DNA of 64,000 nucleotides from an uncultured Clostridia bacterium (GTDB lineage: Bacteria; Bacillota; Clostridia; Oscillospirales; Oscillospiraceae). The position numbers were made by a program, and so were the translations under genes. The stretch's first letter is position 1; every line of letters starts with the position of its first letter. The stretch lies in the NCBI GenBank assembly GCA_947649615.1, contig CANSSG010000010.1:1-64000 (forward strand), written 5' to 3'. The notes beneath the pieces were generated by a model that did no database searches, was not told the DNA's origin, and saw only the letters and a list, made by a program, of their open reading frames with translations. Positions 1 to 64,000 of the stretch are shown here, in pieces.

Positions 1-532
1 GCAGGCCGGTCACCCCGGTATCTGCCGCCAGATATTTCTGCCCGTCAATCACCACAGTGCTGCCCAAAGGAATCCTTTCCGGGTCCACCGCCACAATCCC
101 TGGTCCCGCAGGAATTCCAGTGGCCGTCAGGCCGTCCGCCCACTTGCCGCAGCATTCCTCGCAGGGGCAGTACGCGGTAACCTTACACTGACCCACGTAC
201 TGGTACACCCCAGCCGCTTCATACGCCGCAGTCTGTTCCGCCCGCGCCTTGGCGTCCGCTTCGGCCTGGAGAGCCAGCGCGCCCAACTGCCGCAGGGCCA
301 TGTCGCGGATATTCTCCATGTGCTCGATCCGCTGCTCATACTGCGAGCAAACCGCCGCGCGGTCTTCCTTTAAGCGTCCGATATGCGCCATAAGGGCCAT
401 ATTGGTTAGCGTTGAAATAATCAAAAGCCCTGCTGCGGCTTTCCGCCACGCATCGGTTTCAAACCGGAGTTTACGCTTGTCCGCCCGTTCCTTCCCGCGA
501 AAAACGAGGCTTGTCCGCAATTCTGTTTCCAT
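1..532 (-). CDS. 3D-domain protein, C-terminus cut by window edge
   Basis: The frame opens at an ATG at 532 behind a GGAGG box and stays open to the left edge, so 177 residues are visible. Residues about 33-52 are a hydrophobic membrane or signal segment, followed by a charged helical stretch. From about residue 125 comes CKVTAYCPCEECCGKWADG, then TGIPAGPGIVAVDP and IPLGS, which is the 3D (three-Asp) double-psi beta-barrel fold of the Rpf/MltA/YabE type of wall-active proteins. Such proteins act on peptidoglycan, and in prophages they often take part in lysis. The gene is part of the integrated element, and the true C-terminus lies left of the window. The domain assignment is fairly safe; the lytic role is inference. 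Confidence 0.8.
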   Translation of the reverse strand, partial: METELRTSLVFRGKERADKRKLRFETDAWRKAAAGLLIISTLTNMALMAHIGRLKEDRAAVCSQYEQRIEHMENIRDMALRQLGALALQAEADAKARAEQTAAYEAAGVYQYVGQCKVTAYCPCEECCGKWADGLTATGIPAGPGIVAVDPERIPLGSTVVIDGQKYLAADTGVTGL

Positions 533-542
533 GTTGTCCTCC

Positions 543-571
543 TTGATTTTTCCCGCCGCCCGTGATAAAAT
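543..571 (+). promoter_or_regulatory. Plus-strand promoter overlapping an inverted repeat
   Basis: TTGATT (543-548), a 17-bp spacer and TAAAAT (566-571) match a sigma-A promoter on the plus strand. The same bases form a dyad: TTGATTTT (543-550) against AAAATCAA (567-574). The site lies just upstream of the minus-strand 3D-domain gene, so a bound repressor could control both directions. The pattern is seen directly; activity is inferred. Confidence 0.5.
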
Positions 572-577
572 CAAAGC

Positions 578-642
578 GACAGGTTTGTTGTAGATAGGCT
601 TGTCCCGCCCCGCCAGGTGTCGTTTATCTGGCGGGGCCTTTT
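578..642 (+). ncRNA. Candidate small RNA of the integrated element
   Basis: A transcript starting about 7 bases after TAAAAT would run roughly 65 bases. It would end in a hairpin with a perfect 9-bp stem (608-616 with 628-636) followed by CCTTTTC, a weak factor-independent terminator. No start codon with a Shine-Dalgarno box lies inside. It diverges from the 3D-domain gene. It could instead be only an intergenic terminator. Confidence 0.35.
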
Positions 643-662
643 CATGTAAGGCTTACGGTTCA

Positions 663-815
663 TCAAGCTGAGACATCTTCCTTTTCGCTGCTGTTTTCCG
701 GCATGTCCGAAAGCCAGACTATATCTCCTTCCCAGTCGATGCCATACTTTTTGAGCCGCTTCTCCTTGAGGTGTAAAAACGCTTTCGCAAAAAGATCACG
801 CTCGTTCTGATCCAT
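663..815 (-). CDS. Small acidic hypothetical protein (50 aa)
   Basis: A 50-codon frame with an ATG at 815 behind an excellent AAGGAGGTGG box. The first half is helical and rich in Lys and Arg (FAKAFLHLKEKRLKKYG); the tail is acidic (ENSSEKEDVS). I recognise no family. It sits between the 3D-domain gene and two small regulators, all on the minus strand, so it is probably an accessory gene of the integrated element. It is listed mainly because the ribosome-binding site is strong. Confidence 0.55.
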   Translation of the reverse strand: MDQNERDLFAKAFLHLKEKRLKKYGIDWEGDIVWLSDMPENSSEKEDVSA

Positions 816-967
816 CGGACCACCTCCTTACACCAATGATATGATTCATGGATTGTCCATTTTGCCGCTTTAATTTGTCATATTAATAACGGAATCCGCG
901 CCGGTAACATTAGGGAGTTGTCCGTTATCCTCATCTCCTTCCTACGCACCACCCGCCAACAGCACGC

Positions 968-1171
968 TTACGCGCTGTCCTGCTCCGCCGTGAGCAGATA
1001 GTCGATGTTGCGATCCGGAAACAACTCCCTGAGTTTCAGGTACTCCGGGTAGGTAAAATGGCTTTTCCCTGTCAGCTTGTTATAGAGGGCCTTGTTATTC
1101 ATGTCCAGCAGCTTGGCATAGCCATTCAGCCCAATGGGCGTATCCTCCAGCAGCTTCTTTAACCGAAGCAA
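968..1171 (-). CDS. Small phage-type DNA-binding protein (67 aa)
   Basis: Residues LLDMNNKALYNKLTGKSHFTY look like a helix-turn-helix with a recognition helix, of the kind found in small phage and conjugative-element regulators. The start is taken as TTG at 1171 because GGAGG lies 8 bases in front of it. The GTG at 1180 and ATG at 1177 overlap or touch that box. The box itself lies in the tail of the preceding gene, so the two are translationally linked. It would bind DNA in the cytoplasm; the target is unknown. Confidence 0.55.
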   Translation of the reverse strand: MLRLKKLLEDTPIGLNGYAKLLDMNNKALYNKLTGKSHFTYPEYLKLRELFPDRNIDYLLTAEQDSA

Positions 1172-1186
1172 GCGCATCACCTCCCC

Positions 1187-1426
1187 TCACGCCGAATCCT
1201 GGGCGTCCATGCCACCCCGCCCGTTCTCCGGGTAGAAGTCGAGGGGGCTTTTGCCCAAGACGCTGCAGATTGCCATAGCCTCGGCAAAGCGCAAGCTCCG
1301 CTCCTTGTTTACAATGCTTCGCCGCAAGACATTGTCTGAAACACCAGAGTTGCGGGAAAGGGCAGAAATGTTGATGCCAATCCTCTTGATGTAATCAGCA
1401 ATATTGTTTGTTGCTATATCTGCCAA
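1187..1426 (-). CDS. XRE-like helix-turn-helix regulator (79 aa)
   Basis: The core INISALSRNSGVSDNVLRRS followed by LRFAEAMAICSVLGKSPLDFY fits a short Cro/C1-type helix-turn-helix domain with nothing else attached. I place the start at TTG 1426, which has a perfect AAGGAGGT box 8 bases upstream. An in-frame ATG at 1462 has no such box. It lies 15 bp from the next small regulator and is oriented away from the LexA-like repressor at 1859, the divergent layout usual for lysis-lysogeny control regions. Function as repressor or antirepressor is inference. Confidence 0.6.
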   Translation of the reverse strand: MADIATNNIADYIKRIGINISALSRNSGVSDNVLRRSIVNKERSLRFAEAMAICSVLGKSPLDFYPENGRGGMDAQDSA

Positions 1427-1544
1427 TGTTCTGACCTCCTTCCATGGCTGATGCTTTTTCATTGACTGTGGCGGGAATTTTTGCTAAAATAAAATCGGGT
1501 TTAGGTTCACCATACTTTTGAACGGCGCGAAAGGAGGTGAGCCT

Positions 1545-1655
1545 ATGGCGTGTACTTGCAAACCGAAGCGTAAGTCTCCCATGACTGTTAGGGTTAAGGG
1601 TTACAAGCGAAAGAGTGGATCAGTCAAACGCCACCGGCGGCATAGTCCCCGGTAA
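1545..1655 (+). CDS. Very basic 36-residue peptide
   Basis: The frame begins with ATG 1545 behind AAAGGAGGTGAGCCT, one of the best ribosome-binding sites in the window, and ends at TAA 1655 directly before a strong terminator. The peptide starts MACTCKPKRK and is about 40 percent Lys, Arg and His with no acidic residue, so it should bind nucleic acid or membranes. I know no family for it. It is the only plus-strand gene between the minus-strand regulators and the repressor control region. The strong SD and private terminator argue that it is real. Confidence 0.55.
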   Translation: MACTCKPKRKSPMTVRVKGYKRKSGSVKRHRRHSPR

Positions 1656-1662
1656 CCCACCG

Positions 1663-1697
1663 CCGCCCCGTGTCACAAGCGCGGGGCGGTTTTCTTT
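1663..1697 (+). terminator. Terminator after the 36-residue peptide gene
   Basis: Stem CCGCCCCG (1663-1670) pairs with CGGGGCGG (1682-1689), followed by TTTTCTTT. It isolates the small gene from the repressor promoter. Confidence 0.8.
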
Positions 1698-1715
1698 CCT
1701 GCCGTAGTCAAAACG

Positions 1716-1731
1716 ATTCTTCAATTTGAAT
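1716..1731 (+). promoter_or_regulatory. Operator 1 of the LexA-like repressor
   Basis: ATTCTTCAATTTGAAT. It has outer arms ATTC and GAAT spaced by 8 bp and matches the two other sites at 1750 and 1777. These copies give the consensus ATTCTTCAAWWTGAAT. Confidence 0.55.
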
Positions 1732-1749
1732 CATCGTAGTTATAGTAAC

Positions 1750-1765
1750 ATTCATTTTGAAGAAT
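1750..1765 (-). promoter_or_regulatory. Operator 2 of the LexA-like repressor
   Basis: ATTCATTTTGAAGAAT, the same motif in inverted orientation, inside a slightly longer perfect dyad with ACATTC and GAATGT arms. Its centre is 34 bp from operator 1. Confidence 0.6.
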
Positions 1766-1776
1766 GTCAATAGCTT

Positions 1777-1792
1777 TTTCTTCGTTTTGAAT
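1777..1792 (+). promoter_or_regulatory. Operator 3 of the LexA-like repressor
   Basis: TTTCTTCGTTTTGAAT differs from operator 1 at three positions. It ends 9 bp before the -35 box of the repressor promoter. Its centre is 27 bp from operator 2. Confidence 0.5.
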
Positions 1793-1800
1793 AAAAATTA

Positions 1801-1829
1801 TTGACATATTATTATAGATGGTTTATTAT
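1801..1829 (+). promoter_or_regulatory. Promoter of the LexA-like repressor
   Basis: TTGACA (1801-1806), a 17-bp spacer and TATTAT (1824-1829), followed by an AAGGGAGGTG ribosome-binding site before ATG 1859. The three operators just upstream imply autoregulation. Confidence 0.85.
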
Positions 1830-1858
1830 CTAATTGTGATAGCAAGGGAGGTGTTCGT

Positions 1859-2653
1859 ATGGTAGAGGATAAAACATGGGATAAACTGCGGGAAATGCGA
1901 ATTAAGGCAGGAAAAACAGTCCCAGAGGTGTCTAAATACTTGCAGTCAATTGGATTAAAAGCTGCAACACAAACTATATATGGATGGGAGAGGGGGCACA
2001 GCCAGCCGACCATTGACACTTTTATTGAAATGTGCCGCTTCTATGGAGTATCCGATGTCTTTTCATATTTTGGGGATGTGCCCGAGATTTCGGACGTGAT
2101 TTCCATCTCAGAGCGCGAACACATAAAAAAATACCGCCTTCTCGACCCATACGGGAAGGAAGCGGTAGACGGTGTTCTTGATGTGGAAACCCGGCGGTGC
2201 CAGGAGGAGCGGGACAAGCAAGCCGCCATCCTGCGGGAACAGCGGGAGCAACTTGAGGTAGCGGAGGAGATTGCTCCGGAGGACGTGTATTCGATCCCCT
2301 TGTATTTCCTTCCTATGAGCGCCGGGACGGGGGAGATAGCCGCACAGGAATACCCGGAGGATTTTCTGTTGAAAAAGCGTCCGCCGCGGGGGACTTCGTT
2401 TATCGCCTGCGTCAGTGGAAACAGTATGGAACCTACCTACTACAACGGCGATCTGGTATTTATCCATGCCACCGTTGACCTTCGGCAAGGGCAGATCGGC
2501 GCGTTTCTTATGGATGGCCAGTTGTGGATAAAGGAATTAGGTAGTGAAGAACTGATCTCTCACAACCCGGATTATGCTCCACGGCCCTTTACGGATGATA
2601 TCCGATGCCAAGGCCTTGTGCTGGGCGTGTGCGATGAGAGCTATTTTGAATGA
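1859..2653 (+). CDS. LexA/CI-type self-cleaving repressor of the element
   Basis: The N-terminus (about 1-75) is a Cro/C1 helix-turn-helix (VPEVSKYLQSIGLKAATQTIYGWERG). Residues 82-140 are a charged helical linker. The C-terminus (about 145-264) is a peptidase S24 fold: an Ala155-Gly156 cleavage site in PMSAGTG, Ser189 in SGNSMEPTYYNGD and Lys225 in GQLWIKEL form the expected catalytic set. Such repressors keep a mobile element silent and cut themselves when RecA filaments form after DNA damage. Three matching operators precede its promoter. The recombinase gene follows on the same strand, so de-repression would plausibly raise both. The size of 264 aa is normal for the class. Confidence 0.9.
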   Translation: MVEDKTWDKLREMRIKAGKTVPEVSKYLQSIGLKAATQTIYGWERGHSQPTIDTFIEMCRFYGVSDVFSYFGDVPEISDVISISEREHIKKYRLLDPYGKEAVDGVLDVETRRCQEERDKQAAILREQREQLEVAEEIAPEDVYSIPLYFLPMSAGTGEIAAQEYPEDFLLKKRPPRGTSFIACVSGNSMEPTYYNGDLVFIHATVDLRQGQIGAFLMDGQLWIKELGSEELISHNPDYAPRPFTDDIRCQGLVLGVCDESYFE

Positions 2654-2657
2654 CCAC

Positions 2658-2719
2658 CCGCCCCCGACGTGCCGGGGGCGGCAAAGAGGGCAGAAGTCCA
2701 GCCGGACGCTCTGCCCTCT
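2658..2719 (+). promoter_or_regulatory. Two strong tandem hairpins ahead of the recombinase gene
   Basis: Hairpin 1 has a perfect 9-bp stem (2658-2666 with 2673-2681). Hairpin 2 has a perfect 10-bp stem (2685-2694 with 2710-2719) and an inner GTCC/GGAC stem. Neither has a T-run, so they are not ordinary terminators. They fill the leader between the repressor stop and the recombinase start. They may attenuate or stabilise the message. Confidence 0.55.
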
Positions 2720-2749
2720 CATTACAAAGAATATGAGGAGGGATGTCCA

Positions 2750-4090
2750 TTGAAATCCATACTAGGGTACGTTCGCGTCAGCACGGAGGAGCAGGCCATT
2801 CACGGTCTTTCCATAGAAGCGCAGACGGCAGCTGTGCAGAATTGGGCGCGGGCGAACGGGCATAAGCTGGTGGACGTCTATGTGGATGCCGGCATCTCCG
2901 CCCGCAAACCCGCGTCGAAGCGCCCGGAGTTGCAGCGGCTTCTTTCGGACGTGCGGGAGAAGCGCGGCGATTTGATTGTGTTCACCAAGCTGGACCGCTG
3001 GTTCCGCAACATCGCGGAGTATTACAAGGTGCAGGAAGTCCTGGAAGCCCACCATGTAGACTGGAAAACCATCCAGGAGGATTACGACACCTCCACCGCG
3101 TCTGGCAGGCTGAAAATCAACATCATGCTTTCCGTTGCCCAGGACGAAGCCGACCGTACCAGCGAACGAATCAAGGCGGTGTTTGAGCGGAAAAGAGAAA
3201 AGCTGGAGCCAGTATCCGGACGGCTGCCCATTGGCTACATCATTTCCGGCAAGAAGATCGTCAAGGATCCGAAAACAGAGGAATTGGTCAGCGATGTTTT
3301 CCAAAAATATATGGCCTGCGGTTCGATTTCCGAAACACAGCGGTTTATTTTAGAGAAATATGAAGTCAGGATGCTATACCAGCGCGTCAGCAAAATGCTG
3401 CAAAACGCGGCGTATTTTGGCTGTACACACGGGATGGACGGGATGTGCCCGGCGTATATCACAAGGGAACAGTTTGACAAAATACAGGAAACGCGTATGA
3501 AAATTGTCAGGAAAACAAAAGGAAACAGAGTTTATATCTTTTCAGGTCTCACGTTTTGTGGAGAATGCGGGAAACGGATGACGTTTTCCCCCGCAAGAGG
3601 AAATGCGTCCCCCGTCTGCAAATGCCGTGCGCACCATATCGAAAAATCAGGATGCATGAATAAAGTGTGCATTACCGAGAAAAAGATTGAGCGATATCTT
3701 TTGGATATGGTAAAAGCAAAGGCGGAGGAATATGCGATAACGTCAAGGCGGTTAAATGGATCGCATAAAGAAAAAAGCTATAAGCCGGAAATCGCTTCCA
3801 TACGCGCCAAGATATCCCGGGTAAAAGAACTCTATATCAACGACATTATTTCGCTAGAAGAGTGCAAAGAGCAAAACTCAGCCTTAAACGCAAGATTGGA
3901 AGATTTGCTGGAAAAAGACCGCCCCGCCAAAACGATTGATCTTTCAAAAATACAAGAGGTTCTGCAAACCGGATGGGAAAGTGATTACGCTGATATATCA
4001 AAGAGTGAAAAGCAGGAATTTTGGAGAATATTGATAAAGGAAATTACGATTTACCCAGACAGAAGAATTGACTTCGATTTGAACCTTTAA
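2750..4090 (+). CDS. Large serine recombinase at the element edge
   Basis: The product (446 aa) inserts and excises DNA by Ser-linked strand exchange. The resolvase domain (about 1-145) begins ILGYVRVSTEEQ with catalytic Ser11 and contains DRWFRNIAEYY and RLKINIMLSVAQDEADRTSERIK split across the domain end. A recombinase domain follows, then a zinc ribbon (FCGECGKRMTF, CKCRAHH, GCMNKVC), then a C-terminal coiled coil. The start is TTG 2750 with AGGAGGG in front; an upstream ATG at 2669 lies inside a hairpin and has no SD. The last codon overlaps the stop of the interrupted dpaB. GC content falls clearly after about 3290. SpoIVCA of the skin element is the best functional parallel. Confidence 0.93.
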   Translation: MKSILGYVRVSTEEQAIHGLSIEAQTAAVQNWARANGHKLVDVYVDAGISARKPASKRPELQRLLSDVREKRGDLIVFTKLDRWFRNIAEYYKVQEVLEAHHVDWKTIQEDYDTSTASGRLKINIMLSVAQDEADRTSERIKAVFERKREKLEPVSGRLPIGYIISGKKIVKDPKTEELVSDVFQKYMACGSISETQRFILEKYEVRMLYQRVSKMLQNAAYFGCTHGMDGMCPAYITREQFDKIQETRMKIVRKTKGNRVYIFSGLTFCGECGKRMTFSPARGNASPVCKCRAHHIEKSGCMNKVCITEKKIERYLLDMVKAKAEEYAITSRRLNGSHKEKSYKPEIASIRAKISRVKELYINDIISLEECKEQNSALNARLEDLLEKDRPAKTIDLSKIQEVLQTGWESDYADISKSEKQEFWRILIKEITIYPDRRIDFDLNL

Positions 4091-4135
4091 TTTTTTTCCA
4101 AAAAAGGATTGCTCAATTTATCGAAACCAAACGGT
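4086..4135. other. Element/chromosome junction inside dpaB (attachment-site region)
   Basis: Reading dpaB on the minus strand, the family pattern holds through FVPFG (codons down to 4126) and is then replaced by FDKLSNPFLEKN and a stop at 4087-4089. Host-like sequence therefore ends near 4126-4131, and the crossover must lie close by. The exact core dinucleotide cannot be fixed without the other end of the element. Confidence 0.6.
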
Positions 4136-4587
4136 ACGAAGTAATAATTCTTCCGCACCAGCAGTTCTCCGATGTTCCGCGCGGCGGCGCTCAGCCCATC
4201 GTTAGTCGCAACGGCCACCACCACCGGGCGGTCGTTGCGCAGGTGGGCCTTCGCCGCCATCGTTACTGGCGTGTCGGTAATCCCCGCCGCCAGCTTCGCT
4301 ATCGTATTTCCCGTGCAGGGCGCGATGACCAGCGCGTCCAGCAGCTTCTTCGGCCCGACCGGCTCCGCGCCGCGGATGGTTCCGATGGCCGTATGTCCTG
4401 TAATCCGCTCCACCGCCGCCAGAAAATCTCCGGCGCTGCCGAAGCGGGTGTCTGTGGTCTGACACGCCTGGGAGACAATGGGTATGACCGTTTCGTACTC
4501 CCGGCATAGGGCTTCCAGCACCTTGAGCACCTCCTGATGGGTGCAGAAGGAGCCGCAAAACGCAAATCCCAAGCGCTCATGTCTCAC
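4087..4587 (-). pseudogene. dpaB: Dipicolinate synthase subunit B, 3' end displaced by the element
   Basis: DpaB works with DpaA in the mother cell to make dipicolinic acid from a lysine-pathway intermediate, the spore core's main small molecule. Visible are LGFAFCGSFCTHQEV, the IVSQACQTTDTRFG stretch, APCTGNTIAKLAAGITDTPV and TNDGLSAAARNIGELL, all typical of this flavoprotein-fold family. Family members are about 195-200 aa and continue after FVPFG with a QD..KP..LVA segment. Here only 166 codons remain and the last 12 are unrelated. The start is GTG 4587, overlapping the dpaA stop by four bases. The missing tail should lie at the far end of the element, left of the window. Confidence 0.85.
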
Positions 4588-5441
4588 ATGAGTTCACCTC
4601 GTTCTTCTAATATATGGTACACACTGTCCCGGATGGCGGCGGCGGCGGCGCGGGGGGCGGTCCTGCCCGGCAGGCCCGGGGCGGAAGCGGCCCGCAGGGA
4701 AAGCCGCAGCGCTTCCTCCATGTCCACCCCGCCTGGGGCGGACGCCAAATCCAGGATGACGCAGTCCTCCCGGACTTCCCGCAGCCTTGCGGCGTCCAGG
4801 ATGAGGGCGGGTACGGTGTTGAAAATGAAGTGGAACCGATTCAGCGTTCCGTCCAGCGCGCCGGTGCGGACGCTGTGCCAGCCCCAGGCCTGAATCCAGG
4901 CCAAATCGCCGTATTTCCTGGCCGAAACCGTGACCTCGGCGCCCAAAGCGGCCAGACGCGCGGCCAGCAGCTTTCCGATACGCCCGCAGCCGATGACCAG
5001 GCACCGGCTCCCATGAATGGTGCGGTCAGACGCTTCCATAGCAAGCTGTAGCGCGCCTTCCGCCGTAGGCACGGCGTTGGCGGCCTGCGCGTCCTCCCGG
5101 GTGTAGTAATCCAGCAGCGTCAGCCCATAATCGGCCATAAGCCGTGGGCTGAGTTCACTGGTTAAGCCGCCCAGCAAAAGCTGGTCGTACCGCAGCCGGG
5201 GCCACAGCCGCTCCACCTCCAGCTCCGCTTCTGACAGCGGCAGGTGGAGCATCCCGTTCCGGCACACCGGCAGGGGCAGCAAGAGCAAATCCCCCTCCAA
5301 CGCTTGGTCCAAGGGTACGCCGCCGTCTCCGCCGCCGCCTTCCAGGCCCCAAGTCACCGTTAAGTATCCGTCGTCCCGCAGCAGTTGGGCCAGGTAACTC
5401 TGGCGCATGTCGCCGCCTAAAATTGAGATAGCCGGTTTCAT
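4584..5441 (-). CDS. dpaA: Dipicolinate synthase subunit A
   Basis: A 285-residue protein with an N-terminal dipicolinate-synthase domain (AISILGGDMRQSYLAQLL) and a Rossmann NAD(P)-binding domain (CLVIGCGRIGKLLAARLAALGAEVTV, split here across about residues 148-173). It is the dehydrogenase half of the enzyme that makes spore dipicolinate. I chose ATG 5441 because AGAGGGGGGAT sits just before it; a second ATG at 5462 would put that box inside the gene. It forms a two-gene unit with dpaB (GTGA overlap). A CATAGACTG sequence about 25 bp upstream resembles a sigma-K -10 element, which would suit mother-cell expression. Confidence 0.92.
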   Translation of the reverse strand: MKPAISILGGDMRQSYLAQLLRDDGYLTVTWGLEGGGGDGGVPLDQALEGDLLLLPLPVCRNGMLHLPLSEAELEVERLWPRLRYDQLLLGGLTSELSPRLMADYGLTLLDYYTREDAQAANAVPTAEGALQLAMEASDRTIHGSRCLVIGCGRIGKLLAARLAALGAEVTVSARKYGDLAWIQAWGWHSVRTGALDGTLNRFHFIFNTVPALILDAARLREVREDCVILDLASAPGGVDMEEALRLSLRAASAPGLPGRTAPRAAAAAIRDSVYHILEERGELM

Positions 5442-5480
5442 AACACATCCCCCCTCTGCCACAGTCTATGCCGTTCCCGC

Positions 5481-5518
5481 AAAAAAGGAACCCCCGGGGC
5501 CTTGAAGGCTCCGGGGGG
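5481..5518 (-). terminator. Terminator of darA
   Basis: A GC-rich stem formed from 5491-5500 and 5508-5517 around TTGAAGG. On the minus strand it is followed by TTCCTTTTTT (5481-5490). It separates darA from dpaA. Confidence 0.85.
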
Positions 5519-5543
5519 CAGCCTGCCAGTTATCAAGCAAGCC

Positions 5544-5897
5544 TTAAAACTTTTGGATGTCGTCCAGGTCCATAATGAACACCACCACACCGCCAACATT
5601 CATCTGCACGGGCATCATGGGGATCGAGGGGTTCGGCCCTCCGGCGGACATAGAAAGGTTGGAATAGGTCATCTGCTGCCGCCGGCCTGCACACTGCTTG
5701 AGCACGTCCAGCACTGCCGGAACCCGGTGTTCCTCCACGCCAATCATCAGCGTGACGCTTCGCTTTTTCAAAAAGCCGCCGGTAGAACTGAGCACTGTGG
5801 CAAAAAAGCCGTTTCGGTTCAGATCATCCACCGTTTCCGGGTAGTCGTCGCCCTGAATCACCGCCAGGAGCATCTTCTGCTTGCGTTTCTCCTCCAT
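5544..5897 (-). CDS. darA: Cyclic di-AMP receptor DarA (PstA-like)
   Basis: A PII-like trimeric signal protein that binds c-di-AMP. The sequence has KMLLAVIQGDDYPETVDDLN at the N-terminus, the STGGFLKKRSVTLMIGVEE segment and a C-terminal GGVVVFIMDLDDIQKF strand, matching the family (about 110 aa; here 117). The start is ATG 5897, preceded by GAAAGGTAAGG; an in-frame TTG at 5918 is less likely. It has its own terminator and lies behind the TSCPD gene. In other Firmicutes c-di-AMP also controls Trk-type potassium uptake, and trkH-trkA lie 5 kb away, but no direct link can be read from sequence. Confidence 0.9.
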   Translation of the reverse strand: MEEKRKQKMLLAVIQGDDYPETVDDLNRNGFFATVLSSTGGFLKKRSVTLMIGVEEHRVPAVLDVLKQCAGRRQQMTYSNLSMSAGGPNPSIPMMPVQMNVGGVVVFIMDLDDIQKF

Positions 5898-5944
5898 GAG
5901 GTTCACCTTACCTTTCAAAATGGACTGGGTTTAATGGACAGGGA

Positions 5945-6202
5945 TTATTTAGATTCCTCCGCCAGGGCCGCCGTCAGCGCCTTTGTGAGCTGGTCAGGGC
6001 AGCTTGTCGGCTTATAGCCGCACTGGATGCCGGCTAACCGCTGGATCGCATCTTTGGCCTGCATACCGGTGACCAGGCGGCAGATTCCCTTTAAATTACC
6101 GTTGCAGCCGCCGGTAAACGCCACAGAACGGATTACGCCGTCCTCCAGTTCCAAATCAATACGGGAGGAGCAGACCCCGGTGGGGGAATAGGTATACGTC
6201 AT
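5945..6202 (-). CDS. TSCPD-domain protein (TIGR03905 type)
   Basis: An 85-residue protein with FTGGCNGNLKGICRLVTG, IQCGYKPTSCPDQL and six conserved-looking Cys and Gly positions. This is the small stand-alone TSCPD family. The domain also occurs at the C-terminus of B12-dependent ribonucleotide reductases, where its cysteines are thought to bind metal or deliver electrons. The role of the stand-alone form is not established. It has a clear promoter at 6256-6284 and an AAAAAAGGAG box. It ends 47 bp before darA, with which it may be co-transcribed. Confidence 0.85.
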   Translation of the reverse strand: MTYTYSPTGVCSSRIDLELEDGVIRSVAFTGGCNGNLKGICRLVTGMQAKDAIQRLAGIQCGYKPTSCPDQLTKALTAALAEESK

Positions 6203-6255
6203 AACAAATCTCCTTTTTTACTTCCAGAGTGCGCCTCTGCCGAGGGCTTTTCTTT

Positions 6256-6284
6256 AGTATAGCAGATTTTTGCCCAACTGGCAA
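6256..6284 (-). promoter_or_regulatory. Promoter of the TSCPD gene
   Basis: On the minus strand TTGCCA (6284-6279), a 17-bp spacer and TATACT (6261-6256), 54 bp before the start codon. Confidence 0.8.
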
Positions 6285-6308
6285 GGTCTTTTAGCGCCGT
6301 CCGGCGGA

Positions 6309-6341
6309 AAAAGCGCCGCCCCCTGCGGGGCGGCGGCTTTT
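6309..6341. terminator. Bidirectional terminator
   Basis: GCCGCCCC pairs with GGGGCGGC around a short loop, with AAAA on one side and TTTT on the other. It ends the minus-strand unit 6384-7614. Confidence 0.8.
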
Positions 6342-6383
6342 CAGATACGCTCCGGTCTATCCTCGTATGCGAGGATCGTCCGG

Positions 6384-7022
6384 TCAGATTTTTCTGACAG
6401 GATGGCGGATGACGGTTTTCAGCTTCTCCGGCGCAGTCCGGCGGGGGTCGCTTAAGTAGATTTCGTGGTGGCGCCGGGCTTCGGTAAAGTCGGTTTCAAA
6501 GCCCTGGGCTGTGGTGAAGGCGTGGAGTTTGCTGATGCTGGCAGGCTCGGCGTCGTAAGGGCCTGTATGGAGGAGGTGGGCGCACAGGCCTTCCTCCCAG
6601 CGGAGAAAACGGGCTTTGGACAGGGGAAGCCCCGGCTTTTTCTTCGCCAGTCGCTCCAATGCCCAGGCAAATACTTCCTCGTTTACAAAGCCTGGCTGGC
6701 GGATCAGGGATGTCCAATGAAACAGGCTTTTGTCTGTCTGGTTCATGCCGTCAAAGGCGGGGGCGTCCGTCCACCACAGGCCTTCCAACGGCGGAACCAC
6801 GTACTCATAATAGCCAGCCGGTTCTTCGCCCCCCATTTTGCTCATTTTGACAGTGAAGCTCAGCCCATACAGAATCTCCATTGCCTGGGCGTAGGCGGGG
6901 GAGGTGTTGGGGTCGCCTTGGCCGTCTACGGCGAAAAAGACCATTTCGGGTACTTCGACAATAGCCGGGGCTTTGGGCATATACAAATGCTTTTCCGCCT
7001 TTTTGTAGTCAATTTTCTCCAT
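6384..7022 (-). CDS. GyrI-like small-molecule-binding protein
   Basis: A 212-residue cytoplasmic protein of the GyrI-like (SOUL-type fold) family found alone or fused to AraC and MerR regulators. Recognisable parts are VPEMVFFAVDGQGDPN, then YGLSFTVKM, YYEYVVPPLEGLWW, and LLHTGPYDAEPASI. The fold binds hydrophobic or cationic drugs, but this branch has no known ligand. The start at ATG 7022 has AAAAGGAG upstream and lies 3 bp after the TfoX-domain gene, so the three genes 7614-6384 form one operon ending in the terminator at 6309. Confidence 0.85.
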   Translation of the reverse strand: MEKIDYKKAEKHLYMPKAPAIVEVPEMVFFAVDGQGDPNTSPAYAQAMEILYGLSFTVKMSKMGGEEPAGYYEYVVPPLEGLWWTDAPAFDGMNQTDKSLFHWTSLIRQPGFVNEEVFAWALERLAKKKPGLPLSKARFLRWEEGLCAHLLHTGPYDAEPASISKLHAFTTAQGFETDFTEARRHHEIYLSDPRRTAPEKLKTVIRHPVRKI

Positions 7023-7025
7023 GGA

Positions 7026-7352
7026 TTACTCCTTTTTTGCCTTTTTGCGGGGCTTTTTCTCCGGCAGGACGGCGCAGGTGGCTTTGACCAGTTCCACCAG
7101 CCTTTCCCGGTCCTCTACGTCCGGCAGGAGCATGTCGCCGCCGCCCTCATAGGGGATGCCGCAGGGGCAGTTGGGGAGGAGGGATTCTCCGGCAGGGGTG
7201 ATTTTTACGAGCGTCCGGTCGTTGCAGACGCAGCCGAAGTATTTTCCGTCACAGTAAAGGCCGTATTCTCCGAACATTTTCCGGTATGTAATGGTTCCGG
7301 CGGGGGACATCTGCTCCATGACAAATTCGACATAACTCATGCTGGACGCCAT
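7026..7352 (-). CDS. TfoX N-terminal-domain protein
   Basis: A 108-residue protein: SYVEFVMEQMSPAGTITYRKMFGEYGLYCDGKYFGCV is the hallmark of the TfoX/Sxy N-terminal domain (broken here by ordinary variation), ending in a Lys-rich tail KKPRKKAKKE. In proteobacteria TfoX steers competence. The short Firmicute versions have no proven role. It has a GAGGAG box, starts 1 bp after the upstream DUF3795 gene stop, and is followed 3 bp later by the GyrI-like gene. Confidence 0.85.
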   Translation of the reverse strand: MASSMSYVEFVMEQMSPAGTITYRKMFGEYGLYCDGKYFGCVCNDRTLVKITPAGESLLPNCPCGIPYEGGGDMLLPDVEDRERLVELVKATCAVLPEKKPRKKAKKE

Positions 7353-7353
7353 A

Positions 7354-7614
7354 TCACATCTCCTCCCGCCATTTCCGGCATTGCTCCAGGCGCAGGCCGT
7401 TGTCGCCCTGTTCCGAATCGTACGCGTAGGCTGTAAGTTGCTGGCAGGGGAACGTGGGGCATTGTCCGCAGTGTACGTGCTTTTTCCCCTCGCAGCAGGC
7501 TTTTATGGGGCAGCTTCCCCAGAAGGGGTTTTCGATGTTGGCGCAGCCTTGGCAGCCCATGGATTCCCGGTATGGGCAGCCCGCGCATAAGATTCCGCAT
7601 CTTGATTCAGCCAT
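7354..7614 (-). CDS. DUF3795-type Cys-rich protein
   Basis: An 86-residue protein with ten cysteines in pairs: CGILCAGCPY, GCQGCAN, CPIKACC, HCGQCPTFPC. The arrangement is that of the DUF3795 family, probably a zinc or iron-sulfur binder. I start it at ATG 7614 because TGGAGGAGA lies just upstream; the longer open frame to 7704 has no SD. It is the first gene of the DUF3795-TfoX-GyrI-like unit. No biochemical function is known. Confidence 0.8.
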   Translation of the reverse strand: MAESRCGILCAGCPYRESMGCQGCANIENPFWGSCPIKACCEGKKHVHCGQCPTFPCQQLTAYAYDSEQGDNGLRLEQCRKWREEM

Positions 7615-7718
7615 GTTGTATCTCCTCCAATATTCTTTATGCCGGCCCATGGTTCCGGGGCGGCTCCCGGCGTCAGGGGGCGGAAGCTGGTTCGATTTTA
7701 CCACCGGGAATACGACAG

Positions 7719-8621
7719 CTATCTGTCATATTTCCGGCAGATTTCTTTCAGCCGTGAGAAAAATTCCTGCCGCAGCTGGTAAGGCTCCAATAACTCCGCC
7801 TGTGACTGGAAGCTTAACACCCAGCGAAAAAGCTCTTCCTTATCGGGAAAGCCCCGGCGGAAAAGCAAAAAACCATCCTCCTGGACAGAAAAGCTATCCA
7901 CCCCGTATTCGTCGATCAGCCGCCAGCGGGCGGCTGGGGAAAGGCGGATCTCTGCCTTTAGCTGTTCGGGGTAAACGCGCTCCGCAGGCGTCACAGGGTC
8001 TAAGACGGGACGGGGGGCAAAGACTTCCGGCAGGATGGACAATTCAATCATGCGGTTTAGCTTGAACAGGCGGAAATCCTCCCGCTCCCGGCACCAGCCA
8101 TGGAGATACCAGCTCGACCAGCGGAACAATAATTTATTCGGCTCTACCCAGCGGCGGCTGTCGCGGCCAGGGGCGCAGTAGGTAAAATTTACTACCCTAT
8201 GCTCCGCACAGGCGGCTTTTAAGGCTTCCAGCTTGGGGGCCAGCGCGGGTCCGTACCAGGAGGACAGATCAATGGTGACGCAATCGTCTCCCGCACTCTG
8301 GCGGGACGGGGGCAGCTTTTCCATAAGCTGCCGGTAATACCCTGTGCCGGATACGCTGTCCAGGCTCCGCAGCCCCGCCAAAATCGCGCCCCGCTCCCCA
8401 TCTGTCAGCAGCGTGTGCTCTACTGCGTAGCCCTCCATGATTGAAATGCCGCCGCCCGCGCCCCGTACCGTCCGCAGGGGTATCCCTGCCCGGCATAAGC
8501 GGTCCACATCGCGCTGGATGGTGCGGGGGCTGACCTCGAAACGCTTGGCCAAGCCGGCCGCCGTGGCCCGCTCCTCGCGGAGCAGGATGGCCAGTATCCC
8601 AATCAGACGGTCTATGGTCAT
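7719..8621 (-). CDS. WYL-domain transcriptional regulator (YafY type)
   Basis: A 300-residue regulator: an N-terminal winged helix (MTIDRLIGILAILL, FEVSPRTIQRDVDRL), a middle WYL domain (VNFTYCAPGRDSRRWVEPNKL with the WYLHGWCREREDFRLFKLNR stretch) and a C-terminal WCX-like extension. WYL domains sense nucleotides or small ligands; members repress or activate stress and defence genes. ATG 8621 follows AGGAGGGACA. It is transcribed divergently from the TetR gene at 8726, sharing a roughly 100-bp control region. The neighbouring three small genes downstream on the same strand are candidate targets. Confidence 0.9.
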   Translation of the reverse strand: MTIDRLIGILAILLREERATAAGLAKRFEVSPRTIQRDVDRLCRAGIPLRTVRGAGGGISIMEGYAVEHTLLTDGERGAILAGLRSLDSVSGTGYYRQLMEKLPPSRQSAGDDCVTIDLSSWYGPALAPKLEALKAACAEHRVVNFTYCAPGRDSRRWVEPNKLLFRWSSWYLHGWCREREDFRLFKLNRMIELSILPEVFAPRPVLDPVTPAERVYPEQLKAEIRLSPAARWRLIDEYGVDSFSVQEDGFLLFRRGFPDKEELFRWVLSFQSQAELLEPYQLRQEFFSRLKEICRKYDR

Positions 8622-8725
8622 GGTCTGTCCCTCCTGGAAATACATTTTCGGTGAATTTCTCTCTATAAATTTCTGTGAAGATATGCTATACTATGGCCTG
8701 ACTATGGAAATGAGGTGTGCGCCCT

Positions 8726-9283
8726 ATGCCGAATTTTACCCGTAAAGCCATAAAAGAATCGTTCCTCAAGCTTCTCAGCCAGCGCCCCCTGAGCCAAATC
8801 ACCGTTAAGGATATTGTAGAGGATTGCGGCATTAACCGCAACTCCTTTTATTATCATTTTAAGGATTTGCCCGACCTTGTGGAGGAAATCGGAGGGGAAA
8901 TGGTCTCTGACCTGATGAAACGCTACCCTACCATTGATTCTGTGGAACAGTCCTTTGACGCCGTGGTGGATTTTATTATGCAGAACAAACGGGCTATCTA
9001 CCACATCTACAATTCCGTCAGCAGGGATATTTTTGAACGCCACATGATGGAGCTGTGCCGCTATGTCGCCGCCTCCTACATAGAGGCCGCCATGGACGGC
9101 CAGCCCCCGGAGGATATCGCTGTGCTGGTGCGGTTCCACCGCTGCGCCTGCTTCGGCACCGTCATCGACTGGCTCAACAGCGGCATGAAAGACGATATCG
9201 CCGCCTATTTCCGGCAAATCTGCCGCCTGCGCCCCGGCTGGCCCGCGCCCCGCAAGGGCAGATGCCGGCCCGTCCATGCTTGA
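8726..9283 (+). CDS. TetR/AcrR-family regulator
   Basis: A 185-residue protein. Residues 1-50 carry the TetR helix-turn-helix: AIKESFLKLLSQRPLSQITV then DIVEDCGINRNSFYYHFKDLPDLVEEI. The C-terminal part is an all-helical ligand domain (FHRCACFGTVIDWLNSGMKDD) like that of the DhaS-type group. ATG 8726 is preferred over an in-frame GTG at 8717 because GAGGTG lies upstream at the right spacing. A TATACT -10 sequence is seen at 8687-8692, but I see no good -35. Ligand and target are unknown. Confidence 0.85.
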   Translation: MPNFTRKAIKESFLKLLSQRPLSQITVKDIVEDCGINRNSFYYHFKDLPDLVEEIGGEMVSDLMKRYPTIDSVEQSFDAVVDFIMQNKRAIYHIYNSVSRDIFERHMMELCRYVAASYIEAAMDGQPPEDIAVLVRFHRCACFGTVIDWLNSGMKDDIAAYFRQICRLRPGWPAPRKGRCRPVHA

Positions 9284-9310
9284 TTTTTGGTTATCCGTTT
9301 TGACGCGCAG

Positions 9311-9353
9311 AAAGAGAGGGCCTGTCCCCTGAAAGGGGACGGGTCCTCTCTTT
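9311..9353. terminator. Bidirectional terminator between convergent genes
   Basis: AAAGAGAGGG...CCCC and GGGG...CCTCTCTTT form a long stem around TGAAA. It serves the TetR gene on one strand and the M29 peptidase gene on the other. Confidence 0.9.
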
Positions 9354-9365
9354 GTCAAAGGGAGA

Positions 9366-10595
9366 TTAGAATGCGAAGTTGCCGTTGATGAAGATGGGGA
9401 CTTCCTGGCCGTCCCGGGTCTTGCCGGTGATGTTCAGGTCGGCGGTACCCACCATGAAGTCTACATGGGTGATGGAGTCGTTCAGGCCATGGGCTTTCAG
9501 CTCCTCCTTGGTCATGCCCTCGCCGCCCTTGATGCACTCGGAATAGGCCTCGCCGAAGGCCAGGTGGCAGGCGGCGTTTTCATCGAACAGGGTCTCATAG
9601 AACAGAAGTTCCTGGTTGCGGATGGGGCTGTCGTAGGGAACCAGAGCCACTTCGCCGAAATAGGACGCGCCTTCGTCCAGGGTGGTGGCGGCCTTCAGCT
9701 TGTCCTCGCCCACTTCCGCGTGGACCTCCACAATCTTGCCTTCCTTGATAACAAAGTGGAACTTGTCCACCAGCTCGCCGTGGAGGGACAGGGGCATGGC
9801 GGAATAAACCACGCCGTCAATGCCGGTTTTCAGCGGGGCGGTGAAAATCTCCTCGGTGGGCATGTTGGCGATGAAATGGATGCCCGCTTTGCTGGTTCCG
9901 TCCCCGCCGCCCCAGATGTGGTCTTCCGGCAGGCGGATGGTCAGGTCAGTGCCCAGGCTGTTGGTGTAGTGCAGGCTGTCCAGGTGGAGCGCGTTGAGCT
10001 TGTCGATGCGGATTTGCAGCGTGTCCAGGTGCTTTTTCCACTGCTCCACGGCGTTGCCCTTGCCCTCTACCCGCACGGCGGTGAGGATGGCGTTCCAAAG
10101 CTTCTCCATGGCTTCCTCCTCGGGCAGGCCGGGGAAGACCTTCTTCGCCCAGCTCGGCACGGGAATGGCCCCGATGCACCAGGGGAAGGCGTTGGACATC
10201 TGGAGCTGGCGGTATTCCTTCATGGCCGCGCCGCTGGCGCGCTGGGAGCGGACCATACGGTCCTGGTCCACGCCCTTCAAAATCTCGGGGTCAGTCCCGG
10301 AGATGTGGAGGGTGGCCGCACCCTCCTTGGCGTAATCGGTGGCGAAACGCACCCGCCACTCCGGCACGGAGTCAAAGACGTCGTCTGCGGCGCGGAAGTA
10401 TTTTTCCCTGGTGAGCGTATCGTCGCCCCAAGCCATGATGACCTCCCGGCACCCGGCGTCATAGGCGGCCTTCGCGCACATCCGCGCAAACCAGGCGCAG
10501 TCCACCGGGCAGTGAATGACCAAATTCTGGCCCTTCTGGATGTTTACGCCGATTTCTACCAAAAGCTTGGCGTATTCTTGGAATTTTTCCTGCAT
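9366..10595 (-). CDS. M29-family aminopeptidase (AmpS/PepS type)
   Basis: A 409-residue cytoplasmic metallo-aminopeptidase that trims N-terminal residues from peptides. Family marks include MQEKFQEYAKLLVEIGVNIQ at the start, the NMPTEEIFTAPLKTGIDGVV block whose Glu pair binds metal, and the C-terminal THVDFMVGTADLNI block with His and Asp ligands. Length fits the family (about 410). Start ATG 10595 follows AAGGAGAAAG; a further in-frame ATG at 10625 has no box. It lies downstream of trkA-trkH but separated by 63 bp. Confidence 0.93.
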   Translation of the reverse strand: MQEKFQEYAKLLVEIGVNIQKGQNLVIHCPVDCAWFARMCAKAAYDAGCREVIMAWGDDTLTREKYFRAADDVFDSVPEWRVRFATDYAKEGAATLHISGTDPEILKGVDQDRMVRSQRASGAAMKEYRQLQMSNAFPWCIGAIPVPSWAKKVFPGLPEEEAMEKLWNAILTAVRVEGKGNAVEQWKKHLDTLQIRIDKLNALHLDSLHYTNSLGTDLTIRLPEDHIWGGGDGTSKAGIHFIANMPTEEIFTAPLKTGIDGVVYSAMPLSLHGELVDKFHFVIKEGKIVEVHAEVGEDKLKAATTLDEGASYFGEVALVPYDSPIRNQELLFYETLFDENAACHLAFGEAYSECIKGGEGMTKEELKAHGLNDSITHVDFMVGTADLNITGKTRDGQEVPIFINGNFAF

Positions 10596-10658
10596 GATCT
10601 TTCTCCTTTTTGTTTTTATTTGCATCCATTTTATTGGTGTTGCTCATATATCCGGTTC

Positions 10659-12107
10659 CTACCGCTTTTTCCACAGGCCTGGGAACAGCAGCAGCAGCAG
10701 TGGCATAATCTCTAACCGCCCCAGCAGCATATTCGCGGTCAGAAAAACCTTGCTGGTATTAGAGAGGAACGCGAAGTTGCATGTAGGACCCAACACGTCA
10801 AAGGCCGGGCCTACATTGCTGATGCACGTCAGCGACGCCGAGAACGCCCCTGTAAAGCCCACATCGTCCCACGCAACCACCAGGGTCCCCAGCAGCAGCA
10901 GGAAGATATATGCGAAGAAAAACAGGGATATCCCGGACAAAATCGGCTCATCCACACGGTCTCCGTCACTTTTGATGGTAGTCACTACGCGGGGGTGCAG
11001 GATGCGGTGGACCTCGCGGCGCAGGTTCTTGAACAGAAGCACCACGCGGATTTGCTTGATGCCGCCCGCCGTGGAACCGGCGCAGCCGCCGGCGAACATA
11101 ACCAGAACGAGAATCACTTGGGAAAAGGTGGGCCACAGGACGTAGTCGTAGGTCATATACCCCGTGGTGGTCATCAGGGTGACGACCTGGAATACGCTGT
11201 CGGTGACGGTGCGGGCGTCCAGCGCCCAGTTGGCGTGAACCACCAGGTTCAGCACGATCAGTGCCGACGCGCCTACGGTCATGAGGGTATAGGAGCGCAG
11301 CTCCTCGCTCTCGAACACCGCCCGGAAGTTGCGCAGCAGGGCGAAGTACAGCAGGGCAAAGTTGATGCCGGACAGGAACATGAAGACAATGATGATCCAT
11401 TCGATGGCCAGGCTGCCGTAAGCCGCGATACTGGCGTCCTTCACGGAGAAACCGCCGGTGGAGATGGTGGTGAAAGCGTGGATCACCGCATCGTACCAGG
11501 GCATTCCCGCCAGGCGCAGGCAGATTGCCTCCGCCACGGTCAGGCCGATATAAATACTGTAGAGGATTTTCGCCGTGTCGTTGACCCGGGGGGTCAGCTT
11601 GCTCTTGATGGGGCCGGGGGATTCCGCCCGCATGAGGTATACGCTGCCCTCCCCCAGCTTTGGCACCAGCGCCAGCGCCAGCACCAGGACGCCCATGCCT
11701 CCCATCCACTGGGTCTGTGCCCGCCAGAAGAGGACGCCCATAGGCTGGCCCTCGATGAAGGTGAACACCGTGGCCCCGGTGGTGGTGAAGCCGGATACGG
11801 TCTCAAACACCGCGTCCACATAGTTGGGCAGCGTCCCCGCGAACACGTAGGGCAGCGCCCCGAACAGGCTCAGCACGATCCAGCACAGCGCCACACAGGC
11901 AAAGCCGTCCCGGGCCTGCATTTTGCTCCCTTTCCCGGGCAGAAGGCTCAGAAGGTGGCCTACCGCCAGGGTAATGAGGGCGGAATAGAGGAAAGCCCGT
12001 CCGTCCCCGCCGCCGCTGGCAAAACCGATGACCATTGCCGGAAGCATCAATACCGCTTCCACCCGGAGTATCAGCCCCAGAATGTGAAATACCAGTTTAT
12101 AATTCAT
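10659..12107 (-). CDS. trkH: Potassium uptake channel subunit TrkH
   Basis: The 482-residue pore subunit of Trk potassium uptake, with multiple membrane spans and four selectivity-filter loops visible: SGFTTTGATVF, TTISTGGFSVKD, VTLMTTTGYMTYDY and TCISNVGPAFD. Each keeps the key Gly. It ends in the positively charged FPGLWKKR tail. The start overlaps the end of trkA by 11 bp, so both are made together from one message. In Firmicutes such systems are often held in check by c-di-AMP through the RCK partner. Confidence 0.95.
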   Translation of the reverse strand: MNYKLVFHILGLILRVEAVLMLPAMVIGFASGGGDGRAFLYSALITLAVGHLLSLLPGKGSKMQARDGFACVALCWIVLSLFGALPYVFAGTLPNYVDAVFETVSGFTTTGATVFTFIEGQPMGVLFWRAQTQWMGGMGVLVLALALVPKLGEGSVYLMRAESPGPIKSKLTPRVNDTAKILYSIYIGLTVAEAICLRLAGMPWYDAVIHAFTTISTGGFSVKDASIAAYGSLAIEWIIIVFMFLSGINFALLYFALLRNFRAVFESEELRSYTLMTVGASALIVLNLVVHANWALDARTVTDSVFQVVTLMTTTGYMTYDYVLWPTFSQVILVLVMFAGGCAGSTAGGIKQIRVVLLFKNLRREVHRILHPRVVTTIKSDGDRVDEPILSGISLFFFAYIFLLLLGTLVVAWDDVGFTGAFSASLTCISNVGPAFDVLGPTCNFAFLSNTSKVFLTANMLLGRLEIMPLLLLLFPGLWKKR

Positions 12108-13479
12108 CTTTCCGAACCTTCTGCTCCTGGAGAATTTCGTCTAAATCCTGTAGGAAGATGCTTTTTGCCATCACGATCACCCGGTCGCCGGCATGAATGC
12201 TGGCGTTGCCGTCGGGAATGATGGTCTTGCCGTCCCGGGCGATGGCCGCAACCAGCATCCCCGGCTTCAGCCGCAGGTCTTTCAAGGGCGTGTCCAGAAA
12301 CTTCGTGGTGGCGGTGGCGGTGAACTCCACGGCTTCCACCGCGCCGCCCAGGGGCTTATAGACGTTTTCCACCGCGCTGCCCTCGCTGCGGGCCATGGCC
12401 CGGACGTAGGCGGAAATCTGGTTGGCGGTGATGTCTTTGGGGCTGATGATGCTGTCTACGCCGCTCTCCCGCATCATGTCGATATAGTTGGGGCGGCTCA
12501 TTTTGGCGATGACCTTTTTTACCCCGTGGCGCTGGGCGGTCATGGCCATCAGCAGGTTTTCCTCGTCGCGGTTGGTCAGCGCGATAAACGCGTCGGTGTC
12601 CAGCAGGCCCTCGCTGTCGATGACGGCGCTGTCGGTGCCGTCCCCCCAGATGATCAGACTGTCGGGCAGCTTGTCCGACAAGGCTTCGCATTTTTCCGCG
12701 CTCTGCTCCACAATCCGCACCTTCATGCCCACCTTCTCCACCGCCCAGGTGAGGTAGGTGGCGATCTTGCTGCCGCCCAGGACGGTGATCTGGCGGATGC
12801 GGTTGCCGTCCCGCCCCAGGGTTTGGAAGAACTTCACAACCTCCCGCTGGGAGCCGACCATGTAGGCCTTGTCCCCCACCTGCGGCACGAAGCGCCCGTT
12901 GGGAACGATGGCCTCCCCGTTGCGCACGACCGCGCACATCAGCACCCCGTTGGGGTGCTTTTTATTGTATTCAAACAGGCTGATGCCGGCGATGCCGTCG
13001 CTTTCCCGAATCGGGAATCCGATCATTTCCACCAGCCCCCGGGCGAAGGTCTCCACACTGAAAGCGGAGGGGACCCGCAGCAGCCGGGAAATCTCCTGGG
13101 CGGCGGCGTATTCGGGGTTGATAATCATGTTCAGCCCCACCTCACGCTTGAGAAGGTTGGCCTCGCGGAAATACTCCGGGGAGCGGATGCGGGCCACCGT
13201 ATGCCGCGCCCCCAGCTTCTTGGCAATCAGACAGCACACGATATTCAGTTCATCGGAGCCGGTGACGGCAACCACCAGTTCCGTACTTTTTACGCCGGCC
13301 TCCAGCAAGGTCTGGATGGACGCGCCGCTGCCCTCTATGCACAGGAGGTCCAGGGTGCTGTCCGCCACCTGCATGGCTTCGATCCGGTAGTCGATGAGCG
13401 TCAGTTCATGGTTTTCGCCGCTGAGCTGGCGCGCCAGGGTAAAGCCTACCTTCCCGCAGCCGATAATCATTATTTTCAT
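12097..13479 (-). CDS. trkA: Potassium uptake regulatory subunit TrkA
   Basis: The 460-residue cytoplasmic gate of the Trk channel. It holds two RCK units, each a Rossmann NAD-binding domain (MKIMIIGCGKVGFTLARQL at 1-19; ITVLGGSKIATYLTWAVEK at about 230) followed by an RCK_C (TrkA_C) domain. Acidic ends LTLIDY and KVRIVEQ mark nucleotide binding. A GGGAAAGGG box precedes ATG 13479. The RCK_C domains are the known c-di-AMP contact in related proteins, which makes DarA at 5.5 kb of interest, though that is inference. Confidence 0.95.
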   Translation of the reverse strand: MKIMIIGCGKVGFTLARQLSGENHELTLIDYRIEAMQVADSTLDLLCIEGSGASIQTLLEAGVKSTELVVAVTGSDELNIVCCLIAKKLGARHTVARIRSPEYFREANLLKREVGLNMIINPEYAAAQEISRLLRVPSAFSVETFARGLVEMIGFPIRESDGIAGISLFEYNKKHPNGVLMCAVVRNGEAIVPNGRFVPQVGDKAYMVGSQREVVKFFQTLGRDGNRIRQITVLGGSKIATYLTWAVEKVGMKVRIVEQSAEKCEALSDKLPDSLIIWGDGTDSAVIDSEGLLDTDAFIALTNRDEENLLMAMTAQRHGVKKVIAKMSRPNYIDMMRESGVDSIISPKDITANQISAYVRAMARSEGSAVENVYKPLGGAVEAVEFTATATTKFLDTPLKDLRLKPGMLVAAIARDGKTIIPDGNASIHAGDRVIVMAKSIFLQDLDEILQEQKVRKDEL

Positions 13480-13506
13480 AGGTTCCCTTTCCCAACTCCG
13501 GCGGAA

Positions 13507-13974
13507 TTACTCAAACTCGCCGGTGATGCTGCCCGCTTGGATAATATGGCCTTCCGCCGCTTCGAAGAACGCCTGCTTCCTGGCCCGGGGCTTCAGCGTC
13601 AGGAAGGCGTCCAGGGCGTAAACGCTGAACCGGTAGACGTGGGTCTTCCCCCTGGGGGGCTTCGGACCTGCGTAGCGGTGGCGGCCATAGGCCACGCCCT
13701 GCCTCGCCCCGCGGATGCCGGGGACGTTCTTCCCGGCAGGGATGCCGCCCCGGATGTGGTTGGATGCGGGGAGGTTCCAGATGACCCAGTGGGTGAAATC
13801 CCGGATGGGATGGGACAGGTCCTCCACCGTTACCGCCAGGTATTTGGCCCGGGGGGACAGGTTCCAAATGATAAATTCCGGCGAAATATCCTGCCCGCGC
13901 CCTGTGTGGGAAATGGGTATTTTCCCGCCGTCGTCGATGCCGATGCAATCGAAATCTAATTCATAGCTTTCCAT
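13507..13974 (-). CDS. YbhB/YbcL family (PEBP-fold) protein
   Basis: A 155-residue protein of the phosphatidylethanolamine-binding / Raf-kinase-inhibitor-like fold. Diagnostic are SPEFIIWNLSP, THWVIWNLPASNHI and the GPKPPRGKTHVYRFSVYALD block. Bacterial members bind small anionic ligands; their role is unclear. Start is ATG 13974, with GGAG nearby; an apparent longer frame reaching 14358 only runs through the yihY-like gene in another frame. It lies 17 bp after that gene, so the two are co-transcribed. Confidence 0.9.
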   Translation of the reverse strand: MESYELDFDCIGIDDGGKIPISHTGRGQDISPEFIIWNLSPRAKYLAVTVEDLSHPIRDFTHWVIWNLPASNHIRGGIPAGKNVPGIRGARQGVAYGRHRYAGPKPPRGKTHVYRFSVYALDAFLTLKPRARKQAFFEAAEGHIIQAGSITGEFE

Positions 13975-13991
13975 AGTTTCTCCGCACACGC

Positions 13992-14894
13992 TTATTTTCC
14001 CGCGTTTTCCGCCGGGCGCGGCTTGTCCGCATGCTTTGCCCGCAAGGTCCTGCGGCCCCGCATGGCAATGAGCGCGCCGTTGATTTCCGCGCCCATAATC
14101 AGCATCAGCGCCGTCAGGTTCAGCCACATCATCAGTACAATTACCGTACCAAGCGCGCCGTAAATGACGGTGTAATTGGCAAAATTCTCCACATAGAAGG
14201 AAAACGCCGCCGACACAACCATCCAGCCCACCAGCGCCGCCAGCGTACCGGGAACAATGTTCCGCACCGGCTGGCGGCTGTCCTGGGCGGCGGCGTAAAG
14301 CAGGCCTACCGCCGCGAACATCACGCCGCCCAGCACCAGAAAGCGCAGGTCGGTCCACAAATCAATGAACGCGGCCGGCACAATCAGGAAGCGGCCCGCA
14401 AATTCCAGCGCCGCGCGGCCTACCGTGGCCAGCGCCAGCGCCAGCGCGATGGATACCAGTAAAAACACAGTATACAGCAATACCTTCGCCGTGTAAAGGA
14501 TTTGATTCTTGGGCCGGGGCAGGTGGTACGCCTTCCGCACGGCGGTCATCAGGCAGTCTGCCGCCCGCATGGGGAAGTAAATGGTAAATACCAGACCGAA
14601 CCACAGCATGGCCCGGCTGGAGGTCTCGCTGACATAGACGAGATAGCTGCCGGCCAACTCCACTACCCCGGCGGGAAGGAGATGCGCCAGGGCCTCCATG
14701 ATGCTGGAAATGTCCAGATCCAGCAGGCCCAGCAGGCTGCTTAAGAAAATCATCAGCGGGAAAATCATAAACAGCAGATAGTAAGCCAGCGCGGCCGCTT
14801 CCTGGGCTACGCCGTGGATAATGTAGCGCTCGATGGTCTTGGTCAGGAACCTTCCCGGCCAGCTTGCGGCAATCGTTTTCAGCCATTTCGGCAA
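13992..14894 (-). CDS. YihY/BrkB-family inner-membrane protein
   Basis: A 300-residue membrane protein with about six hydrophobic segments. The family pattern is seen in YIIHGVAQEAAALAYYLLF near the start, the RAADCLMTAVRKAYHLPRPK loop, and the C-terminal YGALGTVIVLMMWLNLTAL helix pair. Once annotated as RNase BN by mistake, the family has no settled transport substrate. The start is TTG 14894 with AAGGAGGACG 8 bases upstream; no ATG fits. A basic cytoplasmic tail ends the protein. Confidence 0.9.
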   Translation of the reverse strand: MPKWLKTIAASWPGRFLTKTIERYIIHGVAQEAAALAYYLLFMIFPLMIFLSSLLGLLDLDISSIMEALAHLLPAGVVELAGSYLVYVSETSSRAMLWFGLVFTIYFPMRAADCLMTAVRKAYHLPRPKNQILYTAKVLLYTVFLLVSIALALALATVGRAALEFAGRFLIVPAAFIDLWTDLRFLVLGGVMFAAVGLLYAAAQDSRQPVRNIVPGTLAALVGWMVVSAAFSFYVENFANYTVIYGALGTVIVLMMWLNLTALMLIMGAEINGALIAMRGRRTLRAKHADKPRPAENAGK

Positions 14895-14978
14895 GGGAGC
14901 GTCCTCCTTATGGATTGGTTGGTCTGGCGCGGCGGACGGGGTTGGCCCTATTTTACCACCGCGCTCCCGAAAATTTCA

Positions 14979-15944
14979 TCATAAATTGACCGCGTTCTCT
15001 GGCTTACCGTCCAGGAACGCCCGCAGGTTCCCCACCGCGATGCCCAGCAGCCGCCGCCGCGCTTCCAGGGGCGCCCAGGCAATATGGGGCGTGATGACGC
15101 AGTTTTTCGCCCGCAGGAGGGGGCTGTCCGCCGGGAGAGGCTCCGTCTCCGCCACGTCTACCCCGGCGCCGTAGAGCTTGCCGCTCTCCAAGGCGTCCGC
15201 TACATCCTGCTCCACAATCAGCGGGCCGCGGCTGGTATTCAGCAAAATCGCGCCGTCTTTCATCTTGGCGATGGCCTCCTTGCCGATGATGCCCTTGGTC
15301 TCCGGGAAGAGCGGACAGTGGAGGCTGACAACATCGCTGCGGCGCAGGACTTCCTCCAGCGCCGCGTAGGGCGCGGGGCGCTCCCCGGCCTGCCAGGGAT
15401 GGGGTCCGGTGGCGATAACCGTCATGCCCAGGGCTTTGGCGATTTCCCCTACAGCCTGGCCAATGCTGCCGTAGCCGATGATGCCCATGGTTTTTCCCGC
15501 AAGCTCCATCAGGGAACCGTCCCAGAAACAGTAGTCAATGGATTCGCTCCACCGGCCCTCGTGGACGGCGCGGTCATGGTGTCCTACCTTGTGGCAGATT
15601 TCCAGCAGCAGCGCAATGGTAAGCTGGGCTACCGACGCGGTGCCGTAGCCGGGGACGTTGCATACGGGGATGCCTTTTTCCCGGGCGGCTTCTGTGTCTA
15701 CCACGTTGTAGCCTGTAGAGAGCAGGCCCACATACCGCGCCTGGGGGCAGCGGTTCAGGATGGAGCGGGTGATGGGGGTTTTATTCGTCAGGATGATTTC
15801 GCAGCCGCCGATGCGCCGGACAATCTCGTCCTCATCTTCCACAGGGGTGCGGTCGTAAACCGTTACCTCACCCATGGCTTCAAAGCCGCTCCAGTCCATG
15901 TCGCCGGGGTTCAGGCAGTAGCCGTCCAAAATTACGATTTTCAT
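14979..15944 (-). CDS. D-2-hydroxyacid dehydrogenase (hydroxypyruvate reductase-like)
   Basis: A 321-residue NAD-dependent reductase of 2-oxoacids. The Rossmann motif MGIIGYGSIGQAVGEIAKAL lies mid-protein; the catalytic Arg is in LNTSRGPLI, the Glu in VDVAETEPLP and the His in VITPHIAWAP. The substrate loop LLSTGYNVVD and the YCFWDGSLMELAGKT segment are typical of the glycerate dehydrogenase/hydroxypyruvate reductase branch rather than lactate or phosphoglycerate dehydrogenases. ATG 15944 follows TTGGAGGAAAG. It stands alone between two terminators. Confidence 0.9.
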   Translation of the reverse strand: MKIVILDGYCLNPGDMDWSGFEAMGEVTVYDRTPVEDEDEIVRRIGGCEIILTNKTPITRSILNRCPQARYVGLLSTGYNVVDTEAAREKGIPVCNVPGYGTASVAQLTIALLLEICHKVGHHDRAVHEGRWSESIDYCFWDGSLMELAGKTMGIIGYGSIGQAVGEIAKALGMTVIATGPHPWQAGERPAPYAALEEVLRRSDVVSLHCPLFPETKGIIGKEAIAKMKDGAILLNTSRGPLIVEQDVADALESGKLYGAGVDVAETEPLPADSPLLRAKNCVITPHIAWAPLEARRRLLGIAVGNLRAFLDGKPENAVNL

Positions 15945-16042
15945 TCGCTTTCCTCCAAATCGGCGCGGACGCGCCGGTGGTTATTTTCCCATTCTATACC
16001 AAAACCGGGGGATTCGCAAGGGGCAGATTGCCGCCCCGCCTA

Positions 16043-16086
16043 TAAAACAGCCCTACTCAGCCCACCGGGCGGCAGGCTGAGTAGGG
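16043..16086 (-). terminator. Terminator of the P-type-ATPase-like gene
   Basis: A perfect 12-bp stem (16051-16062 with 16075-16086). On the minus strand it is followed by TGTTTTA (16050-16044). Confidence 0.88.
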
Positions 16087-16090
16087 AGGG

Positions 16091-18478
16091 CTACGCTTTA
16101 TCCGCCGTTGCCACCAGCGGCAGCATCGGCACCGCCCACAACAGCAGAAACGTCAGCAGCAGCATGGGCGTCAGCACGGAATAGCTGTGGGTAAAGGTCA
16201 GGTAAAAGCCCAGCAGCGCGCCGGCTATGCCGCTGAAAATGGAGAGCAGGTTGCCGACCATCACCGTCTGGCACAGGCGGCGGCTGTCCACCGCCAGGAA
16301 GGCGTAGGGCAGCAGGCTGTCGCGGTAGAGGATGCCGTCCGGCCCTTCCGCCTCCCGGTCCGGCTCGGAGAGGGCCAGGCGGTCATCCAGTTCCAACAGC
16401 TCGGACGCGCCGTTGATGCCAAAGCGGGCTTTCATGAATTTCGGCGTCAGGGTACCGTCACGGGTGGCGAGGGCAAGCTTGAAGCCGTTGCGCCGTAGGA
16501 TGCGGAGCGCGTACTCTACCGGCTCGGCGGCGGCGTATTTAATGGTAAACACCGCCGTTAACTCCCCGTCCACCGCCAGGCAGATTACCGTTTTTGACGA
16601 CACGCTGGGGGGCAGGCGCACCGCCTGATGGCGCATGAAGGTGGGGGTGCCTACCAGCACCGTCTCGCCGTGGATCATGCCGCCCAGACCGCCGTCGTCG
16701 TGGATGTGGAAGTGCTCCATCGCCTGGCAGGAGACGTGGTTTTTCCGCACGGCGTCCTTGAACACCCGGGCCAGCAGCCCGCCGCCTTGGATCGCCAGGG
16801 TGGCGGTGTAGGAGAGGGCGCGGTTCTGCTCCTCCCCATAAACCCGGATATCTGCCAGGCGGGCCATCCCGGCGGGGAATAAATCGGTGTCCGTGACCAC
16901 GAACCGTTTGCCGGCGGCGAAGGCCGCCGCGCCGTACATGCCCGCCACAGCCGCGCCGTTTTTCGCCAGATGGCAGGCGATCCTGCCGTAAGGGACGCTG
17001 AAGGCCAGGGGGAAGGCCAGGGGCGAGGCGGCGCACAGCACCGCCGACCAGCACCATAAAAAGTCCTGCGGCCGGTCTTGGCCCACCGTAGCCAGCGCGG
17101 CGAATACCAGCGACGCCGCCGCCAGAACGGGCAGCAGCAGCCTTTGCCACTGGGTTGATGTATCCTCCATGGCGGCGCGGGTATAAAAGCCCACGCCGGA
17201 GGAGTTGCCCCGGGCGATGCCGTGTTCGCCGCAGGCCGCCGCCTTGGCCGGCTCGCCCATGGCGGCCATGCGGAAGGTCTCCGCCATGCCCTTGTGCCAG
17301 CACTTCAGCCCCCATAAGGCGCACACGCTGATGACGGCGGCGATTCCGCCCAGAGGCGCGGCGTCGGTCCGTTCCGGCAGCAGCAGCATGGTCATTTCAT
17401 CCAGCAGCGTCACGGCGGACGCCAGCAGGGCGGTGGCATGAATGGTCCAGAACCCGTCCCGCAGGCCAAAGACTGCGGCGCGGTACACCGGCCAGCAGAG
17501 AATCGTCAGCGCCGCCTGGGCCACCAGGACGCACAGCGCCGCATTATCGGCGCTGTCGCTGAAAAACGGCACCATTATGCCGCACTGGCTCAAAAGCCAA
17601 GGCGCCCACAAAACTGCCAGCACTGCGCTGGAAAAAATCAAGGCCCGGCGGCATTCCCAGTAGCGCCGCTTATGACGGCTGGCGGTCTCGGCGGCCGGCG
17701 GCTCCCGGCCTATGTCCGGCAGGGCGCGGCGGCTGGCAGGCTCCCGGCGCTTGACGGCGGACCTGGGGCGGCGGGCCAGCGCCTTTTCCAGACGTTGGCG
17801 GAATTTCTCCTGCCGCTTTTCCTGCTCCTCTTTTACCGCGTCCACTGTGCTGGCGACTACGTCTTCCATGGAGACGGCAGGCTCTTCCGGCTCCGGCGCA
17901 GGCTCCTCCGGCGGGGGGGCGGCTTCTGGCGCGGGGGTTTCCGGCTCCGGGGGTTCCGGTTCTGGCTCCGGGGGGGATTTTACGATGTGCAGTCCCTCCG
18001 CCGCGGCAAAATCATCCCAAAAGGCCAAATCCAGAAGCTCCTCGTACAGCTCGTCCATCTCGGGCAGTTCCGGCTCCGGGGATGGCTGGGAAGCGTCCGG
18101 CCCTTCCTCCGGCGGGGACGGCTGCATCCGGATGATTTTGGGCGGCTCCGGTTTGGGCCGGGTGCGGCGCAGGAATCCCCGGCGGGGGGGCGGCTCCGGT
18201 TCCTCCTCCGGTTCCGGCGGGGGAGGGGCGGGTTCTGCTTCCGGCTCCGGCTCCGGCGCGGGTTCCGGTGCTGGCTCCGGCGCAGAACCGGACGCTTCCT
18301 CCGGCTCCGGGGCGGGCGCAGGCTCCTCTGCCGGGGGCGGCGGGCCGTTGCCGTACTCCGCCAGAATGTCGTCCAGACTGAAAGGCGCGTCCTCCGGCAG
18401 ATCGACGCCCAGCAGCAAACGCTGGGTGTCCATCAGGGCGGGGTCTATCTGGTTGTTGTTATCCTTATGATCTGTCAT
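16091..18478 (-). CDS. Degenerate P-type ATPase-like membrane protein with Pro/Glu-rich N-terminus
   Basis: 795 residues. Residues about 45-210 are almost only Pro, Glu and Ala with few hydrophobics, so disordered. From about 275 follows a P1B-ATPase layout: membrane helices, then AASPLAFPLAFSVPYGR in place of the CPC-LATP helix, KNGAAVAGMYGAAAF in place of the KGG..LE hinge, and FVVTDTDLFPAG where DKTGT should be. Later, VLVGTPTFMRH and FKLALATRDG stand where the N-domain and TGD motifs belong; the GDGxND motif is absent. It should therefore not pump by the normal cycle. ATG 18478 is chosen over GTG 18499 because GGAGG lies between. No partner gene is evident. Confidence 0.75.
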   Translation of the reverse strand: MTDHKDNNNQIDPALMDTQRLLLGVDLPEDAPFSLDDILAEYGNGPPPPAEEPAPAPEPEEASGSAPEPAPEPAPEPEPEAEPAPPPPEPEEEPEPPPRRGFLRRTRPKPEPPKIIRMQPSPPEEGPDASQPSPEPELPEMDELYEELLDLAFWDDFAAAEGLHIVKSPPEPEPEPPEPETPAPEAAPPPEEPAPEPEEPAVSMEDVVASTVDAVKEEQEKRQEKFRQRLEKALARRPRSAVKRREPASRRALPDIGREPPAAETASRHKRRYWECRRALIFSSAVLAVLWAPWLLSQCGIMVPFFSDSADNAALCVLVAQAALTILCWPVYRAAVFGLRDGFWTIHATALLASAVTLLDEMTMLLLPERTDAAPLGGIAAVISVCALWGLKCWHKGMAETFRMAAMGEPAKAAACGEHGIARGNSSGVGFYTRAAMEDTSTQWQRLLLPVLAAASLVFAALATVGQDRPQDFLWCWSAVLCAASPLAFPLAFSVPYGRIACHLAKNGAAVAGMYGAAAFAAGKRFVVTDTDLFPAGMARLADIRVYGEEQNRALSYTATLAIQGGGLLARVFKDAVRKNHVSCQAMEHFHIHDDGGLGGMIHGETVLVGTPTFMRHQAVRLPPSVSSKTVICLAVDGELTAVFTIKYAAAEPVEYALRILRRNGFKLALATRDGTLTPKFMKARFGINGASELLELDDRLALSEPDREAEGPDGILYRDSLLPYAFLAVDSRRLCQTVMVGNLLSIFSGIAGALLGFYLTFTHSYSVLTPMLLLTFLLLWAVPMLPLVATADKA

Positions 18479-18551
18479 AAAAAAGTCACTTTCCTCCACC
18501 GTGGCTGGTGAAAGCTGCTATTATTTCCAAAAGAAAGGTCCGGAAGCAATG

Positions 18552-19307
18552 TCAAGTCCTCTGCCGCAGCGCCTCGAACAGCAGCACCGCCGCTGCTGCG
18601 GAAGCGTTCAGGGAATTGATGCGGCCCTTCATGGGGATGCTCACCAGGTAATCGCAGCCCTCCTGTACCAGACGGCCCATGCCGTCCCCCTCGCTGCCGA
18701 TGACGATGGCGGCGGGAGAGCGCAGGTCCGCTTCATAAAGGGGCGTAGTCCCTCCGGCGGCGGCGCCGAAAATCCACAGGCCCTTTTTCTGCAAATCCTT
18801 CAGCAGGGATGGGATGTTAGGCACCCGGGCCACGGGGAGATAGCTTACCGCGCCGGCGCTGGTTTTGGCTACCACGGCGGTCAGGCCCGCGCTGCGGCGT
18901 TTGGGGATGATGACCCCGTGCGCCCCGGCGCATTCGGCGGTGCGGATGATGGCTCCCAGGTTGTGGGGGTCGGAAATTTCGTCGCAGACCACCACCAGGG
19001 GCGGCTCCCCTGCGGCGGCGGCTTTTTCCAGGATGTCCTCCACCGTGGCGTAGCTCTGGGCGGCGGCTACGGCGATGACGCCCTGGTGGCTGTGGGTCTC
19101 GCTCATGGCGTCCAGCTTCCGGCGGTCGGCTTCTACCACCACCACGCCCGCCTTTTTCGCCTGGGCGATGATGCGGGAGAGGGTGTGGTCGGTCCCGCCC
19201 TTGGCGGCGTACAGTTTGTCGATGGCCGTCCCGGCCCGGAGGGCTTCGGTGACGGCGTTGCGTCCCTCAATCAAATTTTCCGGGACACGGTCCTCGTAGT
19301 CTCTCAT
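18552..19307 (-). CDS. rlmB: RlmB/TrmH-type 23S rRNA 2'-O-methyltransferase
   Basis: The 251-residue SPOUT enzyme that methylates a ribose of 23S rRNA (G2251 in E. coli). An N-terminal RNA-binding domain (LIEGRNAVTEALRAG, SHQGVIAVAA) precedes the knotted domain with motif 1 DPHNLGAIIRTAECAGAHGV, motif 2 AIVIGSEGDGMGRL and motif 3 INSLNASAAAAVLLFEALR. All three cofactor motifs are intact. Start ATG 19307 follows AAGGAGCC. In this class the enzyme is normally about 250 aa. It lies divergent from ftsH. Confidence 0.93.
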   Translation of the reverse strand: MRDYEDRVPENLIEGRNAVTEALRAGTAIDKLYAAKGGTDHTLSRIIAQAKKAGVVVVEADRRKLDAMSETHSHQGVIAVAAAQSYATVEDILEKAAAAGEPPLVVVCDEISDPHNLGAIIRTAECAGAHGVIIPKRRSAGLTAVVAKTSAGAVSYLPVARVPNIPSLLKDLQKKGLWIFGAAAGGTTPLYEADLRSPAAIVIGSEGDGMGRLVQEGCDYLVSIPMKGRINSLNASAAAAVLLFEALRQRT

Positions 19308-19461
19308 GACGGCTCCTTCTCCCGGCGGCGGCCCAGAAAAGGGGCTGGTAATCTCCGCCGGGCATACACAAAACTGGTGATATGCCCACAGTATACCACA
19401 TAACTACCCCGCCGGGAAAGAGGTATTCACAGAAATTTCACAGAAAATCTACAGACAGTCC

Positions 19462-19490
19462 TTGTGGCGGGGGCGATTTTGTGATAGGAT
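19462..19490 (+). promoter_or_regulatory. Possible promoter of ftsH
   Basis: TTGTGG (19462-19467), 17-bp spacer, TAGGAT (19485-19490), 61 bp before the start codon. Both boxes are only moderate matches. Confidence 0.45.
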
Positions 19491-19551
19491 GCACTTTAGA
19501 CGCTTCCGGGCGGCGTGTGTGTCCGTCCGAAAGGGATAGAAGGAGAACAAA

Positions 19552-21615
19552 ATGGATAACAACCAAAACAACAACAATAACAACAAAAATAAGAAAAATG
19601 TAAACGGACTTCTTATCCTGGTGGTCTGGGCCGTGGCGCTGACGGTGGTGTTCAACTACCTTTCCGCCGCCAGCCGCCAGGCCAATACGGCGGCCTCCAC
19701 CCACGAGATTATGTATACCGAGCTTTTGGACATGGTGGACGCGGGCCAGGTGGAGAAAGTGCTTCTGGTGGACGGGCGGCTGGAGATCACCCCCACGGAG
19801 GGCTACGTCTACACGGACGGGGACGGCAATACTTACGACAAGAACTACACCCTGTTCACCGTACCCATCTCCGGGGCCATCGCGGACCTCATTGAGCGGA
19901 TCGACGAAAACGGGGGCGAATTCAGCTACCCCTACGTGCCAGAGATGTCCCCCATCCTGGAGTTCATGGTCGTTTACATCCTGCCTACGGCGCTGCTTAT
20001 CGGGGCGTTCATGCTGTTTATGAACCTGATGGCCAAGCGTGGGGGCGGCATCGGCGGCATTGGCAGCGTGGGCAAGTCCAACGCCAAGGTCTACATGGAA
20101 AAGACCACCGGCGTTACCTTCGCCGACGTGGCCGGGCAGGACGAGGCCAAGGAATCCCTGGTGGAGATCATCGACTTCCTCCACAACCCCGGCAAGTACA
20201 CCGCCATCGGCGCGAAGCTTCCCAAGGGCGCGCTGCTGGTGGGGTCTCCGGGTACCGGCAAGACCCTCCTGGCCAAGGCTGTGGCCGGGGAGGCGGGCGT
20301 ACCCTTCTTCTCCATTTCCGGCTCCGGGTTCGTGGAGATGTTCGTGGGCGTGGGCGCGAGCCGGGTCCGGGATTTGTTCCAGGAAGCGGCCAAGGTGGCG
20401 CCCTGCATCATCTTTATCGACGAAATCGACGCCATCGGCAAAACCCGGGATTCCCGTTTCGGTGGCGGCAACGACGAGCGGGAACAGACCTTGAACCAGC
20501 TCCTTGCCGAAATGGACGGATTTGACCCCAGCAAGGGCATCATCGTCCTGGCCGCGACCAACCGCCCCGAGGTGCTGGACAAGGCGCTGCTGCGGCCCGG
20601 GCGGTTTGACCGGCGGATCACCGTGGACCGGCCCAACCTGGCGGGGCGGCTTGCCACTTTGCAGGTTCACACCCGGAAAATCCGTATGGCGGAGGATGTG
20701 GATTTGAATAAGATTGCCCAGGCTACTGCCGGGTGCGTAGGCGCGGATTTGGCGAATACCGTCAATGAGGCCGCCCTCCGGGCGGTGCGGCACAACCGCC
20801 ATGCGGTGAACCAGGAGGATTTGCTGGCTTCCTTCGAGGTGGTCATTGCCGGCGCGGAGAAAAAGGGTACCGTCATTACCGAGCAGGAAAAGAGGATTAT
20901 CGCCTACCATGAGGTGGGCCACGCCCTGGCGGCGGCGAAGCAGAAAAACGCCCAGCCTGTGACGAAAATCACCATCGTCCCCCACACCGAGGGGGCCTTG
21001 GGCTACACCCTCCACCTGCCGGAGGAAGAGAAGTTCCTCATGAGCAAGGACGACATCCTCACGGAAATCCGGACCCTGCTGGCGGGGCGGTGCGCGGAAG
21101 AGCTGGTATTTGACACCCAAACCTCCGGCGCGGCCAACGACATCGAGCGGGCCACGGAGCTGGCCCGGAACCTGGTGGCCCGGTTCGGCATGAATGAGAA
21201 ATTCGGCATGATGGCCCTGGGCAGCGTCCAGAGCCAGTACTTGGACGGCGGCTACAGCATGAACTGCGCCCAGGAGACCTTCGCCCTGGCGGACAAGGAA
21301 GTGGCGGCGCTGCTGCAAAAGTGCCACGACGAGGCCAAGGCGCTGTTGGAGGAAAACCGGGAGATGCTGGACAAAATCGCCTCCTACCTCTTTGAAAAAG
21401 AGACCATTACCGGTTCCCAGATGATGGCGATTCTGGACGGCCGGGACCCGGATAAGGAGGATTATTACGGCGTTCCCGCCAAGGCCGAAGCGCCCGCGAT
21501 TGAGCCGCCTGCGAAGCACATCAACATCGTGAGCGAGCCGGTTCCTATGCCGGCGGTTTCCGGGGATGCTTCTGAGGAGGCGCCTTCCGGGGACGGGAAG
21601 GGGACAGAAGCGTGA
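19552..21615 (+). CDS. ftsH: ATP-dependent zinc metalloprotease FtsH
   Basis: The 687-residue membrane-anchored AAA protease that extracts and degrades membrane and unstable cytoplasmic proteins. Two membrane spans (about 18-37 and 137-159) enclose an external domain. The AAA module has Walker A GSPGTGKT (231-238), Walker B IIFIDEID, the [23 protein letters not shown], and the zinc site HEVGH (453-457; Val where Ala is usual). The N-terminus is unusual: 12 of the first 18 residues are Asn. It is preceded by AGAAGGAGAAC. An acidic Pro-rich tail ends the protein. Confidence 0.96.
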
Positions 21616-21687
21616 TCCCGTACGGCGGAGCCGCGAAACGGTTCCGCCGTACCCGCATATATAAAATTGTGCAGGAGGAAGAAGCAT

Positions 21688-22695
21688 ATGGAATACGTTA
21701 CGTTGGGAAAAACCGGCCTGCGGGTCTCCCGCATGGGTTTAGGAGGCATCCCCATCCAGCGGGTAGGCGCGGCGGAAGCGAAGGCCCTTATTGACGCCCT
21801 GGAAGCGAACGGGGTCAACTTCATCGACTCCGCCCGGGGCTACAGCATCAGCGAGGAGTTGCTGGGCCAAGCCCTGGAAGGCCGCCGGGACAAGTTTGTG
21901 CTGGCGACCAAAACGATGAGCCGGGACAAGGAGGGCATGGCGAAGGATATCGAAACCAGCCTGAAAAATTTCCGGACGGACTACATCGACCTCTATCAGG
22001 TCCACAACCCCACGCCCCAGCAGTTGGAGCAGGTCTGCGCGTCCGGCGGCGCGCTGGAGGCCCTGCTGGAAGCCAAGGCGGCGGGAAAGGTCGGCCATCT
22101 GGGCATTACCGCCCACTCCCCGGAGACCTTCCGGCGGGCGCTGGAACTGGATTGGGTGGAGACCGTCATGTTCCCCTACAACATCGTGGAGAGCCAGGGG
22201 ACGGATTTGATGGAGCAGGCGAAAAAGCAGAACGTAGGGTTTATCAACATGAAATCCCTGGCAGGCGGCGCGATTGAGGACGCGCGGCTGGCGATGCGGT
22301 TCGCTTCGTCCAATCCTAACGTAACGGTGGTTCTGCCCGGTATGTTCAAGCCCGAGGAGGTCGCCGCCAACGCCGCCGCCGTGGCGGATACATCCCCCCT
22401 GACGGAGGAAGAGCTGGCAAAAGTGGACGCTATGCGGAAAGAACTGGGTACCTCCTTCTGCCGCCGGTGCAACTACTGCGCGCCCTGCACGGTAGGCATC
22501 GACATCCCGAACCAGTTCGTGTTCCACGGCTACCTCAGCCGCTACGGCTTGCAGGATTGGGCCAAGGCCCGCTACGGCGCGTTGAAGGCCCACGCGGGAG
22601 ACTGCGTCGCCTGCGGCGCGTGTGAGGAACGGTGTCCGTATCAGCTGCCAATCCGTGAGATGCTGAAAAAGGTCGCGGCGGATTTTGGGATGTGA
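21688..22695 (+). CDS. Aldo-keto reductase with C-terminal 4Fe-4S domain
   Basis: A 335-residue oxidoreductase. Residues 1-270 form the aldo-keto reductase barrel (YVTLGKTGLRVSRMGLGGIP, with DSARGY, ATKTM and LGITAHSPETF). The end holds two cysteine clusters: CRRCNYCAPC at about 257 and CVACGACEERCPY near 310, of which the second is a classic 4Fe-4S motif. Fe-S-containing aldo-keto reductases occur widely in clostridia, but their substrates are undefined. Start ATG 21688 follows GCAGGAGGAAG. It sits 72 bp after ftsH and is separated from the next gene by a long hairpin. Confidence 0.9.
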   Translation: MEYVTLGKTGLRVSRMGLGGIPIQRVGAAEAKALIDALEANGVNFIDSARGYSISEELLGQALEGRRDKFVLATKTMSRDKEGMAKDIETSLKNFRTDYIDLYQVHNPTPQQLEQVCASGGALEALLEAKAAGKVGHLGITAHSPETFRRALELDWVETVMFPYNIVESQGTDLMEQAKKQNVGFINMKSLAGGAIEDARLAMRFASSNPNVTVVLPGMFKPEEVAANAAAVADTSPLTEEELAKVDAMRKELGTSFCRRCNYCAPCTVGIDIPNQFVFHGYLSRYGLQDWAKARYGALKAHAGDCVACGACEERCPYQLPIREMLKKVAADFGM

Positions 22696-22740
22696 CCCTG
22701 CCGGCCCCTTTTCTGAAAAAGGACGCAAAGCATCTTCTTT

Positions 22741-22782
22741 GACACGCAGGCGCACAGGCTTTGGCCTGTGCGCCTGCGTGTC
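22741..22782. terminator. Perfect 19-bp hairpin between convergent genes
   Basis: 22741-22759 pairs perfectly with 22764-22782 around the loop TTTG. It overlaps the last base of the araC-type stop codon. No T-run follows on either strand, so it is a strong structure but an imperfect terminator. Confidence 0.7.
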
Positions 22783-23642
22783 TACAGCGTCTCGCCCCCG
22801 TCCTTCCGCCTGCACCGCTTCCGGTATTCCATAGGGCTGCTGCCTTCCAGACGCCGGAAGCTTTGGGAAAAATAACTCAGGGAGGAAAAGCCTAAAATCT
22901 GCGCGATTTGCGAGAGGGTATGGTCCGTCTCCTGTAGGAGGAACTTGCTCTCTTGGATCCGCCGGGCAATCAGATAGCTGATGGGGGAGGTCTGGAACTC
23001 CTTCTGAAAGGCGTGGGAGAGGTGGTACTTGCTGATGTGGGCCAATCCGGCAAGCTGGTCCAGGGTCAGGTTTTCCTTGAAATGGTTGTCGATGTACCGC
23101 CGCACCAGGCCGCATTCCCGGCTGGCGCCCGTCCCAGCCGCAGCGCCCTCCGGGGCGCTGCCCAGGGCAAAGTCCGCCCGCCGCCGCAGACGCCGCAGGA
23201 TCACTTCCAGCAAGTTCTGGCAAATAGCGGCGCACCCCGCCTGCTGCGCCCGGATTTCCCGGACGATAATCCGCAGGCAGGCGGACACAGTTTCCTGCTC
23301 CTCGCCCATGTGCAGCAGTGCGCAGTCCCCGGCGTCCGCCAACGCCTCCAGCCCTTCCACCCCCAGCACCACATATTCCATAGGGCTTCCGCCGGTGCTG
23401 GTTTCGGTGTGTGGGACGCCGGCGTTTACCACCACCAGGTCGTTGATGGCCACAGGGAAGGTCTCCTGCCGGACTTGGAACGCGCCGTGGCCTTTGGTGA
23501 TGAAAAACAGCTCCGCACAGGCGTGGGTGTGGAAGGCGGAGTTCCATTCCTCGCTGTATTGCGCGCAGGATACATACAGCAGCCTTGCCCTCCCGCAGTC
23601 CTCCTCGCGGTTCCGGGGCAGTACATAGCGCAGCGTACTCAT
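22782..23642 (-). CDS. AraC-family regulator beside the GNB/LNB operon
   Basis: A 286-residue activator-type regulator. The N-terminal cupin domain (AFHTHACAELFFITKGHG, then VAINDLVVVNAGVPHTE) would bind a sugar. The C-terminal domain has two helix-turn-helix motifs (LTLDQLAGLAHISKYHLSHAF and LSQIAQILGFSSLSYFSQSFRR, each given partly) and the SPMEYRKR signature end. It starts at ATG 23642 after GAGGAGG. It is divergent from the galacto-N-biose import and phosphorolysis genes, which are its most likely targets. Confidence 0.9.
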   Translation of the reverse strand: MSTLRYVLPRNREEDCGRARLLYVSCAQYSEEWNSAFHTHACAELFFITKGHGAFQVRQETFPVAINDLVVVNAGVPHTETSTGGSPMEYVVLGVEGLEALADAGDCALLHMGEEQETVSACLRIIVREIRAQQAGCAAICQNLLEVILRRLRRRADFALGSAPEGAAAGTGASRECGLVRRYIDNHFKENLTLDQLAGLAHISKYHLSHAFQKEFQTSPISYLIARRIQESKFLLQETDHTLSQIAQILGFSSLSYFSQSFRRLEGSSPMEYRKRCRRKDGGETL

Positions 23643-23704
23643 GGGGCGGCCCTCCTCTTATTCGCAAGATTCTAAAAACGAAATAAACCGGATGCCCTCC
23701 CACT

Positions 23705-23733
23705 ATTATAAATCCTTTTATTTCATTGTGCAA
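23705..23733 (-). promoter_or_regulatory. Promoter of the AraC-type gene
   Basis: On the minus strand TTGCAC (23733-23728), 17-bp spacer, TATAAT (23710-23705), about 60 bp before the start codon. Confidence 0.8.
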
Positions 23734-23808
23734 CTGGTAAAAAAACTTCCCCATGCGGGGCGATATTTTGCCGTTATCCCGGGGCTTCCAGGGGGCTGAA
23801 GGCGAAAA

Positions 23809-23826
23809 TTTGGAAATCTGTCCAAA
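23809..23826. promoter_or_regulatory. Inverted repeat upstream of the transport operon
   Basis: TTTGGA (23809-23814) and TCCAAA (23821-23826) with a 6-bp gap, about 80 bp upstream of the operon's -35 box. A possible binding site, for instance for the AraC protein. Confidence 0.3.
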
Positions 23827-23903
23827 CCGCCGGGGAAAGCGGCTGCGGTTTTCCGACAAAACGCAAAAGAGCAATATCTATAAAAACCACAGCAACAATA
23901 GAA

Positions 23904-23931
23904 TTGTATCTCTCCGCTATTTCTGTATACT
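23904..23931 (+). promoter_or_regulatory. Promoter of the GNB/LNB operon
   Basis: TTGTAT (23904-23909), 16-bp spacer, TATACT (23926-23931). The weak -35 would fit an activator-dependent promoter. Confidence 0.6.
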
Positions 23932-24005
23932 GTTATATGTAAGGTGCGGGGATTCCCTTTTCCCGCGCAGCAAAATGGTTTGAAATTTTATGGAGGAAAT
24001 TGGAC

Positions 24006-25418
24006 ATGAAAAAGATTCTCAGCATGATCCTTGCGAGTGTAATGGTTCTGTCCCTGCTGGCCGCCTGCGGCAGCAAACCCCAGGACCCGCCCGCCCAGGA
24101 CAATCCCCCCAAGCAGGAGGACAACACCCCCGCCAACGATGACAAGACCCCTGATGCAGAGCCTTCCGAGCCGGAAGCAACCGGTTCCATCACCGTAGCC
24201 GCCCTGGCTTCCGGTTATGAGGAAGCGTATCCCGGCATGTGGCAGGAAGTCTGCGACGCCTTCACCGCCCAGACCGGCATTGCGGTCAACCTGATCTGCG
24301 ACAAGAGCCTGGAAGACGTTATCGGGCCGTCCATGCAGGGCGGCGAGTTCCCCGACGTCATCCACCTGGCAACCGGCCGTGAGAAGGGTCTCACCGAGCA
24401 GTTTATCAAGGACCGCAACATTGCCGACTTGAACGACGTGCTGTCCATGACGGTTCCCGGCGAGAGCGCCAAGGTCTCTGACAAGATCGTCGGCGGTTTC
24501 ACCGACACTTCCGTCACCAACCCCTACGACGACGGCCACACCTACCTGGCCCCCATGTTCTACTCCCCCTGCGGCCTGTTCTACAACGCGGGCATCTTTG
24601 AGGAGAAGGGCTGGAGCGTCCCCGCTACTTGGGATGAAATGTGGGAACTGGCCGATAAGGCTGCCGCCGAGGACATTGCCCTGTTTACTTACCCCACCAC
24701 CGGTTACTTTGACGCTTTCCTGTACGCCCTGATGTACTCCGTCGGCGGCCCCGACTTCTACAACAAGGCCCTGCGCTATGAAGAAGGCATCTGGGATACC
24801 CCCGAGGCCAAGCAGTGCTTCGACATCATTGCCAAGCTGGCTTCCTACACCAACCCCGTGACCCCTGCCCAGGCCAACGATCAGGACTTCACCCAGAACC
24901 AGCAGCTCGTCCTGGACAACAAGGCCCTGTTCATGCCCAACGGCACCTGGATCGTGGGCGAGATGGCCGAGGCGCCCCGCGCTGACGGCTTCAAGTGGGG
25001 CATGACCGCCCTGCCCGCCGCCAAGGCCGGCGGCAATGGCGCTAGCTACTGCTGGATGGAGCAGGCTTGGATTCCCGCCGGCGCGCCCAACATGGACGCT
25101 GCCAAGCAGTTTGTAGCTTTCCTGTACAGTGACGCGGCCTGCGCGATCTTCGCCAAGGGCGGCGCTATCCAGCCTGTGATCGGCGTAGCCGAGGGCATGG
25201 AGGGCGACAACAAGATGTTCTATTCCATCTATGACAACGGCGCTGACGCCGCTATGGGCAGCTTTGCCGCTTACAACGCGGTGGCCGGCCTGGGTACCGT
25301 CCGCGAGGTGTTCCTGGATCCCGTTAACGGCCTGGTCAACGGTTCCATTACCGAGGAGCAGTGGATTGCCGATGTGAAGGCCGCCAGCGACCAGATGCGC
25401 GCCAATATCATGGGTTAA
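24006..25418 (+). CDS. ABC sugar-binding lipoprotein (GNB/LNB importer)
   Basis: A 470-residue solute-binding protein. Residues 1-21 form a lipoprotein signal with lipobox LLAAC (Cys21), followed by a disordered acidic and Pro-rich linker (about 24-60) and a family-1 binding domain (FPDVIHLATG, the LAPMFYSPCGLFYNAG pocket region, WMEQAWIPAGAPN). The start at ATG 24006 follows GGAGGAAA. It is the first gene of the operon and is set apart from the permeases by a hairpin, the usual way to make more binding protein than channel. The disaccharide substrate is inferred from the GH112 gene in the operon. Confidence 0.9.
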   Translation: MKKILSMILASVMVLSLLAACGSKPQDPPAQDNPPKQEDNTPANDDKTPDAEPSEPEATGSITVAALASGYEEAYPGMWQEVCDAFTAQTGIAVNLICDKSLEDVIGPSMQGGEFPDVIHLATGREKGLTEQFIKDRNIADLNDVLSMTVPGESAKVSDKIVGGFTDTSVTNPYDDGHTYLAPMFYSPCGLFYNAGIFEEKGWSVPATWDEMWELADKAAAEDIALFTYPTTGYFDAFLYALMYSVGGPDFYNKALRYEEGIWDTPEAKQCFDIIAKLASYTNPVTPAQANDQDFTQNQQLVLDNKALFMPNGTWIVGEMAEAPRADGFKWGMTALPAAKAGGNGASYCWMEQAWIPAGAPNMDAAKQFVAFLYSDAACAIFAKGGAIQPVIGVAEGMEGDNKMFYSIYDNGADAAMGSFAAYNAVAGLGTVREVFLDPVNGLVNGSITEEQWIADVKAASDQMRANIMG

Positions 25419-25460
25419 TCCATCCAACCGCATAAGCTAACATCACATAGTCCGTATGCA

Positions 25461-25490
25461 GGCGGCGGTGAGCGTTTGCTCACCGCCGCC
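25461..25490 (+). terminator. Intra-operon hairpin after the binding-protein gene
   Basis: A perfect 13-bp stem (25461-25473 with 25478-25490), loop GTTT. No T-run follows, so some transcripts should read through into the permease genes, or the stem may protect the upstream message. Confidence 0.75.
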
Positions 25491-25521
25491 CTTGTATTAT
25501 CAGAGAGAAGGGAGAGATTTC

Positions 25522-26397
25522 ATGCGCCGCAGCAAAGACCGCAGCATATTCATCGCCCTGTGCGTAGCCCCCGCCGCGATCCTGTTTTTCATCTTTATGG
25601 TTCTGCCCACCCTGAACGTGTTCCGCATGTCCCTCTTTGAGCGGGGCGCCTATTCCCCCACGGAGACCTTTGTGGGGCTGAACAACTTCAAGGTGCTGTT
25701 CCAGGACGCCAAGTTCATCGCTTCCATGCAGAACACCATTCTGCTCATTGTGACGGTGACGCTGATTACCTTCTTCTTCGCCATCCTCTTCGCCGCGATC
25801 CTGACGAGGGAGAAGATCAAGGGCCAGAACTTTTTCCGCGTAATTTTCTACATACCGAATATCCTCTCGGTGGTAGTCATCGCCGGTATTTTCTCCGCGA
25901 TCTATAAGCCGGAGAACGGCATGCTCAACTCCATCCTGTCCTTTATTTCCGGCCGCGACGTGATGATCTTGTGGAAGGACCAGCAGATGGTCATTATCTC
26001 CATCATCATCGCGATGGTCTGGCAGGCCATCGGCTACTACATGGTTATGTATATGGCCTCCATGTCGGCGGTGCCGGCGGATCTCTACGAGTCCGCCAGC
26101 CTGGACGGCGCGGGCCGTATCGCCCAGTTTTTCCAGATTACCCTGCCCCTGATTTGGACGAATATCCGCACAACCTTGACGTTCTTCATCATTTCTACCA
26201 TCAACATGGCCTTCCTGTTCGTCAAGGCTATGGTGGCCAAGGGGATGGCCGACGTGGGCCTGAGCTTCATGTACGCCCAGAAGGACGCGGGCCTGTACGG
26301 CTACTCCATGGCGGCGGGCGTGGTGATTTTCCTGTTCTCCTTCCTGCTCTCGGCCATGGTCAACAAGGTCACTAAGCGGGACGTCTTGGAAATGTAA
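25522..26397 (+). CDS. ABC sugar permease, first subunit
   Basis: A 291-residue MalF-type permease with six predicted membrane spans. Landmarks are APAAILFFIFMVLPTLNVF (span 1) and the EAA loop YESASLDGAGRIAQFFQITL that contacts the ATPase. The start is ATG 25522 after AAGGGAGAGA; upstream in-frame codons overlap the hairpin. Its stop is 13 bp from the next permease. The cluster has no ATPase gene, so a shared MsmK-type ATPase elsewhere is expected. Confidence 0.92.
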   Translation: MRRSKDRSIFIALCVAPAAILFFIFMVLPTLNVFRMSLFERGAYSPTETFVGLNNFKVLFQDAKFIASMQNTILLIVTVTLITFFFAILFAAILTREKIKGQNFFRVIFYIPNILSVVVIAGIFSAIYKPENGMLNSILSFISGRDVMILWKDQQMVIISIIIAMVWQAIGYYMVMYMASMSAVPADLYESASLDGAGRIAQFFQITLPLIWTNIRTTLTFFIISTINMAFLFVKAMVAKGMADVGLSFMYAQKDAGLYGYSMAAGVVIFLFSFLLSAMVNKVTKRDVLEM

Positions 26398-26410
26398 GGA
26401 GGGCCGCAGA

Positions 26411-27301
26411 ATGAATCAGAAAAATAAATCCATTACCGCCGAGCCGGTGTTCAAAGCGTTTATCTATGTGGTCCTGATCACCCTCGCCATTTTGATTATC
26501 GTCCCCGTGGCCTGGGTGTTCCTGGCGTCCATCAAGGAAAACAGCGAGTTTTACGGCAATCCCTGGGCGCTCCCCGCCGGGTTCTACTGGCAGAACTTCG
26601 TGGACGCCTGGAACTCCGCCAGCATGGGCAGCTACATGATCAACTCCGTCATCGTCACCGCCCTGAGCCTTGCGCTGCTGCTGGTAATCGCCCTTCCGGC
26701 GGCTTACTGCCTGTCCAGGTTCCAGTTCAAGGGGCGGAAGTTCCTCAATACCTGCTTTATGGCGGGGCTGTTCATCAATGTCAACTACATTGTGGTTCCT
26801 ATCTTCCTGATGCTGAAGGACGGGGACGTGTGGCTGAAAAACCTGATGGGCAGCGGCTTTTTCCTCAACAACATTTTCATCCTGGCAGTGGTGTACGCCT
26901 CCACGGCCCTGCCCTTCACCATCTACCTGCTGTCGGGCTACTTTGCCACCCTGCCCCATGACTTTGAGGAGGCCGCCTATATTGACGGCGCGGGGTATGG
27001 CTCCACCATGGTGCGGATCATCTTCCCCATGGCCCAGCCGTCCATCATCACCATCATTCTCTTCAACTTCCTTTCCTTCTGGAACGAGTACATCATTTCC
27101 ATGACCCTCATGAGCAGCGCCCAGGGCCAGAAAACCCTGCCGGTAGGCCTTCTGAACCTGATGCAGGCCCAGCAGTCCTCTGCCGAATACGGCATCCTGT
27201 ATGCCGGCCTGGTGCTGGTAATGCTGCCCACGCTGATCCTCTACATCTGTGTGCAGAAGAAGCTGACCCAGGGCATGACCGTAGGCGGCCTGAAAGGGTA
27301 A
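26411..27301 (+). CDS. ABC sugar permease, second subunit
   Basis: A 296-residue MalG-type permease with six spans. Clear features are the WVFLASIKENSEFYGNPW segment after span 1, the EEAAYIDGAGYGSTMVRIIF loop for ATPase contact, and the NEYIISMTLM helix. ATG 26411 follows TAAGGAGGG. It pairs with the upstream permease and with the lipoprotein, and is followed by the small membrane protein and phosphorylase genes. Confidence 0.92.
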   Translation: MNQKNKSITAEPVFKAFIYVVLITLAILIIVPVAWVFLASIKENSEFYGNPWALPAGFYWQNFVDAWNSASMGSYMINSVIVTALSLALLLVIALPAAYCLSRFQFKGRKFLNTCFMAGLFINVNYIVVPIFLMLKDGDVWLKNLMGSGFFLNNIFILAVVYASTALPFTIYLLSGYFATLPHDFEEAAYIDGAGYGSTMVRIIFPMAQPSIITIILFNFLSFWNEYIISMTLMSSAQGQKTLPVGLLNLMQAQQSSAEYGILYAGLVLVMLPTLILYICVQKKLTQGMTVGGLKG

Positions 27302-27349
27302 GGCCCTGCCGCCCGGCAACGAAAATTGAGTAAGAATAGGATGGTAGAT

Positions 27350-27550
27350 ATGAAGTTTTGGAAAGAGCACACCGCCCTGCGGCTGGTGTTGATGCTGATT
27401 ACCTTTGTGTTGGGCCTGTTCCTGCTGGTCTACGGCTGGAAGCAGACCGGGCAGCTTGGGGGCTTAGGCTTAATGCTGGTGGGCGTGGCGCTGCTGCTGG
27501 CGGCGCTGGCGCTGTATAACAAGCCCTTTGAGGACCCGAAAAAGCGTTGA
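27350..27550 (+). CDS. Small two-span membrane protein of the glycan operon (66 aa)
   Basis: A 66-residue protein with two hydrophobic helices (LRLVLMLITFVLGLFLLVYGW and GLGLMLVGVALLLAALAL, given here by their cores) joined by a short turn, with a charged FEDPKKR tail. I start it at ATG 27350, with AGGATGG in front; two in-frame starts lie just upstream. I cannot assign a named family. Its fixed place between permease and GH112 genes suggests a helper of the transporter or of phosphorylase localisation, but nothing in the sequence proves that. Confidence 0.7.
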   Translation: MKFWKEHTALRLVLMLITFVLGLFLLVYGWKQTGQLGGLGLMLVGVALLLAALALYNKPFEDPKKR

Positions 27551-27578
27551 AGCGGAAAGGGAGAAGAGGAAAGGATTT

Positions 27579-29741
27579 ATGGATAAAAAAGAATTTGGCC
27601 GCGTGACGATTCCCACGGACGTGGACGTGGTGCCGGAGACCCTGGATCTGGTCAAGCGTTGGGGCGCGGACGCCATCCGCGACTGCGATGGCACCGACTA
27701 CCCCGAAGAATTGAAAAGCGTAGACGCGAAGGTCTACTCCACCTACTACACCACCCGCAAGGACAACGCCTGGGCCAAGGCCAACCCCGACGAGGTTCAG
27801 CAGTGCTACATCATGACCGGCTTCCACACCGCGTCCGGCGGGCCGCTGTCCATCTCTTTGATGCAGGGCATCAGCACGGAGCTGCTGGAGGTCAACACCC
27901 GGGACGACATCAAACGCTGGTGGGAGGTCATGGACCGCACCGCCGGGAAGCCTTTGGCGCCCACTGCCTGGCGGTATGAGCCGGAAACCGGCTGCGTGGT
28001 CATTGACGCGCCGGAGGCGTTCCATGACTACACCGTCAGCTTTTTGGCCTACCTTATCTGGGACCCGGTCCACATGTACAACGCGGTTACAAACGACTGG
28101 AAGGACTTCGAGCATCAGATCACCTTCGACGTCCGCCAGCCCAAGACCCGCAAGTTTACCATGGAGCGCCTGCGGAAGTTCATCGCGGACCACCCTTACG
28201 TGGACGTGATCCGTTACACCACCTTCTTCCACCAGTTCACCCTGGTGTTCGACGAGCTGAAGCGGGAGAAGTACGTGGACTGGTACGGCTACTCCGCCAG
28301 CGTTTCCCCCTATATTCTGGAACAGTTTGAGCGGGAAGTAGGCTACAAATTCCGCCCCGAGTTCATCATTGACCAGGGCTATTACAACTGCCAGTACCGC
28401 GTCCCCTCCCGGGAGTTCAAAGACTTTATGGCCTTCCAGCGCCGGGAGGTGGCGAAGCTGGCCAAGGAAATGGTGGACATCACCCACGAGCTGGGCAAGG
28501 AAGCGATGATGTTCCTGGGAGACCATTTCATCGGCACCGAGCCATATATGCCGGAGTTCGGGACCATTGGCCTGGACGCGGTGGTGGGCAGCGTGGGCAA
28601 CGGCTCCACCCTGCGGCTGATTTCCGACATTCCCGGCGTAAAATATACCGAGGGCCGGTTCCTGCCCTATTTCTTCCCCGATACCTTCCACGAGGGTGGC
28701 GACCCTGTCCGGGAGGCCAAGGAAAACTGGGTGACCGCCCGCCGCGCTATTCTGCGCAAGCCCATCGACCGGATCGGCTACGGCGGCTATTTGAAGCTGG
28801 CCTGCCAGTTCCCGGCGTTCATCAGCTACGTGGAGAGCGTCTGCAAAGAGTTCCGCGAGCTGTACGCCAACATCGGCGGGGCCAAGCCCTACTGCGTCAA
28901 GACGGTGGCGGTGCTCAACAGCTGGGGCAAGGCCCGCTCCTGGGGCTGCCACATGGTTCACCACGCCCTGTATCAAAAGCAGAACTATTCCTACGCCGGG
29001 ATTATCGAGGCCCTTTCCGGCGCGCCCTTCGATGTCAGGTTCCTCAGCTTTGACGATCTCAAGGCGGATGCCCATGCCCTGGACGGGGTGGATGTGATTG
29101 TCAACGTAGGCGATGGCGACACGGCCCACACCGGCGGCGCGGTCTGGGAGGACCCGGCTATTGCGGCAATGGTCAAGGCCTTTGTATGGAACGGCGGCGG
29201 CTTCATCGGCGTAGGCGAGCCATCCGGGCATCAGTACCAGGGCCGGTATCTCCAGCTCTCCGGCGTCCTGGGCGTGGAGAAGGAAACCGGGTTTACCCTG
29301 GGCTACGACAAGTACAACTGGGAGGAGCATCCGGATCACTTCCTGCTGGCGGACTGCACAGGGCCGGTTGACTTTGGCGAGGGGAAAAAGTCCATTTACG
29401 CCCTCCCCGGCACAGAGATCCTGGTTCAGCGGGACAAGGAGGTTCAGCTTGCGGTCAACGCCTTCGGCGAAGGCCGCGCGGTGTACATCTCCGGCCTGCC
29501 CTACAGCTTTGAGAACAGCCGCCTGCTGTACCGCGCCATCCTCTGGAGCGCCCACGGGGAGGACGCGCTGCACAAATGGTTCTCCAGCAACTTCAACGTG
29601 GAAGTCCACGCATTCCTGCAAAGCGGGAAGTACTGCGTAGTAAACAACACCTACGAGCCGCAGGCTGCCACCGTCTACACCGGCAGCGGCAGTTTCGCAC
29701 TGGAACTGGCGGCTAACGAAATTCGGTGGTTTGAAGTTTAA
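27579..29741 (+). CDS. 1,3-beta-galactosyl-N-acetylhexosamine phosphorylase (GH112)
   Basis: A 720-residue cytoplasmic enzyme that splits galacto-N-biose or lacto-N-biose with phosphate to galactose 1-phosphate and GalNAc or GlcNAc. The N-terminus (FGRVTIPTDVDVVPETLDL, RWGADAIRDCDGTDYPEEL) and the core stretches YYTTRKDNAWAKANPDEVQQ, GFHTASGGPLSISLMQG, FHDYTVSFLAYLIWDPVHMY and MFLGDHFIGTEPYMPEFG are strongly GH112-like. Length matches (about 720-750). Start ATG 27579 follows GGAAAGG. Preference between mucin-type and milk-type disaccharide cannot be read here. The kinase and uridylyl-transferase that usually follow are not in this window. Confidence 0.95.
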   Translation: MDKKEFGRVTIPTDVDVVPETLDLVKRWGADAIRDCDGTDYPEELKSVDAKVYSTYYTTRKDNAWAKANPDEVQQCYIMTGFHTASGGPLSISLMQGISTELLEVNTRDDIKRWWEVMDRTAGKPLAPTAWRYEPETGCVVIDAPEAFHDYTVSFLAYLIWDPVHMYNAVTNDWKDFEHQITFDVRQPKTRKFTMERLRKFIADHPYVDVIRYTTFFHQFTLVFDELKREKYVDWYGYSASVSPYILEQFEREVGYKFRPEFIIDQGYYNCQYRVPSREFKDFMAFQRREVAKLAKEMVDITHELGKEAMMFLGDHFIGTEPYMPEFGTIGLDAVVGSVGNGSTLRLISDIPGVKYTEGRFLPYFFPDTFHEGGDPVREAKENWVTARRAILRKPIDRIGYGGYLKLACQFPAFISYVESVCKEFRELYANIGGAKPYCVKTVAVLNSWGKARSWGCHMVHHALYQKQNYSYAGIIEALSGAPFDVRFLSFDDLKADAHALDGVDVIVNVGDGDTAHTGGAVWEDPAIAAMVKAFVWNGGGFIGVGEPSGHQYQGRYLQLSGVLGVEKETGFTLGYDKYNWEEHPDHFLLADCTGPVDFGEGKKSIYALPGTEILVQRDKEVQLAVNAFGEGRAVYISGLPYSFENSRLLYRAILWSAHGEDALHKWFSSNFNVEVHAFLQSGKYCVVNNTYEPQAATVYTGSGSFALELAANEIRWFEV

Positions 29742-29758
29742 GCCTTGCGTGAATGAAC

Positions 29759-29793
29759 AGAGGACGCCGCCTGGTTGACAGGCGGCGTCCTCT
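29759..29793 (+). terminator. Terminator-like hairpin after the glycan operon
   Basis: A perfect 15-bp stem (29759-29773 with 29779-29793), loop GTTGA. The T-run after it is poor (GCGCGTTTATT). Confidence 0.75.
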
Positions 29794-29960
29794 GCGCGTT
29801 TATTCCTATTCCTTTTCCACGCCCGCGCCAGTTCATCCAGCAGTCTGGACAGGCATATTTGCTTATCCACGACCTCACTTTACCGCACCTCCGCGCCGTT
29901 TGTACCCCTTTTGCACGGTGCTGCCTGAACTGTTGTCCACCCCCCAAAAGAAAAATACCA
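29794..29960. other. Intergenic stretch without recognised gene
   Basis: Between the hairpin at 29793 and the promoter at 29962 there are no frames with convincing ribosome-binding sites and no conserved motif I recognise. A GTG frame on the minus strand from about 29870 has a weak GAGG but continues antisense through the phosphorylase gene. Confidence 0.5.
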
Positions 29961-29961
29961 G

Positions 29962-29990
29962 TTGAAACCAAGCCCAAACCCTGCTAAAAT
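29962..29990 (+). promoter_or_regulatory. Promoter of the Enzyme I N-domain gene
   Basis: TTGAAA (29962-29967), 17-bp spacer, TAAAAT (29985-29990), 66 bp before the GTG start. Confidence 0.8.
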
Positions 29991-30055
29991 AGATAAGATT
30001 GATTGAGCGACCACATGCACACGCCCAGTCCCAAAGGGCAAGGAGGAATCAACTG

Positions 30056-30745
30056 GTGATAATCATACAAGGCCGCGGCCTTTCCGCCGGTACGGCGGAG
30101 GGCAGGCTTCACTGCTACCACCGGGTAGGAGCCGCAGCGGTCAAACGCGCCGGGGCGGACCCGGAGGAAGAAAAAAAACGTTTGGCGGAAGCCCAGGTCC
30201 GGACGGTCCGCCAATTAGAAACGCTGGCTGACCGGTGCGGCCGGGAAGTAGGCAGCGAGGCCGGGCTGGTGTTTTCCACCCATGCCATGCTGGTGGAGGA
30301 CGAGAGTTTTCTTGAGCACATGACGGACATCATAGACCGGGAGCACTGCTGCGCCGAATACGCAGTCCAGCAGGCTGGCAAAGCTTTTGCGGCCCTGTTT
30401 GAGAAGATGGACGACCCCTACATGAGGGAGCGGGGGGCAGATGTTATGGACGTGGCCTGGCGTCTGCTGCGGGACTTGGCGGGGGCCGGAACCGGCGGCG
30501 CGTCGCTGGGCGTCCCGGCCATCGTAGCGGCCAACGACCTCAATCCAACGGAGTTCATTGCGCTTGACCGGGCGCAAGTGCTGGCCATTGTCACCCAGCG
30601 GGACTCCCAGAACAGCCATGCCGCCATTCTAGCCCGTCTGCTGGGCATCCCCACCGTATGCAACCTGGGAGACGGCCTGCTGGCGGAGTACCACGGGCGC
30701 ATGGCGCGCGTAGACGGCCGCGCCGGGACGCTGACCATACTTTGA
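30056..30745 (+). CDS. Stand-alone PTS Enzyme I N-terminal-domain protein
   Basis: A 229-residue protein matching only the first 40 percent of PTS Enzyme I. It has the start IIIQGRGLSAGTAEGRL, the four-helix HPr-binding insert (FSTHAMLVEDESFLEHM) and the swivelling phosphohistidine loop QRDSQNSHAAILARLLGIP with His188. The PEP-binding barrel is absent: the frame ends at GRAGTLTIL, where full-length enzymes have their linker. Start is GTG 30056 with AAGGAGG 9 bases upstream. A HAD phosphatase gene follows after 13 bp. It may relay or accept phosphate from HPr or another EI, but this is inference. Confidence 0.85.
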   Translation: MIIIQGRGLSAGTAEGRLHCYHRVGAAAVKRAGADPEEEKKRLAEAQVRTVRQLETLADRCGREVGSEAGLVFSTHAMLVEDESFLEHMTDIIDREHCCAEYAVQQAGKAFAALFEKMDDPYMRERGADVMDVAWRLLRDLAGAGTGGASLGVPAIVAANDLNPTEFIALDRAQVLAIVTQRDSQNSHAAILARLLGIPTVCNLGDGLLAEYHGRMARVDGRAGTLTIL

Positions 30746-30758
30746 CGGAGGAAAAACC

Positions 30759-31577
30759 ATGGAAGCAAAAATTTTATTTCTGGACCTGGACGGCACCCTG
30801 CTCAACGACCAAAAGGAGATTACCCCCGGCAACCGTGCCGCCATCCAAGAAGCCTTGGCCCAAGGCCACCGCGTAGTCGTGACATCCGGCAGGCCGCTGA
30901 AAAGCTCCCTGGCGCAAGCCCGGCGCCTGGAACTGGCGGGGGAGGGCTGTTATGTAATTGCCTACAACGGCACAGTAATTTACGACTGCACCACCCAGAA
31001 GGAGGTTTTCCGCCGGACGCTGGACCTAGACACCGTATACGCGTTGTTCGACGAAGCCCGCCGCCGGAAAATGTATGTACATACCTACGACTGCGAGGAC
31101 GTAGTGGTAGAGCCGGACGCCAACCTTGCTATTACCCAGCTTTACTGTTCCATCCTCAATATAGGCTACCGGATGATTGAAAGCGTACGCAGCAGCCTGT
31201 CCGGCCCGCCGGTAAAGGTTCTCCTGATTGACCGCCAGCACCGGGAGCCGTTAGAGGAAATGGCCCAATGGATTCAAGCCAGCCTGGCGGGCCGGGCAGA
31301 CTGTTTTTCCTCCAGCCCGTATTTCCTGGAGGTGGTGGCGCACGGCATGAACAAGGGTGCGGCAGTGCGGGAGTTGTGCGCACGGCTGGGAACCGATATC
31401 CGAAACGCCCTTGCGGTGGGGGACGAGGGCAACGACATCTCCATGATCCGCGCCGCCGGGACGGGCATCGCCATGGCAAACGCCATTCCCGCCGTGAAGG
31501 AAGCGGCGGACTACGTGACGGAACGGGACAACAACCACGACGGCATCGAGGAGATTGTCAGGAAATTCATGCTGTGA
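30759..31577 (+). CDS. Cof-type HAD-IIB phosphatase
   Basis: A 272-residue cytoplasmic phosphatase, probably of sugar phosphates or FMN-like substrates. Motif I is LFLDLDGTLLND (two Asp nucleophiles), motif II VVTSGRP, the C2B cap lies about 85-190, and motifs III and IV are MNKGAAVREL (Lys) and ALAVGDEGNDISMI (GDExND). All residues needed for catalysis are present. It is the second gene of a two-gene unit with the Enzyme I domain, so the pair may act on the same sugar phosphate. Confidence 0.92.
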   Translation: MEAKILFLDLDGTLLNDQKEITPGNRAAIQEALAQGHRVVVTSGRPLKSSLAQARRLELAGEGCYVIAYNGTVIYDCTTQKEVFRRTLDLDTVYALFDEARRRKMYVHTYDCEDVVVEPDANLAITQLYCSILNIGYRMIESVRSSLSGPPVKVLLIDRQHREPLEEMAQWIQASLAGRADCFSSSPYFLEVVAHGMNKGAAVRELCARLGTDIRNALAVGDEGNDISMIRAAGTGIAMANAIPAVKEAADYVTERDNNHDGIEEIVRKFML

Positions 31578-31641
31578 GCCGGCCAAATTTGGAAAAGATG
31601 AACAAATTTTGACCAACCCCGGCAAAATGTACAAAAATCCA

Positions 31642-31669
31642 TTGACAAACGTAGAAACCGGTCTATAAT
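31642..31669 (+). promoter_or_regulatory. Consensus promoter of the lysine-riboswitch transcript
   Basis: TTGACA (31642-31647), 16-bp spacer, TATAAT (31664-31669); both boxes are perfect. About 38 bp before the aptamer. Confidence 0.92.
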
Positions 31670-31706
31670 AAACTTTAATCAGACAAGTTTAGTCTGAGAC
31701 ATATCG

Positions 31707-31875
31707 GTTATGATAGAGGCGCGGCCGCCATGAGTAGCTCTCCGGATACGTCAGACAGCGTGGAGAGGGAAAGGGAACGCCGCCGAAGCTGTCCCCCGCT
31801 GTCTGGCGGAGGATGAGCTGGGCCGACGGAGAATATCCGGCGGACTGTCACGGAAACGTGGAGAGCTGTCATGAC
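31707..31875 (+). promoter_or_regulatory. Lysine riboswitch aptamer (L box)
   Basis: The core is recognisable by GATAGAGGCGCGG at the 5' side, AGTAGC, GGGAACGCCGCCGAAGC in the middle, and the CTGTCACGG...CGTGGAGAGCTGTC block near the 3' end. These are the fixed positions of the lysine aptamer. The closing stem P1 is 31707-31716 paired with 31866-31875, ten pairs with two G-U. Bound lysine holds P1 shut and so should favour the downstream terminator. Confidence 0.9.
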
Positions 31876-31900
31876 GGCCATACGGAACCATATGTGTGCG

Positions 31901-31940
31901 GCCCGGTCATGATTGCAGTCATGACTGGGCTTATTTTTTC
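31901..31940 (+). terminator. Lysine-controlled attenuator terminator
   Basis: 31901-31912 pairs with 31919-31930 (one mismatch), loop TTGCAG, then TTATTTTTT. The self-complementary GTCATGAC at 31868-31875 (part of P1) can instead pair with the left arm at 31906-31912, giving the antiterminator when lysine is scarce. Confidence 0.88.
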
Positions 31941-31988
31941 CGAAAAGAAAAAGTAAGCAAACCCAAACTTTTTTAGGAGGAAACACAC

Positions 31989-33632
31989 ATGAGCAACGCA
32001 AGAACCCGCAGGGCTTTGACCGCCGTTTTATCGGCGGGGTCCTGCATGGCGCTGGCGGCCACCGCCTTCGCTTCAGACGGCGAAGCCGCCGTATCCAGCA
32101 TGTACGCCACCTTCTGGGCGCTGGTGCCGCCTATCGCCGCCATTGTCCTGGCGCTGATTACCAAGGAAGCCTACTCCTCTCTTTTCATCGGCATTCTGGT
32201 AGGCGCACTGTTCCAGTGCAATTTCGCCCCGGTAGCCACCCTGGACGCCATTGTTAACGACGGCTTAATCTCTGCCATTGCAGGCAACGCGGGCATTTTC
32301 CTGTTCCTGGTGCTGCTGGGCATCATCGTGGCGCTGGTGAACGCATCCGGCGGCTCCGCCGCCTTTGGCCGCTGGGCTGAAAAAAATATCAAGGGCCGCG
32401 TAGGCGCCATGCTGTCCACCTTCGTCCTGGGCCTGCTGATTTTCATCGACGACTACTTCAATTGTCTCACGGTCGGCTCGGTCATGCGCCCTGTCACCGA
32501 CGGCCACAGGATTTCCCGTCCCAAGCTGGCCTATCTCATCGACGCCACCGCCGCGCCGGTGTGCATGATTGCGCCGGTGTCCTCCTGGGCGGCGGCGGTC
32601 TCCGGCGTAGCGGCGGACTTGGGTACCGGCGTCAGCGGCATTGAGTTGTTTATTCGGGCCATTCCCTACAATTTCTATTCCCTGCTGACCTTTGTGTTCA
32701 TCATCGCCCTTTCGGTCATGAAGTTTGACTACGGCCCCATGAAACTCCACGAGCTGAACGCCCTGCAAAAGGGCAAGCTGGGCGCGTTGGAAAACGCGGC
32801 CGAGGAGGAAGGCAGCCCCAAAGGCACGGTTGCAGACCTGATTATCCCGGTCATCATCCTGTTCGTGCTGTGTACCGTGGGTATGATTTATGTAGGCGGA
32901 TTCTTCGGGGTAGACGCCTGGGGCGATACGGCGTACGCGGGCGACTTCATTGGCGCCTTCGGCAACACGGATGCCTTTATTGGCCTGCCCTGGGGCGGAC
33001 TGCTGGCGCTCATCCTCATCGTCATTTATCTGGTGGCCCGCCGGGTGCTGGGCTTCAAGGAAGCCATGGCCTGCGTTCCCAAGGGCTTCATCGCCATGGT
33101 GCCGCCCATCACCATCCTGACCCTGGCGGTCAGCCTAAAGAGCATGACCAGCGCCCTTGGCGCGGACGTGTTTGTAGGGAACGTCATGGAGGGCGCGTCT
33201 TCCTTCCTATACGCCATGCTGCCCGCAGTAATTTTCCTGGTAGCCTGCGCCCTGGCCTTTGCGTCCGGCACAAGCTGGGGTACCTTTGCCATTTTGATTC
33301 CCATTGTGGTGCCTGTGTTTGACGCAAGCAGCCCCCTGTTAACCGTAGGCATTTCCGCCTGCCTGGCGGGCGCGGTGTGCGGCGACCACTGCTCTCCCAT
33401 CAGCGATACTACCATCATGGCTTCTGCCGGTGCGCAGTGCGACCATCTGACCCACGTCTCCACACAGCTTCCCTACGCCATCACCGTGGCGGGGAGCAGC
33501 TTTGTGTGCTTCATTGCCGCCGGGTTTATCCAGAACGCCGCCATCTGCCTAGTGCTGGGCGCAGTGCTGACGGTAGGCGTACTGGCAGTCCTCCGCTCTA
33601 TAAGCGGGAAGAAGCCGCTTCAGCATTCCTAA
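31989..33632 (+). CDS. NhaC-family transporter under lysine-riboswitch control (LysW type)
   Basis: A 547-residue membrane protein with a cleavable-looking N-terminus (RALTAVLSAGSCMALAATAFASD) and about 11-12 membrane spans. Features of the NhaC/YqkI group are FIDDYFNCLTVGSVMRPVTD, the FASGTSWGTFAILIPI loop and GDHCSPISDTTIMASAGA. Although annotated as Na+/H+ antiporters, members behind an L box are regarded as lysine importers, since the riboswitch couples them to lysine shortage. AGGAGGAAAC precedes ATG 31989. It is a single-gene transcript ending at 33665. Confidence 0.9.
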   Translation: MSNARTRRALTAVLSAGSCMALAATAFASDGEAAVSSMYATFWALVPPIAAIVLALITKEAYSSLFIGILVGALFQCNFAPVATLDAIVNDGLISAIAGNAGIFLFLVLLGIIVALVNASGGSAAFGRWAEKNIKGRVGAMLSTFVLGLLIFIDDYFNCLTVGSVMRPVTDGHRISRPKLAYLIDATAAPVCMIAPVSSWAAAVSGVAADLGTGVSGIELFIRAIPYNFYSLLTFVFIIALSVMKFDYGPMKLHELNALQKGKLGALENAAEEEGSPKGTVADLIIPVIILFVLCTVGMIYVGGFFGVDAWGDTAYAGDFIGAFGNTDAFIGLPWGGLLALILIVIYLVARRVLGFKEAMACVPKGFIAMVPPITILTLAVSLKSMTSALGADVFVGNVMEGASSFLYAMLPAVIFLVACALAFASGTSWGTFAILIPIVVPVFDASSPLLTVGISACLAGAVCGDHCSPISDTTIMASAGAQCDHLTHVSTQLPYAITVAGSSFVCFIAAGFIQNAAICLVLGAVLTVGVLAVLRSISGKKPLQHS

Positions 33633-33665
33633 CCTCAAAAAAGGTGCTCTGCACCTTTTTTGAGG
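33633..33665 (+). terminator. Terminator of the NhaC-type gene
   Basis: A perfect 15-bp stem (33633-33647 with 33651-33665), loop TCT, with TTTTTT inside the right arm. Confidence 0.88.
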
Positions 33666-33690
33666 GGGGCGGAGGGCTTTTTGCCAGCCC

Positions 33691-33746
33691 GAAAACCGCC
33701 GGGGGGGTATCCCTCCGGCGGTTTTCTTTCAAATTTTTAAGTTTCG
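33691..33746 (+). repeat. Direct repeat A (terminator plus AT tail)
   Basis: Starts with GAAAACCGCCGG, folds into a hairpin with CCGGCGGTTTTC, and ends CAAATTTTTAAGTTTCG. It matches 34724-34780 except for two substitutions and one T. The pair flanks an AT-rich island. Confidence 0.9.
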
Positions 33747-33796
33747 CCCATCCCTTTTCAGAATGGATGACTGACCGATAAACTGAAATTTGTAAA

Positions 33797-34144
33797 TCAA
33801 ACAATATTCTCACCCAAGATTATTTTGGGCATTGTGGTTAAACATCTATTCCAACGTTTATAGAATTTTTCTATGCCGAGTTTTCCAACTCTTGCATGAA
33901 CTTCTTCATTTTCCAGCACCCAATACAAGACATATGTTACCTTACCTACATTTCTTGTAAGACGAACAGGTAATTCTCCCTCTTTAACTGCATTGAAATC
34001 TTTTTGCCGGTGAGTACGTTTTATATAGTGTACATCAATAACACCATCTTGCTCCAAGTAAAATTCCGCTACTTCCCTCATCAGTTCTTCAATTTCATCT
34101 AACTTGGTCAGTTTTGCCTCATATATGCATATTTCATTAAACAT
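33797..34144 (-). CDS. ABM-like alpha/beta-barrel protein on the AT-rich island (115 aa)
   Basis: A 115-residue protein of average hydrophobicity. ICIYEAKLTKLDEIEELMREV, then DGVIDVHYIKRTHR and KVTYVLYWVLENEEVHARVG, look like the ferredoxin-like antibiotic-biosynthesis-monooxygenase (ABM) fold, though without any cofactor motif. Start ATG 34144 follows GTGGAGG. Codon use is strongly AT-rich, unlike its neighbours, so it was probably acquired recently together with the next gene. Confidence 0.65.
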   Translation of the reverse strand: MFNEICIYEAKLTKLDEIEELMREVAEFYLEQDGVIDVHYIKRTHRQKDFNAVKEGELPVRLTRNVGKVTYVLYWVLENEEVHARVGKLGIEKFYKRWNRCLTTMPKIILGENIV

Positions 34145-34214
34145 AAAATACCTCCACAAACTGGGATTTGTCAATACAGCCTAAAACTTGTAATTCACAA
34201 GAAATACCTTATCT

Positions 34215-34619
34215 TTACAGGAAAATAAGTACAATGTTAATGAGGATGAGAATGTGTAAAAGTGTATGATACAAATCGGGTATTAGCTTCGTATCACTTG
34301 CCGGAATGAAACGAACAGTATCGCTGAAGCCTTCATTATATCCCTTTAACTTTTTTTCTGACACTCCAAAAATGGTAAAGTACCAATGGCAGAAGAATTG
34401 AACAATTATCCAACATGACAAAACGAACAGCAAAAACCATTTCCCAACAGGATATACTGCATGATATAAAACCACTCCGGTAGTAAAAAGGCACAGCACT
34501 ACAAATTCTGCACTCTTAATTCCAACTCCCTTTGACAATATCCATTTACTTGTCTTATATGATTTTATGCAGCCAAAAAACCATATCCAAAGAGCAAGCT
34601 GAGCAACCAAGCTTATCAT
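34215..34619 (-). CDS. AT-rich hypothetical membrane protein (134 aa)
   Basis: A 134-residue protein with four hydrophobic segments (ALWIWFFGCI; SAEFVVLCLFTTGVVLY; WFLLFVLSCWIIVQFFC; LLHILILINIVLIFL). The loop between spans 3 and 4 carries SEKKLKGYNEGFSDTVRFIP. I recognise no family. ATG 34619 lies behind AAGGAGAAATTG. It shares AT-rich codon use and orientation with the ABM-like gene 70 bp downstream and lies on the same island. Confidence 0.6.
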   Translation of the reverse strand: MISLVAQLALWIWFFGCIKSYKTSKWILSKGVGIKSAEFVVLCLFTTGVVLYHAVYPVGKWFLLFVLSCWIIVQFFCHWYFTIFGVSEKKLKGYNEGFSDTVRFIPASDTKLIPDLYHTLLHILILINIVLIFL

Positions 34620-34723
34620 TACAATTTCTCCTTATTTTTTGCTGAATTTAGCCAACTCAACAAATTCCGATTTGCCGAGTCGATTATAGCACAGGACTCC
34701 TGTTATATCAATGTGCTTTTGTA

Positions 34724-34780
34724 GAAAACCGCCGGAGGGGTGTCCCTCCGGCGGTTTTCTTTCAAATTTTTTAAGTTTCG
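34724..34780 (+). repeat. Direct repeat B (terminator plus AT tail)
   Basis: The second copy of the 56-57 bp repeat at 33691-33746, placed immediately before the pgsA promoter. Confidence 0.9.
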
Positions 34781-34790
34781 ACCAGCGCAC

Positions 34791-34819
34791 TTGACGGGTT
34801 CCCTCCAAGGGGCTATACT
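34791..34819 (+). promoter_or_regulatory. Promoter of pgsA
   Basis: TTGACG (34791-34796), 17-bp spacer, TATACT (34814-34819), 46 bp before the start codon. Confidence 0.85.
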
Positions 34820-34864
34820 TTTTCTTGGAAGAAGGAAGTTATTTCCTAAAACGGAGGAAACACC

Positions 34865-35434
34865 ATGGCAAATCAAGGAAACGCAAACCGCATTATCACA
34901 ATTCCAAACCTGCTGAGTACGTTCCGCATCCTGCTGATCCCCCTGATCGTATGGCTGTACTGCGGGAAGGAGAACTATCCGCTGGCGGCGTGGGCGCTGG
35001 CGCTCTCAGGTGTGACGGATATAGCGGACGGCTTCATTGCACGGCATTTCCACATGGTCAGCAATCTGGGCAAGATGCTGGACCCCATTGCGGATAAATT
35101 GACGCAGACGGCGATGCTGGTTTGCCTGCTGACGCGGTTCCAGGCAATTTGGTGGCTGCTGGGCGTTTTGGTGGTGAAGGAGACGGTGATGGCGTTTATG
35201 GGCCTGCTGGTAATCCGCCGCACAGGGGAAGCGTACAGCGCGGCTTGGCATGGGAAGCTGGCGGCTTGTGTCCTATATGCCGTCATATTTACACATATTG
35301 TTTGGTACGACATTCCGGCGGGCTGGTCTATTCCTATGGTTTTGGCGGGCATCGGGGCGGTTTTGCTGAGTCTGGCACTATATACCGCCAGCAACCTCCA
35401 CCGGCTCCGCGCCCCCCTGCCCGGCAAGCCATAA
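34865..35434 (+). CDS. pgsA: CDP-diacylglycerol-glycerol-3-phosphate phosphatidyltransferase
   Basis: A 189-residue membrane enzyme that makes phosphatidylglycerol phosphate from CDP-diacylglycerol and glycerol 3-phosphate. The CDP-alcohol transferase motif is complete: DIADGFIAR, then G and DPIAD at the right spacing (residues about 52-79). The start IITIPNLLSTFRILLIPLIV is typical. Five to six membrane spans follow. ATG 34865 follows ACGGAGGAAAC and it has its own promoter. Confidence 0.92.
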   Translation: MANQGNANRIITIPNLLSTFRILLIPLIVWLYCGKENYPLAAWALALSGVTDIADGFIARHFHMVSNLGKMLDPIADKLTQTAMLVCLLTRFQAIWWLLGVLVVKETVMAFMGLLVIRRTGEAYSAAWHGKLAACVLYAVIFTHIVWYDIPAGWSIPMVLAGIGAVLLSLALYTASNLHRLRAPLPGKP

Positions 35435-35638
35435 GGGGCAGTGCGCCCGGCGCGGCCGTTTGCCTTGCAGCGCGGCAAAAGGCCGCGTCTCCGCTTACGC
35501 GCGCAAGGGCTTTGCCTACAAAATACAGGCGTGAAGGGCGGCTAAAAAGGTTTTCCCTACGGTTCTTTTCTTTGTGCGCAGGGAAAAGAATGACCCATAC
35601 GCTCACGAGAAATTTTTTGCAAACTTCCACGAACCCCC
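35435..35638. other. Intergenic stretch between pgsA and feoAB
   Basis: Only imperfect inverted repeats are visible (CGCGGCC near 35452 against GGCCGCG near 35480; ACCCTACGG/CAGGGA pieces around 35557-35583). I see no gene with a ribosome-binding site in this stretch. Confidence 0.4.
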
Positions 35639-35667
35639 TTGACAACTGCATCGAAAAAGTGTAGAGT
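35639..35667 (+). promoter_or_regulatory. Promoter of feoAB, with a nearby dyad
   Basis: TTGACA (35639-35644), 17-bp spacer, TAGAGT (35662-35667). A short dyad AACCA-CTT-TGGTT (35679-35691) follows in the leader and could be a regulator site; it does not match the Fur or DtxR consensus I know. Confidence 0.75.
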
Positions 35668-35715
35668 TAGTCGCAACAAACCACTTTGGTTACATAAGGA
35701 AAGGACCAACACACC

Positions 35716-38178
<2,463 letters not shown>

Positions 38179-38188
38179 GGCAGAAGCC

Positions 38189-38223
38189 AAAGCCCGCACA
38201 GCCTGGACGGCTGTGCGGGCTTT
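38189..38223. terminator. Bidirectional terminator after feoAB
   Basis: A perfect 15-bp stem (38189-38203 with 38209-38223), loop TGGAC; the arms begin AAA and end TTT. Convergent genes meet here. Confidence 0.9.
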
Positions 38224-38910
38224 CTAATCGAGAATTTTTTTCGGCACGAAGGCCAGGTAATCCGCCGCCACCAGGCTGTAGTCCACGGTCCCCACGGTTC
38301 CCTCGATGGCCCTCTTATGGCTCGGCCCATGGAGGTGTCCATAGAAGCACCGCTCCACGGCGTATTCCTCTAACTTTTTAATGATTTCCGGGCAGCGGTA
38401 CCCGGTATATAGCGGCGGATAGTGGAGGAACGCAAGAATAGGCCTTCCGCCTGCGGCTTTCAGGGACGCTTCCAGCCGCCCCACCTCCCGGTTAAGGACT
38501 TTTTCATTATGGCCGGACTGTTCTTCCTCATAGAACCACCCTCTCGTCCCGCAGATGGCCCAATCCCCATAGAAAAAGCAGTTATTGTGGAGGATATCAA
38601 TAGAAGAAATCTGATTTTCTTGAAAAAAGCGCTTCATTTTCGCGGCGGTATTCCACCAATAGTCATGGTTTCCCTTCAGAATCCATTTTTTCCCTGGCAG
38701 CCGGTCGATAAACTTGAAGTCCTCCACGCTCTCCTCGAAGTCGATGCCCCAAGAGGTATCCCCGCATAGCACCGTCACATCATCCCCGCCCAAGGGAGCG
38801 AAGCCTTTTTCCAACCGGGATACGTGATCCTCCCACCCGGCGCCGAAGACATCCATCGGTTTATTCACTTGTAAGGACAGGTGGAGGTCACCGATTGCAT
38901 AGAGGGCCAT
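38224..38910 (-). CDS. Metallophosphoesterase
   Basis: A 228-residue calcineurin-type phosphoesterase with the full metal site: YAIGDLHLS (Asp, His), VLCGDTSWG (Asp), ILKGNHDYWW (Asn, His), FLHYPPLY (His) and GHLHGPSH (two His). The family hydrolyses phosphate esters or phosphodiesters; this branch has no assigned substrate. Start is ATG 38910 after GGGAGAAAGG; upstream in-frame codons to 38976 have no box. It lies 78 bp downstream of the niaR-type gene on the same strand. Confidence 0.88.
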   Translation of the reverse strand: MALYAIGDLHLSLQVNKPMDVFGAGWEDHVSRLEKGFAPLGGDDVTVLCGDTSWGIDFEESVEDFKFIDRLPGKKWILKGNHDYWWNTAAKMKRFFQENQISSIDILHNNCFFYGDWAICGTRGWFYEEEQSGHNEKVLNREVGRLEASLKAAGGRPILAFLHYPPLYTGYRCPEIIKKLEEYAVERCFYGHLHGPSHKRAIEGTVGTVDYSLVAADYLAFVPKKILD

Positions 38911-38988
38911 AAACGAATGCCTTTCTCCCAGGCGGCCTTCGGGCCGCTCCAAGTGGTTTCTTCCGCCCTGCTTCAATCCAGGGCGCCG

Positions 38989-39492
38989 TTATTCCAGCAA
39001 AAAGCCTTTTGCCGCCAGCTCTTCCCTGACGCGGGCAAAGGCCTGCTCATCCGGGCAGTCCAGCGTGTGCAGATGGACCCCCTCCGTCAGCAGCGAAAGC
39101 GGCTGCGCAGCGTCAGCCTTCAGGATAAACTGCCGCACGTCATACCTGCTGGACAGCCCCAGTGCGCCCGTAAGCTGGCCATAAACCGGATGCTCCACGA
39201 TTACATCCAGGACTGTGCATCCATTATCGACCATAATTTGCAGTTCTTCTTCCATGCCGCCGCTCAGGTGGCGGCAAGCCACCTGCCGCTGCAAGCCTTT
39301 CCGCTTCTCCTGTATCAGGTACCCCCTGGCGGTAGCGTGAATGTCGGCTCCGCCGGCCCGCAGCAGGGCCACATCCCCCACCACAAGCTGCCGGCTTACC
39401 CCAAACCTGCCGGCCAGGGCAGCGGCGCTAACGGGTCCCTGCGCCCTGGAAAGCGCGTCCAAAATAGCGTCCCGGCGTTCCTGCGCAGTCAT
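38989..39492 (-). CDS. niaR: NiaR-type niacin-responsive repressor (HTH_11 + 3H)
   Basis: A 167-residue repressor of NAD biosynthesis and niacin uptake genes. The N-terminal winged helix (RRDAILDALSRAQGPVSAAA, FGVSRQLVVGDVALL) is followed by a 3H domain named for its three His, here in CRHLSGGMEEEL, VEHPVYGQL and GVHLHTL, which bind metal and nicotinic acid. The end is FARVREELAAKGFLLE. A promoter (TTGACG-17-TATACT) lies at 39537-39565. No NAD-pathway gene is nearby, so its targets are elsewhere, possibly including itself. Confidence 0.9.
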   Translation of the reverse strand: MTAQERRDAILDALSRAQGPVSAAALAGRFGVSRQLVVGDVALLRAGGADIHATARGYLIQEKRKGLQRQVACRHLSGGMEEELQIMVDNGCTVLDVIVEHPVYGQLTGALGLSSRYDVRQFILKADAAQPLSLLTEGVHLHTLDCPDEQAFARVREELAAKGFLLE

Positions 39493-39536
39493 GGCCTTCC
39501 CTCCTCCGGCGACAGCAATACTGGCAATATAATGAT

Positions 39537-39565
39537 AGTATACCTGTCTATGCCCCCGCCGTCAA
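39537..39565 (-). promoter_or_regulatory. Promoter of the niaR-type gene
   Basis: On the minus strand TTGACG (39565-39560), 17-bp spacer, TATACT (39542-39537). ACAGGTATACTATC across the -10 could be an autoregulatory site. Confidence 0.75.
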
Positions 39566-39568
39566 GAG

Positions 39569-42163
39569 TTATACCGCTGCAAAGCTCAACTTCTCCCCAT
39601 CGCTTCCGATCACGACCCGCTGCCCGTCGGACAGCGTCCCGCGAATCAGCATAGCGGCCAATTCCGTCTCCACATGCTTCTGCAAATACCGTTTCACAGG
39701 CCGCGCCCCATAGGACGGCGAATAGCTGGCCCTGGCAATAAACGCCCTGGCTTCTTCCGTCAGTTCTGCGCGGATGTCCCTGTCCGCCAGCCGCCGCGCC
39801 AGCGCGGCCATAGCGATGTCGATGATCCCGCCGATCTGGCTTTCGGTCAGGGGGGAGAACACCACGATATCATCCACCCGGTTAATAAATTCCGGCCGGA
39901 AATACTGGTTCAGTTCATTCCGAACGCGTTCCCTTACCTCCGGGCTGACAGACCCATCCTGATGGATATTCTCGGTCAGGTACGCGCTGCCGATGTTGCT
40001 GGTCATGATGACGATGGTGTTTTTGAAATCGACCGTCCTGCCCTGGTTGTCGGTCAGCCGCCCGTCGTCCAGCAGTTGCAGCAGGATATTGAACACATCC
40101 GGGTGGGCTTTTTCAATTTCGTCGAACAGCACCACGCTGTAAGGCTTCCGCCGCACGGCTTCGGTCAACTGCCCGCCCTCGTCGTAGCCCACGTATCCCG
40201 GGGGCGCGCCGACCAGGCGGCTGACGGCGTGTTTCTCCATATACTCGGACATATCAATGCGGATTATGTTCCGCTCGTCGTCAAACAGCGATTGCGCCAG
40301 GGTTTTGGCCAATTCCGTCTTGCCCACGCCGGTAGGACCCAGGAAGATAAAGGACCCAATGGGCCTGTTTTCCTCCTTCAGCCCCGCGCGTCCCCGCAAG
40401 ATTGCTTCACTGACGGCGGAGACCGCCTCGTCCTGCCCAATGACCCTGCGGTGGAGGATTTCCGGCAGACGCAGCAGCTTTTCCTTCTCGCTTTCCACCA
40501 GCTTGCTGACGGGGATGCCGGTCCACTTGCTGACCACCCCGGCAATTTCCTCCTCGGTGACTTCCTCCTTGAGCAGGTGGTCGTCCTTCCCGGCGTCCAC
40601 CCTTGCCCGTTCCTCCTCCAACTGCTTTTCCAATCCAGGCAGGGTTTCATATTTCAGCCGCGCCATTTTCTCCAAATCATAGCGCCGCTCCGCTTCCTCC
40701 ATCTGCCGCCGTGTGTCCTCGATTTCCTGTTTCAGCCGCTTGACCCCTGCGATAGACTGTTTTTCCGTCTCCCACTGGGCGCGCATGGCGTCGTTTTTCG
40801 CTTTCAGTTCCGCCAGTTCCGCATCAATATGGTGGAGCCGGTTTTTCGAGCCGTTGTCCTCCTCCTTGCCCAACGCCTGCTTTTCAATTTCCAGCTGCAT
40901 CATTTTCCTGCTGATTTCATCCAGCTCGGCAGGCAGGCTGTCAATTTCCATCCGGATTTTGCTTGCGGCCTCGTCCATCAGGTCGATGGCCTTATCCGGC
41001 AAAAACCGGTCGGTAATATACCGGTCCGACAGGGCGGCGCAGGCAATCAGCGCCCCATCGGTAATCCGCACCCCATGATGGATTTCAAACCTTTCCTTCA
41101 GCCCCCGCAGGATCGAGACGGTATCTTCCACCGTAGGCTGGCCGATCAGCACCTTCTGGAACCGCCGTTCGAGGGCGGCGTCTTTTTCGATATACTTCCG
41201 GTACTCGTCCAAGGTAGTCGCCCCGATGCAGTGCAGCTCCCCTCTCGCCAGCTTAGGCTTAAGGAGGTTGCCGGCGTCCATGCTGCCCTCGGTGCGGCCC
41301 GCGCCCACGATATTGTGGAGTTCGTCGATGAACAGCAAAATCCGCCCATCGCTTTTCTCCACCTCATTGAGCACGGCTTTCAGCCGCTCCTCGAACTCCC
41401 CCCGGTACTTCGCCCCGGCGATCAGGGACCCCATATCCAGCGCGAAAATCGTTTTATCCTTCAATCCCTCCGGCACATCGCCGTTAAGGATGCGCTGGGC
41501 CAGCCCCTCCACTACGGCGGTCTTGCCCACGCCCGGCTCCCCGATAAGCACCGGATTATTTTTGGTTTTCCGGCTCAAAATCTGAATTGTGTGCCTGATT
41601 TCCGCGTCCCGGCCAATCACGGGGTCCAGCTTCCCCTGCCGGGCCATTTCCACCAAGTCCCTGCCATATTTTTCCAGGGCCTCATAGCCCTCCTCCGGGT
41701 TCTGGCTGGTGACTCTCTGGCTTCCCCGGACCTTGGTCAAGGCCTGCAAAAGCTTCTCCTTGTCAATGCCGTACCGTTGGAACAGCTTCGCGCTGGGGGT
41801 GCCTGACTCCTCCGCCAGCGCCAGGTACAGATGCTCCACCGATACATATTCGTCTTTAAACTGCTGCGCAATCTGCTCTGCCGCGGTGAAGAGCTGGCTC
41901 AGCCTGCGGCTGGCGTAAAGCTGCCCCGCCCCATCGCCTGACACCTTAGGCAGGCGGTCGATTTCCCGCTGCACCTCCCCGGCCAGCGTCTCCACGTCCA
42001 GGCCCATATAGGCCAGGAGCCTTGGCACCAGCCCATCCCGCTGGCGCAGCAGCGCCAGGTGGAGATGTTCTCCACCGATTTCCTGCTGCCCGTTCTCCAC
42101 GGCGGCCGACTGGCAGTCCGCCACCGCCTGCTGGGCGTTCTGGGTATAGCGATCAAAGTTCAT
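39569..42163 (-). CDS. clpB: Protein disaggregase ClpB
   Basis: An 864-residue AAA+ chaperone that rescues aggregated proteins with DnaK. Two N-terminal Clp repeats (about 1-140), the first ATPase ([16 protein letters not shown]), the long middle coiled coil about 400-520 that marks ClpB rather than ClpC or ClpA, and the second ATPase ([17 protein letters not shown]) are all present. The pore loops KYRGEF and GYVGYDEGG are intact. Start ATG 42163 follows AAAGGAGG. A perfect CIRCE element lies 100 bp upstream, so HrcA controls it. Confidence 0.96.
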
Positions 42164-42263
42164 GGAAAAACCTCCTTTGAACCAGTATGCCCCGCACACC
42201 GGTTCTCCTTTCTATTTTCATTACCCATCATACACCCGGCTTCGGGAAAAGTAAAGAAAAAAG

Positions 42264-42290
42264 TTAGCACTCTTGTGACGAGAGTGCTAA
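42264..42290. promoter_or_regulatory. CIRCE operator upstream of clpB
   Basis: TTAGCACTC-N9-GAGTGCTAA (42264-42272 and 42282-42290), a perfect match to the HrcA operator. Confidence 0.97.
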
Positions 42291-42313
42291 CTTTCTGTGA
42301 ACAGTCTGTTAAA

Positions 42314-43699
42314 TCAATTCTTGTAGACCGCGGCCATGCCCTTATAGGTCATATAGCAGTCCAGTTTCGCCACCACTTCGAAGGGGGCATGCATCGCCAG
42401 CACAGGTACGCCGGCGTCCAGGGTGTCAATATTCCGGTTGGCCATGTACGCCGCCACGGTGCCGCCGCCGCCGGCGTCCACCTTGCCCAGTTCAGCCATC
42501 TGCCAAATGACGCCGTTCTCGTCAAAGATGCGCCGCGTATAGGCCACCAACTCCGCCGCCGCGTCGGAAGCGCCGCCCTTGCCCCGGCTGCCGGTGTACT
42601 TGCACAGGCCCACACCATAGTTGAGGAAGGAGGCGTTATTCTTCTCATACACGTCAGGGAAATTGGGATCAAAGGCCGCCGTCACGTCAGCGGACAGGCA
42701 GAAGCTCTTTTCCAGGCACACCCGCACCGGAACGCCCTGGGCGTCGCACAGGTCCTCCATGAAGGTGTCGAAGGCGCCGGTCTGCATACCGCTGACGCCC
42801 ATGGAGCCGACCTCCTCCTTGTCGGCCAGGATGCACACCGCCGTCTTGCCGGGGGTCTCCTCCAGGTCCAGCATAGCCTTCAGCGCGGCAAAGCCGCACA
42901 CCCGGTCATCGTGGCCGTAAGCGCCGATCATGCTGCGGTCGAGACCGATGTCGGCGGCGTTGAAAGCAGGCACGGCTTCCAGTTCGGCGGAGATGAAGTC
43001 GCCCTCGGTGAAGCCGTACTTTTCATAAAGCAGCTTCATCACGGCCAGCTTCACCCGGTCCTTCTCCTCGCCTTCCATGGGTTCGCTGCCGACCAGCAGA
43101 TTGAGCTGCTCGCCGTTGATGCCTTCGGCCAGGGTCTTCTTGCTCTGCTCCGCGCCCAGGTGGGGCAGCAGGTCGTTAATGACCAGCTTCGGCTCATTGC
43201 CCTCGCCAATAGCGACGCGGATGGTTTTGCCGTCCTTCAAGATCACTACGCCGTGCAGTTCCAGGGGGATAGTCACCCACTGATACTTCCGGATGCCGCC
43301 ATAGTAGTGGGTTTTCAGGTAAGCCAGCTCGTCCGCTTCATACAAGGGCGCGGGCTTCAGGTCCAGCCGGGGGCTGTCGATGTGCGCGGCAGTGATCTGC
43401 GCGCCCTCCGCCAGGCTCTTCTGGCCGATGACCGCCAGCATGAGCATTTTGCCCCGGTTGTCCAAGTACACCTTATCGCCGGTTTTCAGCGCCATACCCC
43501 GGACATAGGGCTGGAAGCCCTTTTCCTTGGCCAGGCGGATGCCCTCGCTGACGCACTCCCGCTCCGTCTTCCCGGCGTCCAGGAACGCCTTGTAGGCCTC
43601 GCAGTAGCGGTCCATGTCTCCCCGCTCTCCGGCGGGCATACGGTCATATCCGTTCTTTTTCTCTGTGAGGATGGTCTTCTTCCATTCTTTCGCGTCCAT
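42314..43699 (-). CDS. M18-family aminopeptidase
   Basis: A 461-residue dodecameric zinc aminopeptidase that removes acidic or neutral N-terminal residues. Metal ligands are in ITAAHIDSPRLDLKP (His, Asp), LADKEEVGSMG (Glu, Glu), GAYGHDDRV (Asp) and VLAMHAPFEV (His). The start is ATG 43699 behind AAGGAGACTGAG; a longer open frame to 43945 only crosses coaE in another frame. It starts 5 bp after the coaE stop, so it is the last gene of the tsaC-coaE run. Confidence 0.93.
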   Translation of the reverse strand: MDAKEWKKTILTEKKNGYDRMPAGERGDMDRYCEAYKAFLDAGKTERECVSEGIRLAKEKGFQPYVRGMALKTGDKVYLDNRGKMLMLAVIGQKSLAEGAQITAAHIDSPRLDLKPAPLYEADELAYLKTHYYGGIRKYQWVTIPLELHGVVILKDGKTIRVAIGEGNEPKLVINDLLPHLGAEQSKKTLAEGINGEQLNLLVGSEPMEGEEKDRVKLAVMKLLYEKYGFTEGDFISAELEAVPAFNAADIGLDRSMIGAYGHDDRVCGFAALKAMLDLEETPGKTAVCILADKEEVGSMGVSGMQTGAFDTFMEDLCDAQGVPVRVCLEKSFCLSADVTAAFDPNFPDVYEKNNASFLNYGVGLCKYTGSRGKGGASDAAAELVAYTRRIFDENGVIWQMAELGKVDAGGGGTVAAYMANRNIDTLDAGVPVLAMHAPFEVVAKLDCYMTYKGMAAVYKN

Positions 43700-43704
43700 T
43701 TTTC

Positions 43705-44307
43705 TCAGTCTCCTTCCACAATCGTATCCAATAAATTTTGGAAAAATCCGCGCATGTGTTCCCGGCAGGCCGCCCGGTCCTCCAACTGGTTTTCCAGGAG
43801 GAAGGTGCAGTGCCGTCCATACCAGCAATCCGGCTTCTGTGCCTGGACCCTGGCCTGGGCCTGGGCTTCCGGCAGGCCGTCCCGGGCCATGATGCGCTTT
43901 AACCGGAGGGCAGGCGGCGCGGTGACAGCCACCGTTGCGGCGCACAATTCCCCCATCCCGGATTCTATCAGATTAACCGCATCTATGGCAAGTCCTTTTT
44001 GTGAACATTTCCGAATTTTTTGTTCCACCGCTGCGGACATGGCGGGAAAGACGATGGCGTTGAGCTTCTCCAGCTCCTTTTTGTCGCTGAACACCCGCCC
44101 CGCCAGGGCGCGGCGGTCCAGTTCTCCGTCCGGCAGGAACACCGGCCCAAAGGCGCCGGTCAATTTTCGGCGAAGCCCCCCATCCGTGCGCAGGAGGTGG
44201 TAGTAGAGGGCGTCGCAGTCCACAATCTCAAACCCGAAGCCGGCCAAAACTTCCAGCGCGGTGGTTTTTCCCGCGCCGGTAGGGCCGGTCAGCCCGATAA
44301 CCGTCAC
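43705..44307 (-). CDS. coaE: Dephospho-CoA kinase
   Basis: A 200-residue kinase for the last step of coenzyme A synthesis. P-loop GPTGAGKT (8-15), the DCDALYYHLL acceptor site, and the lid region RLKRIMARDGLPEAQAQARV are seen. The start codon is GTG 44307, overlapping the stop of the upstream threonylcarbamoyl-AMP synthase gene by four bases (GTGA). The GGGGGGGATGG box lies within that gene. Confidence 0.9.
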   Translation of the reverse strand: MTVIGLTGPTGAGKTTALEVLAGFGFEIVDCDALYYHLLRTDGGLRRKLTGAFGPVFLPDGELDRRALAGRVFSDKKELEKLNAIVFPAMSAAVEQKIRKCSQKGLAIDAVNLIESGMGELCAATVAVTAPPALRLKRIMARDGLPEAQAQARVQAQKPDCWYGRHCTFLLENQLEDRAACREHMRGFFQNLLDTIVEGD

Positions 44308-45341
44308 AGCCCATCCCCCCCGACGTCCACCGCCTCCACCACATGGAATCCGGCGGCTTTTTTCAGCCGGTTGGCCACCGCCAGCCCCAGCCCGGCGTTA
44401 GCGGGACACTGGGCGAAAATCTCGGCGGCGTCCGTCCCATCGAAGGCCCGCAGCGCATCGAACACCCGTCTTGCCTGCTCCTCCGGGTCGCCTGCCGGGC
44501 CGATGGTTTCCACCACGCAGCCCGGGAACATATTTCTATATTCATCGAAGCAAATCACCCCCGTATGATCCCCCAGGTGGCGGCGGATATACCGGGCCGT
44601 CCGGCGGCTCTCCCCAGCCACCACCGTAACGGGGGCTTTGGGGGCATAGTGGCGGTATTTCATCCCTGGCGCTTTCGGCTTTTCCCCCGGCGCCAGCGGG
44701 GACAGCACCGCTTTATCAACGGACACCTCCCCCAGCACATCCCGCAGGGCTTCCAGGGGCAGGCCGCCGGGCCGCAAGAGCCTGGGCGGCTGGGCGGTAA
44801 GGTCGATAATGGTCGATTCCACCCCCACGCCGCACGGCCCGCCGTCCACAATGGCGTCGATCCGGCCATCCATGTCCTCCATCATATGGGCGGCGCAGGT
44901 AGGGCTGGGCCGCCCGGAGAGGTTGCCGCTGGGCGCGGCCACAGGGACGTTGGCGGCCCGGATGATTTCCAGCGTCACCGGATGCTTTGGACACCGCACC
45001 CCCACGGTATTCAGCCCGCAGGTCACAACATTGGGTACATGCTCCCGTCTCCGCAGGATCATGGTCAGCGGACCCGGCCAAAAGGCCTCCGCCAGCGCGT
45101 AAGCGGCGGAGGGGATGCTGCGGCAGTACAAATCCAGCCAGGAGGACCCGGGGACATGAAGGATCAGCGGGTTGTCCTGGGGCCTGCCCTTAGCGGCAAA
45201 GATACGCCGCACGGCGGCGGCGTTGAGGCCGTCCGCCCCCAGCCCATAGACGGTTTCGGTAGGGATGCCCAGCAAGCCGCCATTCCGGAGAATGGCGGCG
45301 GCGGCGTCAATATCCTGTTCCGACAGAAGCCTTGTTTTCAT
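44304..45341 (-). CDS. Threonylcarbamoyl-AMP synthase, Sua5 type
   Basis: A 345-residue enzyme that makes threonylcarbamoyl-AMP from Thr, bicarbonate and ATP for the t6A base of ANN-reading tRNAs. The YrdC domain (1-200) has GIPTETVYGLGADG, the KGRPQDNPLILHV motif and PSGNLSGRPSPT. A linker with YRHYAP and a C-terminal Sua5 domain (about 235-345) follow, so this is the long Sua5 form rather than the short TsaC. It starts one base after the GNAT gene stop and has a weak SD, so translational coupling is likely. Confidence 0.92.
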   Translation of the reverse strand: MKTRLLSEQDIDAAAAILRNGGLLGIPTETVYGLGADGLNAAAVRRIFAAKGRPQDNPLILHVPGSSWLDLYCRSIPSAAYALAEAFWPGPLTMILRRREHVPNVVTCGLNTVGVRCPKHPVTLEIIRAANVPVAAPSGNLSGRPSPTCAAHMMEDMDGRIDAIVDGGPCGVGVESTIIDLTAQPPRLLRPGGLPLEALRDVLGEVSVDKAVLSPLAPGEKPKAPGMKYRHYAPKAPVTVVAGESRRTARYIRRHLGDHTGVICFDEYRNMFPGCVVETIGPAGDPEEQARRVFDALRAFDGTDAAEIFAQCPANAGLGLAVANRLKKAAGFHVVEAVDVGGDGL

Positions 45342-45342
45342 C

Positions 45343-45798
45343 TCAGCGCTTCAGCTCCATCCGTGTGAAATCGTAAATCCCTCCATTAGTGGACACCTTG
45401 GCGGTCCCGGTTTTGACAAAGCCCGCCCGTTCATATACCTTGATGGCCCGTTGATTAAAGGACGCGACATCCATCCGGATTTTTTCAAACGCATAGTTTT
45501 CCCGCACAAACCGGAGGATTTCCGCCAGAAAGGCCCCGCCGTTCCCCAGCCCCGTCAGATCCGGGCGCAGGCCAAGGCCAATCTCAATGTCCGCCCCCGC
45601 CTGCTCCACGCAGAAAAATCCCATCAGGCCGTCTCCGCTGAAGACGGAAAAATACCTGTCTCCCCGCTTCTCCGCCGTTACGATTTCCGCATAATCCTCC
45701 GGGTCCGCCGTCATGTCGTAAAAGGCATACGCACCGCCGTATTTCCAGCGGTCCGCAATTTCGGCAGCTTCAGGCTGGCGCATTTTTTTGATTTGCAT
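45343..45798 (-). CDS. GNAT-family N-acetyltransferase
   Basis: A 151-residue acetyltransferase. The acetyl-CoA site is degenerate but visible in DLTGLGNGGAFLAEIL and the C-terminal signature VASFNQRAIKVYERAGFVK is good. The substrate is unknown. ATG 45798 is taken as start with AGAGGTGG upstream; an in-frame GTG at 45807 overlaps that box. It lies between prfA and the Sua5 gene. RimI-like partners are common beside t6A genes, but this one is not clearly RimI. Confidence 0.85.
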   Translation of the reverse strand: MQIKKMRQPEAAEIADRWKYGGAYAFYDMTADPEDYAEIVTAEKRGDRYFSVFSGDGLMGFFCVEQAGADIEIGLGLRPDLTGLGNGGAFLAEILRFVRENYAFEKIRMDVASFNQRAIKVYERAGFVKTGTAKVSTNGGIYDFTRMELKR

Positions 45799-45812
45799 CC
45801 TGTCCACCTCTT

Positions 45813-46883
45813 TTACTGTTCCCCCGCCTCCGCCAGCTTCGCCGCCTGCCCGGCGGTAGTCAGCGCGTCGATGATCGGGTCAAGCCCCCCGTTAATGACG
45901 GCGTCAATGGCGAAGTTTTTGACGTCGCCGGTCAGCCGGTGGTCGGTGACCCGTCCCTGGGGGAAGTTATACGTGCGGATTCGTTCCGACCGGTCTCCGG
46001 ACCCCACCTGGCTGCGCCGCTGGGCGGCGATCGCGGCGTTCTGCTTTTCCAGTTCCGCTTCGTAGAGCCGGGAACGCAAAATTTTCATTGCCCGGTCTTT
46101 ATTTTTGTACTGGCTGCGCTCATCCTGGCATTCCACCACCACGCCGGTCGGCAGGTGGGTAATCCGGATAGCGGATTCCGTCTTATTGATGTGCTGCCCT
46201 CCCGCGCCGGAGGAGCGGAAGGTATCAATTTTCAAATCCCCCGGGTCGATCTGGAAATCCACTTCCTCCGCTTCCGGCAGCACGGCCACGGTAGCGGCAG
46301 AAGTCTGTATCCGTCCGGAGGATTCCGTCACAGGCACCCGCTGAACCCGGTGGGCGCCGCTTTCATACTTGAGACGGGACCAGGCCCCCTCGCCTTCCAC
46401 AATGAACTCGATGGTTTTCACGCCGCCCAATTCGGTCTCGCTGCGGCTGGTGACTTCCAGCTTCCACCCCCGGCTTTCCACGTACATGGCATACATGCGG
46501 AATAAATCCGCCGCAAACAGCATGGCCTCTTCCCCGCCCACGCCGCCGCGGATTTCCATTACCACATTTTTCCCATCATTGGGGTCGCGGGGCAGCAGGA
46601 GTATTTTCATTTCCTCTTGCAGGCGTTCCATCTCTTCCCGCGCGTCCCGCAGTTCTTCCTGGGCCATTTCCTTCAAATCCGGGTCGCTGAGAAGTTCCTG
46701 GGCGCCGTCAAACCGGGCCTGGGCAGCGCGGTAAGCGCGATAGGCTTCCGCCACCGGCTCCAATTCCTTCTGCTCCCTGGTCAGGCGGCGGAGCAGGTCC
46801 GGGTCGGCGTAGGTCGCGGGGTCTTCCATCTGGCTGACGATAGCTTCCAAGCGGTTGGAAACCGCTTGCAGTTTATCCATCAT
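45813..46883 (-). CDS. prfA: Peptide chain release factor 1
   Basis: The 356-residue factor that ends translation at UAA and UAG. The codon-recognition tripeptide PVT is in QRVPVTESSGR and the catalytic GGQ in SGAGGQHINKTESA. The length is normal. The start at ATG 46883 overlaps the stop of the flavodoxin gene (ATGA). The prmC methylase gene that usually adjoins prfA is not present here. Confidence 0.96.
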   Translation of the reverse strand: MMDKLQAVSNRLEAIVSQMEDPATYADPDLLRRLTREQKELEPVAEAYRAYRAAQARFDGAQELLSDPDLKEMAQEELRDAREEMERLQEEMKILLLPRDPNDGKNVVMEIRGGVGGEEAMLFAADLFRMYAMYVESRGWKLEVTSRSETELGGVKTIEFIVEGEGAWSRLKYESGAHRVQRVPVTESSGRIQTSAATVAVLPEAEEVDFQIDPGDLKIDTFRSSGAGGQHINKTESAIRITHLPTGVVVECQDERSQYKNKDRAMKILRSRLYEAELEKQNAAIAAQRRSQVGSGDRSERIRTYNFPQGRVTDHRLTGDVKNFAIDAVINGGLDPIIDALTTAGQAAKLAEAGEQ

Positions 46884-47377
46884 GGCTTGCTTTCCCCCTT
46901 TCCTGCGCCCCGGACGCTGGCAAGGAATTCATCCCGCCAGAAGGTGGAGCCTACCGTATTGGGCCGGATGCTGACGGCCGACACCCTGGGCGTACGGACA
47001 TATAAGTCCATTTGATCGAACACCTCCTCATAGCGGAGGTCGCTGCTGCGGGTGACGACATAGGCCGTTTTCCGCAGCCGTTCACCGTACTCCATCAAAA
47101 AGCTTCTCACGGGAGCGGAGCAGCGCCCCGCCCACACGGGCGTCCCAATAATTACCAGGTCGTAAGCTTCAATAGGGATGGCGGTTTTTAGGGGCTTCAC
47201 CGGCGTAAGGCGGCGGGACACCGCCTGCATTCCGCTGCGGAACCAGCCGGTTATTCCGCCCCGCTCGATTCCGTCGTCCAATTTCACCGCTTCACATTTT
47301 AATTCGGCCGCGATTTCACGGATTAATTTTTCTGTATTCCCAGTCCTGCTATAATAAACACAAAGCGTATATGGCAT
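46880..47377 (-). CDS. Flavodoxin-family protein
   Basis: A 165-residue flavodoxin-fold protein: the FMN phosphate loop VYYSRTGNTEKLIREIA at the N-terminus and IIGTPVWAGRCSAPVRSFL in the middle. It probably carries electrons or reduces a quinone. ATG 47377 follows AAAGGGACAGAG. The MITE copy at 47432-47592 ends 54 bp upstream and points a TTGACA -35 box at this gene, which may now drive it. Confidence 0.85.
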   Translation of the reverse strand: MPYTLCVYYSRTGNTEKLIREIAAELKCEAVKLDDGIERGGITGWFRSGMQAVSRRLTPVKPLKTAIPIEAYDLVIIGTPVWAGRCSAPVRSFLMEYGERLRKTAYVVTRSSDLRYEEVFDQMDLYVRTPRVSAVSIRPNTVGSTFWRDEFLASVRGAGKGESKP

Positions 47378-47431
47378 ACTCTGTCCCTTTCTTTCTTTGC
47401 CGTCTCCGGCGGCAGGGGCGTTTTTTCTCTA

Positions 47432-47592
47432 AGGCGTGTTTGAAAAATGTCAAAACGCCCAAAGGGCGGATCTTTTTCCGCTGTACAGCGTTAAAAAATC
47501 TTGAAATACACAAAGTATTCCTACGATTTTTTGCCTTGTCCATCGAAAAAATCTCTCGCTTTTGGTCATTCCGCCATTTATCAAACAAGCCC
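47432..47592 (-). mobile_element. 161-bp MITE-like element, copy 1
   Basis: Read on the minus strand it runs from GGGCTTGTTTGATAAATGGC to CATTTTTCAAACACGCCT. The ends are inverted repeats of about 22 bp with few mismatches. The left flank is TA, the right flank TC. It differs from copy 2 at only about four positions. It has no transposase and is non-coding. Confidence 0.85.
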
Positions 47593-47636
47593 TCCGGCCC
47601 GGGGGCGGACGCTGGGGATTGGCGGGCCGCATTTCT

Positions 47637-48386
47637 TTAAAAAACCAACTCCGCCGCCGCGCCAAAGGCTTCCCGCACATAATAATTCACTGTCAACAGC
47701 CAATATTTCTCCGGCATACGCGCCGCCACGGGGACCATATTGCCTTCCATATACAGCGACGCTCTTGCAAGGTGGTAATCACTGGACGCCACCGCAATGC
47801 CGTCCCCGGCATCCACGCCTCTCTCCGCCAGCAATTCCAGCGAGTAGCGCAGATTTTCCCGCGTATTGTCCGCCTGTTCTTCCAGAACGATCCGGCCAGG
47901 CTCTATCCCCCGTTCCATCAGCCAATCCGCCATACACCGGGCTTCGCTGATTTCCTCGTTTGGACCCTGGGAGCCGGAAACCACAATCGGAATATCCGGC
48001 CTATGCTGCACGTAATCGAAGGCCGCGTCCAGCCGCGTCCGGAGGCTAAGGGACGGTTCCGTCCCATTGACGCCCGCGCCCAGCACAATAACCGCCGCCA
48101 CCGGCGTCTCCCAGTCCGTCCGCGCCCAGGAGACGACCCAGGCCTCCAGCACAAGGAAAAATGCAAACCCAGCCGCTAACAGGATTAGAAAAACCCTCCT
48201 GAGCCAAAGAGCCAAGCGGTGGTTTTCTTTCCACCGGGTCAGCAGGGCGAAAATCACTAGTGCCGCCGAGGCGCACCACAACAGGAACCCAGTGAAGCGC
48301 ACCGCCGTGAATACGAACAGCATCAACGCGCCAAGGAGCAGGCTGAACAAGGCGAGGAAATAACAGATTCCTTCGATTTTCTTCAC
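47637..48386 (-). CDS. DUF218/YdcF-family membrane protein
   Basis: A 249-residue protein with three N-terminal membrane segments (to about residue 85), then an extracytoplasmic DUF218 domain: VIVLGAGVNG, IVVSGSQGPNEEISEARCMA, RIVLEEQADNTRENL and ASSDYHLARASLYM. Related SanA/YdcF proteins affect the envelope barrier, but the activity is unknown. The GTG start at 48386 overlaps the stop of the ABC-F gene (GTGA), so the pair is coupled. Confidence 0.88.
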   Translation of the reverse strand: MKKIEGICYFLALFSLLLGALMLFVFTAVRFTGFLLWCASAALVIFALLTRWKENHRLALWLRRVFLILLAAGFAFFLVLEAWVVSWARTDWETPVAAVIVLGAGVNGTEPSLSLRTRLDAAFDYVQHRPDIPIVVSGSQGPNEEISEARCMADWLMERGIEPGRIVLEEQADNTRENLRYSLELLAERGVDAGDGIAVASSDYHLARASLYMEGNMVPVAARMPEKYWLLTVNYYVREAFGAAAELVF

Positions 48387-50284
48387 ACCTCGGCCTCCCC
48401 GGCCAGCTTTTCCCAGCGTTCCATCAGTTCCAGCAGCTTCCCATCCAGCGATTCCTTCCTGGCATACGCTTCACTGTACTTCTCATAATCGCAGGCGTTG
48501 GCTTCCATTTCGGCTTCCGCCGCCTTGATCTCCGCTTCCAGCTTTTCCATATCCCGCTCGCAAATCGTAAGCTGCTTGCGGGCATTCTGCTGCGCCCGGC
48601 CCCCCTTCGGCGCAGGCTTAGGCTTACCATCCTTTTTCTCCTGCTTCGGCTGGGCCGCGGCCAAGGCCTTTTCCCGCTCCTTAATCTCCCGATACCGCGC
48701 AAAGGGTACCGGATAGTCGGTAATCACCCCGTTTTCCAGTTCCCAAATCCGGGTAGCGAAGCGGTTGATAAAGTACCGGTCATGGCTGACGAACAGCAGC
48801 GCGCCTTCATAAGCCTCCACCGCTTCCTCGATCCACTCCCTGCTGGCAATATCCAGATGGTTCGTCGGCTCGTCCAGGACTAAAAGGTTGATCTCTTCAT
48901 CCATCAGCATGCACAGCCTCAGCCGGCTCTGCTCGCCGCCGGAGAGGACGGACACGGATTTAAACACGTCCTCCCCCCGGAAATTAAAAGCCCCCAGCCT
49001 GTCCCGGGCGGTCTGGGTGGTCATGCCGCGCTTCGCGTAAAGCATCGTATCCACCAGGCTGCGGTGTGGGTTATCGAAGTGGATAATCTGGGGCAGATAG
49101 GCGGTACGGACCGTCGGCCCGAAGCGGACGCCGCCTTCATCCGGCATTTCCTCGCCCATAAGGATTTTCAAGAGGGTGGACTTCCCCGTCCCGTTGTCGC
49201 CAATAAGGGCAATCCGCTCGCCCCCCTCCACCAGGAGGTTCAGGCCATGGAACAGCGTCCGTTCGGCAAAGGATTTCTCCAGACCCTTGATATGCAGGAC
49301 CTCATCGCCCAAGAACTCTTTTTCCCCGAACTTCTGCGTCATCGCCTTGGCCTTGGACGGCTTTTCCGTCTGCCGGATGCGCTCAATGCGGCGCTCCATG
49401 GAGAAGGCCCGCTTATGGAGCTTGTCGGCGCCCATAAAGGCCCACAGATGCAGCTTGTCGGCCGCTTCCTGTAGCTGCTTGATTTTCGCCTGTTCCTTCT
49501 CGTATTGCTTCAAGCGCTCCTGATAGCGCCGTTCCTTTTCGATTGCGTAGAAGGTATAATTTCCGGGATAAAACTCCGCCTTGCCGTCCAGAATTTCAAT
49601 GACCCTGGTAATGGTTCTATCCAAGAAGTACCGGTCATGGCTGATAGCCACCACGGTGCCTTTAAACCGCCGCACGTAGTCCTCCAGCCACTCAACGGCA
49701 TGGAGGTCCAAGTGGTTCGTCGGCTCATCCAGGAGCAGGATATCTGTGTCCTCCAAGATCAGCCGCCCCAGGTTCACCCTCGTTTTTTCCCCGCCGGAGA
49801 GGCTGTCAAACAATTGGGCGCGCATTTCCGGAGGAATCGACAACCCGTTCGCCACCTTGCTCACGGCGGTATCGGTATCGTAGCCGCCGATCCCCTCGAA
49901 CTTAGCGGACAGCTCCCCATACCGGCGTAGGGTCTGTTCGCTGGTATCGCCCGCCGCCATGGCGGCAGCCAACCGCTCCATTTCCGCAGCAAGCTTTTGG
50001 TGCCTGGCGAAAGCGGTTTGGAGGACGTCGCCGACAGTGAACCCCTCCGGATAGACAGGGATTTGGGAGATCAAGCCGATGCGGCTGTTTTTTGCCACCA
50101 CGACGCTCCCCTCGTCGGCGTCCAACTCCCCGGTCAGGATTTTAAAGAGGGTCGATTTCCCGGCGCCATTCCGGCCCAGCAGGCCGACGCGCTCTCCGCT
50201 TTCCACCTGGAAGGTAATGCCATCCAGAATATTATTTCCTATTTCAAAGGATTTTTTAATACCACTAACACTAATTTCAATCAT
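48383..50284 (-). CDS. ABC-F family ATPase (Uup-like)
   Basis: A 633-residue cytoplasmic protein with two ABC domains and no membrane domain. Domain 1: GRNGAGKS, LSGGEKTR, LLLDEPTNHLD. Domain 2: GDNGTGKS, LSGGEQSR, LVLDEPTNHLD. The P-site linker lies about 240-310. A C-terminal Lys-rich coiled coil (about 540-633) is of the Uup type, so it probably acts on the ribosome or on DNA. The ribosome-binding site is weak (no clear SD before ATG 50284). Confidence 0.92.
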   Translation of the reverse strand: MIEISVSGIKKSFEIGNNILDGITFQVESGERVGLLGRNGAGKSTLFKILTGELDADEGSVVVAKNSRIGLISQIPVYPEGFTVGDVLQTAFARHQKLAAEMERLAAAMAAGDTSEQTLRRYGELSAKFEGIGGYDTDTAVSKVANGLSIPPEMRAQLFDSLSGGEKTRVNLGRLILEDTDILLLDEPTNHLDLHAVEWLEDYVRRFKGTVVAISHDRYFLDRTITRVIEILDGKAEFYPGNYTFYAIEKERRYQERLKQYEKEQAKIKQLQEAADKLHLWAFMGADKLHKRAFSMERRIERIRQTEKPSKAKAMTQKFGEKEFLGDEVLHIKGLEKSFAERTLFHGLNLLVEGGERIALIGDNGTGKSTLLKILMGEEMPDEGGVRFGPTVRTAYLPQIIHFDNPHRSLVDTMLYAKRGMTTQTARDRLGAFNFRGEDVFKSVSVLSGGEQSRLRLCMLMDEEINLLVLDEPTNHLDIASREWIEEAVEAYEGALLFVSHDRYFINRFATRIWELENGVITDYPVPFARYREIKEREKALAAAQPKQEKKDGKPKPAPKGGRAQQNARKQLTICERDMEKLEAEIKAAEAEMEANACDYEKYSEAYARKESLDGKLLELMERWEKLAGEAEV

Positions 50285-50376
50285 TTTCGTATTATCTGCC
50301 GCCGCCGCGCGGCGGCGCTCGCTTTTTCTTCGTTGATAGGGTTCCCTCCCCCTGGGGGGTGCGGCCAGGCCTGCTG

Positions 50377-51753
50377 TTAAAACGCGTACCCCCTGAGGAA
50401 ATCGGCCATCAGGTCAAACCGCCCGAAAAAGTGGGACGCTTTAATCAGGAGCGCATCTCCCGGGGCAAAAAGGTCCAGTAAATCAGCCTTAACCGCCTCG
50501 CGGTCGGGGTACCAGCGAACCTCGGCGCAGCCCGCCGCCTGTGCGGCGGGAACCATATACTCCTTGCTCCGGGGTCCTACCGCCAGCAGGATGTCGATGC
50601 CAAGCTGGCCCACCAGTTCCCCCACCGACTGGTGTCCGGACGCCTCCGCCGTACCCAGTTCCGTCATATCCCCCAGCATGGCAATCCGTTTTCCGCCCTT
50701 GTGCTGCGACAAGATCACCACATCCGCCCGGACAGAACGGGGATTTGCATTATAGCTGTCGTTAATCATAACCCGGTTGCCGGGAAGCCGCTCAACCCGC
50801 AGGCGGTTGTCCGCCGGGACATAGGATTCCACGCCCTGGACGATTTCCTCCCTGGTCAGCCCCAGACGCTCCGCCGCCGCCACCGCCAGGGAAGCCAGCG
50901 CCGCCATATGCACGCCCGGCGCGGGAATCATCATCGGATAGCTGTCCTGTTCCGTGACAATGGTACACCGTACGCCCTCCAGCCCCAAGTCCTCCAGTTC
51001 CGCAATACGCACCGCGCAGCCGTCGGAGCGGCCGCACCGGACCGTCTCACAGCGCAAATCCAAGGTATTCAGCAAAACGTCGTCGCCGTTGAGAATAGCC
51101 GCGCCGCCGGGCCGGAGGTTCTCAAAAATCTCCGACTTTGCCTTTAAAATATCCTCCCTGCTGCCGAAGTGGGAGAGATGCACGTCATCAATAATGGTAA
51201 TGACCGCCACATCCGGGCGGATGGCCTGGCCTAAGTAACGGATTTGCCCGAATTCATCCATACCGGTCTCAATAACCGCCGCTTCATGCTCCGGCTCCAG
51301 GGACAGCAGCGTCAGCGGCGCGCCAATGTCGCCATTGAGGTTCCCCGGCGTTTTCAGCGTCTCATACCGCTGGGACAGTACGCCCGCCAGCAGTTCTTTA
51401 AAGGTGGTCTTCCCCATACTGCCGGTAATTTGGACGACGGGGATGTCAAATTGGTTCCGGTGCCACGCCGCCCAGTCCCGTAGGGCGCGTTTCGTATCCT
51501 CCACCAGAATATAGGCCTTATCCTCCCGGACATTTTTGGGCAGCCTGGTGCAAAAGCATCCCGCCGCGCCTTTGTCCAAGGCCATGTCGATATAGTCGTG
51601 TCCGTCAAACCGCTCCCCCGCCAGGGGTACGAACCACGCGCCTGGCGCAATGGTCCGGCTGTCGGTAGAGACGGCGGAAATCACGGTCCCCTCTTCGCCA
51701 AACAATACACCCTGCACGGCGGCGCAGATTTGAGCGGTGGTCATGGGTTTCAT
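50377..51753 (-). CDS. murF: UDP-MurNAc-tripeptide-D-Ala-D-Ala ligase
   Basis: The 458-residue ligase that adds D-Ala-D-Ala to the peptidoglycan precursor. ATP loop ITGSMGKTTFKELLAGVL, the NLNGDIGAPLTLL segment, ETGMDEFGQIRYL, and the C-terminal MINDSYNANPRSV motif are all present. Start ATG 51753 follows TTAGGAGGAACC. It follows the ParB-like gene on the same strand with 12 bp between. Confidence 0.95.
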   Translation of the reverse strand: MKPMTTAQICAAVQGVLFGEEGTVISAVSTDSRTIAPGAWFVPLAGERFDGHDYIDMALDKGAAGCFCTRLPKNVREDKAYILVEDTKRALRDWAAWHRNQFDIPVVQITGSMGKTTFKELLAGVLSQRYETLKTPGNLNGDIGAPLTLLSLEPEHEAAVIETGMDEFGQIRYLGQAIRPDVAVITIIDDVHLSHFGSREDILKAKSEIFENLRPGGAAILNGDDVLLNTLDLRCETVRCGRSDGCAVRIAELEDLGLEGVRCTIVTEQDSYPMMIPAPGVHMAALASLAVAAAERLGLTREEIVQGVESYVPADNRLRVERLPGNRVMINDSYNANPRSVRADVVILSQHKGGKRIAMLGDMTELGTAEASGHQSVGELVGQLGIDILLAVGPRSKEYMVPAAQAAGCAEVRWYPDREAVKADLLDLFAPGDALLIKASHFFGRFDLMADFLRGYAF

Positions 51754-51765
51754 AGGCGGTTCCTC

Positions 51766-52407
51766 CTAATCTGAAGTTTCCTCGCGGGCGGCAAAATAGG
51801 CGTTGCACCAATCATGCCATTTTTCCTTCTGCTCCTCCGGGCTGTAGAGGGCCAGGTCGCGGATATGGAAGATCATCCGTTTTTGGGCTTCCCGGACGAT
51901 CCCCAGCAGGCTCTCCCGCATTTCAGGGCCAAGCCCGCCCTCAAAAATCATCGCCGTACGAAGCCCCCGCCGCCAAGCCTCGAACAGCCGGGTATGTCCG
52001 TCCAACACGCACACGCCCCCCTCCGGCAGCGGCATCACCGGAATAACCAGATCGGCGGCATTTTGTATAAAATGCCCCACGGCGGCGCACTTTTCCCGGT
52101 CCACAGAGAACTGCGAGGGTTGGAGGGCGTCGATTGCCACTTCCCGCCTTTCCACGGCGGGGAACCGGCGAAGGCAGCGGCCCATTTCATCATAAAAGAC
52201 GGTAATATGTTCCGCGTTAAAGCGGAACATATCCAACAACGCATCCAAATCCGCCTGGTCCATAGCCGGCGCGGAGAGGACTGCCTCCTCGCCGGAAACA
52301 ATGCGGAAAAAGCAGAGCGCGCCGTCCGCCAGATACGCGCCGTGCTGATAAAGGACTTCCTGGGGGAAGCGTGGGTCGTCATACGCGTGGATACGCTGGA
52401 TATCCAT
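51766..52407 (-). CDS. Hypothetical protein with ParB/sulfiredoxin-like motif
   Basis: A 213-residue protein without membrane segments. VCVLDGHTRLFEAWRRGLRTAMIF resembles (in its core) the DGHHRL box of ParB/sulfiredoxin folds, and LQPSQFSVDREKCAAVGHFI lies where the preceding strand is expected. The first 110 residues match nothing I know. Start is ATG 52407 after GAAGGAGATT; the longer frame to 52533 lies in the neighbouring MITE. It precedes murF by 12 bp, but a cell-wall role is only guilt by association. Confidence 0.65.
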   Translation of the reverse strand: MDIQRIHAYDDPRFPQEVLYQHGAYLADGALCFFRIVSGEEAVLSAPAMDQADLDALLDMFRFNAEHITVFYDEMGRCLRRFPAVERREVAIDALQPSQFSVDREKCAAVGHFIQNAADLVIPVMPLPEGGVCVLDGHTRLFEAWRRGLRTAMIFEGGLGPEMRESLLGIVREAQKRMIFHIRDLALYSPEEQKEKWHDWCNAYFAAREETSD

Positions 52408-52441
52408 AGGAATCTCCTTCCAGACAGTACTTTTCACATTA

Positions 52442-52602
52442 GGGCTTGTTTGATAAATGGCGGAATGACCAAAAGCGAGAGATTTTTTCGATGGACAAGG
52501 CAAAAAATCGCAGGAATACTTTGTGTATTTCAAGATTTTTTAACGCTGTACAGCGGAAAAAGATCCGCTCTTTGGGTGTTTTGACATTTTTCAAACACGC
52601 CC
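52442..52602 (+). mobile_element. 161-bp MITE-like element, copy 2
   Basis: Same length and nearly the same sequence as copy 1, in the opposite orientation, with TA on both flanks. Inside are an AT-rich stem (GATTTTTT / AAAAAATC) and CGCTGTACAGCG. It separates the ParB-like gene from hsp20. Confidence 0.9.
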
Positions 52603-52608
52603 TAATAT
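52581..52608 (+). promoter_or_regulatory. MITE-derived promoter facing hsp20
   Basis: TTGACA (52581-52586) lies inside the MITE; after 16 bp the target TA begins TAATAT (52603-52608). The transcript would start about 45 bp before the CIRCE operator. A second native promoter cannot be excluded. Confidence 0.55.
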
Positions 52609-52659
52609 ACGATTATAGTATAGCATACGCCTCTGGAAATTACAACCGGTCTGCAAATT

Positions 52660-52686
52660 TTAGCACTCGTATCACGCAAGTGCTAA
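52660..52686. promoter_or_regulatory. CIRCE operator upstream of hsp20
   Basis: TTAGCACTC-N9-AAGTGCTAA (52660-52668 and 52678-52686), one base off the perfect HrcA operator, with extra TTTT/AAAA pairing outside the arms. Confidence 0.92.
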
Positions 52687-52780
52687 AATTCATAGACCGG
52701 ACATATGATAAGCAAGAATTGTTCATAATGAAAGGGCATACTGTACCCATCAACAAAAAAGAAATCGGAGGTTTTCCATT

Positions 52781-53215
52781 ATGTTTGAAATGATTCCCTT
52801 CACCCGTACGCGCGGCGTAGACCTGTACCGTCCCTTCCGTGACCTGGAGGAGCTGGAACGCAGCATGTTCACCAACAGCGGCGCAGCGGCCTTCCGCACG
52901 GACATCCGCGACACAGGGGACGCCTATGTGCTGGAGTCCGACCTGCCCGGGATGAAGAAGGAGGACATCCACATTGACATCGACGGCGACCGTCTCTCCA
53001 TCAGCGCCCAGCGGAGCGCGTCCAAGGAGGAGAAGGACGAAAACGACGGCTATATCCGCTGTGAGCGCACCTTCGGCTCTTTCTCCCGGAGTTTTGACAT
53101 CTCCGGCATCCACGCGGAGGGCATTGCGGCGGCATATGAAGACGGCGTATTGAAGCTGACCCTGCCCAAGCAGGTTCAGACAGCCCCCGCCGTACGGCGG
53201 GTGGAGATTCAGTAA
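52781..53215 (+). CDS. Small heat-shock protein (Hsp20)
   Basis: A 144-residue alpha-crystallin-type holdase that keeps unfolded proteins soluble. The crystallin domain runs from about 40 to 135 (FRTDIRDTGDAYVLESDLPG, KEDIHIDIDGDRLSISAQR) with the GVLKLTLPK strand near the end and an IxI-like VEI tail. ATG 52781 follows ATCGGAGG. The CIRCE site 95 bp upstream puts it in the HrcA regulon with clpB. Confidence 0.94.
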   Translation: MFEMIPFTRTRGVDLYRPFRDLEELERSMFTNSGAAAFRTDIRDTGDAYVLESDLPGMKKEDIHIDIDGDRLSISAQRSASKEEKDENDGYIRCERTFGSFSRSFDISGIHAEGIAAAYEDGVLKLTLPKQVQTAPAVRRVEIQ

Positions 53216-53232
53216 TATTGCAGGCACAGCAA

Positions 53233-53268
53233 AGAGCGGGGGAACGGCGCGCGCCGTTCCCCCGCTCT
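53233..53268. terminator. Hairpin between hsp20 and mcrC
   Basis: A perfect 16-bp stem (53233-53248 with 53253-53268), loop GCGC. It lies between convergent genes; the T-run is poor on both sides. Confidence 0.75.
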
Positions 53269-53313
53269 CTCTGCGTGTCAAAAAGACTTTCCCCACTGCG
53301 CTGGCCGCAGCAT

Positions 53314-54552
53314 CTACGCGAAAATACTTTCAAAGCCCCGCAAAAACTTCCGCCAATCCATCACATCTTCCAGTTTAACCGCCCTGATTTTCAGCGTCCG
53401 CACCTTCCCGCTCCAATCGGCGAAGGTATAGTCGCCAACAACCCCCGCTTTTTCCACGCAGGGATAAAGCAGAAACACCCGCTCCGCGCCCCGGATGCCG
53501 GAAGAATAGGCATTCATCTGGTATACGTCCGATTCCTTGGCGAACCCTTTCGGGATTTTCCACTTTGCGTCCACGATATCCAGCCCGCCGCTCCCGGTTT
53601 TGATGGCGATGTCAGGCCGCAGGCCGGCAAACCGTTTCCCATCCGCGTCCCGCGCCAGCAGGTAATTCCCCCGCATCTGGTAGGAGGCCCGGCTGCCGAA
53701 CACCATTTTTGCAACCCGGTAAATAAACAATTCATACAAGCTGTTCATATTGAACAGCATCATATTAACCGCCATATTCCCCGCGCTCAGGGTACTGTAG
53801 ATATTTCTGAGGAACAGCAGCCCATACCGGTAAGCGCCTTCCGCCCGATAGTTCGCGGAGTGGAAGGCCGCCGGCCTGGCCAAGGCCTGTTCCCGGCTGA
53901 TGGACGAAACCCCGGCAAACGCGGGCAGCAGGAATTTAATCCGCCGCTTATTCTGCGCGTCTCTGCTGAACAAGTCCATCTGCTTCAGGCAGGCCCTAAA
54001 GAACCGGTTCACATCATTATCCGCCGTAAACTTGGAATACTGGCACCAAAACTTAGCCGGATCCAGCAAATTCCTGGAAAACTGTTTGCCGAATAGGATT
54101 TTCCCCTTGACCCGGTTAATATTTTGGCTGACCTTCTGATAGGCATGCAGCAAGCCTTCCTTGACGTAGGCGTCCAAAACGTCCAGAAAGGATGCAATGA
54201 ACATTTCCATCAAAGAATCCTTCCGCATCCCGGCCATGCCAGGTATATCCCGAACAGAGGGGGGCTGATGGGAAATGGCAATCATCCGCACCAGCACGTT
54301 CCGCAGGCCGTCCTCATCCATGTATCCGCTGAGCTTAGGCAGGATTTCGACCGTCAGGTCCTTCAGGGAAACGGTCCCCACCCAATGCTGGGCGGTCAGC
54401 TTTTTGTACCCCCATTTAAACACCGGTTCGTCCTCAAGAACGATCCTCTCAAGCGCAAGGGCGTCCTCCTTGGAAATGACCCGGCAGCCCGCGTTCCGCT
54501 TATCCTTAATCAGGAGTTGGTCATATTCCTTCAAAACGATCGTGTCCATCAT
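53314..54552 (-). CDS. mcrC: McrC-family nuclease subunit
   Basis: A 412-residue restriction subunit. The N-terminal part (about 1-180) resembles the McrC domain that contacts the McrB ring. The C-terminal PD-(D/E)xK nuclease is intact: LRPDIAIKTG, then LDIVDAKWK with Asp and Lys at catalytic distance (about residues 323-339). It cuts DNA when the McrB motor is activated. Its ATG at 54552 overlaps the mcrB stop (ATGA), so both are made in fixed ratio. Confidence 0.92.
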   Translation of the reverse strand: MMDTIVLKEYDQLLIKDKRNAGCRVISKEDALALERIVLEDEPVFKWGYKKLTAQHWVGTVSLKDLTVEILPKLSGYMDEDGLRNVLVRMIAISHQPPSVRDIPGMAGMRKDSLMEMFIASFLDVLDAYVKEGLLHAYQKVSQNINRVKGKILFGKQFSRNLLDPAKFWCQYSKFTADNDVNRFFRACLKQMDLFSRDAQNKRRIKFLLPAFAGVSSISREQALARPAAFHSANYRAEGAYRYGLLFLRNIYSTLSAGNMAVNMMLFNMNSLYELFIYRVAKMVFGSRASYQMRGNYLLARDADGKRFAGLRPDIAIKTGSGGLDIVDAKWKIPKGFAKESDVYQMNAYSSGIRGAERVFLLYPCVEKAGVVGDYTFADWSGKVRTLKIRAVKLEDVMDWRKFLRGFESIFA

Positions 54553-55811
54553 AAGTAGATTTGCTCCAAGGAAGCGTTGGTGATGTTTTCAGAGACAAAA
54601 TAGTGTTTTTTGTCATCAATCATATAGTCCCCGGTATAAGGGAAGTAGTCTTCCGCGGCCAATTCTGCATGGCGGTAAACCGCGTCCGGCCGCAGGTCCC
54701 CCGCCGGGTCAAGGTCATTGAAAACGAGTTGGATTTTCTGTACGTCGTCAAAGAAATACTCTTCCAGCAGCGGCACCACGGCGCTGCGCACCGTCCTGGC
54801 GATGTCCGCGGCGCTTTTGCAGCCGGTAAACAGCGCGTGTCCCAGCAAATGCTGTGCATCCAGCAAAAGCTCAATCCTGGCGTTCAGCGTATTGAACAGC
54901 CGGATCAAGTCGATCCCGTCTACATTGTGGGCGTCCACGCCCTGCAAGCCCAGTTCTTTTTCAATCACGCCCGCGTCCGGCAGCATGGGCCTGAACTGGA
55001 AGCGCCGCCTCAATGCGATATCAATCTGGTCAATAGACCGGTCGGCCGTATTCATCGTGCCGTATACGTTCACATTTGCAGGCACGGAAAACTCCGTTTT
55101 TGAATACGGGAGGACGGCGGACAGCGCCCCCGCTTCCCCGGCCCGCTTATCCGGCTCGAGCAGGCTGATTAATTCGCCGAAGATTTCCGAGACGTTCCCC
55201 CGGTTGATTTCATCAATAAAAATGGCGTACTCTTTTTCCGGGTGTTTTTCCGCCTCGCCGCACAGCCGCTTGAACACGCCGTCCTTAGGCGAGTAGTCGA
55301 TGCTTTTGGCCGCAGCCTCATATTCCGGCCGGATTCCCTCCATAAAGTCCTCGTAGGAATAGGACTGGTGAAAGGTAACGAAGTCGTAGCGTTTTGTAAC
55401 CGTGGCGGCGCGCAGGAACTTGGCGAAGAAATCAGGCCGCGCCTGCTGCACCCGCACCAGGTCCACATACCAAGTATCCGGACCCGTAGTAAAGAACACC
55501 CTCGGCAGCTTCCTGACGGCGCCGGCGACGGGCGGCGCCGCGATGCTGTGCAGGTCCAGTTCTGCGGCGGCGTTCACCGCAAGGCCCAGCGACAAGCCGT
55601 CGATTTTCCTTTGAACATCCGCCGACGGCATTTTCCCATGGTTTTGCAGCAGGACCAGCGCAATCAGGATCCAGCCCTTCGACTCTGCGACGAAGGCCCT
55701 TTTCAGCACCGCGTCATCCATTTCGTAATCAATGTAATCGTTCATAAGGGAACGCAGCAAATACGTTTTCCCGGTTCCGGGGGGACCGTAATAAATGATA
55801 TTCCGCGCCAT
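54549..55811 (-). CDS. mcrB: McrB-family GTPase motor lacking the DNA-binding N-terminus
   Basis: A 420-residue AAA+ motor. Walker A GPPGTGKT is already at residues 9-16, Walker B is IFIDEINRGN and the GTP-selective signature is YGTMNTADRSID. Classic McrB carries 150 or more residues of DNA-reading domain before the Walker motif; here there is none, so sequence reading must come from another subunit. ATG 55811 lies 6 bp after the stop of the LAGLIDADG-type gene, with GAGAGG as SD. The methyltransferase gene lies upstream in the same operon. Confidence 0.92.
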   Translation of the reverse strand: MARNIIYYGPPGTGKTYLLRSLMNDYIDYEMDDAVLKRAFVAESKGWILIALVLLQNHGKMPSADVQRKIDGLSLGLAVNAAAELDLHSIAAPPVAGAVRKLPRVFFTTGPDTWYVDLVRVQQARPDFFAKFLRAATVTKRYDFVTFHQSYSYEDFMEGIRPEYEAAAKSIDYSPKDGVFKRLCGEAEKHPEKEYAIFIDEINRGNVSEIFGELISLLEPDKRAGEAGALSAVLPYSKTEFSVPANVNVYGTMNTADRSIDQIDIALRRRFQFRPMLPDAGVIEKELGLQGVDAHNVDGIDLIRLFNTLNARIELLLDAQHLLGHALFTGCKSAADIARTVRSAVVPLLEEYFFDDVQKIQLVFNDLDPAGDLRPDAVYRHAELAAEDYFPYTGDYMIDDKKHYFVSENITNASLEQIYL

Positions 55812-55817
55812 ATCCGC

Positions 55818-56570
55818 CTATCCTCTCAAATATTTCAGTCCCGGCAAAAACGCGCTGGCGTCCGTCACCACGGCCCTGCCGGACACGGCCTGATAGACCT
55901 CCGCCAGCTTCCGTACCTTTGCCGGTGAGATATACCCGGTATTTTCCATATACCGCCGCACGTCCCTGATCCGCAGCTGGGGCCGCCTGGGCGCGCCGCC
56001 CGCCGCGCGGTCCCTGGCGGTGTTGTAGTTAACGGACAGCCCATAGCGGACGATAATTTCCGACAGGAAGTCCCCGATGGCCGCGCTGGGGCAGTCCAAG
56101 GACAGGTAGCGGATCGTCTGCCTTGCCGCGCTGGCGTCCGGCGTCCCCCTGCCGTCCATCACGCCGATGATAAACGCTTTCTGCACCTCTCCGGACGACC
56201 GGAGCAGCGCGTCTTTCAGCGCCGGTATCCCATCCGCCAGGTTCGCCAGCCCTGTAGACGCAAAAAAGGTGCTGAACCCCGGCAGCCTGTTCTTCCCGGA
56301 ATCCAAGGGCGTATTGCGGATGTTTTCCCGCATGACGGTGTACCCGCCAACCTGGGCGGCGATTTGCCTGACGCAGTCGAAATGCGCCGCCGTCTCGGCC
56401 GGCGTCGAGTAGGTCGGGTTGTAACGGACGGGGGACGCCCAGTAGAGCTTCCCGCCGCTGCTCACCTTTTCATCGGCGGCATAGATGCCGCCCAGGAAGT
56501 AGGCCGCTTCTTTGGTCAAATACTGCGTACCCGTGCTGATTCCCGCGTTATAAACCTGATAATCCGGCAT
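55818..56570 (-). CDS. LAGLIDADG-fold protein in the McrBC operon
   Basis: A 250-residue protein with two LAGLIDADG-like helices. Motif 1 is YFLGGIYAADEK (24-35) and keeps the acid (Asp33). Motif 2 is AFIIGVMDGRG (132-142), where Arg141 replaces the catalytic Asp. This fold is a homing-endonuclease DNA-binder, and loss of one acid should weaken or stop cutting. It precedes mcrB, which lacks a DNA-reading domain, so it probably serves as specificity subunit. The start is ATG 56570 after GGAAGG; a longer frame to 56684 is poor. No intron or intein surrounds it. Confidence 0.7.
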   Translation of the reverse strand: MPDYQVYNAGISTGTQYLTKEAAYFLGGIYAADEKVSSGGKLYWASPVRYNPTYSTPAETAAHFDCVRQIAAQVGGYTVMRENIRNTPLDSGKNRLPGFSTFFASTGLANLADGIPALKDALLRSSGEVQKAFIIGVMDGRGTPDASAARQTIRYLSLDCPSAAIGDFLSEIIVRYGLSVNYNTARDRAAGGAPRRPQLRIRDVRRYMENTGYISPAKVRKLAEVYQAVSGRAVVTDASAFLPGLKYLRG

Positions 56571-56632
56571 ATCTGGCCTTCCTTTCCGCGCCCGCGCCGG
56601 AGGGCGGCCCTCCCCCGCGGATTGTTCAAAAC

Positions 56633-57382
56633 CTACTGCAAAGATTTTTCCACGCTGTCCAGTCTTTTTTGGGCGTTCAGGCAATACTCTGCATTAATTT
56701 CCGCGCCGATAAACCGCCTGTTATGCTGCAACGCGGCCACCCCAGCGCTTCCGCTGCCGGAGAAGGGGTCGAAGACCACGTCGTTTTCGTTAGAGAGCAC
56801 CTCCACGAAATGGGACAGAAGCTGGACCGGCTTTTGGGTCGGATGCTTTCCGAACGCCTTCTCGCCGGAGGGCGTAACGGAGGTCTCCAAGAAATCATGC
56901 AGCGCCCTGCCCTGGTTGCGGAACGTCCCGGTATGGGACTTGTAAACAAAGTAGAGCCAAGCTTCGGTCGAATTGATGAAGTGCAGGTTCATATTCCTCG
57001 GCATAGGATTCTTTTTATGCCATATCCCGGTAGTTTTGTAATAGAACCCGTGCTTTTCAGCCAAAGAAATGATGGTTTCGACTTTAATGATTGACATAAA
57101 CATGATCACGGAGCCTTTTGGCTTCACCACCCGCGCCAGCCCTTCAAACATCTTATCCATATCACCGGCCCATTCCTCGAACGGCAAGTTGTCCCACCCG
57201 GCGGCTCCGAAAAAATTTTTCCGCATCGCCTTAAGGTTAGTGGCCCGGTTTTTCATAAACAGCCCCAGGTTATAGGGGGGGTCCGTAAGGACTAAATCCA
57301 CGGAATTTTCCTCCATATGCCGCATTGCCTCCAGGCAGTCCATATGGTAAAGGCAGTAATTTATACCCATTGCAACATCCAT
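56633..57382 (-). CDS. Beta-class DNA methyltransferase (N6-A or N4-C)
   Basis: A 249-residue methyltransferase with motif order IV-X-I of the beta class. Motif IV is LVLTDPPYNLG (about 31-40), motif X is HPTQKPVQLLSHFVEVL, and motif I is FDPFSGSGSAGVAAL (about 204-218) followed by FIGAEIN. DPPY suggests N6-adenine. It has a short target region between IV and X, so the site should be small. ATG 57382 has no clear SD, and ATG 57370 is an alternative. It is the first gene of the operon with the LAGLIDADG-fold protein, McrB and McrC. Confidence 0.92.
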   Translation of the reverse strand: MDVAMGINYCLYHMDCLEAMRHMEENSVDLVLTDPPYNLGLFMKNRATNLKAMRKNFFGAAGWDNLPFEEWAGDMDKMFEGLARVVKPKGSVIMFMSIIKVETIISLAEKHGFYYKTTGIWHKKNPMPRNMNLHFINSTEAWLYFVYKSHTGTFRNQGRALHDFLETSVTPSGEKAFGKHPTQKPVQLLSHFVEVLSNENDVVFDPFSGSGSAGVAALQHNRRFIGAEINAEYCLNAQKRLDSVEKSLQ

Positions 57383-57423
57383 AATAAATAAATCCAGTCT
57401 TAAGGCCGCCAGCCATTTCCCCC

Positions 57424-57452
57424 ATTATACAGCAAAACGCGCGTTTTATCAA
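57424..57452 (-). promoter_or_regulatory. Promoter of the restriction-modification operon with an operator-like palindrome
   Basis: On the minus strand TTGATA (57452-57447), 17-bp spacer, TATAAT (57429-57424). The spacer contains the perfect palindrome AAAACGCGCGTTTT (57434-57447). Such a site in a promoter usually means repression. Confidence 0.85.
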
Positions 57453-57493
57453 CTATAAATCCCGGTTCCCGCTTATGTTCCGCAAAAACACCG

Positions 57494-57522
57494 TTGCCGC
57501 CGCCCCAAAACTCTGCTATAAT
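57494..57522 (+). promoter_or_regulatory. Promoter of the MATE gene
   Basis: TTGCCG (57494-57499), 17-bp spacer, TATAAT (57517-57522), 34 bp before the start codon. Confidence 0.8.
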
Positions 57523-57555
57523 CACCATCAAACGACAAAGGAGGGAGACTCCGTC

Positions 57556-58992
57556 ATGACGAACACGATTGACTGGGGCCAGTACCTTGGCCCCGCCGCA
57601 GCGCCCACCTTCCGCCAGCAGGTCTCGCTGGTCATGCGCCTGAGCGTCCCCGCCATCCTGGCGGAGATCAGCTCCATTGCCATGCAGTACATTGACGCGG
57701 CCATGGTCGGCTCCTTAGGGGCCGCCGCCACGGCGGCCATAGGCCTGGTTTCCTCCACCACCTGGCTGTTTGGCGGCGTCTGCATCGCGGCGGCGGCGGG
57801 CTTTTCGGTCCAGATTGCCCATCTCATTGGCGGCGGCAGGCGCAAGGAAGCCCAAGCCGTCCTCCGCCAGGGCCTAATCACGGGCCTGATTGCCGGGCTT
57901 CTGCTAGGCGCCCTGGGGGCAGGCATCAGCCGGGCGCTCCCCATCTGGCTGAAGGGCGCGCCGGACGTATGCCCCGACGCAAGCCGTTATTTTCTGATTT
58001 ACTCCTGCGCCCTGCCGTTCGGCCTGCTGCGCCAGACCTCCGGCAGCATGCTGCAATGCAGCGGCGACATGCGGACGCCCAGCCTGCTGAATATTTTCAT
58101 GTGTTTAGAGGACGTGGCCTGCAACGCCCTCCTGATCTTCCCGACCCGAATCGTAACGGTATTTGGCCTATCGCTGACCATCCCCGGCGCAGGCCTGGGG
58201 GTTACCGGCGCGGCGTTAGGCACCGCCTTATCGGAGGCGGCCACCGCTTTGCTGATGACGTTCTTTTTATGCTTCCGCTCCCCGGTTCTGCGCCTGGAGA
58301 AAGGCGCGTCCTGGCGGCTGGAAGGCCGCTGCCTGCGCAGCGCCGCCCGCCTTGCCCTTCCCCTGGCGCTGGAACGCATCGTCCTCGGCGGCGCGCACAT
58401 AGCGGCAACCCGCATCGTGGCGCCGCTGGGAACGGTGGCGGTCGCGGCGGACTCCCTGGCGGTAACGGCGGAGAGCTTCTGCTATATGCCCGGCTACGGC
58501 ATCGGCTCCGCCGCCACGACCCTGGTGGGCCAGAGCATCGGCGCGGGCCGCCGGGACTTGGCGAAGCGGTTCGCCTACCTCGCCACGGCCCTGGGCATGA
58601 TACTCATGGCCATTACCGGCGCGCTGATGTTTTTCTTTGCGCCCTGGATGTTCTCGCTTCTGACGCCGGACCCGGACATCCAGTCCCTCGGCAGCTATGT
58701 GCTGCGCATCGAAGCCTTTGCGGAGCCGCTATTTGCGGCGTCCATCGTCGTAGCGGGCGCACTGCGGGGCGCAGGCGACACCTTGGCCCCCAGCATATTG
58801 AATTTGGTAAGCATGTGGGGCGTCCGCATCAGCGCATCCATCATTTTAGCCCCCCGTTTCGGCCTGCCGGGCGTATGGTCCGCCATGTGCGGCGAACTGT
58901 GCATCCGCGGCATATTGTTTTTGATCCGGCTCTTGCGCGGCAAATGGCTGTCCGCCAAACACGCCCCCGTCATTGTCCAGGAAAGCGAATAA
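57556..58992 (+). CDS. MATE-family efflux transporter
   Basis: A 478-residue export protein with twelve predicted membrane spans in two homologous halves. Typical are SVPAILAEISSIAMQYIDAAMVG in span 1 (given partly), GAAATAAIGLVSS, the RQTSGSMLQCSGDMRTPSLLN loop, and in the second half GIGSAATTLVGQSIGAGRR and ALRGAGDTLAPS. It moves cationic drugs or metabolites against Na+ or H+. ATG 57556 follows AAAGGAGGGAG. It is divergent from the methyltransferase operon. Confidence 0.92.
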   Translation: MTNTIDWGQYLGPAAAPTFRQQVSLVMRLSVPAILAEISSIAMQYIDAAMVGSLGAAATAAIGLVSSTTWLFGGVCIAAAAGFSVQIAHLIGGGRRKEAQAVLRQGLITGLIAGLLLGALGAGISRALPIWLKGAPDVCPDASRYFLIYSCALPFGLLRQTSGSMLQCSGDMRTPSLLNIFMCLEDVACNALLIFPTRIVTVFGLSLTIPGAGLGVTGAALGTALSEAATALLMTFFLCFRSPVLRLEKGASWRLEGRCLRSAARLALPLALERIVLGGAHIAATRIVAPLGTVAVAADSLAVTAESFCYMPGYGIGSAATTLVGQSIGAGRRDLAKRFAYLATALGMILMAITGALMFFFAPWMFSLLTPDPDIQSLGSYVLRIEAFAEPLFAASIVVAGALRGAGDTLAPSILNLVSMWGVRISASIILAPRFGLPGVWSAMCGELCIRGILFLIRLLRGKWLSAKHAPVIVQESE

Positions 58993-58995
58993 CAG

Positions 58996-59026
58996 AAGGG
59001 AGGCCGCCTGCGCGGCCCCCCTTTTC
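58996..59026. terminator. Terminator between convergent transporter genes
   Basis: AAGGG-A-GGCCGC pairs with GCGGCC-C-CCCTT (one mismatch), followed by TTC. It serves the MATE gene and, in reverse, the MFS gene. Confidence 0.8.
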
Positions 59027-59032
59027 AACTGT

Positions 59033-60292
59033 CTAAACCTCCCGGTTATACACCTTTTTCACATGCTCCCTGCCCCGGTAGATAAAGGCGTAGACCGCCG
59101 CCAGCGCCAGGGCGTTAGAGGCCGCGAGAAGGAACCGTTCCGGCAGCCCCTCCGCCAAGGCCCCCACCAGCAAGCTGCCTGCGATTCCCCCCAAGGCGGT
59201 AAACATCTGGAAGGCCCCGTTGAACCTGGCCCGCTTCCCATCCGGCACATAGGACTGCGTAGCGGCGATCCGGATATTGTAGGAGGTCATCCCCAGTACG
59301 CCCTGCAAAAAGAAGTTCGCGGCCATCAAGGGAACCGGCAAAAACAAAACCGTCCCGCTGAGAAGGCCGATGGCGGCATAGACGCACAGCGCCACATCAA
59401 ACTTCCGCCTGGCGGGAATGCGGGCCTTATACTGGACCAAGCCGCCGGCCAGCCGTCCTGCTTCGGCGCAGTTTGCGAGGACGGCGTACAGCGTAGCGGC
59501 GGCCACGGGCCACGCCGCGAACCGCTGGGGGTGGTTAAGGAAGTACGGAAGCTGCAACTGTTCCGCGCTCCCCACGACGCTGCTGGCCGTAAAGTAGAGC
59601 ACGATGCACAGAAGCCCCTTCTCGTCCCGGATGTAGGCCATGCCTTCCAGGAAGTCCCGTTTAAACTGCGCGGACCCCTTTCCTCCGCCGTCCCCGCCCG
59701 CATCCGCCAAATGCCCCTCCTGATAACAAATTGTCACCTCAAAGCAGGCGGCGATCAGGAAGCTGGCGGCGTTGGCGGCAAACAGGGCCGCGGCGCTTCC
59801 CAGCCACTCATACAGCACCGCCGCCAGGGGCGCCGTCAGGAATGCGGCCTGCTCCAGCAGGCTTGCCACGGAATACGCTTTAGCGAACTGCCCTTCCGGG
59901 ATCAAGTTCGGGTAAAAGCTCTCATAAGCCACCCCATAGACGCTGTTGACCACCCCGATTACCAGGCTGCCCAGCAGCAGCACGGTGTAGCTGAACCACC
60001 CGTTCTGCAACAGGAGGAAGATAAGGAAGTAAATCCCGGCGGACAAGAAATCCAGGGAATAGATCACCTTTTTCCTGCTGGCCCGGTCCAGCCAAGGCCC
60101 GGCCAGAACGGGGCAGACGAGCATAGGCAGGCGGAACGCCACGTTAAAGAGCATGTAGAGGAAAGTGGACCCGGTGTAATCGAGCACCACCAGGCTAAGG
60201 GCAAAATTAGAGAGGGTGCTGCCCACCAGGGAGACGAAGCTTCCGGCTGTTATGACTGTGAAGTCATAGCTCCACAGTGTTTTTGGGTTCAT
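59033..60292 (-). CDS. MFS transporter
   Basis: A 419-residue major-facilitator protein with about twelve spans. The first half has SFVSLVGSTLSNFALSLVV and the A-motif-like loop GPWLDRASRKKVIY; the middle loop is Gly-rich (HLADAGGDGGGKGSAQFK). Members of this MacAB-independent macrolide/enterobactin-exporter-like group move drugs, but the substrate is not readable. ATG 60292 follows AAGGAG. It has no partner regulator nearby. Confidence 0.85.
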   Translation of the reverse strand: MNPKTLWSYDFTVITAGSFVSLVGSTLSNFALSLVVLDYTGSTFLYMLFNVAFRLPMLVCPVLAGPWLDRASRKKVIYSLDFLSAGIYFLIFLLLQNGWFSYTVLLLGSLVIGVVNSVYGVAYESFYPNLIPEGQFAKAYSVASLLEQAAFLTAPLAAVLYEWLGSAAALFAANAASFLIAACFEVTICYQEGHLADAGGDGGGKGSAQFKRDFLEGMAYIRDEKGLLCIVLYFTASSVVGSAEQLQLPYFLNHPQRFAAWPVAAATLYAVLANCAEAGRLAGGLVQYKARIPARRKFDVALCVYAAIGLLSGTVLFLPVPLMAANFFLQGVLGMTSYNIRIAATQSYVPDGKRARFNGAFQMFTALGGIAGSLLVGALAEGLPERFLLAASNALALAAVYAFIYRGREHVKKVYNREV

Positions 60293-60509
60293 GAAAAAAA
60301 CTCCTTATCATTCATTTTCCCGCTGGCGTTTTCGGGCCAGCACAGGAAAATTAACGCGCTGCGGGACAAAGCATGCGGACCAGCTCCTTTTCGCTGCATT
60401 TTCCGCCGTCCCGCCCGCGGGGAGGGGGCGGGACGGCGGAAAATTTTTTAGATTTTTTTCACAGAGGTTGCACAAAACACGGCAACTTTCCGCCAAATGC
60501 GGCCTACTA
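60293..60509. other. Structured intergenic region with a 19-bp hairpin
   Basis: A perfect 19-bp stem (60398-60416 with 60426-60444) is followed on the plus strand by TTTTTT, the layout of a terminator, yet no plus-strand gene precedes it. A second, weaker stem (CGCTGGC / GCCAGC) lies near 60320-60345. A small RNA from the plus strand is possible; I see no clear promoter. Confidence 0.45.
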
Positions 60510-60670
60510 GGGCTTGTTTGATAAATGGCGGAATGACCAAAGGCGAGAGATTTTTTCGATGGACAAGGCAAAAAATCGCAGGAATACTTTGTGTATTTCA
60601 AGATTTTTTAACGCAGTCCACCGGAAAAATATCCGCCGTTTGGGCGTTTTGACATTTTTCAAACACGCCC
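60510..60670 (+). mobile_element. 161-bp MITE-like element, copy 3
   Basis: Same length and ends as copies 1 and 2, about ten substitutions from copy 2, flanked by TA on both sides. Its outward TTGACA is followed by TAGTGT, but the next gene is on the opposite strand. Confidence 0.9.
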
Positions 60671-60842
60671 TAGTGTAGCGAGCGTCACCTACCGGAACTT
60701 CGCGCGTTCAAACAAAAACGCTCACAGGGGTTGATCTCCCTGGAAAATCCCCGGCGCCGGTTGCAAACGGCCGTACCTTGAAAACGGAATAAAGAAAGGG
60801 CAAGCGCACAAACGGGCAAACAGGCAAAAACGCCCGAAAGCA
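60671..60842. other. Intergenic stretch after MITE copy 3
   Basis: No gene with a ribosome-binding site is visible. The stretch holds ACCTTGAAAACGGAATAAAG, a phrase like those seen in rRNA spacers, but no rRNA or tRNA sequence accompanies it. Confidence 0.4.
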
Positions 60843-61469
60843 TCAAACGGGACCCGGCTGAAACCGCTGGCCTTCCACCAGCGTCTTGATGCTTCCCGCC
60901 GAAAGCTCCGTCACCTTCTCCTGAAACGCCGCGGCGTCTTCCGCCGGGAGCAGGACGGACAAAAGCACATCCGTGCCGAAGTCCGCGTCCTGGATCACGC
61001 CGCCGGATTTTTCAATCAGGAGCCGCATCCTCTCATAGAGCGGATATCCGCATGGCACCGCCAGAAGGGTCCACAGCCGCATCTGGCTGATTCCCGCCGC
61101 GTCCAGCGCCAGCTTCGCGGTCCCGCCATACGCCCGGGTCAGCCCCCCGGCGCCCAGCAGGATGCCGCCGAAATACCTGGTGACCACGCATACGGCGTTG
61201 GTCACTTCTTCCTTCAAGAAGACATTCAGCATCGGCTGCCCCGCCGTCCCCTGCGGCTCCCCGTCGTCTCCATAGCGCAGGACATTCCCCTCCCGCAGCA
61301 CATAGCACCAGCAATGGTGCCGCGCGTCGTGGTAGCGCTTCCGGACCCCGTCGATTTTCCTCCGGGCGTCCTCTTCGGTTTCGACCCGCCAGAGCTGCCC
61401 AATAAACCGGGAGCGTTTTTCCACAAATTCCGCTTCGCCGTACCCGGCGGGTACTAAGTAGCTGTCCAA
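60843..61469 (-). CDS. YigZ/IMPACT-family protein
   Basis: A 208-residue protein of the YigZ family. The N-terminal domain has EFVEKRSRFIGQLWRVETEE, the HHCWCYVLR, RYGDDGEPQGTAGQPML and VTRYFGGILLGAGGLTRAY blocks, all typical; a ferredoxin-like C-terminal domain follows. The family may bind nucleic acid or act in translation control. It starts with TTG 61469 inside the end of the GNAT gene (16-bp overlap), with a moderate SD. Confidence 0.9.
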   Translation of the reverse strand: MDSYLVPAGYGEAEFVEKRSRFIGQLWRVETEEDARRKIDGVRKRYHDARHHCWCYVLREGNVLRYGDDGEPQGTAGQPMLNVFLKEEVTNAVCVVTRYFGGILLGAGGLTRAYGGTAKLALDAAGISQMRLWTLLAVPCGYPLYERMRLLIEKSGGVIQDADFGTDVLLSVLLPAEDAAAFQEKVTELSAGSIKTLVEGQRFQPGPV

Positions 61470-62011
61470 TCGTCTCGCCTCGCTTTCTCCCAGGCCTCCC
61501 GCGTCAAAAAGTAAAAGCAGGTAGGCCGGTCCGGATAAAATGCGTCGGACAAGCTTTCTGTAAACGCGTACAGGAACCCATTTTTTTCAATCACCCGTTT
61601 TGAACGGTGGTTCTCTTGATAGTGGGTGGCCCAGATTTCATCCATTTTCGCATCCTGAAACCCATACCGCAGCAATTCCGCCACCACCTCGGCCATCAAC
61701 CCCCTGCCCCAGTAATCCGGCGAGAGGGCGTATCCGATTTCCGCCGTACTCCCCTGGCAGACCTCCTCCCGGTGCGGCGCGGTAAACCCGGCGGAGCCGA
61801 CCACCCGGCCGGTGTCCTTGTCGGTTACGGCGAACACATCCGGGGCGGAGAACACGGTGCGGATAATCTCCCTGCTTTCCTCCAAGCTTTCGTGGGGCTT
61901 CCATCCTGCCACAGGCCCTACCCTGGGGTCCTTGCAGTACGCGAACACATCCTCCGCATCGGCCAGGGCAAAGGGCCTGAGGACCGTTCGTTTTGTCTCT
62001 AAAACTGGCAT
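61454..62011 (-). CDS. GNAT acetyltransferase, RimJ/RimL type
   Basis: A 185-residue acetyltransferase of the RimJ/RimL group: PVLETKRTVLRPFALADAED at the start, then STAEIGYALSPDYWGRGLMA with the acetyl-CoA loop, and NHRSKRVIEKNGF near the end. It could acetylate ribosomal protein N-termini or small amines. Start ATG 62011 is preferred because GGGAGGGAG lies 6 bases in front; an ATG at 62017 is too close to the box. Its end overlaps the YigZ start. Confidence 0.87.
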   Translation of the reverse strand: MPVLETKRTVLRPFALADAEDVFAYCKDPRVGPVAGWKPHESLEESREIIRTVFSAPDVFAVTDKDTGRVVGSAGFTAPHREEVCQGSTAEIGYALSPDYWGRGLMAEVVAELLRYGFQDAKMDEIWATHYQENHRSKRVIEKNGFLYAFTESLSDAFYPDRPTCFYFLTREAWEKARRDDWTAT

Positions 62012-62032
62012 AAGCATCTCCCTCCCAAGGAA

Positions 62033-63880
62033 TCAGGACAGGGGCGCATCCTCCCATACCGGGAAGCCCCCGCCCGTCCAAAGCGTATCCTGATTAGGGT
62101 GCGCGGCCAAATATGTATCCAAAACCGGCTTTAAGATTTCCGGATAATCGCTGATAATGCCGCTCACGCCCATTTCAAGGTATTGCATCATTCTCTCGCT
62201 GTCGTAAACGCTCCATACATAGACAGGCAAACGCTGTTCCCTGGCCTGGAGCGCCAGCCGGCTGCTGACCAGGGCTTCCTCCACCGCCAGGAAATCCAGA
62301 TCATACCGCCATACGCCCTCGTCGATGTCCCCGCTGGCGCCGAACAGGCAGTACCCAATCCACCATTCCGGGTGTTTTTCCAGCAGCGGCATAAGGCATG
62401 TGTAATCCAGCGACATAAACATAGCCCGCTCTCCGAACCCGTACCGCTCCACCAGCTCCATGACGGTTTCCGCCAGGCGGGCTTGGCTCATCCCGCTGGG
62501 CTTCAATTCGATCAGCAGCCCCATAGCCCCGCCCTGCAAGGCCTGCAAGACCTCTTCCAGGGAAGGGATCCGCCCGTCCGCGTCCGGGTTCGCGTAGTCG
62601 GAAAGGGGGATTCCCCGCAGGTCCTCCCAATCCAAATCCGCAACATCCCCGTCCCGGCCCGCCAGCCGCCGCAGGCTCGCGTCATGGAACAGCACCGGGA
62701 CGCCGTCCCGGGTAAGCTGCACATCGATTTCCGCATAGTCCATGCCCATGTCCTGCGCGGCAAGGACGGCCGGAAGGGTGTTTTCCACCTCGCCGGCGCA
62801 TCCCCGGTGGCCGATGGCGAAGGGCTTGTGGACCGCCGCGCCGGCCCAGCTTGCCGCCGCCGTCCAGACCGCCAGCAGCACCGCTGCCGCCGCCAGCCCG
62901 GCCTGCCAGCGGCGCGTCTGCAAACGCCGCTGCCACCAACTCCTGCACTTAGACCAACGCCGTCCGGCCATATCCAGCAGCGCTGCGGCGTCCCGGCTCC
63001 AAGGCGGGTCAAGGGAAGCGCGCAGCTCCATTTTCCCCTCCAGCCCGGCCAGCAGCAGCCAGACCACCCCTGTCATGGCCGCCGTTATGAGCAGGTTAAG
63101 AAACAGCCAGTAAAGCAAATCCGTCCGAAACGCCTCGGTGTAGAGCAGGTTTTTGAAGAAATAATCGCCAAAGTCATCGTTTCCCAGGGGCTTGCGCCGC
63201 CAATAGCGGTAAATTTCCGTTATGACCCGCTCCCAAGCCACCAAGCTGGCCAGAACCAGTAGCCGGTGCTTCCAGTCCAGCTTCTTCCAGCACCGCAGGC
63301 TTTCCCCCGCCGCCGCCGCGAACCGCCGGCGGCGCAGAACCATGCAAACCGGCACGAACAGCAGCAGCAAATGCGCGGCGCATTCGGCGATATAGATGGC
63401 CACCATTCCTACGACGCCCAGCGTGGTTTTCCGCATCTCCCCAAACACGAACTCCGGAATAACCACCAGCGGCGACATAGTATTCACATACCCCAGCCGC
63501 AGCAGCGGCAGCAGCAATACATAGTACAGCGACCCCGCCGCCAGAGACCAGCCCCGCATAACCCCCAGGTTCCACAAGGAGCTTTTCGCCACCTGCGGCA
63601 GCGTAAATTCTTCTCCCTGCCGCCGGAGGGCGGCGATGTTGATGATTACGGCATACTCATAAAAAATGAGCAGGGCCGCGCCGGAAAATAAAAGCAGAAA
63701 CAGCGCCGCCCCCTTCCAGTTCAAAAATGCACCCAGTATATTCTGGTTGAACCGCAGGCCTACGGAAGCGGCATAGGTTTGATAAACCTCCCGAAACAGG
63801 GGGTTCACCAGGCCTAAAATAAGAAACTTCCACAAAAGTTCAAACAAAAGCACCGTCCGGACCGCTTTGCCAAAACGCAT
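62033..63880 (-). CDS. Membrane-anchored glycerophosphodiester phosphodiesterase
   Basis: A 615-residue two-part protein. Residues 1-350 hold about eight membrane spans of the GDPD-associated membrane domain; the C-terminal part (from about 352) is the GDPD barrel with AIGHRGCAGEVENTLPA, DYAEIDVQLTRDG and LFHDASLRR giving the catalytic His pair and metal-binding Glu/Asp. Such enzymes cleave glycerophosphodiesters or trim teichoic-acid-type polymers and lipids outside the cell. GGGAGC lies before ATG 63880. Confidence 0.92.
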   Translation of the reverse strand: MRFGKAVRTVLLFELLWKFLILGLVNPLFREVYQTYAASVGLRFNQNILGAFLNWKGAALFLLLFSGAALLIFYEYAVIINIAALRRQGEEFTLPQVAKSSLWNLGVMRGWSLAAGSLYYVLLLPLLRLGYVNTMSPLVVIPEFVFGEMRKTTLGVVGMVAIYIAECAAHLLLLFVPVCMVLRRRRFAAAAGESLRCWKKLDWKHRLLVLASLVAWERVITEIYRYWRRKPLGNDDFGDYFFKNLLYTEAFRTDLLYWLFLNLLITAAMTGVVWLLLAGLEGKMELRASLDPPWSRDAAALLDMAGRRWSKCRSWWQRRLQTRRWQAGLAAAAVLLAVWTAAASWAGAAVHKPFAIGHRGCAGEVENTLPAVLAAQDMGMDYAEIDVQLTRDGVPVLFHDASLRRLAGRDGDVADLDWEDLRGIPLSDYANPDADGRIPSLEEVLQALQGGAMGLLIELKPSGMSQARLAETVMELVERYGFGERAMFMSLDYTCLMPLLEKHPEWWIGYCLFGASGDIDEGVWRYDLDFLAVEEALVSSRLALQAREQRLPVYVWSVYDSERMMQYLEMGVSGIISDYPEILKPVLDTYLAAHPNQDTLWTGGGFPVWEDAPLS

Positions 63881-63909
63881 AGATCATTGCTCCCGCTGTC
63901 AGATTTTCT

Positions 63910-64000
63910 TTATTCCCATGGCTCCTTCGGCTCCACCCAGCCTTCGATATACGGCTTTACCGTGCCGATGGCCTTGGGATTGCAGACCGCCACCACGTCG
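63910..64000 (-). CDS. C-terminal end of an unidentified gene, cut by the window edge
   Basis: A frame open from the right edge codes for DVVAVCNPKAIGTVKPYIEG and ends with EPKEPWE and TAA at 63912-63910. Only 29 residues are visible. The good codon pattern and the gap of 29 bp to the next start suggest a real gene in the same operon as the glycerophosphodiesterase, but the family cannot be named from this tail. Confidence 0.5.
   Translation of the reverse strand, partial: DVVAVCNPKAIGTVKPYIEGWVEPKEPWE

What the first reader, a model, noticed from the sequence alone, without database searches (positions are those of the whole stretch)
53314..57452. Methyltransferase-LAGLIDADG-McrB-McrC operon: a possible new restriction system
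Four tightly packed genes. McrB starts at its Walker motif (residue 9), so it has no DNA-reading domain; the gene before it encodes a LAGLIDADG-fold protein with one active acid replaced by Arg141. The simplest model is that the LAGLIDADG protein reads the DNA site, the beta-class enzyme methylates it, and McrBC cuts unmethylated DNA. McrBC-derived restriction guarded by methylases is known (LlaJI, BsuMI), but there with C5 methylases and other reading domains. A homing-endonuclease fold used as specificity subunit would be new to me.
Basis: partly seen in the sequence, partly recalled or inferred. Interest (0 to 1): 0.88.

Follow-up and report, generated by a model that had tools for sequence, protein, structure and literature searches.

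The report
McrBC restriction operon with LAGLIDADG subunit
This bacterial gene cluster looks like a DNA-defence system in which a retired 'homing endonuclease' protein, no longer able to cut, probably finds the target site for a separate DNA-cutting motor, a pairing I found described nowhere, though the function is still untested.

Summary
On the minus strand lie a beta-class (DPPY) methyltransferase, a LAGLIDADG-fold protein, an McrB GTPase whose Walker motif starts at residue 9, and McrC with an intact PD-DxK nuclease motif. Searches with the LAGLIDADG protein alone found eight other loci; in all eight its gene is directly 5' of a domain-less mcrB and mcrC. The linkage survives three gene orders, and protein distances agree (r 0.93-0.98). 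Other McrB loci examined, nearly all with N-terminal domains, have no LAGLIDADG gene. AlphaFold plus Foldseek confirm the fold (best hit I-DmoI). Both catalytic positions are probably lost (Ala/Ser32, Arg141), not one, so it is most likely a DNA-binding subunit.

Two corrections. First, the complete system has five genes: all eight relatives also encode a C5-cytosine methyltransferase, which the window has lost. Second, this is not a LlaJI-family system: its McrC is canonical (PF10117), not RE_LlaJI (PF09563). Separate-subunit cassettes with domain-less McrB are already known (LlaI, BsuMI), so the new element is the LAGLIDADG reader on canonical McrBC. That it reads the restriction site is inferred, not shown. 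A winged-helix-like insert in McrB is the main rival reader.

The parts
57424..57452 (-). sigma-70-like promoter (TTGATA-17-TATAAT, 11 of 12 matches) whose spacer holds the 14-bp perfect palindrome AAAACGCGCGTTTT (57434-57447), a possible operator
   Evidence: consensus match only (3 sites found, 2.4 expected in shuffles)
56633..57382 (-). M1: beta-class amino-DNA methyltransferase, DPPY motif, probably N6-adenine (249 aa)
   Evidence: PF01555 2e-37; closest solved structure 5hek/5hfj 2e-34; 55-79% identical to M1 in eight relatives
56571..56632 (.). 62-bp junction where relatives L002, L003 and L046 carry the C5-cytosine methyltransferase gene; no remnant here
   Evidence: no homologue of P0005 elsewhere in the genome
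55818..56570 (-). LAGLIDADG-fold protein (250 aa, two repeats), proposed non-catalytic specificity subunit
   Evidence: eight homologues always next to mcrB
56469..56504 (-). LAGLIDADG motif 1 (AYFLGGIYAADE, residues 23-34); position of I-DmoI D21 is Ala32 (Ala/Ser in homologues)
   Evidence: the motif-1 helix ends at residue 32 as the motif-2 helix ends at 141
56145..56177 (-). LAGLIDADG motif 2 (AFIIGVMDGRG, residues 132-142); position of I-DmoI E117 is Arg141, invariant
54549..55811 (-). McrB AAA+ GTPase without N-terminal domain (Walker A at residue 9, DEINRGN Walker B, MNTADRS signature)
55416..55715 (-). insert of about 110 aa after Walker A (residues 33-132), predicted helix-helix-strand-helix-helix-strand-strand, winged-helix-like
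   Evidence: absent from E. coli McrB; also spanned in McrBs that have N-terminal domains
53314..54552 (-). McrC nuclease subunit (412 aa), PD...DxK motif intact
   Evidence: PF10117 1e-53; overlaps mcrB by 4 nt

Best explanation
A restriction-modification system built on canonical McrBC. The LAGLIDADG protein, a former homing endonuclease that has lost its catalytic acids, binds a specific DNA site and recruits or loads the McrB GTPase ring, standing in for the N-terminal reading domain that other McrBs carry. McrC then cuts after GTP-driven translocation. In the ancestral five-gene form, an N6-adenine and a C5-cytosine methyltransferase together protect the host's own sites, probably one per strand of an asymmetric site. 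The window carries a four-gene derivative that relies on the adenine methyltransferase alone. Shown: gene content, linkage, fold class, loss of catalytic residues, intact GTPase and nuclease motifs, absence of the C5 gene at this locus. Inferred: site recognition by LAGLIDADG, physical contact with McrB, cutting of unmethylated DNA, and one-strand-each protection.
For: LAGLIDADG-only searches recovered eight further loci; every one has LAGLIDADG immediately 5' of domain-less mcrB then mcrC, plus a beta-class and a C5 methyltransferase. Gene orders differ (M1-M2-L-B-C; M1-M2 convergent with L-B-C; L-B-C-M1-M2), yet L-B-C stays intact and LAGLIDADG-mcrB spacing is -8 to +14 nt in eight of nine. 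Protein distances of the four genes agree, r 0.93-0.98. In the McrB survey, no McrB outside this group has a LAGLIDADG neighbour, and nearly all of those have N-terminal domains. Fold. Catalytic positions Ala/Ser32 and Arg141. Window genes differ from relatives mainly at third codon positions, so they have been under constraint. In LlaJI the McrB-like subunit alone determines specificity (PMC1459862), and an H. pylori relative binds DNA through an N-terminal B3 domain (cited in PMC7680126).
Against: No direct evidence of DNA binding, LAGLIDADG-McrB contact or restriction. LAGLIDADG enzymes usually read long sites (12 bp or more), whereas methyltransferases of this size usually read 4-6 bp (general knowledge), so a shared short site needs explaining. 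McrB has its own winged-helix-like insert. Two genomes have domain-less McrB without any LAGLIDADG gene. The LAGLIDADG model used only five sequences, and TM-scores are moderate (0.39-0.47 by query for the leading hits). The missing C5 methyltransferase makes it unclear whether the window copy can protect its own genome.
Confidence: 0.62

Rival explanations
1. The winged-helix-like insert inside McrB, not LAGLIDADG, reads the restriction site; LAGLIDADG has an accessory role such as loading, checking methylation state or bridging two McrB rings.
For: Insert predicted at residues 33-132. McrB GTPase domains often contain inserts 'likely encoding specificity domains' (PMC11090510).
Against: The same region is spanned in McrBs that also have N-terminal domains (E. 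faecium 1146 aa, E. coli plasmid 691 aa), so the insert does not replace a reading domain there. LAGLIDADG occupies exactly the place where an N-terminal domain would be.
Confidence: 0.13
2. LAGLIDADG is a transcriptional controller of the operon, as WhiA is a LAGLIDADG-derived regulator, and has no part in cutting.
For: WhiA is among the fold matches. Restriction systems often carry controllers, and the window promoter has an operator-like palindrome.
Against: Relatives L002, L003, L046 and L047 already carry a small HTH gene (HTH_17 by Pfam in the three tested), and L006 an HTH_26 gene, just upstream of the operon or its methyltransferase genes. The promoter palindrome is not conserved. Obligatory adjacency to mcrB rather than to the methyltransferases fits a restriction subunit better.
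Confidence: 0.1
3. The system is modification-dependent (Type IV): McrBC with LAGLIDADG attacks methylated foreign DNA, and the methyltransferases serve another purpose.
For: The McrB and McrC are canonical McrBC by family, whose studied members cut modified DNA.
Against: Both methyltransferases travel with the set in all eight relatives through three gene orders, as expected for protection. Methyltransferase-associated McrBC is reported as a common, possibly ancestral association (PMC11090510).
Confidence: 0.1
4. An active homing endonuclease gene inserted next to mcrB, or a chance neighbour.
For: LAGLIDADG fold.
Against: Nine of nine loci linked, congruent distances, invariant Arg141, no conserved acid pair.
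Confidence: 0.03

Closest known systems
LlaJI (Lactococcus; R1 with unique N-terminal half, R2, two C5 methyltransferases)
   Same: McrB-like GTPase plus PD-DxK nuclease subunit, paired methyltransferases for an asymmetric site, cutting of unmethylated DNA (PMC1459862; a LlaJI-type locus was read as L067).
   Different: R2 belongs to RE_LlaJI PF09563, while this McrC is PF10117 with no detectable similarity to R2. Specificity would be a separate LAGLIDADG protein, and one methyltransferase is beta-class DPPY.
BsuMI and LlaI three-ORF restriction cassettes
   Same: Domain-less McrB-like subunit (343 and 337 aa) in a cassette of three restriction ORFs, with methyltransferases (PMC1459862).
   Different: The nature of their extra ORF could not be read here. 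This McrB is closer to canonical McrB (PDB profile hits are T. gammatolerans and E. coli McrB) and is longer because of the insert. Here one methyltransferase is beta-class.
Canonical Type IV McrBC (E. coli DUF3578/ADAM, T. gammatolerans YTH-fold N-terminal domain)
   Same: GTPase and nuclease families, NxxD signature (MNTADRS), modular exchange of DNA-reading domains (PMC7680126, PMC11090510).
   Different: No N-terminal domain on McrB; separate LAGLIDADG protein; dedicated methyltransferases.
SpyI-type system of Streptococcus phage phi1207.3
   Same: McrB-like and second restriction subunit with one methyltransferase, a precedent for the window's single methyltransferase.
   Different: C5 methyltransferase; GTPase subunit of 555 aa; no LAGLIDADG annotated.
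LAGLIDADG homing endonucleases (I-DmoI) and WhiA
   Same: Two-repeat LAGLIDADG fold.
   Different: Catalytic acids replaced; fixed partner of McrBC rather than a mobile intron/intein gene or a sporulation regulator.

Membership tests
LAGLIDADG homing endonuclease | two-repeat LAGLIDADG fold | tested here: met
   AlphaFold secondary structure in two alpha-beta-beta-alpha-beta-beta-alpha repeats; first 48 Foldseek hits are LAGLIDADG enzymes, inteins or WhiA
LAGLIDADG homing endonuclease | acidic catalytic residue at the end of each motif helix | tested here: not met
   motif 2 Arg in all full-length homologues; motif 1 Ala/Ser in the register set by AYxLG and helix end, or Asp/Asn if shifted by one
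LAGLIDADG homing endonuclease | mobile gene in introns, inteins or scattered sites | tested here: not met
   always directly 5' of mcrB in nine loci
McrBC | McrB AAA+ GTPase with Walker A/B and MNxxD signature | tested here: met
McrBC | McrC of PF10117 with PD-DxK nuclease | tested here: met
McrBC | DNA-reading domain at the N terminus of McrB | tested here: not met
   Walker A at residue 9; contrast with other McrBs
LlaJI family | nuclease subunit of RE_LlaJI PF09563 | tested here: not met
   positive control L067 R2 hits PF09563 at 4e-31; P0003 hits only PF10117 above cut-off; no blastp similarity
LlaJI family | two C5 methyltransferases | tested here: not met
   relatives have one beta-class and one C5; the window has only the beta-class
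BsuMI/LlaI three-ORF cassette | domain-less McrB with a separate extra restriction ORF | tested here: met
   architecture of BsuMI/LlaI from PMC1459862
BsuMI/LlaI three-ORF cassette | homology of the extra ORF | not testable with these tools
   sequences of those extra ORFs were not obtained
Type II restriction-modification | cognate methyltransferase(s) in the locus | tested here: met
   both in all eight relatives; one in the window
Type II restriction-modification | cuts unmethylated DNA at or near a specific site | not testable with these tools
   needs an assay

The most novel reading that the evidence does not exclude
A domesticated, cleavage-dead homing endonuclease serves as the exchangeable specificity subunit of a GTP-driven McrBC restriction enzyme. 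In the window the system has also dropped its C5 methyltransferase and survives with methylation of one strand only, by a two-site, Type III-like orientation rule of a translocating nuclease.
Probability: 0.15. Interest if true: 0.82.

Novelty: new variant of a known kind. Interest (0 to 1): 0.62.

Why it matters
McrBC enzymes are known to swap DNA-reading domains fused to McrB. If confirmed, it would be a natural case of a homing endonuclease recruited as a targeting subunit for a DNA motor and nuclease, and it would offer a route to re-aimable restriction, since LAGLIDADG specificity can be engineered. The window copy without the C5 methyltransferase is also a natural test of how such systems avoid cutting their own genome.

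Tried and rejected
Sequence-only detection of the fold in P0001 failed: no Pfam, PADLOC or PDB hit, only a chance-level NCBIfam model, and the profile's best PDB hits were centrins, a chance EF-hand similarity. No homologues in the phage or plasmid collections. Considered and dropped: active homing endonuclease (acids lost, fixed linkage); LlaJI membership (wrong McrC family); every domain-less McrB having LAGLIDADG (two chromosomal counter-examples); the relatives' C5 methyltransferase lying elsewhere in the genome (P0005 search empty; the one PF00145 gene, on contig 24, is a divergent type); the 170-bp direct repeats as island ends (they are dispersed genome-wide); the promoter palindrome as a conserved control site (absent in relatives). 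Global profile alignment to I-DmoI failed and only the motif-2 segment aligned locally, so the motif-1 register rests on the shared AYxLG string and the helix ends.
Full report
Observation. Searches confirm four intact minus-strand genes between 53314 and 57382, with a promoter-like site reaching 57452. The methyltransferase (249 aa) has the beta-class motif order, DPPYN first and DPFSGSGS last, and matches PF01555. Its closest solved structures are 5hek and 5hfj. The next gene (250 aa) contains AYFLGGIYAADE and AFIIGVMDGRG. McrB (420 aa) starts its Walker motif at residue 9, and McrC (412 aa) matches PF10117 over the whole model and keeps PD...DxK.

Fold of the second protein. Pfam, PADLOC and PDB sequence searches did not recognise P0001, although homologue L047 hits LAGLIDADG_3 at 0.0015, below that family's cut-off. 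AlphaFold with five homologues gave pLDDT 79 and pTM 0.84, with two alpha-beta-beta-alpha-beta-beta-alpha repeats. Foldseek against the PDB returned I-DmoI (E=1.3e-5, probability 1.0), inteins and WhiA for the first 48 hits. TM-scores are moderate, and the five models ranged widely in confidence, so the fold class is firm but details are not.

Catalytic residues. The I-DmoI sequence was written from memory and then verified against the PDB. Its motif SAYLLGLIIGD aligns without gaps to AAYFLGGIYAA, putting Ala32 (Ser in L013) at the D21 position; IAFIKGLYVAEG aligns to KAFIIGVMDGRG, putting Arg141 at the E117 position. The model supports this: the motif helices end at 32 and 141, and the next strands begin at 34 and 143. 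If motif 1 is shifted by one residue the position is Asp33, which is Asn in three of eight full-length homologues. Either way no conserved acid pair remains, which argues against DNA cleavage.

Linkage. Searches that used only the LAGLIDADG protein or its profile gave eight further loci: L002 and L003, G246=L006, G439=L013, L046 and L047, G1226=L056 and G1390=L057. All eight carry LAGLIDADG, domain-less mcrB, mcrC, a beta-class methyltransferase and a C5 methyltransferase. L057 shows only the C-terminal part of LAGLIDADG because its contig ends there, and its spacing to mcrB is about 350 nt. Three arrangements occur, yet LAGLIDADG-mcrB-mcrC always stay together, with -8 to +14 nt between the first two in eight of nine loci. 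Pairwise protein distances of the four genes over eight loci correlate at 0.93-0.98. In a table of McrB relatives from genomes and viral contigs, LAGLIDADG occurs only with McrBs whose Walker motif is at residue 9-11, while nearly all others have N-terminal domains and no LAGLIDADG. The exceptions are two chromosomal 335-aa McrBs without LAGLIDADG or nearby methyltransferases. The genome loci in that table have only about 1.5 kb of flank, so methyltransferases further away would be missed there. The system is rare: apart from the window's own genome, at most two other genomes matched in any search of about 300-400 genomes at family, order, phylum or class level.

The missing methyltransferase. 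In L002, L003 and L046 the C5 gene sits between M1 and LAGLIDADG; in the window only 62 bp separate them, with no remnant. A search of the whole genome with the relatives' C5 protein found nothing; one divergent PF00145 gene lies on another contig. The genome is about 96% complete in 70 contigs, so an elsewhere-encoded copy is unlikely but not excluded. Third-codon-position divergence dominates in all four window genes, so they have been under selection. The full system is therefore five genes, and the window is a reduced form. How one methyltransferase would protect its own sites is open: a palindromic site, hemimethylation-insensitive cutting, or a Type III-like two-site rule are candidates (inference).

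McrB. The GTPase belongs with canonical McrB: profile hits are T. gammatolerans (7e-69) and E. coli McrB (1e-54), and Foldseek agrees. Relative to E. coli McrB there is an insert of about 110 residues after Walker A, predicted helix-helix-strand-helix-helix-strand-strand, like a winged helix. McrBs with N-terminal domains also match across this region (E. faecium, an E. coli plasmid), so the insert is not a replacement for the missing domain, but it is the main rival as DNA reader.

Comparison with known systems. In LlaJI, R1 (GTPase with a unique N-terminal half) alone sets specificity, and R2 holds the catalytic centre (PMC1459862). The N-terminal domain of its H. pylori relative is a B3 fold (PMC7680126, PMC12707154). 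R2 of the LlaJI-type locus read here is PF09563 (L067), whereas this McrC is PF10117 with no blastp similarity to R2, so this is not a LlaJI family member. BsuMI and LlaI have domain-less McrB subunits and three-ORF restriction cassettes (PMC1459862), which is the closest architectural precedent; I could not read those extra ORFs. A census of McrBC reports methyltransferase-associated branches and inserted specificity domains and defers them to a later paper (PMC11090510). Searches of the open-access library found no paper connecting LAGLIDADG with McrBC systems; subscription journals are mostly not held.

Regulation. The window operon has a near-consensus promoter with a 14-bp palindrome in its spacer, not conserved in relatives. 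Relatives L002, L003, L046 and L047 carry a small HTH gene just upstream (HTH_17 in the three tested), and L006 an HTH_26 gene, which makes a controller role for LAGLIDADG less likely.

Verdict. Functional steps remain untested.

Noticed in passing
window 47430-47593 (-), 52440-52609 (+), 60508-60672 (+): A 165-170 nt repeat, 93-100% identical, with about ten full-length and more than twenty partial copies across the genome: a dispersed, MITE-like element of unknown kind.
   Followed up: partly
L044 5416-7652 (-) and L045 7186-9417 (+): In two genomes a 335-aa domain-less McrB is paired with an McrC-like protein in which no PD-DxK motif is evident by eye, next to a ychF-like GTPase gene, without methyltransferases or LAGLIDADG: a conserved McrBC-like pair perhaps without nuclease activity.
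   Followed up: no
L006 1247-14710: The five-gene system in G246 lies beside a serine-recombinase gene and a probable relaxase gene (named by eye), suggesting carriage on an integrative mobilizable element.
   Followed up: no
L002 3819-4106, L003 3922-4116, L046 2883-3086, L047 395-655: A small helix-turn-helix (excisionase/MerR-like) protein is encoded immediately upstream of the operon in four relatives but not in the window.
   Followed up: partly
window 52781-53215 (+): A gene for an Hsp20-type small heat shock protein (named by eye) converges on the mcrC end of the operon.
   Followed up: no
L012 (G000 contig 24, about 38980-40060): A divergent C5 methyltransferase gene, probably of a phage type, at a contig end is the only PF00145 match in the window's genome.
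   Followed up: partly
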